Below are positions 1-33,747 of a stretch of DNA of 33,747 nucleotides, piece by piece. The stretch is taken from the NCBI GenBank assembly GCA_016938195.1, contig JAFGVC010000088.1, positions 1 to 33,747 of the forward strand. Reading direction: 5' to 3'. The DNA comes from Tissierellales bacterium. Its GTDB lineage: Bacteria > Bacillota > Clostridia > Tissierellales > Dethiosulfatibacteraceae. How positions within the stretch are numbered: the first letter of the stretch is position 1; the number at the start of each line of letters is the position of its first letter. Below the pieces are notes generated by a model. It was not told where the DNA came from and made no database searches. It saw only the letters and a program-made list of their open reading frames with translations. A program made the translations under genes and the position numbers.

Positions 1-44
1 ACTAAAAGCACCAGAACCATAAGAAAATTTAAAGTTTTTTTCAT
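1..44 (-). CDS. Secreted protein or lipoprotein, N-terminus only (runs off the window)
   Basis: Only the first 14 to 15 codons are present, reading MKKTLNFLMVLVLLV. This is a basic start followed by a hydrophobic core, as in a signal peptide. An AGAGGAGGAA ribosome binding site sits at 51-60, seven bases before the ATG at 44-42. The gene lies directly downstream of the GntR regulator on the same strand. FCD-type GntR regulators often adjoin TRAP or other solute uptake genes, so a substrate-binding protein is possible, but that is inference; the mature sequence is outside the window. Confidence 0.6.
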   Translation of the reverse strand, partial: MKKTLNFLMVLVLL

Positions 45-121
45 GTGATATTCCTCCTCTAATTTATATGCATTTCAATAATAAAATTACTGAAAAAAGC
101 ACCATATCAAAAATTCTTATT

Positions 122-766
122 CTAAGATTTCAAATATAGAATTCTTCCTGTAGAAAGATAATGTTTTTCAATTTCTTTACATGAATTCTCAACATTATTT
201 AACATAATTACATCTAATAGTTGTTGGTGTCTTTCTGCCATTAAAGGTAAGTTATCACTTTTTATTTTTGCTACGGTCAAAAATATTGCAAAACTAGTTC
301 CATTTAAGCTAGACCATAAATTTTCAATACGCTCCATCTGACATGCTTTAATTATTTGCGAATGAAACTCATGGTCCTTTTCCACTAATTTTATGATATC
401 CATTTCTTCACCATAAAATTTCATTTCATTTACAGCTTTTCTCATACCTTTTAAATATTTTTCGCCAATATTCCCGTTTAGTACTTTAATTGATAAACTT
501 TCTAAATTACTTCTTAGTAGATAAATTTCCCAAGCTTCATCTGGCGTAAGTATTTTTACCTTACACCCTTTATTCCTTTGATACTCTAATAAACCTTCTT
601 GCTCTAATTGGCGAATTGATTCTCTAATCGGACCACGACTTACTTTGAAATAATCTGCGATTTCCGCCTCAATTATTCTTTGTCCAGGTTCATATTCTCC
701 TACAAGAATAGCATTCCTTAAGTAATTCACAATTTTTTCTCTAATAGTTAATCTTGATTGAGGCAT
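122..766 (-). CDS. GntR-family transcriptional regulator with FCD ligand-binding domain
   Basis: This 214-residue protein has an N-terminal winged helix-turn-helix (about residues 5-70), with the typical GntR run from REKIVNYLRNAILVGEYEPG to the SRGPIRESIRQLEQEGLLE recognition region. An all-helical FCD domain follows (about 80-210). FCD regulators bind DNA as dimers and release it when a small organic acid or sugar acid binds, often with a metal at conserved Asp/His residues; the EKDHEFHSQI segment fits part of that site. The start is the ATG at 766, preceded by AGGAG with five-base spacing. A promoter and palindrome upstream suggest autoregulation. The effector cannot be read from the sequence; the adjacent partial secreted protein gene is a plausible target. 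Confidence 0.9.
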   Translation of the reverse strand: MPQSRLTIREKIVNYLRNAILVGEYEPGQRIIEAEIADYFKVSRGPIRESIRQLEQEGLLEYQRNKGCKVKILTPDEAWEIYLLRSNLESLSIKVLNGNIGEKYLKGMRKAVNEMKFYGEEMDIIKLVEKDHEFHSQIIKACQMERIENLWSSLNGTSFAIFLTVAKIKSDNLPLMAERHQQLLDVIMLNNVENSCKEIEKHYLSTGRILYLKS

Positions 767-840
767 ACGTTCTCCTACTCCAGATATATTAATGATTTAT
801 AAAAAATAATGTTAACAATTGTTTTAAAATCCTTTTAATC

Positions 841-869
841 ATTGTAATATCAATATATATAATTGTCAA
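841..869 (-). promoter_or_regulatory. Promoter of the GntR regulator
   Basis: On the minus strand TTGACA (869-864) and TACAAT (846-841) are separated by exactly 17 bases. The -35 lies inside the palindrome at 861-874. Confidence 0.6.
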
Positions 870-874
870 CAATT
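861..874. promoter_or_regulatory. Candidate GntR/FCD operator palindrome
   Basis: AATTGTCAACAATT is a perfect 6-2-6 inverted repeat that fits the TTGT-N2-ACAA form reported for several FCD-type GntR regulators. It covers the -35 element of the regulator's own promoter. A second perfect palindrome, AACAATTGTT at 814-823, lies in the same spacer downstream of the promoter. Binding is inferred from form and position. Confidence 0.5.
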
Positions 875-1006
875 TTTTTGAGTGGAGGCCTGTATTTTTA
901 GATATAAAGGAAAGTATTGATGATCATTTTGCCGCTTGCAACAAGAAAACTCCATAATAAAAAGTTCGCATTTTTGTTTTTTATTTTAATGTTTTAACAA
1001 TTATTG

Positions 1007-1012
1007 TATAAT
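1007..1012 (+). promoter_or_regulatory. Probable -10 element for apbE
   Basis: A perfect TATAAT lies 37 bases before the apbE ATG. The matching -35 is weak (TTTTAA or TTTAAT near 984-990, spacing 16-17). Confidence 0.45.
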
Positions 1013-1048
1013 GAAAAGAAGAAAATACGATAAGCAAAGGAATTTAAT

Positions 1049-2104
1049 ATGATTTATGATTTGAAGAAAATTAATTTAAAACTTGTTTTTCTTTTAATTA
1101 TGATAATGCTAATGAGTGGATGTACGCCATTATTATCCTCTAACAAAAGTGAAGCAAAAGTGTCTCAGGGGGAATTCCTATTAAACACTTATATTACAAT
1201 TACTCTTTACGGCACTGATTCCACCGATTATTTTAACGATCTTTTCCAAGAGGTAAGTGATTTAGAGAACCGCTTAAGTATTCATCAATCAGATAGTGAA
1301 GTATCCATTATAACATCTAACGCGGGACTTCATCCTGTAAATGTGTCCACGGATACTTATGCTGTTTTCGAAAAATCGCTAGCTTATTCTGAGTTGTCTG
1401 AAGGATTATTTGATATCACCGCCGGCCCATTAATTGAGCTTTGGTCTATCGGAACTCCAGAAGAGCGAGTCCCTGAATTAGAAGAAATAGAAAAAACACT
1501 GCCATTGATTGATTATAAAAAAATTCTATTGAATGCATCCGATAGCACTGTTTTTTTATCTGAGGTCGGTATGTCAGCCAATCTCGGAGCCATCGCAAAA
1601 GGATATATTGCCGATCAAATTGCCGAAAGAGTTCAGGAATTGGGATTCAATAGCGCTGTTTTGAATTTTGGCGGCAATGTTGTCTTGATTGGATCAAAGC
1701 CTGATGGGTCAGACTTCAAGGTTGGCATTCAAAACCCTGATGAGCCGAGCGGTAAAGCTATGGGCGTGTTTACAGCCTCCAATCTTTCAATTGTTACTTC
1801 TGGAGATTATGAAAGATTCTTTGTTCAAGATGGTGTCAAGTATCATCATATCCTAAATCCATTCACCGGTTTTCCATCTGATACCGATTTAAAAGCCGTC
1901 TCAATAATTAGTGATACCTCCTTCGACGGAGATGCCCTTTCCACATCGGTATTGCTGCTTGGATTAGATCGAGGACTTGAGTTAATCAACACACTTGATG
2001 GCATTGAAGCCATCTTTATCACTAAATCCAATGAAATTATCCTGACTGATGGCATTGGAGATTCTTTTGAATTGATAGACAACAATTTCGTTATCAATAA
2101 ATAG
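1049..2104 (+). CDS. apbE: FAD:protein FMN transferase, lipoprotein
   Basis: ApbE covalently attaches FMN from FAD to a Thr/Ser of target flavoproteins outside the membrane, such as RNF/NQR subunits and extracellular reductases. The 351-residue product begins with a lipoprotein signal (LMSGC, acylated Cys at residue 25). It carries the ApbE family blocks DITAGPLIELWSIG, LGAIAKGYIADQ, LNFGGNV and HILNPFTGFP, followed by FDGDALST, which supplies the metal-binding Asp and Thr. Length is usual for the family. The ribosome binding site is AAAGGA before the ATG. It appears monocistronic, and no obvious flavinylation target lies in the window. Its TAG stop is inside the terminator hairpin. Confidence 0.93.
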   Translation: MIYDLKKINLKLVFLLIMIMLMSGCTPLLSSNKSEAKVSQGEFLLNTYITITLYGTDSTDYFNDLFQEVSDLENRLSIHQSDSEVSIITSNAGLHPVNVSTDTYAVFEKSLAYSELSEGLFDITAGPLIELWSIGTPEERVPELEEIEKTLPLIDYKKILLNASDSTVFLSEVGMSANLGAIAKGYIADQIAERVQELGFNSAVLNFGGNVVLIGSKPDGSDFKVGIQNPDEPSGKAMGVFTASNLSIVTSGDYERFFVQDGVKYHHILNPFTGFPSDTDLKAVSIISDTSFDGDALSTSVLLLGLDRGLELINTLDGIEAIFITKSNEIILTDGIGDSFELIDNNFVINK

Positions 2105-2130
2105 AGCCTCCTCTGCAGAGGAAGCTCTAT
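2101..2130. terminator. Hairpin between convergent apbE and tex
   Basis: ATAGAGC-C-TCCTCTG pairs with CAGAGGA-A-GCTCTAT, a 15-bp arm with one mismatch and essentially no loop. The apbE stop codon (2102-2104) lies in the left arm. U-tracts on either side are short, so termination strength is uncertain. Confidence 0.65.
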
Positions 2131-2135
2131 TTGCA

Positions 2136-4406
2136 CTATTTTTTCTTTAAGGTTAACGATATTCTGTTTCTTTGTTGGTCAATTTCCAATATTCTTGCCG
2201 TCACAATGTCTCCAACATGTAATACGTCCATAGGTGATTTAATATAACGGTCCGTTATCTGCGAAATATGAATCAAACCATCTTGCTTCACACCAATATC
2301 TACAAACGCTCCAAAATCTACCACATTTCTCACTGTGCCAGTCACCATCATATCAGGTTTTAAATCACTCATCTTCAATACATCATTTCTAAAGATTGGC
2401 TTTGGCATTTCATCTCTTGGGTCTCTTCCTGGCCTTTTCAATTCTTCTACAATATCACTAAGTGTTGGAAAGCCAACTTTCAATTGATCAGCAAGGTTTG
2501 ATAATCCTTCTTGATATTTTTCCTTGTATCCTTTTTTCTTTTTCTCAACCTTCAATTTTGACAGATCTTGAAGACTTCTAACCACGCGTTCACCCTTGAT
2601 ACTTATTTGATTGGGTTCTTCTTCTCCGACATGTTGACTTATTCTTTCAACTATATCATCATACTTTGTGCTTTCTCGATTGGCTTTTTCATAGCCTAAT
2701 TTTTCGAGTAATTGTATTGCCGTTTCATAGGACTCCGGATGAACGGCTGTTTTATCAAGATAATTGTCGCCATCTGTTATTCTTAAAAAGCCTGCACATT
2801 GTTCGAAGACTTTTTCCCCCAATCGACTAACTGATTTTAAATCTTCTCTATTATTGAATTTGCCATTTTTTTCTCTAAAGCTTACAATGTTTTTTGCGAT
2901 GGTCTTATTGACACCCGCCACATATTGCAGCAATGCATAAGAAGCTGTATTTAAATCCACTCCCACACTGTTGACACAATCTTCAATAACGCCATCCAAA
3001 GCCTTGCTGAGCTTTGTTTGATTAACATCATGCTGATACTGTCCTACACCTATACTTTTAGGGTCAATTTTAACCAGTTCCGCCAAGGGGTCCTGTAATC
3101 TCCTACCGATTGAGATAGCACCTCTTATTGAAACATTGATATCAGGATACTCCTCATTGGCAATTTTTGAGGCTGAATAAACTGAGGCACCCGCCTCGCT
3201 AACTATTGCATAAGATACCGGGCTATCCATTTCACTGATTGTTTCCGCTACAAGCATTTCAGTTTCTCTTGAAGCCGTCCCATTTCCTATGGCTATAATA
3301 TCAATATCATATTGTTTTATAAGCTCTTTAATTCTTTTTTTGGATTCTAAAACTTTATTTTGGGGTTCATTAGGATAAATCGTATCATAAGTCAACAATT
3401 TTCCGATTCCGTCAATTACGGCTAGCTTGCAACCCGTTCTAAAGGATGGGTCAACCGCTAATACATTTTTATCCTTAACCGGAGGAACTAATAATAGATT
3501 TTTAGTGTTTGTCGCAAACACTTTTATCGCCTCTTCCTCAGCCTTTTCAGACAAAATATTTCTGACCTCTCTGGTTACCGAAGGTGCAATCAATCTTTTA
3601 TATGAATCCTCTGTGGCTTGTTCGACGTAAGTGCTTGTAACAGACGCATTTTTTTTGACGAGCTGGGATTTCAAATAAGCTACAATTTTATCATCCGGAG
3701 TTTGCATCGATACCTTAAGCCTTTTTTCTTTTTCCCCTCTGTTGATTGCTAAAACACGATGATTTGCAATTTTATTGACTGCTTCACTGAATTTATAATA
3801 CATTTCATAAACTGTTTTTTCTTCTTCATCTGTAGCTTCAGTCACGATTACCGCATCCGAAAGATATATTTCCCTGATTTTTTCTCTAAAATCTGCGTGA
3901 TCCGAAACCATTTCCGCTATAATATCCATAGCGCCTTGAAGCGCTTCTTTTTCATCGGGTACCAAATCATTGATATACTGTGCTGCAATGTCAGAAATGC
4001 TTTTGATATCAGTTTCTTGAGCTAGCAGCGTTTCAGCAAGAGGTTGAAGCCCTTTTGCTTTCGCTTCCGTCGCTCTTGTCTTCTTCTTTTGCTTGTAGGG
4101 ACGATATAAATCTTCGACCCTTTGCAATACTTCTGCCGCAACAATTTCATTGCGCAAGGATTCTGTCAGTTTTCCCTGTTCGTCTATTAATCTAATTACT
4201 TCATTTTTTCTGTCTTCTAAATTTCTTAAATATACAAGTCGCTCCTCAAGCTCTCTAAGGACAACATCACTTAAAGATCCTGTTTGCTCTTTACGATATC
4301 TTGCAATAAAAGGGATGGTATTTCCCTCATCAATCAAATTGATTGTGCTTTGTACCTGGTACTCTTTAAGTTGAAACTCTTCACACAGTTTTTTCAAAAT
4401 AAGCAT
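2136..4406 (-). CDS. tex: Tex-family S1 RNA-binding transcription accessory protein
   Basis: Tex is a cytoplasmic nucleic-acid-binding protein tied to transcription and RNA surveillance; its precise role is unsettled. The 756 residues show the expected order: an N-terminal helical Tex region, a YqgF/RuvC-like fold beginning LAVDPSFRTGCKLAVIDG (about residue 317), helix-hairpin-helix units around GVDLNTASYALLQYVAGVNK, and a C-terminal S1 domain (about 680-756, GTVRNVVDFGAFVDIG). Length is normal for the family. The start ATG at 4406 follows AGGAG located in the last codons of prfB; only four bases separate the two genes, so they are probably cotranscribed and translationally coupled. Confidence 0.95.
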   Translation of the reverse strand: MLILKKLCEEFQLKEYQVQSTINLIDEGNTIPFIARYRKEQTGSLSDVVLRELEERLVYLRNLEDRKNEVIRLIDEQGKLTESLRNEIVAAEVLQRVEDLYRPYKQKKKTRATEAKAKGLQPLAETLLAQETDIKSISDIAAQYINDLVPDEKEALQGAMDIIAEMVSDHADFREKIREIYLSDAVIVTEATDEEEKTVYEMYYKFSEAVNKIANHRVLAINRGEKEKRLKVSMQTPDDKIVAYLKSQLVKKNASVTSTYVEQATEDSYKRLIAPSVTREVRNILSEKAEEEAIKVFATNTKNLLLVPPVKDKNVLAVDPSFRTGCKLAVIDGIGKLLTYDTIYPNEPQNKVLESKKRIKELIKQYDIDIIAIGNGTASRETEMLVAETISEMDSPVSYAIVSEAGASVYSASKIANEEYPDINVSIRGAISIGRRLQDPLAELVKIDPKSIGVGQYQHDVNQTKLSKALDGVIEDCVNSVGVDLNTASYALLQYVAGVNKTIAKNIVSFREKNGKFNNREDLKSVSRLGEKVFEQCAGFLRITDGDNYLDKTAVHPESYETAIQLLEKLGYEKANRESTKYDDIVERISQHVGEEEPNQISIKGERVVRSLQDLSKLKVEKKKKGYKEKYQEGLSNLADQLKVGFPTLSDIVEELKRPGRDPRDEMPKPIFRNDVLKMSDLKPDMMVTGTVRNVVDFGAFVDIGVKQDGLIHISQITDRYIKSPMDVLHVGDIVTARILEIDQQRNRISLTLKKK

Positions 4407-4410
4407 ATCA

Positions 4411-5533
4411 TTACTCCTGTTTATTGTTCTTTAAACTTTTCATTTTTAAGTATTCATTCATAAACAAATCTAAATCTCCATCCATGACGGCTTGAGTGTT
4501 TCCTTTTTCTGCATTTGTTCTATGATCCTTGACAAGACTATAGGGATGAAATACATAAGATCTTATTTGATTTCCCCATGCAATTTGACTATAGTTTCCT
4601 TGAATATCTTCGATTTTTTCCTTGTTTTGTTCTTCTTTAATCTCAATCAATTTTGCCATGAGCATTTTCATCGCTGTTGCCTTGTTTTTATGCTGAGATC
4701 TTTCATTCTGACAGGCTACAACCACGCCGGTAGGCAAGTGCGTTATTCTGACAGCCGAATCAGTTGTATTGACATGCTGTCCCCCTGCACCACTAGAACG
4801 AAAGGTATCTATTTTTAGATCAGAAGGATTTATTTCTACTTCAACATTGTCGTCTAGTTCCGGCATTAAATCTACAGAAGCAAACGAAGTATGTCTTTTT
4901 TTTGCAGAATCAAAGGGAGAAATTCGGACTAATCGATGGACACCCTTTTCTGATTTTAAGTATCCGTAAGCATAAGCCCCTTCAATCAGCAACACAACAC
5001 TCTTTATTCCTGCTTCAGTATCGGCCAGCATATCCAATATTTGCGTTTTATAATTAGACTTTTCTGCCCATCTCATATACATTCTCATTAGCATTTCAGC
5101 CCAATCCTGAGCCTCTGTGCCCCCTGCTCCGGCATGAATGGTTAATATTGCACTATTTTGATCATATGGACCACTTAACAGTGTTTTTAACCAGAATTTT
5201 TCAAGCTCTTTTTCCGTTTCTCTCATCATGATGTTGATTTCCTTAAGATGCGCTTCATCCTCTTCTTCAAGAATTAATTGCAAGCTAATTTCGATTTCTT
5301 CAATCTGTTCTTTGAGGAAATAATATGTATTCAACCTGTCGTCAACGGCTTTTAATTCTAGCGTTAAGCCTTGTGCTCTTTCAACATCATTCCAAAAATC
5401 AGGCTTTTGCATTTCAGCCTCAAGGTCTTTTTTTCTCTTTTCCAGGCTAGCCCAGTCAAAGAGAAACACCTACCTCTTGTATTGTTTTCATGAAATATTT
5501 TAATTTCTCATTCTGTTCGTATAAATCAATCAC
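4411..5533 (-). CDS. prfB: Peptide chain release factor 2, with programmed +1 frameshift
   Basis: RF2 recognises UGA and UAA and triggers peptide release. The main frame has the SPF codon-recognition tripeptide (ISPFDSAKKRHTSF) and the catalytic GGQ (GAGGQHVNTTDSAVRITH). The gene must be read as two segments. It starts with GTG at 5533-5531 behind GAAGGAA and runs 25 codons to CTT (5461-5459), followed by an in-frame TGA (5458-5456). A +1 slip on CTTTGAC continues with GAC (5457) into the long frame, giving ...EVGVSL|DWASLEKRKKDLE, 373 residues. UGA is codon 26, as in Escherichia coli prfB. Low RF2 favours the slip, so RF2 controls its own synthesis. A naive start at 5469 would lose the conserved N-terminal helix. 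It lies 31 bases after secA, a common Firmicute pair. Confidence 0.95.
5455..5470 (-). promoter_or_regulatory. prfB programmed frameshift site
   Basis: CTTTGAC is at 5461-5455, with the zero-frame TGA at 5458-5456. A purine-rich AGGTAGGTG sits just upstream and may act as the stimulatory Shine-Dalgarno-like element, although its spacing is a little longer than in the Escherichia coli site. Confidence 0.88.
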
Positions 5534-5564
5534 ACTATCACTTCCTTCTTTTTTTATTTTATTG

Positions 5565-8306
5565 CTATTTATCTGCGCCACAGCACTTTTTGTATTTTTT
5601 ACCACTGCCACACGGACAAGGATCATTTCTTCCTATTTTGGTCCCTTTGATGACCGTCTTTTGCTTAACAGCCTCACCATTTAGATTCGTTCCTGTTTCA
5701 CGAGCTACTTTTGATCTTTGGAGCTTTTCTTGTGCCCGAACTCTAAACAAAAACTTTATTGTATCCTCCTGAATGGACGCGATCATTTCACCAAACATAT
5801 CAAATCCTTCATTTTGATAAGCTCTAACAGGATCTTCATTACCCAAAGCACGCAATCCTATCCCTTGTCTTAATTCATCCATGGCATCTATATGGTCCAT
5901 CCATTTGGTGTCAACTGTTCTTAATAATACAATTCTTTCTACTTCTCTAAACCTTTCTTCGCCAAACTCTTCTTCTTTCATTCTATAAATCTTTTCTGCC
6001 AAATTATCTGTCATATCTTGCAGTTTTTCTATAGTCAGTTCTTCAATCTTGTCGATATTAAACTTGATTTTATTTCCAAAAAGCTCAGTCAAAGATAATT
6101 CATACCCTTCAAAGTCCCAGTTTTCAGGATACTTATCTGAAGCATATTTTTCAATCAGGATAGACGTCTGTTCTCTGACCATCGTTCGAATATGGTCTCT
6201 TAGATTTTCTCCCATCAACACTTTTCGTCTCTCGGAGTAAATTACTTCTCTCTGTTTATTCATTACATTGTCATATTGAAGAACATGCTTTCGAATATTG
6301 AAGTTTCTTCCCTCTACACGACTCTGAGCCGTTTCAATGGATTTACTCAGCATCCCGTGTTGGAGTGCTTCATCATCTGGAAGTCCTAAGGTGCTAACCA
6401 ATGATTTTACCTTATCTCCGGCAAAAAGCCTCATCAAATCATCTTCAAGCGAAATGTAAAATTTAGATGTTCCCGGATCTCCTTGACGACCGGACCTACC
6501 TCTTAATTGATTGTCAATCCTTCTTGACTCATGTCGTTCGGTTCCTATAATGCAGAGTCCGCCCGCTTCAATCACCTGTTTATTTTCATCCTTTATATCA
6601 TCTTTAGCTCTATTTAAGTAGTCAACAAACAAAGCTCTCGCTTTTATCAATTCTTCGTCTGATGTCTCGTCATATCCATCCGCACGGACAGCTATTTCTT
6701 CAGGAAAAATAGTGCGTATTTTATTCCTTGCAATAAATTCAGGATTACCCCCAAGCATAATATCTGTACCTCTACCTGCCATATTGGTAGATATGGTAAC
6801 AGCGCCAAATCTTCCTGCCTGAGCGACAATCTCAGCTTCTTTTTCATGATTTTTAGCATTTAAAACCGTATGTTTAATACGCTTTTTTTCTAATATTTTA
6901 CTCAGCATCTCTGATTTTTCAATCGAGATTGTGCCTACCAAAACCGGCTGTCCTTTCTCGTGTCTTTCAATTATTTCGTCAATAACAGCTTTAAACTTTG
7001 CAATTTCCGTTTTATAAATAACGTCTGCCACATCTTCTCTAATCACAGGTTGATTTGTCGGAATTTCGATGACATCCACGCCATAAATCTCCCTAAACTC
7101 CTGTTCTTCCGTTTTAGCTGTTCCTGTCATACCTGAAAGTTTTTTATACATCCTAAAGTAGTTCTGATAAGTAATCGTAGCCAGTGTCTTGGATTCTCTT
7201 TGAACATCAAGTCCTTCTTTAGCTTCTATCGCTTGGTGAAGGCCTTTTGAGAATCTTCTGCCATACATAAGCCTGCCTGTAAATTCATCTACAATTAAAA
7301 TTTCTCCATCTTTAACAATATAATCAATATCATTTTTCATGATATGATGCGCCTTCAAAGCTTGGTTAATGTGATGCGAGATTTCCATATTGACTTCATC
7401 CGCTAAGTTTTCAATGTTGAAAAATTTCTCGGCTTTGGTGATGCCTTTTTCAGTCAACGTAACATTTTTCCCTTTTTCATCCACAATAAAATCCACTGTC
7501 TCTTCAGTGAATTTACCCATCATGACATCCATTTTGCTCATCTGCTCATCTGGGTCCTGTTTTCTTCCCTTTACAGTATGTGCAAAGGAATTTGCCTGAT
7601 GATAGAGAGAAGTGGATTTATCTCCTGCACCCGAAATAATCAAAGGCGTTCTGGCCTCATCAATTAAAATACTGTCAACCTCATCAATGATGCAGAACTG
7701 CAGCTCTCGTTGCACCATTTCTTCTTTTCTGATTACCATATTGTCTCTTAAATAATCAAATCCAAATTCGTTGTTTGTTCCATAAGTAATGTCAGCATCA
7801 TACTGAGCTTTCCTTTGAATGCTGTCTAATCCATGAACGACACATCCCACGGTTAACCCTAAAAAATGATAAATCTTACCCATCCAATCCTTATCTCTCT
7901 GGGCTAAATAATCATTAACTGTAATAACATGAACACCATTCCCTGTTAGGGCATTTAAATAAACCGGCAATGTTGCGACCAAGGTTTTTCCCTCACCGGT
8001 TTTCATCTCAGCAATTCGACCTTGATGCAGGATAATTCCGCCAATCACTTGCACCTCATAATGCTTCATACCTAATACTCTCCATGATGCCTCACGGACA
8101 GTTGCATAAGCTTCAGGCAACAAATCATCCAGGGTCTCTCCGTTCTGTAATCTTTGTTTAAATAATGCCGTTTTGCTTTTTAATTCATCGTCAGTTAATT
8201 CTGCCATTTCTGCATCAAGTGCCATCACACTTTTTACGATACCTTCTATTCTTTTTATTTCTCTATTTGAATAGGACCCAAAAACTTTTTCAAAAATATT
8301 TTTCAT
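5565..8306 (-). CDS. secA: Protein translocase ATPase SecA
   Basis: SecA drives preproteins through SecYEG using ATP. The 913-residue protein has Walker A MKTGEGKT near residue 100, the DEAD-like [21 protein letters not shown] block, the second nucleotide-binding fold ([32 protein letters not shown]) and a C-terminal zinc motif ([16 protein letters not shown]) of the kind that contacts SecB or ribosomes. The start is set at ATG 8306 because AAAGGTG lies seven bases upstream; the ATG at 8327 has no such site. prfB follows within 31 bases. Confidence 0.97.
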
Positions 8307-8336
8307 TTCATCACCTTTTATTATCACATATTTAAT

Positions 8337-8365
8337 ATTGTAATTTCTAAATTCTCGAATTTCAA
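8337..8365 (-). promoter_or_regulatory. Promoter of secA-prfB-tex
   Basis: On the minus strand TTGAAA (8365-8360) and TACAAT (8342-8337) are 17 bases apart. A perfect AAATTC-GA-GAATTT inverted repeat lies in the -35/spacer region; its role is unknown. Confidence 0.5.
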
Positions 8366-8407
8366 CAAAGTTAATTTTATCATCTATCAGAATGATTTAC
8401 AAGCTAG

Positions 8408-9643
8408 TTATCCCTTTGCCGCACTTTTGCCTGCTTTAATTCCGGTTGCCCATGCCCAGTGCAGATTGAATCCGCCACAATCACCATATACGTCCAGAAT
8501 TTCACCCGCTAAATAAATTGACTTATATAATCTCAATTCCATAGTTTTTGGATTTATATCAGATAAACAAACCCCACCGGCAGTAACTTGCGCATCCTGC
8601 CAGGAATGGTAGCCTGTTATGTGAATTTTTAGAGCTTTCATGGTCTCTACAATCTGATAAATTTGCTTTGTATTTAATCGGGTAGGCTTTGAGTTGAAAT
8701 CATTCACGCTAGAATGCTTCAGAAGAGGAATAATTAGTCTTTTATTGACAAGACCAATAAAAGTATCGGCTATCGTTTTATGCCTCAGTCGATCAAACCT
8801 TTCGTTTAACAATTGATATAATTCATTTCTGTTCATTTCAGGAAATAAATCAAGTTTGATGTAAACTTCATGCTTCCTATTTAGCATTTCAATGGCTTTT
8901 CCACTCAATTGTAGGATGGGAGGTCCGGATACTCCGTAATCTGCAAATAAGACCTCTCCTTCATCACAAGCTATCTCGCTATTTTCTTCTGAGCATAATG
9001 TTACCTTTGCATTGACCTTAAGTCCCATGACTGATTTCAAATATGGAAAATCACTCTTTAATTTAACAAGTGCCGGATAAGGAGCTTCGTAATTTACTCC
9101 CATTTTAGCCAAAATCTCTAAGCCTGATCCGTCAGAACCCAATTTTGAATTAGCTTTGCCTCCCAAGGCAATCACTACCCTATCAAATTCATAGACTTCT
9201 TGTTCAGTAGCAACGATACAATGATGATCAGATTTAGTAATCTTTGTGATTCTTTCACCACATATCTCTTTTACTCCTAATTTTAAATATTCATCTCTCA
9301 ATACATCCACTATACTAGAGGCTTGTAAGCTCATAGGATAAATCTTTCCTGTTTCATCAACAAAAGGTTCTATGCCTAATTCTTTGAAATAAAAAATGAC
9401 ATCTTGATAAGAAAAATCTTCAAGAATATCTCGGGCTATTATTAAATCGGTACTATGATATCGGCTAATATCAATTAATATATTTGTATAATTGCACCGA
9501 CCGTTCCCTGTCGTTAAAAGCTTTTTGCCGACGCGGTCTAATCTTTCTATGATGGTTACATCTGCTCCGTTTCGAGCGGCTTCGATTGCAGCAATCATTC
9601 CTGATGCCCCACCACCCAAAATGCCAATTTTTACTTTTCCCAT
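8408..9643 (-). CDS. FAD-dependent oxidoreductase, HI0933/BaiN (YhiN) family
   Basis: The 411-residue protein belongs to the HI0933-like flavoprotein family. It opens with a Rossmann FAD site (GILGGGASGMIAAIEAARNG) followed by VGKKLLTTGNGRCNYTN, and ends with the second FAD block (SIYLAGEILDVYGDCGGFNL and WATGIKAGKSAA). BaiN in bile-acid-converting clostridia is a relative, but most family members have unknown substrates, so no reaction is claimed. The start is ATG 9643, behind TTAGGAG with five-base spacing; an upstream in-frame ATG at 9670 lies in the terminator stem and is rejected. The upstream operon's terminator ends right at this ribosome binding site. Confidence 0.85.
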   Translation of the reverse strand: MGKVKIGILGGGASGMIAAIEAARNGADVTIIERLDRVGKKLLTTGNGRCNYTNILIDISRYHSTDLIIARDILEDFSYQDVIFYFKELGIEPFVDETGKIYPMSLQASSIVDVLRDEYLKLGVKEICGERITKITKSDHHCIVATEQEVYEFDRVVIALGGKANSKLGSDGSGLEILAKMGVNYEAPYPALVKLKSDFPYLKSVMGLKVNAKVTLCSEENSEIACDEGEVLFADYGVSGPPILQLSGKAIEMLNRKHEVYIKLDLFPEMNRNELYQLLNERFDRLRHKTIADTFIGLVNKRLIIPLLKHSSVNDFNSKPTRLNTKQIYQIVETMKALKIHITGYHSWQDAQVTAGGVCLSDINPKTMELRLYKSIYLAGEILDVYGDCGGFNLHWAWATGIKAGKSAAKG

Positions 9644-9653
9644 TTTTTCTCCT

Positions 9654-9690
9654 AAAAAAAACTGTTGCATTTATCATACCATGCAACAGT
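9654..9690 (-). terminator. Intrinsic terminator of the MinD-ferredoxin/NifX operon
   Basis: ACTGTTGCAT and ATGCAACAGT form a perfect 10-bp stem with a 10-base loop (9690-9661), followed on the minus strand by seven Us (9660-9654). The next gene's AGGAG begins at 9653, immediately after the U-tract. A TATGAT in the loop could act as a -10 element for the downstream gene, but no well-spaced -35 was seen. Confidence 0.85.
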
Positions 9691-9739
9691 CAATTATTAA
9701 AGTAAAAACCTACCTATTTTAGTATTCTTCACATTCGGT

Positions 9740-10078
9740 CTAGTGCTCGTGGTGATGGCAAATGCTGCCGGTCGATTTGAGATTACCTTTTAAATATTCC
9801 TGAACATTTTCCATGGCATCTCCTGTAGCACCCACAACAACCTCTACGTTTCTTTCATTAAACAAATTTACTGCTGCTCCTCCCATGCCCCCAGAAATAA
9901 TCGTGTTGACACCTAAATCGGCTAGGAATTTAGGGAGAAGTCCCGGAACATGCTCCGGACTTTGAACAAATTCTTTGTTATGGATTGTACCATTTTCCTC
10001 GTCAAACAGATAAAACCCGTCACAATGTCCGAAATGCTGAGAAACCTTACCGTCAATGCTTGCTACTGCTATTTTCAT
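9740..10078 (-). CDS. NifX/NifB-type metal-cluster-binding protein (dinitrogenase FeMo-cofactor family)
   Basis: This 112-residue protein has the compact NifX/NafY/ORP-like fold: MKIAVASIDGKVSQHFGHCDGFYLFD, then a Gly-rich INTIISGGMGGAAVNLF block. Relatives carry or insert Mo-Fe or Mo-Cu clusters; here only cluster or metal handling can be inferred. The C-terminus is HHHEH plus a Cys (ICHHHEH), a likely metal ligand set. The start is ATG 10078 behind GGAGG with five-base spacing; it overlaps the preceding ATPase gene by 26 bases. It is the last gene of the four-gene operon. No nitrogenase genes are present, so a nitrogen-fixation role is not supported. Confidence 0.85.
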   Translation of the reverse strand: MKIAVASIDGKVSQHFGHCDGFYLFDEENGTIHNKEFVQSPEHVPGLLPKFLADLGVNTIISGGMGGAAVNLFNERNVEVVVGATGDAMENVQEYLKGNLKSTGSICHHHEH

Positions 10079-10964
10079 GAATACCTCCATCAATTTTCAT
10101 TATTTTTTTAACTTTTGTTAATATTTCTTTGATTTGCTCTGCTGCTGGTGAATCTTCATAATCCACTACAATTTTTCCTTCATTTAATGCTTCCAACACC
10201 TTATTATCATAGGGTATTTTCCCTAAAAAAGCAATGTTTTCATCTAAGCAATATTCTTCAATCCGCTTAGTCATTTCAACATTGATGTCATACTTATTAA
10301 CACACATGCCGCATTGAATGCCAAAAACTCTTGCTGTCTGAACAATTCTTTTCATGTCATGGATTCCCGACAAGGTAGGTTCAGCTACAATTAATACATA
10401 ATTCATCCCCGTCAGAGAGGCAATGACAGGACAACCGATACCCGGTGACCCATCAATGATAGCGAATTCTTCATCTCTTTTATTTGAGTAAAGCTTTTTT
10501 CGAACCTCCGTAACCAGTTTGCCCGAAGCACCGTTTCCCACCTCGAGAGATGCATGTGAAAAAACCTCTTGGTTATATAATTCAACAACATTGTGCCCGG
10601 ATATATTATCTTCTAAATGAATCGCTTTTTTTCCGTTTTCATCGAAAACAGGACAAAAGGCTTCGCATACGCCGCAACCTTCACAATACATAGGATTCAA
10701 TATACCGTTTTCAAAAGCATTGAAGCGGCATAATTCTTCACATTTTCCACAATCGATACAAATATCATAATTTTTAACAGCTTTTTTTAACCCGAAGAAA
10801 TCTGTACTTTCCAGTATTTCTCCTCCATTAAAAACAAGATTTAGATTAGGTGCATCTACATCACAATCTGCAAACATCTTGTTCTGAGTCAGCTTGATAA
10901 ATGATGCCGCAACCGTTGTTTTTCCTGTTCCGCCTTTACCGCTTAATATTAGCAGCTGTTTCAT
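10053..10964 (-). CDS. MinD-superfamily P-loop ATPase with inserted 2[4Fe-4S] ferredoxin domain (copy 1)
   Basis: The 303-residue protein begins MKQLLILSGKGGTGKTT, a deviant Walker A typical of the MinD/Mrp group. A ferredoxin insert follows with CIDCGKCEELCRF and CEGCGVCEAFCPV (about residues 65-100), then IDGSPGIGCPVIASL for the Walker B/switch region. Such proteins occur in pairs in anaerobes, including the Desulfovibrio orange-protein locus, and probably assemble or load metal clusters. The start is ATG 10964, nine bases after GGAGG; an in-frame ATG at 10970 sits too close to that site. It overlaps both neighbours, which argues for coupled translation and a complex. Confidence 0.88.
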   Translation of the reverse strand: MKQLLILSGKGGTGKTTVAASFIKLTQNKMFADCDVDAPNLNLVFNGGEILESTDFFGLKKAVKNYDICIDCGKCEELCRFNAFENGILNPMYCEGCGVCEAFCPVFDENGKKAIHLEDNISGHNVVELYNQEVFSHASLEVGNGASGKLVTEVRKKLYSNKRDEEFAIIDGSPGIGCPVIASLTGMNYVLIVAEPTLSGIHDMKRIVQTARVFGIQCGMCVNKYDINVEMTKRIEEYCLDENIAFLGKIPYDNKVLEALNEGKIVVDYEDSPAAEQIKEILTKVKKIMKIDGGIHENSSSKH

Positions 10965-11796
10965 GGGCATGCACCTCCATGATTTTGTCCAATAACAATT
11001 CAAATTGTCTTTTGTATTTATCGTTGTAAGAAGAGGCTAACGCTCCAATTGAATTCAACTCAGCAATTTTTCCATCAAAATCAAATACTCCCAAAACAGG
11101 TATATGATTCTCCTCGCAAAATCGATGAGCAATTTCCTGTCCCGGAATATATTTATTAATCACAGCTCCATAAGGAATATCGAACAATTTGACTAATTCA
11201 AATACGATTGAGATGTTTTGAACGCCAAATATTGTCGGTTCTATGACCAAAACACAAAAATCGCTACCTTTGATACTCTCCATCACGACACAAGAGCTAC
11301 CCGGAGGACAATCCACAGTTACACTTTCTTCGCGATTGATGCCATCCAGTAATTTAGAAATAATGGGAACTCCTGTAGCCTCACCCGTATTCAGAATTCC
11401 TGTTCTGACTTCATGTGTCCCTGCCATACCATACTCAATATTTCCAATTTCCCTTTCGGTTTCTTTAATGGCTCCCTCTGGGCATAATAGAGAACAACCC
11501 CCGCAGGAGTGGCAAAGCTCCGGGAAAAGTTTAACTTTATCTTTAATATAGGCTAACGCATTAAACTCACAAAATTCAACACATTTTCTACATCCAGTAC
11601 ACAGATCATGGTCGATTTCAGGAATTAAAACATTAACCGGTTCTTCCTTAAATATTTTTCCTTTTAAAAAAATGTTTCCATTCGGTTCTTCTATATCACA
11701 ATCAATAAACAATGCGTCTTTTTGTACATAAGATAAATTTGTTGCAACAAAGGTCTTACCTGTACCTCCCTTGCCGCTCAGAACACCAATTCGCAT
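10936..11796 (-). CDS. MinD-superfamily P-loop ATPase with inserted 2[4Fe-4S] ferredoxin domain (copy 2)
   Basis: The 286-residue protein is a diverged paralogue of its neighbour. It begins MRIGVLSGKGGTGKTFVATN and has FIDCDIEEPNG, a ferredoxin insert with CTGCRKCVEFCEF and CHSCGGCSLLCPEG (about residues 65-105), and VDCPPGSSCVV as the Walker B region. The ATG at 11796 shares its A with the TAA stop of the preceding NifX-like gene, and the next ATPase overlaps its 3' end by 29 bases. The pair most likely works as a heterodimer that couples ATP hydrolysis to cluster or electron transfer. That role is inferred from family and arrangement. Confidence 0.88.
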   Translation of the reverse strand: MRIGVLSGKGGTGKTFVATNLSYVQKDALFIDCDIEEPNGNIFLKGKIFKEEPVNVLIPEIDHDLCTGCRKCVEFCEFNALAYIKDKVKLFPELCHSCGGCSLLCPEGAIKETEREIGNIEYGMAGTHEVRTGILNTGEATGVPIISKLLDGINREESVTVDCPPGSSCVVMESIKGSDFCVLVIEPTIFGVQNISIVFELVKLFDIPYGAVINKYIPGQEIAHRFCEENHIPVLGVFDFDGKIAELNSIGALASSYNDKYKRQFELLLDKIMEVHAHETAANIKR

Positions 11797-12164
11797 TATC
11801 TTGCTCCATGATCATGGAATCCACCATGTTTTTTTGCTTCTGATGTCAATTCTCCTGCATTAAACCGGTCTAAAATAACTCTGATTGACCCCGGAACAGC
11901 CCCTATGATATTTACATTTGCAGCTTCCAAAACATCAAGTGCATTTTTTCCGCACTGGTAAGTAATCACCGCATCTGCACCTATATCAACAACCTTTTGA
12001 GCCGCAACGATCCCTGCTCCTCCAGCCGCAGACACTGCAGGATTTTCAAAAATCTCATATTCTAAAGTTTCGCTATCTGCCAGCAAAAAAAAATTTGACC
12101 TTCCAAAAACATTGTTAATTTCTGCTTCAATACTTTTTTCATTTACAGGAAATGCTATTTTCAC
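11796..12164 (-). CDS. NifX/NifB-type metal-cluster-binding protein, operon lead gene
   Basis: This 122-residue protein of the dinitrogenase cofactor family reads VKIAFPVNEKSIEAEINNVF, with a Gly/Ala-rich SAAGGAGIVAAQKVVDIGADAVIT block and a His-rich tail (HGGFHDHGAR). The start is GTG 12164, six bases after GGAGGA. The longer reading from 12221 is impossible because that codon lies in the promoter. It leads the operon NifX-like, ATPase, ATPase, NifX-like. Both NifX-like proteins end in His-rich tails, suggesting bound metal. It resembles ORP-type proteins as much as NifX; the cluster type is unknown. Confidence 0.85.
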   Translation of the reverse strand: MKIAFPVNEKSIEAEINNVFGRSNFFLLADSETLEYEIFENPAVSAAGGAGIVAAQKVVDIGADAVITYQCGKNALDVLEAANVNIIGAVPGSIRVILDRFNAGELTSEAKKHGGFHDHGAR

Positions 12165-12202
12165 TTGTACTCCTCCAATTTTGTGGTATATGCCCATAAA
12201 AA

Positions 12203-12231
12203 ATAATACCCTATTTGACAATAATTGTCAA
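12203..12231 (-). promoter_or_regulatory. Consensus promoter with overlapping palindromic operator
   Basis: On the minus strand TTGACA (12231-12226) and TATTAT (12208-12203) are 17 bases apart, giving a start near 12196 and a leader of about 32 bases. TTGACAATTATTGTCAA (12231-12215) is a perfect 7-3-7 inverted repeat covering the whole -35, an arrangement typical of a repressor site. The regulator is unknown; the form is not that of LytTR sites, which are usually direct repeats. Confidence 0.75.
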
Positions 12232-12256
12232 TGGTAAAAAGTTACCTTTAACTTCA

Positions 12257-12937
12257 TTATTTTATTTTGCCATAAACCTTATCTAAATATCTTCTCCTGA
12301 CGGGTATTTCTCCATCGTAATCAGAGATTTTACACTTATATGCTGTTAAAGATATAATCTTTGTCAGATTAATAACGTGACGACTACTACATTTTGCAAA
12401 ATAATCACTATCAAGGCTCTTCACGAGTCTGTTCATATTTTCTCTTAAAAAATACTCTTTATTCTTCGTGTAAATCTTTATCCCGCTAAATTGTTTTTCA
12501 AATAACAGGATGTCTCTATATGGAATAATTTTCATTTTTTCGTCATGCTTGAACATGAATAATTTTAGGTTTTTTTTAATTTTTTCAAACGACGTGTTCA
12601 ATATTTCATTAATCCGTTCTTGAGTAAAAGGACGATATAAAACAGTATCGTATAAATCCTCTTCTTCTTTTTTGATATCAGTCGATAGATTGCCAATTAA
12701 AATGATAATGCTTTCAGGTGAAACATTCTTAACTTTTTTTGCTATTTCGATTGCTTCCGGAAAATGATGAAGAAAAACAAAATCCGGTGTGATGTTTTTT
12801 AATATCTCCTCGATATTTTCCCCGATTTCAAATTCCTCAATGCTATAATTGATTGAATGGAGACTAAAATACTGCTCAACCGATTCTCTGAGTCTTGAAT
12901 TTTGATGATCCTTATAAATCAAAACTTCATATTTCAT
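12257..12937 (-). CDS. LytTR-type DNA-binding regulator with degenerate receiver domain
   Basis: The 226 residues comprise a receiver-like N-terminus (about 1-110) and a LytTR DNA-binding domain (about 130-226, with FEKQFSGIKIYTKNKEYFLREN and SSRHVINLTKIISL). In an AgrA-like receiver the strand-3 phospho-acceptor is Asp in FLDI; here the position reads FVFLHHF (His 57/58). The strand-5 Lys-Pro is Arg-Pro (102-103). The protein is therefore unlikely to be activated by ordinary Asp phosphorylation, and no sensor kinase lies beside it. The ATG at 12937 follows AAAGGAGATG. It lies upstream of, and in the same direction as, the ferredoxin-ATPase operon, but that operon has its own promoter. Confidence 0.85.
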   Translation of the reverse strand: MKYEVLIYKDHQNSRLRESVEQYFSLHSINYSIEEFEIGENIEEILKNITPDFVFLHHFPEAIEIAKKVKNVSPESIIILIGNLSTDIKKEEEDLYDTVLYRPFTQERINEILNTSFEKIKKNLKLFMFKHDEKMKIIPYRDILLFEKQFSGIKIYTKNKEYFLRENMNRLVKSLDSDYFAKCSSRHVINLTKIISLTAYKCKISDYDGEIPVRRRYLDKVYGKIK

Positions 12938-12968
12938 AAGCTTTCATCTCCTTTTTATGATTAATTAT

Positions 12969-12997
12969 ATTATACCATAATTTATTTAAAATTTGAA
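12969..12997 (-). promoter_or_regulatory. Promoter of the LytTR regulator
   Basis: TTCAAA (12997-12992) and TATAAT (12974-12969) are 17 bases apart on the minus strand, and a TGG just before TATAAT makes an extended -10. Confidence 0.6.
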
Positions 12998-13014
12998 AGA
13001 ATAGCAATCTTTCA

Positions 13015-13042
13015 TTGACAATACATGTATTTTTGTTATGAT
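13015..13042 (+). promoter_or_regulatory. Promoter of the 91-aa unknown gene
   Basis: TTGACA (13015-13020) and TATGAT (13037-13042) are spaced by 16 bases, followed by GGGAGG before the ATG at 13074. Confidence 0.65.
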
Positions 13043-13073
13043 TTGATTAACACCTTAATTTAGGGAGGTCGAA

Positions 13074-13349
13074 ATGTTTAAAGTTTGGGGCAAAATTATT
13101 ATTGATAACAAGATTACCAACTCAATCGACTTAGAAGATATATCAGATATGAATTTCGAAGATAAAAGAATAAAAGCCTTTAATGATATTTGTTATGCAT
13201 TTGATTTAAGTGTTCCTGTATGGCTTGATAAGCATACAAAAGAATTTATATCATTTAAGCGAGTCACCTTTTATCCTGAGGATTTTGTGGAGAATGTGAG
13301 TTTTGACAAGCTAGTCATTGATCTTATCAGTTCAGACGAAAAAAAATAA
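13074..13349 (+). CDS. Conserved-looking small protein of unknown function
   Basis: I do not recognise the family. The 91-residue protein begins MFKVWGKIIIDNKITNSIDL and is acidic and soluble-looking, with no signal peptide, membrane segment or Cys cluster. Hydrophobic strands at both ends flank an aromatic middle (CYAFDLSVPVWLDKHTKEFI). Gene status is well supported by its own consensus promoter, a strong AGGGAGG ribosome binding site and a dedicated terminator that includes its stop codon. It stands alone between the LytTR gene and the FeoB-associated peptide gene, so context gives little on function. Confidence 0.75.
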   Translation: MFKVWGKIIIDNKITNSIDLEDISDMNFEDKRIKAFNDICYAFDLSVPVWLDKHTKEFISFKRVTFYPEDFVENVSFDKLVIDLISSDEKK

Positions 13350-13373
13350 AGAGGCCATCCTCTTTATTTTTTT
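13341..13373. terminator. Bidirectional intrinsic terminator
   Basis: AAAAAATAAAGAGG (13341-13354) pairs with CCTCTTTATTTTTT (13359-13372) around the loop CCAT. U-tracts follow in both directions. It serves the 91-aa gene (+) and the FeoB-associated peptide (-), and both stop codons lie inside it. Confidence 0.88.
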
Positions 13374-13525
13374 ATGGAATTGCTTTCGCATTCAGTTTTA
13401 AATGTACACCCGCTGCACGTGCCACAACAAGAAATTTTTCCGGACTTCACTTTCTTTATTTGAGAATAGATGATGGAAATTGTCACCAAACCTATCAAAA
13501 TTCCTAAAATATAATTAATCATCAT
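13364..13525 (-). CDS. FeoB-associated Cys-rich membrane peptide
   Basis: This 53-residue peptide reads MMINYILGILIGLVTISIIY, one N-terminal membrane helix, followed by a basic stretch (SQIKKVKSGK) and a Cys cluster CCGTCSGCTFKTEC. It matches the small FeoB-associated Cys-rich proteins, which usually sit beside ferrous-iron transporter genes and may handle iron or redox at the membrane. No feoA or feoB is in this window, so it is an orphan here. The start is the ATG at 13525, six bases after AGGAG; ATGs at 13531 and 13522 are alternatives. A consensus promoter lies just upstream. Confidence 0.82.
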   Translation of the reverse strand: MMINYILGILIGLVTISIIYSQIKKVKSGKISCCGTCSGCTFKTECESNSIKK

Positions 13526-13552
13526 TAACATCTCCTCAGATTGATTAATGTA

Positions 13553-13581
13553 ATCATAGTATAATTGATAATATTTGTCAA
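13553..13581 (-). promoter_or_regulatory. Promoter of the FeoB-associated peptide gene
   Basis: TTGACA (13581-13576) and TATGAT (13558-13553) are 17 bases apart on the minus strand. Confidence 0.7.
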
Positions 13582-13594
13582 CTGGTTTTATTTT

Positions 13595-14968
13595 TCAATC
13601 TCCTGAAACTGCTAATCTCTTAATCTTAAGCGACGGTGATCCAATATACGAGCCTGACGGGAGCTCAAATTTCAAATCCTCCCCAACCATTTCTACCTCA
13701 TGCAACATGTCAAAAAAATTGCCTGAAACAGTTATTTGATTAACCGCTCTCTTGATTTCACCCTTTTCAATTAAAAATCCTAAAGAAGATAAAGAAAAAT
13801 CACCTGACACGGGGTCCAGTCCTGAATGAAGTCCTTGTAATTCAATAATATAAATGCCTCTTTCAATATCTCTAATCAATTCATTTAGAGAATGTCTTCC
13901 TTTTTTTATGTAAAAATTGGTAGGTGAAATGCCAATCGATGACTTATAGGATGTTCGGCTAGCATTTCCCGTACTTTCAATCCCATCAATGGCAGCCGTT
14001 TTCATGTTATGCAGATAGGTTTTGAGTACACCCTTTTCTATTATGTTTTTTTTACCGGTCGGATATCCTTCACCGTCAAAGGAAGCAGATGCAAATCCTT
14101 CAGGAAGATGGGGGTCGTCAACCAGCGAAATATTCTCTGAGGCGATGGTTGTGTTGAGCTTTCCTTTGAGTAAAGACATGTTTTTATGTACGGCCTCTGC
14201 TGAAAAAACGCCCGTAAAAGCTTCTAACAAATCGCAGACTGCGCTATTTCTTAATACAATTTCATATTGACCTGATCTAATACTTTGGGCTCCTATCATC
14301 GATAATGCTTCAGATACAGCTTCATCGGCCATTTCTTTCGGATTAAGCTTAGAAAAGTCATCCGTTACCCGGTAAGCCATGCCGGTCTTAATTTCTTCTC
14401 CTTGCTTCGCAACAACGCTAATATAAGCATAAGCTAAATTTGATTTATCCGCTAAATATAAACCTTTGCTATTATGGATAGATACCGCGCCATATCCCTC
14501 TCCATACACACAGTACTGAACAGAGACAATACGATTGTCTATTGATAACGCTTCTTTTTCCATATTCAAAGCAAATGCGATTTTATCTTCTTCTTTTACC
14601 TTTGCAAGCGCTTCATTGAAATGATCTATGGTTTGATAGTTTTTTCCACCTTCAAATATATTTTCTTTATCATCAGAATCTATAATTGTAGCGTTCTCTA
14701 ATGCTTCATTGACAAGCATTTCTATGGAAGTATCATCCACTTTTTCGCTGTATGAATAACCCATTTTATCCTTAAATAACCCTCTGAAAGATAGGCCTTC
14801 GTTTTGTGAAAGATTGAAGGAATCAATTTTTTTACCATGAATTTTAACTGTTAAATTTTCCCCCTCAGAATAATAGACTTCCATATCAGAAAATCCTTTG
14901 ATTCGCCCATATTCCATGATTTTTTCTGTTAAATCCTTGCTAATCAACTCATTCACCTTCCCTTCCAC
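13595..14968 (-). CDS. tldE: TldE/PmbA-type partner of the TldD metalloprotease
   Basis: TldE pairs with TldD to form a heterodimeric protease that degrades unfolded or modified small peptides and matures some ribosomal peptides; TldE lacks the zinc motif. This protein is up to 457 residues, with GNASRTSYKSSIGISPTNFYI and the C-terminal SGDFSLSSLGFLIEKGE and ITVSGNFFDML blocks typical of PmbA. No HExxxH is present. It overlaps the tldD stop by 20 bases. The start is uncertain: GTG 14968, GTG 14956 or TTG 14947 are possible, since the purine-rich GGAAGGGAAGG lies among them. No terminator was seen downstream. Confidence 0.9.
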   Translation of the reverse strand: MEGKVNELISKDLTEKIMEYGRIKGFSDMEVYYSEGENLTVKIHGKKIDSFNLSQNEGLSFRGLFKDKMGYSYSEKVDDTSIEMLVNEALENATIIDSDDKENIFEGGKNYQTIDHFNEALAKVKEEDKIAFALNMEKEALSIDNRIVSVQYCVYGEGYGAVSIHNSKGLYLADKSNLAYAYISVVAKQGEEIKTGMAYRVTDDFSKLNPKEMADEAVSEALSMIGAQSIRSGQYEIVLRNSAVCDLLEAFTGVFSAEAVHKNMSLLKGKLNTTIASENISLVDDPHLPEGFASASFDGEGYPTGKKNIIEKGVLKTYLHNMKTAAIDGIESTGNASRTSYKSSIGISPTNFYIKKGRHSLNELIRDIERGIYIIELQGLHSGLDPVSGDFSLSSLGFLIEKGEIKRAVNQITVSGNFFDMLHEVEMVGEDLKFELPSGSYIGSPSLKIKRLAVSGD

Positions 14969-16340
14969 CTACAATCATCTCTGAAACCCTAATCATGGGT
15001 TGTCCGACGTTAGCTGGTATGCTCCCACTTTCAGAACCACACATGCCTTGTCCTAATGCTAGGTTGTTGCCAACCTTGTCTATTTTTTTCAGCACTTCCA
15101 TGCCGGTGCCAATCAATGTAGCACCTCTCAAAGGCTCTGCTATTTTTCCGTTTCTTATCCTATAGCCTTCCATTACTGCAAAATTGAACTCCCCTGTAGC
15201 CGGGTTCACAGACCCGCCACCCATATACTTGGCGTATAATCCGTTTTCTGTATCAGAAATTATCTCTTCAACTGATAACGGACCATCAAGAATAAATGTA
15301 TTCGTCATTCTTGATGTGGGAGCATATTTATAGGATTGTCTTCTGGAGGAACCTGTAGGAGACATATTCATTCTTCTCCCGTTCAATTTATCTACCATAA
15401 AATTTTTCAGCACACCGTTTTCAATCAGTACATTACGTGTCGTCGGCGATCCCTCATCGTCAATGTTTGAAGATCCCCATCCACTTTCAATGGTCCCATC
15501 GTCAACAGCACTTACCCATTTTGAAGCCACTAGCTGTCCTTTTTTATCGGCAAAAACAGAATTCCCCTTTGCTACTGAGGTTGCTTCCAAACCGTGTCCG
15601 CAAGCTTCATGAAAAATAACCCCTCCAAATCCATTATCGATGATAACCGGCATTCGTCCACTAGGCGCATAAGTCGCATTCATCATCGTCTTAGCTATTC
15701 GTGAGGTTTCTTGACCATACCCTTCAACATCTAAGTTTTCTAGAAACTCAAATCCTTTAGACGCCCCGGGACCAAAAAAACCAGTTTGCATTTCGTTTGC
15801 TCCTGAAGCGATTGATTGAATCGACAGACGTGTTCTAACTCTTACGTCTTCAACCAATAATCCTTCACTATTAGCTATAATGATTTTTTGGATATAATCC
15901 AGGTAATTGACAGAAACTTGTGTAATCATTTCGTCATAGTCATACGCAGCTGCATAAGCACGTTTCATAATTTCCACTTTTCTATGCTTATTGATCGTAT
16001 CCGGCATAATACATACCGGTATAATTTTGTTTTCTATTGTCACGTTTCGCAATTCCTGTCTATCAACCTTTTTAGCGTCCTGTATCGCTGCAGCAGCTTT
16101 AAGTGCGGTATGCACTAGATTTTCTTCATTAACACTATTTGTGTATGCGTAAACGCTGAATACTTCCTTGAAAACTCTTATTCCTATGCCATAATCTCTA
16201 CCTGACATTGTTTTTTCGATTTTTCCACCTAAAAGCATGATATTTGAATTTGTTTTATCCTCGACAAATATTTCCGCAAAATCTCCCCCTGTACTCAAAG
16301 CAGCGTCCAATATTTTATCAATAACTACATTTGACAACAT
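14949..16340 (-). CDS. tldD: TldD zinc metalloprotease
   Basis: The 463-residue catalytic subunit carries the HExxxH zinc motif in GGVIFHEACGHGLEATSVAKG (about residue 245), the SSRRQSYKYAPTSRMTNTFI block and the GSVNPATGEFNFAVMEGYRI block of the family. It works with the overlapping tldE product in the cytoplasm. The ATG at 16340 follows AGGAG with suitable spacing. It lies 43 bases after the alarmone synthetase gene on the same strand, giving a likely three-gene operon. No ribosomally made peptide precursor was recognised in the window. Confidence 0.94.
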   Translation of the reverse strand: MLSNVVIDKILDAALSTGGDFAEIFVEDKTNSNIMLLGGKIEKTMSGRDYGIGIRVFKEVFSVYAYTNSVNEENLVHTALKAAAAIQDAKKVDRQELRNVTIENKIIPVCIMPDTINKHRKVEIMKRAYAAAYDYDEMITQVSVNYLDYIQKIIIANSEGLLVEDVRVRTRLSIQSIASGANEMQTGFFGPGASKGFEFLENLDVEGYGQETSRIAKTMMNATYAPSGRMPVIIDNGFGGVIFHEACGHGLEATSVAKGNSVFADKKGQLVASKWVSAVDDGTIESGWGSSNIDDEGSPTTRNVLIENGVLKNFMVDKLNGRRMNMSPTGSSRRQSYKYAPTSRMTNTFILDGPLSVEEIISDTENGLYAKYMGGGSVNPATGEFNFAVMEGYRIRNGKIAEPLRGATLIGTGMEVLKKIDKVGNNLALGQGMCGSESGSIPANVGQPMIRVSEMIVGGREGE

Positions 16341-16383
16341 TTTTCTTTCTCCTCTATTTCTGTCTTTTGTTCTTGATTTTTTG

Positions 16384-17178
16384 CTACTCCTCTAAATATA
16401 ACTTTTGCTGAAGCTGTTCAAGATTTCTATTCATCTCACGCAAATCTTCTATGCTTCCGTGTTCCCTTAATGAATAGAATTGATTTTGTATTTTTTCAAT
16501 TTCTTCCTTTGGCACATTGCCACTAAAATACAATATCTGTATTTTTTTTATAATGCGCGCCACCAATGAAGACCTTACCATAAATATTTCCTGTGAATCA
16601 ATAATTTCAAATTTTAATTTTGACATTTCTTCATCAAGTCTGTTAGCTGTTTCAGCCGCATCACTCAATCTCTTTCTCAACTCATCAGGCATTTTTTCGC
16701 CAAACTTGTAATTGATAGAATGTTCAATGGTAGCCCAAAAGTTCATTGCCAAAGTTCGGATTTGAATCTCTGCCAGAATATCCCTATCTCCAAAGGCTGT
16801 ATGGACCGTATATCCAATGATAATGTGGTAGCTTCGATATCCACTTTCTTTTTTATTTGTAATATAATCCCGTTCTTCAACTATTCTAATATCTTTTCCG
16901 TTTCTCGACCTTATATGATTAACCACAATAGGAATATCATCTACAAGCTGACAGATGATTCTAATGCCCGCAATGTCCTCAATACTTTCAGCATCGATTG
17001 ATTTTCTTCTGGCCTTCTCAATAATGCTAGATATTTTTTTTACTCTTCCTGTAATAAATTCTATTGGGGAATATTCGTTCATCTCCCTATATTCTTTTCT
17101 AATACTTTTAAATTTGATTTTTAACTCTTCAACCGCCTGATCATAAGGCAAAAGGAATTCATCCCAATTTTTAATCAT
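16384..17178 (-). CDS. Small alarmone synthetase (RelA/SpoT synthetase domain only)
   Basis: The 264-residue protein contains one (p)ppGpp synthetase domain: IEDIAGIRIICQLVDDIPIV, the substrate loop ERDYITNKKESGYRSYHIII, and EIQIRTLAMNFWATIEHSINYK. There is no HD hydrolase and no TGS/ACT region, so it is a small alarmone synthetase of the RelQ/YjbM kind that transfers pyrophosphate from ATP to GDP or GTP. It is longer than typical 210-residue RelQ, with a helical, charged C-terminus. The ATG at 17178 follows GGAGGTG. It leads a likely operon with tldD and tldE. Confidence 0.9.
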   Translation of the reverse strand: MIKNWDEFLLPYDQAVEELKIKFKSIRKEYREMNEYSPIEFITGRVKKISSIIEKARRKSIDAESIEDIAGIRIICQLVDDIPIVVNHIRSRNGKDIRIVEERDYITNKKESGYRSYHIIIGYTVHTAFGDRDILAEIQIRTLAMNFWATIEHSINYKFGEKMPDELRKRLSDAAETANRLDEEMSKLKFEIIDSQEIFMVRSSLVARIIKKIQILYFSGNVPKEEIEKIQNQFYSLREHGSIEDLREMNRNLEQLQQKLYLEE

Positions 17179-17206
17179 ATGACACCTCCAAGATGAGTCT
17201 AATTAC

Positions 17207-17250
17207 ATTATATAAAACTCATTGAGTTTTTTAAAGATATAATTTATACT
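17207..17250. promoter_or_regulatory. Overlapping divergent promoters with a central inverted repeat
   Basis: Plus strand: TTGAGT (17222-17227), 17 bases, TATACT (17245-17250) for the FAH-family gene. Minus strand: TTTAAA (17235-17230), 17 bases, TATAAT (17212-17207) for the alarmone synthetase. AAAACTC-ATT-GAGTTTT (17214-17230) lies across both -35 regions and could be a shared operator. Confidence 0.5.
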
Positions 17251-17279
17251 TATTTTATAATAAACACAGGAGGTCAAAA

Positions 17280-18185
17280 ATGTATATCGTTCGATATGAA
17301 CTAAATCAAATCTCACAACTTGGTTTTATGAATCCCGAGAAAAGCAAACTCTTCCCAATGAACAGTCTATCCAAATTTGCACATTTTGACAATCATTCAA
17401 CTATCATTGAGCTCATTCCAATGCTTTCTGAAGAAGATATAATTGAGATGAATGACACCTTTACCAAAAATGATACATCATTTTTAACACTTGACCAAGT
17501 CAAGCTTCTTACTCCTATAGAATATGGACTAAGAAATCTCTTCTGTCTTGGCAAAAATTATCTAGACCATATCAATGAAGTTAAATCAATGGCTAATGTT
17601 CACGCTGAAATCCCTAAGCATCCTATTTATTTCACAAAAAATTGTCATCCCGCTATTGGACCGGAGGACTTTATTATAGTAAATCCAACGATTACCCAAT
17701 CTGTTGATTATGAGGTTGAGCTAGCCGTTATTATTAAAAAGCAAGGTAAAAATATACCCATTGATCAGGCTCAAGATTATATTTTTGGATATACAATTGC
17801 CAATGACATTTCGGCACGTGATATTCAAATGGAACGTGTCCAATGGCACAAAGGAAAAAGCCTAGACACCTTTTCCTCTTTAGGACCCTATATACTCCAT
17901 GCCTCCGGAATAAAAGCTCCGGTTGACTTAGAAATCAAGTGTCTTGTAAATGATGAAATAAGACAGCATTCTAGGACATCAAATATGATTTTTGATATCA
18001 ATTATACCATTGCCGATTTGTCAAAAGGCACCACATTATATCCCGGAGATATTATACTGACTGGTACTCCGGCCGGTGTAGGTATGGGATTTAATCCTCC
18101 TAGACTTCTTCAGGAGGGCGATAAAGTCACCTGTGAAATTGAGAATATTGGTTCTTTAACTAATTATGTTAAGCACGAAAAGTAG
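17280..18185 (+). CDS. Fumarylacetoacetate hydrolase-family protein
   Basis: The 301-residue protein has the FAH-fold C-terminal domain: LGKNYLDHINEV, then VDYEVELAVIIKKQGK with the metal-binding acidic residues, FGYTIANDISARDIQ, and the closing LYPGDIILTGTPAGVGMG. Family members hydrolyse or hydrate 2-oxo acids such as acylpyruvates, 2-oxopent-4-enoate or fumarylpyruvate, using Mg2+ or Mn2+. The exact substrate cannot be read here. An N-terminal region of about 85 residues precedes the domain, as in many clostridial homologues. AGGAGGTC precedes the ATG. It is transcribed alone and converges with cysE; no clear hairpin separates them. Confidence 0.88.
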   Translation: MYIVRYELNQISQLGFMNPEKSKLFPMNSLSKFAHFDNHSTIIELIPMLSEEDIIEMNDTFTKNDTSFLTLDQVKLLTPIEYGLRNLFCLGKNYLDHINEVKSMANVHAEIPKHPIYFTKNCHPAIGPEDFIIVNPTITQSVDYEVELAVIIKKQGKNIPIDQAQDYIFGYTIANDISARDIQMERVQWHKGKSLDTFSSLGPYILHASGIKAPVDLEIKCLVNDEIRQHSRTSNMIFDINYTIADLSKGTTLYPGDIILTGTPAGVGMGFNPPRLLQEGDKVTCEIENIGSLTNYVKHEK

Positions 18186-18205
18186 GTCATTAATTATGGA
18201 GTCCT

Positions 18206-18742
18206 CTAAATAATCATAACCCTTTCTCTTCTGACCTCACGCGCAGGAATACCTACAACAGTTGAGTCAGGAGAAGTATCTCGAAGCACTACAGCATTTG
18301 CGCCTACTTTTGTGCCCGATGCGATATGAATATTTCCTATTAATTTAGCTCCTGCGCCAATTATAACATGATTGCCAACAGTCGGATGCCTTTTTCCCTT
18401 TTCTTTCCCCGTGCCTCCAAGTGTTACGCCATGATACATAAGCACATAGTCGCCTATTTCAGCCGTTTCACCAATAACAACTCCCATCCCGTGGTCAATA
18501 AACAAGCCTTTTCCTATTTTAGCCCCGGGATGGATTTCTATTCCCGTCGTCCATCTTGCAAAATTAGATAATAATCTAGCTAAAAAGTATTTTTTATTTT
18601 CATATAACCAGTGTGCTATTCTATGATTGATTAAAGCTTGAATATGCGGATAGAGAAAAAACACTTCTGTCCTATTTCTTGCAGCGGGATCATTTTTCAT
18701 AACAACATCAATGTCTATTGCTATCTGATTAATAATATTCAT
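18206..18742 (-). CDS. cysE: Serine O-acetyltransferase
   Basis: CysE makes O-acetylserine from serine and acetyl-CoA for cysteine synthesis. The 178-residue protein has a short helical N-terminus ([21 protein letters not shown]) and a left-handed beta-helix of hexapeptide repeats containing the catalytic-site [19 protein letters not shown] and [10 protein letters not shown] blocks. It is shorter than the enterobacterial enzyme, as usual in Firmicutes. The ATG at 18742 follows AAGGAGG. It lies 12 bases after cysK and is presumably controlled by the same Cys T-box. Confidence 0.95.
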
Positions 18743-18754
18743 TTCATGGCCTCC

Positions 18755-19645
18755 TTAATATATTCCTAAAGATAAATATTTTTCCCCGCCATCCGGCGAC
18801 AAAGTCAATATTATTTTATCTTGACCGTACTTTTCAGCGGCTCTCTTTGCAGCTAAGATGTTAGCTCCTGTTGATAAACCAACCAATATGCCTGTTTCCT
18901 TTGAGAAAGTAATAGCCTCATTTTCGGCATCTTCATCATGAACCGCTATCACTTCATCTAAGTTTTCATACGAGAAAATCCCCGGAACAAAGCCAGCACC
19001 TATGCCTTGGATGCTATGTGGTCCGGCTTTACCTCCGGACAGTACAGGAGACTTCGACGGTTCTACGGCTATACAAAGAATCTGTTCTCGAATTTGTTTC
19101 AGTTTTTTTGAAATGCCTGTAAAGGACCCTCCTGTCCCAACACCTGATACAAAAATATCAATATTTGGTAAGTCTCTTAATATTTCTACAGCCGTAGTTC
19201 GATAATGTATTTGCCAATTGGCATCATTGGAAAATTGATTCGGCATAAAATATTGACTATGGCTACTGACTAATGTGCTTGCAAAATCAATAGCGCCTTT
19301 CATCCCTTTGCTCCCATCTGTTAAAATTAACCTTGCGCCACAAGCTTCAACCATCCTTCTTCTTTCAGAGCTCATTGTGTCAGGCATAACGATAATCACT
19401 TCATAACCTTTGAGTCTTCCTATCAGAGCAAGCCCTATGCCTGTATTGCCACTTGTCGGTTCTATAATGACGCTTCCCGGCTTTAAAAATCCTTTTCTTT
19501 CAGCATCCTCTATCATTCCTAGAGCAGCTCTATCTTTAATGCTACCGCCAAAATTAAATTTCTCAAGCTTTACATAGATGTTAGTTCCGTCAATTTGAAT
19601 TGTTGGTGTATTCCCAATTAATTCCAATGCATTTTGAATAATCAT
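18755..19645 (-). CDS. cysK: Cysteine synthase (O-acetylserine thiol-lyase)
   Basis: The PLP enzyme converts O-acetylserine and sulfide to cysteine. The 296-residue protein has the Schiff-base lysine in KLEKFNFGGSIKDRA, the substrate loop EPTSGNTGIGLA, and the phosphate-binding VGTGGSFTG. Length is normal for CysK, without a CBS tail. The ATG at 19645 follows AAGGAG. It is preceded by a T-box leader with a Cys specifier, and cysE follows, so uncharged tRNA-Cys should raise production of both steps. Confidence 0.95.
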   Translation of the reverse strand: MIIQNALELIGNTPTIQIDGTNIYVKLEKFNFGGSIKDRAALGMIEDAERKGFLKPGSVIIEPTSGNTGIGLALIGRLKGYEVIIVMPDTMSSERRRMVEACGARLILTDGSKGMKGAIDFASTLVSSHSQYFMPNQFSNDANWQIHYRTTAVEILRDLPNIDIFVSGVGTGGSFTGISKKLKQIREQILCIAVEPSKSPVLSGGKAGPHSIQGIGAGFVPGIFSYENLDEVIAVHDEDAENEAITFSKETGILVGLSTGANILAAKRAAEKYGQDKIILTLSPDGGEKYLSLGIY

Positions 19646-19685
19646 TGTTTTCTCCTTATTAAATACTGTTTTTCAAAAAATAAAA

Positions 19686-19935
19686 ATCCGTCTCTATATA
19701 TCTATATAGAGACGGATAATATCCGCGGTCCCACTCTAATTGGTAAAAACCCTCTTTATTCAGACACAAACATGCCCTAACGCTATAACGTGCGCACACG
19801 GTGTAGCCTACTCGATTCGGTACACGGCTCCAAAGGGCACTTCACATAAAGTCCACGAGGTATCTCTCACCGAATGACACCCTCTCTGACGTTTCCTAAC
19901 ATGCTACTTTCCTTTTTCAATGCTATTTGTATTTA
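19686..19935 (-). ncRNA. T-box leader, specifier TGC (cysteine), upstream of cysK-cysE
   Basis: The T-box core AGAGTGGGACCGCGG is at 19737-19723. Stem I features (AGTAGCATG, AGAGAGGGTG) lie near 19905-19880. The specifier TGC is at 19839-19837, followed by CCT and TTGGAGC, the same register as the CCT of the proS T-box. The terminator (ATCCGTCTCTATATA with TATATAGAGACGGAT, 19717-19686) is followed by TTTTA. The variable base of the UGGN bulge is G, which would wobble with a U discriminator in tRNA-Cys. A long fold between Stem I and the core (19800-19750) should include stems II and III. Confidence 0.93.
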
Positions 19936-19952
19936 CCTATTATGTTTTTATT

Positions 19953-19981
19953 ATCCTAACCAATTTTCATTGGCTTGTCAA
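19953..19981 (-). promoter_or_regulatory. Promoter of the cysK T-box transcript
   Basis: TTGACA (19981-19976) and TAGGAT (19958-19953) are 17 bases apart on the minus strand. The spacer holds an inverted repeat, CCAAT-GAAA-ATTGG. It begins just after the asd stop codon. Confidence 0.6.
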
Positions 19982-19988
19982 TAGTTTT

Positions 19989-21002
19989 TTATACTAAATT
20001 TCTTTCTACCAATAATTCAGCTATTTGAACCGCATTAGTTGCAGCTCCCTTCCTAATCTGATCGCCGCAACAACAAAGCGCTAAAGAATTATTTGCACTA
20101 AAATCTTTTCTGATACGCCCCACAAAAATCAAGTCTTGATCAGATGTATCCAGAGGCATCGGATATATATCATTAGACAAATCATCCGTTAATTTTACAC
20201 CCTTAGCATTTTTCAACAGCTCTCTCGCTTGATCAGGTGTAATCTCGTCTTCTGTTTCTATTGTTATGGATTCAGAATGGCTTCTTAAAACAGGAACCCT
20301 TACACAAGTACAATTGACTTTTAGGTCCGGATTGTGAAGTATTTTTTTTCCTTCATTTTGCATTTTCATTTCTTCTTCTGAATATCCATTTTCAAAAAAT
20401 GGACCGATATGAGGAATTAAATTATAGGCAATTTGATAACGAAATGTATTGATTTCAACTTCCTTGCCTTGAGAAATGCTATTTATTTGATTCTGTAACT
20501 CCATTAGTCCGTTAACACCGGCTCCTGATACAGCCTGATAGGTAGATACAATCATTCGTTTAATTTTACTGAACTTATTCAATTCATTGACAGCTGTCAA
20601 CGCAATAATAGTTGAACAGTTTGGATTAGCTATAATCCCCTGATGATCCACCACATCGTCGGGATTCACCTCAGGCACAACCAGAGGCACGTTGTCATCC
20701 ATTCTAAAGGCACTGCTGTTGTCTATGACCACTGCACCTTTTGATGCCGCTATGGGACTATAATGCTTGCTGATTGCTCTTCCTACCGCGACCAACAAAA
20801 TATCCATATTCTCAAAAGAATCTTCTGTTACCTCTTCAACTATATATTCTTGACCTTGCCACGACACCTTTTTCCCGGCACTTTTTGCACTGGCTAAGAG
20901 CTTTAAATTGTTTACCGGAAAATTTTTTTCCGCTAAAACACGAAGCATCTCTTCACCTACAGCACCGGTAGCTCCTAATATTCCGACGTTAACTTTTTTC
21001 AT
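19989..21002 (-). CDS. asd: Aspartate-semialdehyde dehydrogenase
   Basis: Asd reduces aspartyl phosphate to aspartate semialdehyde with NADPH, for lysine, diaminopimelate, threonine and methionine. The 337-residue protein has the N-terminal NADP fold (VGILGATGAVGEEML), the catalytic Cys 129 in IIANPNCSTIIALTAV, SGAGVNGLMEL, and VPVLRSHSES near the catalytic His. The start is ATG 21002 behind GGAGGACAGA; the ATG at 21014 has no ribosome binding site. It has its own promoter and a small leader hairpin (CCTATA-TTTAT-TATAGG) just before the ribosome binding site. Confidence 0.94.
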   Translation of the reverse strand: MKKVNVGILGATGAVGEEMLRVLAEKNFPVNNLKLLASAKSAGKKVSWQGQEYIVEEVTEDSFENMDILLVAVGRAISKHYSPIAASKGAVVIDNSSAFRMDDNVPLVVPEVNPDDVVDHQGIIANPNCSTIIALTAVNELNKFSKIKRMIVSTYQAVSGAGVNGLMELQNQINSISQGKEVEINTFRYQIAYNLIPHIGPFFENGYSEEEMKMQNEGKKILHNPDLKVNCTCVRVPVLRSHSESITIETEDEITPDQARELLKNAKGVKLTDDLSNDIYPMPLDTSDQDLIFVGRIRKDFSANNSLALCCCGDQIRKGAATNAVQIAELLVERNLV

Positions 21003-21036
21003 TCTGTCCTCCATTCCTATAATAAATATAGGAGCT

Positions 21037-21066
21037 ATTATAACATAAAGAAATCTAGTTATACAA
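21037..21066 (-). promoter_or_regulatory. Promoter of asd
   Basis: TTGTAT (21066-21061), an 18-base spacer and a perfect TATAAT (21042-21037) lie on the minus strand. Confidence 0.55.
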
Positions 21067-21119
21067 GTTTTTTGTATTAATATTTAAGACAAACGTTTTT
21101 TTATGAAGCACATTTATGA

Positions 21120-22892
21120 CTATTCTATATTTCTCTTGATTTTCCAAACATTTCTTTCCTTGATAATTTTCCAAATCGTGTCATTAGCTTCAATCAACAA
21201 CTCTGAACCATTCTCAGTTTTTTTGTATTGGTATGATACCTTGACTTGAGCTTCTTGTGAAGATATCATTTCATAGGATGAGACGCTATAAGATATCAAT
21301 TCATAAGAATCACCCATCATTTCATCGTAGAAGGCTTCAAAGTCATCGGTTCTATCGTCAACAGGCGTTAACAAAAACACCTTGCTTAGTCGATTGTTTT
21401 TTTCATTCTTGAAATACTCGGTCATGGCGTCAGCCGGTGTTCTTCCTACCAAATCATAGTCAGGTCTTTCAATAGGATAGGTTGTATTTTTTTCTTTTTC
21501 TGTCATGATAAACGACTTAGGATCATAAACATTAGATGGATTCCATACCATATATTCATCAATTCCAAGTTCCTTGGCCGCTAAAATTTGCTGTCTGACT
21601 TCATTGAATCCATAATTGATATATCCATCAACCCAAGTTGCTGTAAAGTCTTGGATCCATGGTCTGATTTGTCCTGAGCCCTTGACGGCTGAATTTTTTT
21701 CAATAGCTTCAACCATCGCTCCTTTTACAACGCCATAAGGATGTGCATCAGGTACGTCATAACCATACCATCCTGTGCCATAATGACTTGGATAAACCAT
21801 TGGGCACATATAATCAACGTGTCCCGCCATTTCCAACCAAGTCTGTCCGATATCTTCAGGCGAATCCGCCCAGCTGCGTGTAATCATACCAAACACATCC
21901 GCACCCAGATTCACGCCATAATCTTGGAGCGCCTCTTTAGAATATTCTAAAAATTCTCCGATTGCAACGTCTTTGCGCTTCCCGTCTCTCCCCGGAAAAT
22001 CAGTAATCGGATTATAACTAGCCGCACTATCCGGAAAACGAACGTAATCATATTGAATTTCATCAAAGCCTAGTAGTGCCGCTTCCTTAGCGATAGCTAG
22101 ATTATAATCCCAAACATGCTTGTCAAAAGGATTGACCCACGGCGTGCCACTGTAATCATGCCAAACGCCACCGTTCTTCAGTTGAATGGAATATTCCGGT
22201 CTTTCATAGGCAAAATTTCTATCCTTGAAAACAACAATACGGGCTATCGTATATATTTCGTATTCATCAAGCAATGTTATCAAGCCTTCTACGTCTTTAA
22301 TTCTTGTATATCGGTTGGCATCAACATTTTCAATAGCTTCTATCTCACTTTTATAGGTCATGACACCATTATCATCTTTAACGTCAATGATAAAAGCATT
22401 GATTTCAGTTGCAGCTGCAATACCGATTGCCTTTTCCAGTGTATTGAGCTGACTAAGACTCGGACTTAAACGATTGATGACCTTTGTATCATTAGCTTTA
22501 ATGGCCTCGATATATGTTCTGTAAAGCTCAACATTCGTTTTGTCAACATTTTTACCGGCTGTGCTCCCCGTCATAAATAGCCCTTTAGCATTTATTGCAA
22601 TGGGTGAACGTTCATCTCCAATGGCCGGCAGCGGCACATAAAACTCACCCAGCTCGGCTTTCCTGACCGCTTCAAATTCCTCTCTCTCTTTAATAGCTTT
22701 GTCTAAGGCCATCTGAGCTAATTCTTCGTCAGATAAAGTAGGTGCAATGGATGATGTCTGTTCAGTCTGTTCAGTTTGTTCTGTAGAGGTCACCGATTCA
22801 CTTATAGTTATATCTATCGGACCTTTCGAACATCCCACAACAAGCAACAGTAACGTTAGTAATCCCAGTAATACATAATATTTTTTATTCAT
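21120..22892 (-). CDS. Lipoprotein with glycoside-hydrolase-like (DUF4015-type) TIM barrel
   Basis: The 590-residue protein starts with a lipoprotein signal (LLLLVVGCSKG, Cys 21) and a Thr/Glu-rich linker. The putative glycosyl hydrolase domain (about 90-440) has AKGLFMTGSTAGKN, INAFIIDVKDDNGVM, FDEIQYDYVRFPDS, ADVFGMITRSW and VDYMCPMVYPSHYG. A C-terminal part (about 490-590) looks like a small alpha/beta domain. The barrel resembles family 13/18-like folds with acidic residues in strands, but the substrate is unknown; cell-wall glycan is an inference. The start is ATG 22892, six bases after AGGAG. It follows proS by 33 bases and may share the proline T-box. Confidence 0.85.
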   Translation of the reverse strand: MNKKYYVLLGLLTLLLLVVGCSKGPIDITISESVTSTEQTEQTEQTSSIAPTLSDEELAQMALDKAIKEREEFEAVRKAELGEFYVPLPAIGDERSPIAINAKGLFMTGSTAGKNVDKTNVELYRTYIEAIKANDTKVINRLSPSLSQLNTLEKAIGIAAATEINAFIIDVKDDNGVMTYKSEIEAIENVDANRYTRIKDVEGLITLLDEYEIYTIARIVVFKDRNFAYERPEYSIQLKNGGVWHDYSGTPWVNPFDKHVWDYNLAIAKEAALLGFDEIQYDYVRFPDSAASYNPITDFPGRDGKRKDVAIGEFLEYSKEALQDYGVNLGADVFGMITRSWADSPEDIGQTWLEMAGHVDYMCPMVYPSHYGTGWYGYDVPDAHPYGVVKGAMVEAIEKNSAVKGSGQIRPWIQDFTATWVDGYINYGFNEVRQQILAAKELGIDEYMVWNPSNVYDPKSFIMTEKEKNTTYPIERPDYDLVGRTPADAMTEYFKNEKNNRLSKVFLLTPVDDRTDDFEAFYDEMMGDSYELISYSVSSYEMISSQEAQVKVSYQYKKTENGSELLIEANDTIWKIIKERNVWKIKRNIE

Positions 22893-22925
22893 CAAATACT
22901 CCTTCATAATCTAAAGCGTCATAAG

Positions 22926-24365
22926 TTAGTAGGCTCTCGCAAGATATACCATATGTTTAGCTTCCTTGTCGCAGAAATGACATTTATCACTTAATTTTTC
23001 CTGTTCAAACGGAATACACCTGATGGATGCACCGGTTTCCTTCTTTACCAAATCTTCGCATTCCCTACAACCACACCACATTGCTTTCGTAAAGCCCTTT
23101 CTCAATGTTTCATCTGTTTTATAAGCTTCATAATCAGTCATAACATGTGTATTGTCTTCTCTATGCTTTAAAGCCTTTTCCAACATATCCGATTGTATTG
23201 TTTCGAGCATTTCGTGAATAGTCTCCTCAAAGCCATCGAAAGAAACGGCCGTTTTTTCCAAAGTATCTCTTCTTACAGCCATTGCTTGATTATTTTCAAT
23301 ATCGCGAGGTCCCAGCTCTATTCTGATAGGATAGCCTTTCATCTCGTATTGATTGAATTTCCAGCCTGGAGATTCCTTGATATTATCATCTAACTCGGTT
23401 CTTATTCCTTTATGCTTGAGCGCATTAAATAATTTTTCCGCTTGTTCAAGTACACCTGCTTTCTTTTGAGCAATGGGAATGATGACAACTTGAGTAGGCG
23501 CAATTCGAGGCGGAAGTACTAGACCCCTGTTATCTCCATGAACCATTATCAATCCACCAATAAGTCGCGTTGAAATTCCCCATGAAGTATGGTAAGGATG
23601 ATGTTCTTTACCGTCTCTTCCTGAAAAAGTAATATCAAATGCTTTAGTAAAGTGTTGACCTAAATTGTGAGATGTGCCTGCTTGTAAAGCTTGTCCATCA
23701 TGCATCAAGGCTTCCATAGTATAAGTTGCCGAAGCCCCGGCAAATTTTTCTTTATCACTTTTACGACCCACCACAACCGGCATAGCCATCAAATCTTCCG
23801 CTACCTGTCTGTAAATATCAAGCATCTGAAGCGTTTCTTGTTGAGCTTCCTCTTCAGTTTCATGTAAGGTATGCCCTTCCTGCCATAAAAATTCGGAGGT
23901 TCTTAAAAAAGGTCTAGTCGTTTTTTCCCATCTCACAACAGAACACCATTGATTAAATAAATAAGGTAAATCTCTATAAGAATTAAGCCACTTGCTGTAC
24001 ATATGACAAATAATAGTCTCTGATGTAGGTCTGACACATAGTCTCTCGGCCAATTCTTCTGAACCGCCATGCGTTACCCATGCCACCTCAGGAGCAAATC
24101 CTTCAACGTGTTCTTTTTCCTTGTTTAATAAGCTTTCCGGTATCAATAAGGGAAAATACATGTTTTTGTGTCCTGTAGCCTTAAACTTTTCGTCGGCAAA
24201 CGCTTGAATCTTTTCCCATAAAGCATAGCCGTACGGTCTAATAACCATAAAGCCTTTCACCGGAGAATAATCAACTAATTCGTTCTTTAAGATTACATCT
24301 GTGTACCATCTTGGAAAATCTACTTCCATAGGCGTAATTTCTTTTACAAAATTTTGATCTGTCAT
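22926..24365 (-). CDS. proS: Prolyl-tRNA synthetase, type 3 (archaeal/eukaryotic-like)
   Basis: ProS charges tRNA-Pro. The 479-residue protein lacks the editing insertion of the long bacterial form. Class II motifs are clear: [22 protein letters not shown], motif 2 [24 protein letters not shown], and motif 3 [17 protein letters not shown]. An anticodon-binding domain follows (about 280-400). The end has paired cysteines (CGCRECEDL and CHFC) and a terminal Tyr, as in type 3 enzymes. The ATG at 24365 follows AAAGGAAGG. Its leader is a T-box with a Pro specifier. Confidence 0.96.
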
Positions 24366-24388
24366 TTTTCTACCTTCCTTTCATAATT

Positions 24389-24600
24389 AAAAAACCGTCT
24401 CTTGCAAAGCAAGAGACGGATATCCGCGGTACCACTCTAATTACTGAAAACAGTCACTCATCAATATAACGGTCTTCACCGTCCGGTTTTTTGCCGGAAG
24501 CTCCAAGTCAGGTTCAATATTAAAGCGGGACAGAATTTTCACCAACCATTCTTTCTCTAAATCCATTCAATATTTACTATTCTTATCTAAGCCTATATTC
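24389..24600 (-). ncRNA. T-box leader, specifier CCT (proline), upstream of proS
   Basis: The T-box core AGAGTGGTACCGCGG is at 24438-24424. Stem I spans about 24580-24500, including AATAGTAAATATTG and AGAGAAAGAATGG. The specifier CCT is at 24512-24510, followed by GAC and TTGGAGC. The terminator CCGTCTCTTGC-TTT-GCAAGAGACGG (24419-24395) is followed by six Us (24394-24389). The variable base of the UGGN bulge is U, matching the A discriminator usual in bacterial tRNA-Pro. Only a weak promoter can be seen before it, so read-through from ispD-ispF may contribute. Confidence 0.94.
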
Positions 24601-24622
24601 AATTATTAAAATTCTACTATCT

Positions 24623-25099
24623 TTATTTAGGGTTGTCAAGAAGAACTACACACTGAGCGCCAATCCCCTCGCCTTTTCCTTCAAATCCAAGTTTTTCAGT
24701 CGTCGTCGCCTTAATATTAAGCCGATCCATAGAGATTTCAAGCGTTCGACTTAATATAACTGTCATTTCATTAATATAAGGTCTGAATTTTGGATGTTCC
24801 GCTATGATAATACAATCCATATTGACAATTTCCATATTGTTTTCCTTCATCATGTCCATCGTTTTATTCAAAAGAATAATGCTATTGATATCTTTATAGC
24901 GATTATCCGAGTCGGGAAAGTGTAATCCAATATCACCCTGTCCCATTGCGCCTAGCAAAGCATCAATCATAGCATGGACAAGGACGTCTGCATCTGAATG
25001 ACCAGCCAATCCTTTTTCAAACGGAATTTTAACACCGCCGATAGTCAATTCTCGACCCGTCTCTAATCTATGTACATCATAACCTATTCCTATCCTCAT
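24623..25099 (-). CDS. ispF: 2-C-methyl-D-erythritol 2,4-cyclodiphosphate synthase
   Basis: IspF cyclises the phosphorylated CDP-methylerythritol intermediate in the MEP isoprenoid pathway. The 158-residue protein begins MRIGIGYDVHRLETG, with the zinc ligands Asp 8 and His 10, then LAGHSDADVLVHAMIDALLGA, HFPDSDNRYKDI, and a closing ATTTEKLGFEGKGEGIGAQ. The start is ATG 25099, with AGAGG seven bases upstream at the end of ispD; GTG 25102 is an alternative. It directly follows ispD. Confidence 0.96.
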   Translation of the reverse strand: MRIGIGYDVHRLETGRELTIGGVKIPFEKGLAGHSDADVLVHAMIDALLGAMGQGDIGLHFPDSDNRYKDINSIILLNKTMDMMKENNMEIVNMDCIIIAEHPKFRPYINEMTVILSRTLEISMDRLNIKATTTEKLGFEGKGEGIGAQCVVLLDNPK

Positions 25100-25102
25100 C
25101 AC

Positions 25103-25801
25103 TTAACCTCTCAGCTCATCCTTAATTAAAAATTCAGCATATTTAAAATCTTTAATAGTGGTTATTTTAAGATTATTCTCATTGTTTTCAACCACATAAA
25201 CATCATAACCGAAATACTCCAAAATGGATGCCTCATCGGTAAAAGGAATTTCAGTCATTACAGCTTTTTCCATGCATTCTTTCAATAGCTTATAATCAAA
25301 AACTTGCGGCGTTTCCGCATGCCAAAGCATGCTTCTGTCTAATGTTTTTTCAATTTTATTCCCTTTAACAAGCTTTATCGTATCCTGAGCTTTTGTGCAA
25401 ACAATAGCCGCATTAAATTCAATCGCCTTCTCTATCACCTCTAGAATCACAGAACGAGCTATCATCGGTCTTACGCCATCATGAATTAGTATGTAGTCCG
25501 TTAATCCTTCAGCTGCTTTTATGCCATTATAAACTGATTGTGTTCTCGTGATTCCTCCGATAATCGGATGGACACGATCCATATATCCATACTTTTCAAT
25601 AATTTCCTTATTGACAAAATCAAGATTGTCCTTATCACAAACAACAAAAATCTGATCAATTTGATTGAGCTGATAAAATTTTTCGACCGTATAACCTAAA
25701 ATCGGCTTATTTTTGATAAACATATACTGCTTTTTTGTCTGCGATTCCATTCTCGAGCCATTCCCGGCGGCTACAATAATTGCAGTTATTCTTTTTTCCA
25801 T
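25103..25801 (-). CDS. ispD: 2-C-methyl-D-erythritol 4-phosphate cytidylyltransferase
   Basis: IspD transfers CMP from CTP to methylerythritol 4-phosphate. The 232-residue protein has the nucleotide-binding VAAGNGSRMESQTKKQYM loop, YILIHDGVRPMI, and AETPQVFDYKLL with the later TDEASILE block. The ATG at 25801 follows AGGTGAGAA. Its stop abuts the start of ispF. A hairpin with a U-tract ends just before the ribosome binding site, separating it from the PIN/TRAM gene. Confidence 0.95.
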   Translation of the reverse strand: MEKRITAIIVAAGNGSRMESQTKKQYMFIKNKPILGYTVEKFYQLNQIDQIFVVCDKDNLDFVNKEIIEKYGYMDRVHPIIGGITRTQSVYNGIKAAEGLTDYILIHDGVRPMIARSVILEVIEKAIEFNAAIVCTKAQDTIKLVKGNKIEKTLDRSMLWHAETPQVFDYKLLKECMEKAVMTEIPFTDEASILEYFGYDVYVVENNENNLKITTIKDFKYAEFLIKDELRG

Positions 25802-25813
25802 TTCTCACCTGTT

Positions 25814-25841
25814 AAAAAAGACCTTGGTCTCCCAAAGTCTT
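25814..25841 (-). terminator. Intrinsic terminator after the PIN/TRAM gene, next to the ispD ribosome binding site
   Basis: On the minus strand AAGACTTTGG-GAGA-CCAAGGTCTT (25841-25818), one G-U pair, is followed by further Us. The ispD AGGTG lies only a few bases later. Confidence 0.75.
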
Positions 25842-25847
25842 AGTTTT

Positions 25848-26933
25848 CTATTTTTGATTATTGGGCTTAGCAAAAATCATTCGTCCTGCAGCAGTTTGGA
25901 GTACACTCGTGACAACAACCGTTAAGGTTTGTCCAATGAATTTTTTACCGCCATCCACTACAATCATCGTTCCATCATCTAAATAAGCTAATCCTTGTCC
26001 GGATTCTTTCCCGTCTTTGACGACTTCAACAACCATTTCTTCTCCCGGTAAAACAACCGGCTTAACCGCATTGGCAAGCTCATTAATATTGAGAACCTGA
26101 ACTCCTTGAAATTCTGCCACTTTATTTAAATTATAGTCATTTGTAAGTACCACACCATTTAAGTATTCAGCTAATTTCAGGAGCTTAGCATCCACCTCTG
26201 CCGTTTCCGGAAAATCTTTCTTTTCTATTCTGACATCAATGATCTGTTCATTTTGAAGTTTATTCAGAATATCAAGTCCTCTTCTCCCTCTGTTTCTTTT
26301 TAATCCATCCGAAGAATCTGCAATATGTTGAAGCTCCTGAAGCACAAATTCCGGAATAATTAAAGTCCCTTCTAAAAAACCTGTTTTGCAAATATCAGCA
26401 ATCCTACCATCAATGATTACACTCGTATCAAGAATCTTAGGAGAAATATCAGACTTATTTTTTGTGCTTTTGTAATTTTTTGAACTTGGATTAATTCTAC
26501 TTCCAATAATCAGAGAAAATTCTTCGCCTTTACGTGTTGCAATCTTCATCCCAAGAGAACCAAAAAAAAGATAAAGAATTGCAGACAAAGCTGTGCCCAG
26601 AAACTGTATCTTCAGATTGTATAAAGGCTGACTCAGCAAAAACGCTATCACCAAGCCAATAATCAAACCAGCCGCTCCCAGTATAATGTCATTCATTTGA
26701 AATTTCAATAATTCACTTTCAAATAAATTTCCGATTTTTTCTCCGATTTTCTTCATTTTGGGTGTAAGTAAAAACAATAATAATCCAAATATAATTCCAA
26801 AAATAATATAAATAATTAAAATATTAAGTCCGATTTTATCAACTAATCCAACATTGTCAAGCAATGTGGCTATTCCAACACCGAAGAAAATCCCTATAAC
26901 GGTAAGAGTTACTCTTACTATTATATTTATCAC
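25848..26933 (-). CDS. PIN/TRAM-domain membrane protein (YacL type)
   Basis: The 361-residue protein has four or so N-terminal membrane helices (about 1-140). A PIN nuclease domain follows (about 170-290), with the acidic ILDTSVIIDGRIADI, VLQELQHIADSSD and VLTNDYNLNKVA, and then a TRAM RNA-binding domain (about 295-350). It is presumed to be a membrane-tethered RNase or RNA-binding protein; its physiological target is unknown. GTG 26933, eight bases after GGGAGG, is chosen over the ATG at 26975, which lies before that ribosome binding site. The same gene sits before ispD in Bacillus. Confidence 0.9.
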   Translation of the reverse strand: MINIIVRVTLTVIGIFFGVGIATLLDNVGLVDKIGLNILIIYIIFGIIFGLLLFLLTPKMKKIGEKIGNLFESELLKFQMNDIILGAAGLIIGLVIAFLLSQPLYNLKIQFLGTALSAILYLFFGSLGMKIATRKGEEFSLIIGSRINPSSKNYKSTKNKSDISPKILDTSVIIDGRIADICKTGFLEGTLIIPEFVLQELQHIADSSDGLKRNRGRRGLDILNKLQNEQIIDVRIEKKDFPETAEVDAKLLKLAEYLNGVVLTNDYNLNKVAEFQGVQVLNINELANAVKPVVLPGEEMVVEVVKDGKESGQGLAYLDDGTMIVVDGGKKFIGQTLTVVVTSVLQTAAGRMIFAKPNNQK

Positions 26934-27050
26934 CTTTTCACCTCCCGTCTCATTTTTTCGCGTAAAAAAACACATCTTTTATTATATTACAAAATAGTAT
27001 ATCACAAAATGATTAATTTTTGCTTAATAATTATTTATTTTTAACACAAA

Positions 27051-27081
27051 GATAAAAATTAGGAAAACCCTAATTTTTATC
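27051..27081. terminator. Terminator of the CarD-type gene
   Basis: GATAAAAATTAGG and CCTAATTTTTATC form a perfect 13-bp stem around AAAAC. The gene's TAG stop (27072-27070) lies inside the stem. Confidence 0.75.
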
Positions 27082-27552
27082 AATAATGTTTTCTATTTTT
27101 TTATTCATGAAATCAGATGTACTACCTTCTGCCAAAATCAACTCGCTAATCAAAATATGCTTTGCATTGTTCAGCATTTTTTTCTCTCCGGTTGACAACC
27201 CTTTTAATCTATCTCTATAAGAAAGATTATTGACAATTCTTGCCACCTCGAAAATATCTCCGCTTTTCATCTTATCCATGTTTAACCTATATCGTTTATT
27301 CCAATTCATTTCGGTTAAGCTTGTGTCTTGCTCCAATACATTATAGACATTTTCAACTTCATTGTCGTCTATCACATTTCGGACACCAATACTATCAGCA
27401 TTGTCCACTGGCACCATTAGCTTCATATCTCCGTAAGGCATTGATATAACATAATATTTTTTTTTCTCTCCCAATACTTCTTTTTCTTCTATCGCTTCAA
27501 TAATACCTGCTCCATGCATTGGGTAAACAATTTTATCACCTAAATTATACAT
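27070..27552 (-). CDS. CarD/CdnL-type RNA polymerase-binding regulator
   Basis: The 160-residue protein has an N-terminal RNA-polymerase-interacting Tudor-like domain (MYNLGDKIVYPMHGAGIIEAI, then YYVISMPYGDMKLMVPVDNA) and a helical C-terminal domain (about 75-160, NWNKRYRLNMDKMKSGDIFE). CarD/CdnL proteins bind the beta subunit and stabilise open promoter complexes, often at rRNA and growth genes. The start is ATG 27552 behind GGAGGTAGTGAA; the longer reading from 27639 crosses two promoters. It sits where disA lies in Bacillus, between radA and the PIN/TRAM gene. Confidence 0.92.
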   Translation of the reverse strand: MYNLGDKIVYPMHGAGIIEAIEEKEVLGEKKKYYVISMPYGDMKLMVPVDNADSIGVRNVIDDNEVENVYNVLEQDTSLTEMNWNKRYRLNMDKMKSGDIFEVARIVNNLSYRDRLKGLSTGEKKMLNNAKHILISELILAEGSTSDFMNKKIENIIDKN

Positions 27553-27571
27553 TTCACTACCTCCGAACCTA

Positions 27572-27636
27572 ATGATACCACATTGAAGGCATAAAGTCAA
27601 ATCGATAATTTTATCACTGTGAAAACGTTTTGTCAA
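27572..27636 (-). promoter_or_regulatory. Tandem promoters of the CarD-type gene
   Basis: Distal: TTGACA (27636-27631), 17 bases, TAAAAT (27613-27608). Proximal: TTGACT (27600-27595), 17 bases, TATCAT (27577-27572) with TGG before it. The proximal start would give a very short leader. Confidence 0.6.
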
Positions 27637-27709
27637 CAAAATGATGTCATGTATTTTGTATTTTTATAGGAATTGCCTTTATTATCTTAATTGATATAGT
27701 ATTTACTAG

Positions 27710-29062
27710 TTATCTGAAGAAATCCATGACCTCACCGACACTGCTTATGCCGATAATATCGATTCCTTTAATATTTTTTGTAAGACTTAAGCTTGCTTGA
27801 GGAATAATCACTTTATTAAACCCTAATTTTTTTCCTTCATTGATACGGGCTTCAATTTGACTAATTCCTCTTATTTCACCCGTCAAACCAACTTCCCCAA
27901 TCACAAAGGTTTTTGAATCCATTGGTTTATCTTTGAAGCTAGACGCCACCGCACACAAGACAGCAAGATCCACAGCCGTTTCTCTAAGCTGTAATCCCCC
28001 GATGACATTAATATAAGCGTCAAAGCTCTGAAGCTGAAGTCCTGCCTTTTTTTCTAATACCGCCATGAGCATTGATGTTCTGTTATAATCCACGCCCGTA
28101 GTGACTCTTCTCGGCTGTCCAAAGGATGTATAACTGATCAAAGCCTGAATCTCAACCAAAAGAGGACGAGTCCCTTCAACAGAAGCCGTAATGACTGTTC
28201 CTGCAGCATCCTTCAAGCTCCCTCTTATAAAAATCTCAGAAGGATTAAGTATCTCATTCAATCCATTCTCTCTCATTTCAAAAACACCAATTTCGTTTGT
28301 TGATCCAAAACGATTTTTAACCGCTCTTAAAATTCTGTAGATTCCTTTATCCCCTTCAAAATATAAAACCGTATCTACCATATGCTCAAGAATTCTTGGT
28401 CCTGCAATCGCACCTTGTTTTGTAACATGTCCAATGATAAAAGTAGCCATGGAAGAATTTTTCGTAAGCCTCATAATGGTAGAGGTAACATCCTTAACTT
28501 GACTGACGCTTCCCGGCGTTGAAATAATCTCAGAATTATACACAGTCTGGATAGAATCAATGACGAGAATATCCGGTTGCAGTTCAATCACCCATTGACT
28601 TATAATATCAATGCTAGTTTCAGCCAATACCTTGAAATTGACATTTTCATGAAACAATCTTTCTGCCCTTAGCTTTAACTGACTTGGAGATTCTTCACCG
28701 GAAACATATAGAATTGTTTTTCCTACCATTGAAAGAATTCCTGACACCTGCATCAATAAAGTTGATTTTCCTATTCCCGGATCCCCTCCTACTAGAACCA
28801 GTGAACCCGGAACAATTCCTCCGCCAAGTACCCTGTTAAACTCACTCATCCCGGAGTCAATACGATTGCCTTTAGATGTTTCTATTTCTCCTAAGGAAAG
28901 AGGCTTTCCACCACTAATTCCTTTTTTTTGATTTGAAGAACCCTTTACCGTTGCCTCTTCAATAAATGTATTCCACAAATCACAGCCAGGACACTTTCCA
29001 AGCCATTTTGCAGACTCATAACCACATTCTTGACAGACAAATTTTGTCTTGTTCTTTGCCAT
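27710..29062 (-). CDS. radA: DNA repair protein RadA (Sms)
   Basis: RadA is a RecA-like ATPase that drives branch migration in recombination. The 450-residue protein has an N-terminal C4 zinc finger (CQECGYESAKWLGKCPGC), Walker A GGDPGIGKST, the KNRFG motif (RAVKNRFGSTNEIG) and a Lon-like C-terminal domain (about 280-450). The start is ATG 29062 after AGAGGAG; the upstream in-frame ATG at 29086 overlaps the flavin reductase end and lacks a ribosome binding site. Only 11 bases separate it from that gene, so the two are probably cotranscribed. Confidence 0.96.
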   Translation of the reverse strand: MAKNKTKFVCQECGYESAKWLGKCPGCDLWNTFIEEATVKGSSNQKKGISGGKPLSLGEIETSKGNRIDSGMSEFNRVLGGGIVPGSLVLVGGDPGIGKSTLLMQVSGILSMVGKTILYVSGEESPSQLKLRAERLFHENVNFKVLAETSIDIISQWVIELQPDILVIDSIQTVYNSEIISTPGSVSQVKDVTSTIMRLTKNSSMATFIIGHVTKQGAIAGPRILEHMVDTVLYFEGDKGIYRILRAVKNRFGSTNEIGVFEMRENGLNEILNPSEIFIRGSLKDAAGTVITASVEGTRPLLVEIQALISYTSFGQPRRVTTGVDYNRTSMLMAVLEKKAGLQLQSFDAYINVIGGLQLRETAVDLAVLCAVASSFKDKPMDSKTFVIGEVGLTGEIRGISQIEARINEGKKLGFNKVIIPQASLSLTKNIKGIDIIGISSVGEVMDFFR

Positions 29063-29073
29063 ACTTATCTCCT

Positions 29074-29571
29074 CTAATTGTGACAAGATACAATTTCGCC
29101 ATAATACATCGCATGATAATCGTGATCTTTATACTTTGCCGCGATATCCGGATGACTGATAAGCTCTGCTTCTAGAGTTTGTCTGTAAATAGTTTTACAT
29201 TCAAAATGAATATTGCATTCTTTGATGTAAGGGGTTTGTATTTTTTCTCCTTGCTGCAAAGTTAATCCACATTCTTTGAATTTGTCATAATTCCTTCCTG
29301 ATTTACTACCACAAAAGGTGAGCTCTTTTTTTAAATTTCCGTCAAAAGGGATACTGACAGAAAATTCATTCGCTTCCCTCATTAATTCATAAGTAAATCT
29401 AGAATATCTAACCGCAACAATAAAAACAGGCTTTCCCCACATATATCCAATAAATCCCCAACCAATGGTCATGGTATTTATTCTCTTATCCCCTTTAACA
29501 GTCAAAAACGCCCCGCCCTGTGAAAGTTGTTCCATCACTTTTCCTGAAAACTCAAATTTATTGATTTCCAT
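29074..29571 (-). CDS. Flavin reductase-like FMN-binding protein
   Basis: The 165-residue protein has the flavin-reductase split-barrel fold: GGAFLTVKGDKRINTMTIGWGF, KPVFIVAVRYSRFTYELM, NEFSVSIPFDGN, and a C-terminal DYHAMYYGEIV. Such proteins bind FMN and may reduce flavin or act as rubredoxin/flavoredoxin partners in anaerobes. Substrate is not identifiable. GGAGGTAAGA precedes the ATG. It is the first gene of a transcript that runs on into radA. Confidence 0.85.
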   Translation of the reverse strand: MEINKFEFSGKVMEQLSQGGAFLTVKGDKRINTMTIGWGFIGYMWGKPVFIVAVRYSRFTYELMREANEFSVSIPFDGNLKKELTFCGSKSGRNYDKFKECGLTLQQGEKIQTPYIKECNIHFECKTIYRQTLEAELISHPDIAAKYKDHDYHAMYYGEIVSCHN

Positions 29572-29609
29572 TCTTACCTCCGTAGATAATGATTTTTTCC
29601 TTAAAATTC

Positions 29610-29618
29610 ATTATACCA
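29610..29618 (-). promoter_or_regulatory. Extended -10 promoter of the flavin reductase-radA transcript
   Basis: On the minus strand a TGG immediately precedes TATAAT (29615-29610), an extended -10. No good -35 is present; the first 42-bp repeat copy lies over that region. Confidence 0.55.
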
Positions 29619-29629
29619 TAATCAAACGC

Positions 29630-29671
29630 AACTATGGATATAGTTCCAACTGATTGAGAAGTAAAATTATT
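29630..29671. repeat. Direct repeat, copy 1
   Basis: This 42-base unit matches copy 2 (29726-29767) at 38 of 42 positions. It opens with a perfect AACTAT-GGAT-ATAGTT inverted repeat and ends in GAAGTAAAATTATT. The two copies are 96 bases apart in a non-coding spacer between divergent genes. Confidence 0.8.
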
Positions 29672-29725
29672 AACTAAAGTATTATCATTTAATACCATAA
29701 TAACTAAGACTATGTCTACAAAACG

Positions 29726-29767
29726 AACTATGGATATCGTCCCAACTGATTAAGAAGTATAATTATT
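29726..29767. repeat. Direct repeat, copy 2
   Basis: Same unit as copy 1. Its inverted repeat is partly degraded (AACTAT-GGAT-ATCGTC). It lies upstream of the nucleotidase promoter region. Confidence 0.8.
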
Positions 29768-29850
29768 TGTATTTTTTTATACAAACACCTATGAAAATAT
29801 GTTATGATATAACCTGAAAATCAGAAAGACAAGATTATAAGAGGTGTGCT

Positions 29851-30420
29851 TTGAAAAAAATCAATGTGTGTATCGACTTAGACAGTACCTTGACAGTTCC
29901 GGACTACTGGGTGGATTATGCCAATAGGCATTTCGGCACTAATTATGTTTATGACGATAATACGGTAGAACAATATTTTATAGATAATCAATTTGACAAC
30001 AATAAGTTTGATGAGTTTTATCATCAATATGCCTCTGAAATGCATCGAACGGCAAAATTGAGGCCTTATGCTAAGGAAGTCATCCATCACCTAAAGGAAT
30101 ATTGCAATATTTATTATGTCACGGCAAGGGAAAAAAAGATTGAACCCATCACTATTGAATGGCTTAAAGAAAACAATGTGTTTTCAGATGTATTTCATTT
30201 AGGTTCTTTCCACAAAAACGACAAGGCCAACGAATTGAATTGCGATATCTTTATAGAGGATAATTTAGAAACCGCTAAAAAGCTATACAAGGATAGTATC
30301 ACCGTATTACTGATTGATACAGGCTTCAACAGATATGAAAACCCTGAAGGGATTATAAGAGTATCTGACTGGCATGAAATTAATCACTTCATCTCCAATT
30401 ATTATAATAATCGAAAATAA
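29851..30420 (+). CDS. 5'(3')-deoxyribonucleotidase-like HAD phosphatase
   Basis: The 189-residue HAD protein has motif I CIDLDSTL (Asp 8 nucleophile, Asp 10), a Ser/Thr motif in YYVTAREKK, and the acidic motif IFIEDNLETAKKLYKD with the preceding lysine in HKNDKANEL. It resembles NT5C-type deoxynucleotidases, which dephosphorylate pyrimidine deoxynucleotides. The start is TTG 29851, five bases after AGAGGTG; no in-frame ATG gives the full motif I. It precedes a uracil permease, so pyrimidine salvage is a coherent context, although uraA has its own promoter. Confidence 0.82.
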   Translation: MKKINVCIDLDSTLTVPDYWVDYANRHFGTNYVYDDNTVEQYFIDNQFDNNKFDEFYHQYASEMHRTAKLRPYAKEVIHHLKEYCNIYYVTAREKKIEPITIEWLKENNVFSDVFHLGSFHKNDKANELNCDIFIEDNLETAKKLYKDSITVLLIDTGFNRYENPEGIIRVSDWHEINHFISNYYNNRK

Positions 30421-30423
30421 AGA

Positions 30424-30452
30424 TTGACAATTAATAAGACAACCGATATTAT
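30424..30452 (+). promoter_or_regulatory. Promoter of the uraA attenuator transcript
   Basis: TTGACA (30424-30429) and TATTAT (30447-30452) are 17 bases apart. Confidence 0.7.
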
Positions 30453-30461
30453 TAAAAAAAT

Positions 30462-30547
30462 TAGTCCTTTAAATTAGTCCGAGAGACTGGCAAGGAGATA
30501 AAATGGTTATCACTAATAGACCTTCTTGCGCAAGCAAGATTTTTTTT
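30462..30547 (+). promoter_or_regulatory. PyrR-type RNA attenuator upstream of uraA
   Basis: The leader contains AGTCCGAGAGACTGGCAAGG (30476-30495), close to the known PyrR binding loop. The upper stem is AGTC/GACT and the lower stem TCCTT/AAGGA. A terminator follows: TCTTGC-GCAA-GCAAGA (30524-30539) and about eight Us (30540-30547). In Bacillus, UMP-bound PyrR stabilises the loop and favours termination. pyrR itself is not in the window, so its use here is inferred. Confidence 0.85.
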
Positions 30548-30573
30548 GTCTCCAACAAAAACAGGAGGTTATT

Positions 30574-31851
30574 ATGTCAGCAAGAAAAATTTCTTCAAAG
30601 AAAGCCACTGCACCCACAATTAGTGGCGGTAAAAAAATGGTATTAGGCTTCCAGCACCTCTTAGCGATGTTTGGTGCAACTGTATTGGTACCGATTCTAA
30701 CAGGTCTAGACCCTTCACTCGCTCTTCTCAGTGCAGGATTAGGTACACTCATATTTCATTTCGTCACTGGCGGCAAAGTACCTGTATTTTTGGGGTCAAG
30801 CTTTGCGTTTATTGGTGCAATTGCTATGACACTTGCTTCAGAAGGTATAGGATCCGTCAAATCCGGAATTATCGGGGCCGGCATTATCTACATTATTATG
30901 TCTTATATTATCAAAATTGTTGGCGCCGAAAAAGTCAAATCTTTTTTCCCTCCGATAGTAACCGGCCCGGTCATTATGGTCATTGGTTTAAGGTTGGCCC
31001 CTGTTGCTCTCAGTATGTCGGGATATTCTTATGATTATGCGACTCAAACAGGATATTTTTCCTTACCCTCTTTAGCTGCAGCTGCCGTAGTAATTGTAAC
31101 GATGATAGTTGTTTCTATCTTTGCTAAAGGATTTTTTAAACTGGTTCCTATTCTAATAGCTGTTGTAACGGGCTATCTCGCTTCAATTCCTCTTGGACTT
31201 GTTGATTTTACGAATGTTGCAAACGCAGGATGGATTGGTCTTTCTTCTAAATCAATAGAACATTTAACCACACTGCCAAATTTTTCCATGGCAGGTATCA
31301 TTGCCATTTCACCAATTGCTTTGGTCATTTTCATAGAACACTTTGGAGATATAACGACTAACGGAGCTGTCGTGGGAAAAGATTTCTTCAAGGACCCCGG
31401 CGTACACAAAACAATGCTTGGAGACGGCTTGGCCACCTTGTTAGCCGGATTCATCGGAGGTCCTGCAAACACAACCTACAGCGAAAACACAGGAGTTCTA
31501 GCTGTTACTAAAATTTATGATCCTTCAGTCCTTAGACTGGCTGCGATCTTTGCAGTCGTCCTGAGCTTAGTCGGTAAATTCGGAGCATTGATTAGCTCAA
31601 TACCGTCCGCAGTTATGGGAGGCGTTTCTATTATTCTTTTTGGAATGATTGCTAGCGTGGGTGTTCGTACAATGGTTGAAGCGAGACTTGATTTTGCACA
31701 CTCAAGAAACCTTATTATCTCATCCTTGATTCTCGTTTGTGGTATTGCCATCGATAATGTCTATGTCTCAGGTTCACTTTCACTTTCAGGCTTAGCTATT
31801 GCAGCACTAATCGGAGTTGTCTTAAACAAATTGCTTCCGGATAATATATAA
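30574..31851 (+). CDS. uraA: Uracil permease, NCS2 family
   Basis: The 425-residue membrane protein has the NCS2 QHLLAMFGATVLVP segment, the GSSFAFIGAI substrate-region block, PPIVTGPVIMVIGLRLAP, GGPANTTYSENTGVLAVT with the key Glu, and SIPSAVMGGVSIILFG. About 14 hydrophobic segments are expected. It imports uracil with protons. The start is ATG 30574 behind ACAGGAGG; an in-frame reading from 30526 would begin inside the attenuator terminator. Control by the PyrR-type leader supports uracil rather than xanthine as substrate. Confidence 0.93.
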   Translation: MSARKISSKKATAPTISGGKKMVLGFQHLLAMFGATVLVPILTGLDPSLALLSAGLGTLIFHFVTGGKVPVFLGSSFAFIGAIAMTLASEGIGSVKSGIIGAGIIYIIMSYIIKIVGAEKVKSFFPPIVTGPVIMVIGLRLAPVALSMSGYSYDYATQTGYFSLPSLAAAAVVIVTMIVVSIFAKGFFKLVPILIAVVTGYLASIPLGLVDFTNVANAGWIGLSSKSIEHLTTLPNFSMAGIIAISPIALVIFIEHFGDITTNGAVVGKDFFKDPGVHKTMLGDGLATLLAGFIGGPANTTYSENTGVLAVTKIYDPSVLRLAAIFAVVLSLVGKFGALISSIPSAVMGGVSIILFGMIASVGVRTMVEARLDFAHSRNLIISSLILVCGIAIDNVYVSGSLSLSGLAIAALIGVVLNKLLPDNI

Positions 31852-31935
31852 TAGCGTCCAATTAAATACTGCAACTATAAAAAGAAGGGGCCGATTAAGG
31901 GCGGTCAAATAGAGATTTATAGTCTCTGAAAAATT

Positions 31936-31970
31936 CGGCATAGTCGTTTATATCGTCTATGCCGTTTTTT
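31936..31970. terminator. Hairpin at the left edge of the element remnant
   Basis: CGGCATAGTCG and CGTCTATGCCG pair with one mismatch around TTTATAT, followed on the plus strand by six Ts and on the minus strand by AATTTTT. It may end both uraA and the recombinase remnant, whose stop lies within it. Confidence 0.7.
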
Positions 31971-32530
31971 CGTCTTTTTCTGGAATGTTGATTTCACCGA
32001 TGCAGTTGTAGGATATACGGATGCGCTGTGTTCTTCGTCCGTTTACCTTTTCTGTTTTGAATACGATGATTCTGTCAATGAACTCACGGATGATTTTATC
32101 GATTGCTACAATGTGCATCGGCGACTGGTCATATTCCTTTTGGCTGAGCCGAAGTTCCCTTGCAAGTTCTGTTACAGATTTGTTGGTGACGATACGGATG
32201 AATTCCTGTTCCTGTTTCTTGGCAAAAGCCAGCACCTTCCCTAAATCCTACGCTACAAGCAGTTCCCACCACATTGCAAATCTGGTGGGAACTGCAGCCG
32301 CCCTTGTGCTTGCAGTAGGTAGCGCAGACGAAGTAATCCTTGTCATGGGCTCGGCCATTGGCCCTCACTTGATACAGCTTGGTTCCACAATCCTCGCAAT
32401 ACATCATACCGGAGAGCATCCCTATCTCACCCATGCGGGAAGGACAGCGTTTGCCATCTCTGATTTTCTGCACGATTTCCCATGTCCCTTCATCGATGAT
32501 GGCTTTATGGGTGTTTTTTAATACCAGCCA
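31957..32530 (-). pseudogene. Large serine recombinase, C-terminal remnant (frameshift and stop)
   Basis: The readable pieces are NTHKAIIDEGTWEIVQKIRDG, a recombinase zinc ribbon (CEDCGTKLYQ...CATYCKHKGGCSSHQI), then after a shift EFIRIVTNKSVTELARELRL and a C-terminal IDKIIREFIDRIIVFKTEKV with RRTQRIRISYNCIGEI. These belong to one C-terminal region of a TnpX/TndX-type integrase. The frame breaks near 32262-32270 (consistent with one extra G), and the restored frame meets a TAG at 32250-32248. The catalytic N-terminal resolvase domain and most of the DNA-binding part are missing, so it cannot be active. Confidence 0.88.
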
Positions 32531-33026
32531 ATCCTCGATGTCTCCGTCCCGAATCACATTGCCGGTTACGGTGACGAACTTATTTGTCGCGCCGTATACG
32601 TACACCTCAACACCGATGTTGAGGTTGTTGATGTAGTATTTATTTATGTTGTACTTGAAGCCGCTGGCCTTGAACAAGATGCGAAGGCCCTTGCCGGATA
32701 GACTTTTCTCGATATAGCAGCCCTCGAACAGTTCGACGATGTCCTCGCTGAGAGCACTTAAGGTTCCGTCCTCGTTGATACAGTGGTCAATGTCGATGGC
32801 TGAAAAACCTTTAAAGATGCCGATCCTCAGCCCGTCATATCGGCTCACCACCTCAATCGCAGTTGCATAATCCGTGAAGTTTTTTTCATTTTTTTGCCTG
32901 TGCTCTGTTTCTATTAATTTGATACGGAACCTTAGCAGGCTTTTCTTGCCCTTGACGCTCTTCGAACCCCCAGAGGCAAAACTTGCCGCTGTCACGTAGT
33001 GCATTTGGCAGATTATCGTATTGCAT
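32531..33026 (-). pseudogene. Mobile-element primase/polymerase (prim-pol-like), N-terminal remnant
   Basis: The start is ATG 33026 behind GGGAGGAGG, giving MQYDNLPNALRDSGKFCLWG and ending in KVPYQINRNRAQAKK. The frame then hits TGA at two seven-base A-runs (32895-32889 and 32886-32880) and continues in another frame as KNEKNFTDYATAIEVVSRYDG. AIDIDHCINEDG, SLSGKGLRILFKA and GVEVY...FVTVTGN match archaeo-eukaryotic-primase motifs of phage or element replication proteins. After GNVIRDGDIED the sequence switches abruptly to recombinase at about 32530, so all helicase or C-terminal parts are deleted. Confidence 0.85.
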
Positions 33027-33453
33027 TTTTTTCCTCCTCCCTAGGGCTGATTACTTTTCCCTCACTAACCAATGGAGCTAAACCAATTGTTTGAATGAAA
33101 AGAATCAAAATTATTTTTCCACTCATCTCATAGACTTTAAAAAGATCACAAGTTGAGTTTTTTCAAATATTTTTTTCTCCCTTAATGGTCACAGGACGCA
33201 ATTAAATTGGTTGAGTACCGAGAAAAGCATTTTGTTTGAAAAAACTTTGACGCTCACCATCTGCCTTGAAAACGAATCAATTCGGACGGGATACGGATAA
33301 GAATATTTAGCCCTCTGTCCATTTGCGAAGATTAAATCCCCCAAAACGAAAAAAGCACCCGCAAAAGATGCGGATGCGGATGCAAACATAAATAGGCATA
33401 AAAAATAATGCGTTATTAAATTTTATTGTTATTTTCTCGTATTAGCGATATAA
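33027..33453. other. Non-coding part of the element remnant
   Basis: No convincing gene was found in this stretch of about 430 bases. It holds the minus-strand terminator at 33349-33377, a short GATGCG tandem (33367-33379), and the promoter of the HTH gene at its right end. A 66-codon minus-strand frame at 33189-33389 starts next to that terminator hairpin and lacks a clear ribosome binding site. Confidence 0.6.
33349..33377 (-). terminator. Orphan intrinsic terminator on the minus strand
   Basis: On the minus strand GCATCCGCA-TCTTT-TGCGGGTGC (33377-33355, one G-U pair) is followed by six Us (33354-33349). No minus-strand gene lies upstream of it in the window. Confidence 0.7.
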
Positions 33454-33454
33454 T
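33426..33454 (+). promoter_or_regulatory. Promoter of the HTH gene
   Basis: TTGTTA (33426-33431) and TATAAT (33449-33454) are 17 bases apart. Confidence 0.65.
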
Positions 33455-33483
33455 TGGAATATATTTGCGGGAGGTGCAAAACC

Positions 33484-33723
33484 ATGGCGATAAGCTACAA
33501 CAAGCTCTGGAAGCTGCTGATTGATAAGAACATGAAAAAGAAAGATCTGCAGCGTCTTTCTGGCGTCAGCTCAGCTACCATTTCGAAGCTTGGCCGAAAT
33601 GAAAATGTGAACACGGAAATACTTCAAAAGATATGCACCGCACTCGACTGCGATATATGTGACATCATGGAAATGAAAACGGAGGAAAAGCGCGATCAAG
33701 CAGCGCCCAGTGATAAATTATGA
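33484..33723 (+). CDS. Small Cro/CI-type HTH regulator
   Basis: The 79-residue protein reads MAISYNKLWKLLIDKNMKKK, then DLQRLSGVSSATISKLGRNENVNTEILQKICTALDCDICD, a helix-turn-helix of the short XRE kind often placed in front of restriction-modification genes. A charged tail follows. The start is ATG 33484 after GGGAGGTG. The longer reading from TTG 33454 overlaps the -10 box and is rejected. The TGA stop overlaps the ATG of the next gene (ATGA at 33720-33723), so the two are translationally coupled. Confidence 0.88.
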   Translation: MAISYNKLWKLLIDKNMKKKDLQRLSGVSSATISKLGRNENVNTEILQKICTALDCDICDIMEMKTEEKRDQAAPSDKL

Positions 33724-33747
33724 TTAATATTAGAAAACTTGAATCAG
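33720..33747 (+). CDS. Gene start cut by the window end, possibly type I restriction-modification M subunit
   Basis: Nine codons are visible, MINIRKLES. The ATG overlaps the HTH stop in an ATGA. HsdM-like methylases with an IRKLESELW-type start commonly follow this regulator, which is the basis of the suggestion. Nine residues cannot establish it. Confidence 0.4.

Follow-up and report, generated by a model that had tools for sequence, protein, structure and literature searches.

Judged by its sequence features, the four-gene set described here is an orp operon, a gene cluster of a known kind that is common in anaerobes. It lies in the window, by which we mean the whole stretch of 33,747 nucleotides from a Tissierellales bacterium that was analysed, and it encodes two NifX-type proteins, NX1 and NX2, that flank two ferredoxin-bearing ATPases, ATP1 and ATP2. 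We assign it to the orp type because NX1 matches the orange protein (ORP), NX2 corresponds to a part of MrpORP, and the genes have the features described for Orp3, Orp4 and Orp8 of Desulfovibrio vulgaris. The operon is not a new system, and the one point of which we found no published description is an invariant cysteine in switch II of both ATPases. The gene content, conservation and homology of the cassette, like this cysteine, are observed directly.

Layout and control region of the operon

All four genes are read from the reverse strand. NX1 (11796–12164, 122 aa) starts with a GTG at 12164 and stops at 11796; ATP1 (10936–11796) runs from an ATG at 11796 to a stop at 10936, ATP2 (10053–10964) from an ATG at 10964 to a stop at 10053, and NX2 (9740–10078, 112 aa) from an ATG at 10078 to a stop at 9740. 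NX1 and NX2 are PF02579 proteins, of NifX/ORP type and NifX type respectively, and both ATPases are P-loop proteins of the MinD/Mrp fold, with the P-loop SGKGGTGKT in ATP1. The initial annotation held that all four genes overlap and that they share one promoter and one terminator. The overlaps amount to 1, 29 and 26 nt for NX1/ATP1, ATP1/ATP2 and ATP2/NX2, and GGAGG-type ribosome sites precede NX1, ATP2 and NX2. The two signals are borne out as predictions, both on the reverse strand: a sigma-70-type promoter, TTGACA-17-TATTAT, at 12203–12231 (11 of 12 matches), and an intrinsic-terminator-like hairpin (9691–9660) followed by a T tract at the 3′ end of the operon (9652–9691). On folding, this hairpin has an 11-bp stem, a 10-nt loop and a U tract, with –15.1 kcal/mol and a z of –4.6; a mechanical terminator scan, whose limit on loop length is below 10 nt, reported nothing there. 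Just upstream of the operon, the same strand carries a gene for a LytTR-domain regulator (12257–12937) with no recognised receiver domain, and a weaker hairpin and the promoter stand between this gene and the operon.

The –35 box is overlapped by a perfect 17-nt palindrome, TTGACAATTATTGTCAA (12215–12231), of Fur-like 7-1-7 layout, which is a possible operator. Its 15-nt core occurs a single time in the genome, while a Fur-like degenerate form of it has four genome sites versus one for a reversed-pattern control. One degenerate site stands just upstream of an apparent ferritin gene on contig C72 (L135). Of 86 operons, that of the window among them, just 3 are preceded by similar boxes (mononucleotide shuffles predict 0.65), and for this reason a conserved Fur-type operator was rejected. 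Since the palindrome is not conserved in relatives, it may matter in the window genome only, where its sequence hints weakly at control of the operon by Fur.

The NifX-type proteins and the orange-protein complex

Both flanking proteins match PF02579 in Pfam (NX2 at 1e–19, NX1 at 1.9e–16), and both have the His-rich tails that the initial annotation had pointed out, NX1 ending in HGGFHDHGAR and NX2 in CHHHEH. Alignments of NX1 and of NX2 show that these tails are family traits and not peculiar to the window genome. The likeness to the Desulfovibrio orange-protein locus, also proposed at the outset, is upheld by several matches. The NX1 profile matches the D. gigas orange protein (2wfb) over the whole domain at 1e–15, a likeness of sequence profile to a protein that carries [S2MoS2CuS2MoS2]. 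NX2 aligns to positions 266–365, the last 100, of the MrpORP model NF041136 (1.7e–30); alone it reaches 106.6 bits, under the equivalog cut-off of 450 bits, and by this alignment it is the C-terminal (Di-Nase) domain of MrpORP. In three relatives a fused MrpORP occupies the position of NX2 in the operon and passes the same model with 474, 483 and 451 bits. With MrpORP, NX2 further shares a Cys/His end and the motif HFGHC, which is near-invariant across the NX2 alignment and is the counterpart of CXHFGHCE, suggested in the D. vulgaris study as the site of the MrpORP [3Fe-4S] cluster (PMC6345978). Unlike in MrpORP, the Di-Nase domain of NX2 stands alone, and the Mrp part is encoded separately, on contig C164 (L043:1411–2235), by a gene whose product has an MrpORP-type N-terminal region (305 bits over positions 1–241 of NF041136, again below 450). 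This split is not unique to the window genome, because stand-alone NX2 is common in relatives too. The Mrp gene on C164 lies directly downstream of an apparent 2-hydroxyacyl-CoA dehydratase-type gene (no Pfam match).

In D. vulgaris the ORP complex is made up of Orp3 (DVU2103), Orp4 (DVU2104), Orp5, Orp8 (DVU2108) and Orp9 (DVU2109), the last being MrpORP. Orp3 and Orp4 have two [4Fe-4S] motifs each and Orp8 is the ORP; Orp3, Orp4 and Orp8 co-purify, and their complex takes up Fe-S clusters from MrpORP in vitro (PMC6345978). The window operon resembles this system in its paired proteins with two [4Fe-4S] motifs (by their described features), its ORP-type Di-Nase protein, the Di-Nase domain of MrpORP, the clustering of the genes and its occurrence in an anaerobe. 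It differs in arrangement, since the D. vulgaris genes form two divergent sigma-54 operons whereas those of the window form one operon with a sigma-70-like promoter, and in content, since it lacks the Mrp ATPase part and the small [2Fe-2S] protein Orp5 (the ORFs of the four-gene operon include no additional small gene). A DUF5320–DUF134 pair lies directly upstream of NX1 in many relatives; in the window genome it is found off the operon, on contig C30 (L048).

Other PF02579 genes were seen in the course of the searches. An NX2-like domain and DUF134 are joined in one ORF at L030:9996, L076 and L077, as are NX1 and DUF134 at L036 and L061, and such joined ORFs suggest that the DUF134 protein and the NifX-type proteins act together. 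The window genome has a third PF02579 protein (L003, G000:C59:598–879), with a small two-cluster ferredoxin-like ORF after its gene; it is not linked to the operon. Viral contigs searched with NX1 yielded no relative of it.

Two further readings of the NifX-type proteins rest on their fold. The best match of the NX1 profile is MTH1175 (1eo1, 7.5e–30), and both 1eo1 and 1rdu are stronger matches than 2wfb. MTH1175 served as the model template for IssA, and the IPR003731/PF02579 fold is common to IssA and the NX proteins (PMC5524996), which would fit NX1 and NX2 as IssA-type iron-sulfur stores whose thioferrate the ATPases load or mobilise. IssA, however, stores thioferrate with a long cationic tail of Gly, Arg and aromatic residues (70/179 residues; PMC5524996), whereas NX1 and NX2, of 122 and 112 residues, have short His-rich tails; because they lack a long cationic tail we regard storage of this type as very improbable. 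The family name and fold of PF02579 also recall nitrogenase, and the operon might be taken for a remnant or accessory of FeMo-co assembly. However, the whole window genome (2.5 Mb, 97% complete) has no match to PF00148, the family of NifD/K/E/N, nitrogenase homologues are present in only 4 of 30 tested relatives carrying the ATPase pair, and no nitrogenase genes are found among the recurrent neighbours of the cassette. A nitrogenase link was accordingly rejected for the window genome, and the FeMo-co reading is almost certainly wrong. The absence of nitrogenase, which had been part of the first description of the operon, thus holds genome-wide, and homologues of the cassette do not reside mainly in nif clusters.

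The ferredoxin-bearing ATPases and their invariant switch II cysteine

ATP1 and ATP2 both match CbiA/MinD and Fer4 in Pfam, and each carries two CxxCxxCxxxC ferredoxin motifs. They are paralogues with 29% identity (E 2e–37), as the initial annotation had recognised from the P-loops and the two-cluster ferredoxin inserts. The eight ferredoxin cysteines of each protein, together with Cys169 of ATP1 and Cys178 of ATP2, are invariant in 30 of 30 rows of either alignment. The homologues fall into two score classes, of about 395–525 and 240–350 bits, and across both classes the switch II cysteine stands at Walker B Asp +7 (D-x-x-P-G-x-x-C) in 96/96 ATP1 and 94/94 ATP2 sequences; of the Mrp partners, each of the 46 with the motif has Asp instead. 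NifH has its cluster ligand Cys132 at this spacing too (D-V-L-G-D-V-V-C). ATP1 Cys169 is aligned by hhalign to this NifH ligand, whereas the pairing of ATP2 Cys178 is by residue count only, because hhalign opens a gap in ATP2 there. When the ATP1 and ATP2 alignments were inspected by eye, no conserved Cys was found as an equivalent of the second NifH ligand, Cys97.

AlphaFold models of the single chains have a mean pLDDT of 80 for ATP1 and 78 for ATP2, and they give no cluster geometry because the ferredoxin insert of ATP1 (pLDDT <50 at 71–100) and the switch II loop of ATP2 (174–178) are of low confidence. The first structural match of both is ApbC, an ATPase that transfers Fe-S clusters (ATP1: Z 23.1, rmsd 2.9, 217 residues; ATP2: Z 20.3, rmsd 3.4, 221 residues), trailed by about 1–4 Z units by MinD (Z 19–22) and NifH/BchL (Z 19–21), where matches less than 1 Z apart count as ties. 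With MinD and Mrp/ApbC the two ATPases share the deviant Walker A P-loop fold (Z 19–23); unlike these they have ferredoxin inserts, a switch II Cys where Mrp has Asp, and little sequence past the last helix for a MinD tail. With NifH/BchL they share the fold and the Cys at Asp +7, and they differ in the two inserted ferredoxin motifs, the heteromeric pair, the lack of any conserved Cys97 counterpart seen and the lack of a nitrogenase-like partner.

Such likeness to NifH admits a reading of ATP1/ATP2 as an ATP-gated electron donor, in which hydrolysis would lower the potential of the electrons of the ferredoxin inserts and pass them to an NX-held cluster or to an undiscovered client, resulting in reductive activation and not in cluster transfer. 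The ligand spacing of NifH in every ATP1 and ATP2, the hhalign pairing of Cys169 and the rank of NifH and BchL among the best structural matches agree with it. However, inspection of the alignments gave no conserved Cys97 counterpart, hhalign gaps ATP2 around Cys178, and the cassette shows no link to a client enzyme, so that we consider a donor of this type unlikely.

MinD is also among the closest folds, and a role in cell division was proposed for the complex of D. vulgaris (PMC6345978). ATP1 and ATP2 would then be MinD-like spatial regulators of septum positioning, with the metal proteins as sensors tying division to the redox or metal state. In four Erysipelotrichia MAG loci (L008, L014, L018 and L028, at about 8–11 kb) ftsA/ftsZ-like genes, identified from sequence, are indeed found directly downstream of the cassette, but a MinC, MinE or FtsZ gene neither adjoins the window operon nor recurs beyond this one clade. 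Most ATP1 and ATP2 homologues end at or near the last predicted helix (0–1 residues beyond it in ATP1, a median of about 5 in ATP2), so that a separate MinD-type membrane helix would have little space, and a MinD role would not call for the eight ferredoxin cysteines that are invariant in each ATPase. Both the short C-termini and the absence of adjoining Min genes weaken the division reading, which is in our opinion distinctly improbable.

Distribution of the cassette and its proposed role

An ATP1 scan of genome contigs found 39 loci, and the ATPase pair or part of it is present in 31 of 41 genomes (40 relatives and the window genome); in a phylum-wide sample ATP1 was found in 143 of 299 genomes. 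We mapped 94 loci, the window included, in which both ATPases were readable. ATP1 and ATP2 are adjacent in 94/94 of them, a figure that is partly built in because the mapping required both genes at the locus. NX1 is immediately upstream of ATP1 in at least 83 of the 94 loci, NX2 is visible in at least 59 and all four genes in at least 53; Mrp or MrpORP is visible in at least 47, DUF134 in at least 55 and DUF5320 in at least 33, these counts of flanking genes being lower bounds because in many loci the sequence stops about 1.5 kb away from ATP1. Gene order is unchanged in the lower score class, where Mrp often precedes NX1. Among the recurrent neighbours checked in Pfam are NifU_N scaffolds, metallo-beta-lactamase-fold proteins, DUF5320 and the DUF364/DUF4213 'putative heavy-metal chelation' proteins, and IscU/NifU_N-type scaffold genes are located near the cassette at 8 loci. 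This neighbourhood survey, which the initial annotation had called for, finds the four genes kept together in relatives. The system proposed there is real, but it is far more widespread, and less of a novelty, than was implied. No published work on the cassette in Bacillota was found.

We favour a role of the encoded proteins as an ATP-driven carrier or maturation complex for Fe-S or metal-sulfide clusters, which the homologies make probable while leaving real room for doubt. ATP1 and ATP2, as counterparts of Orp3 and Orp4, would form a heterodimeric MinD/Mrp-fold ATPase with four ferredoxin-type [4Fe-4S] clusters. Binding and hydrolysis of ATP would alter this dimer, and electrons, a cluster or both would move between the inserts and a site where the two subunits meet, near which one Cys from each ATPase may lie. 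An Mrp-type carrier, here the product of the separate gene on C164, would load the clusters of ATP1/ATP2. That the proteins form a complex and receive clusters from MrpORP is carried over from the Desulfovibrio work; the heterodimer and its interface site, like the cargo and the direction of transfer, are our inference. Homology to ORP and MrpORP supports the idea of a compact metal-cluster assembly or carrier machine with which the analysis began, and its cargo is still fairly called unknown. The location of the Mrp partner outside the operon in the window genome counts against the carrier role, and this role differs from that of an electron donor mainly in the transferred item, clusters or electrons.

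A bolder proposal, tentative and rather unlikely, is a heterodimeric NifH-like energy-coupling device. Cys169 and Cys178 would bind an extra cluster at the interface, and ATP hydrolysis would drive electrons from the four ferredoxin clusters through it, so that a metal-sulfide cluster on NX1/NX2 would be built or reduced.

ATP1 is carried by about half of the genomes sampled in the phylum, yet the cassette is without a settled function, and the published biochemistry that we found on it comes from two Desulfovibrio species. The window operon is a compact version of the cassette, whose four proteins could be co-expressed, and the invariant switch II cysteine offers a single-residue test of the coupling between ATP and clusters in ATP1/ATP2. 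If the NifH-like energy-coupling proposal were true, the cassette would be a general reductive cluster-building machine of anaerobes outside nitrogen fixation.
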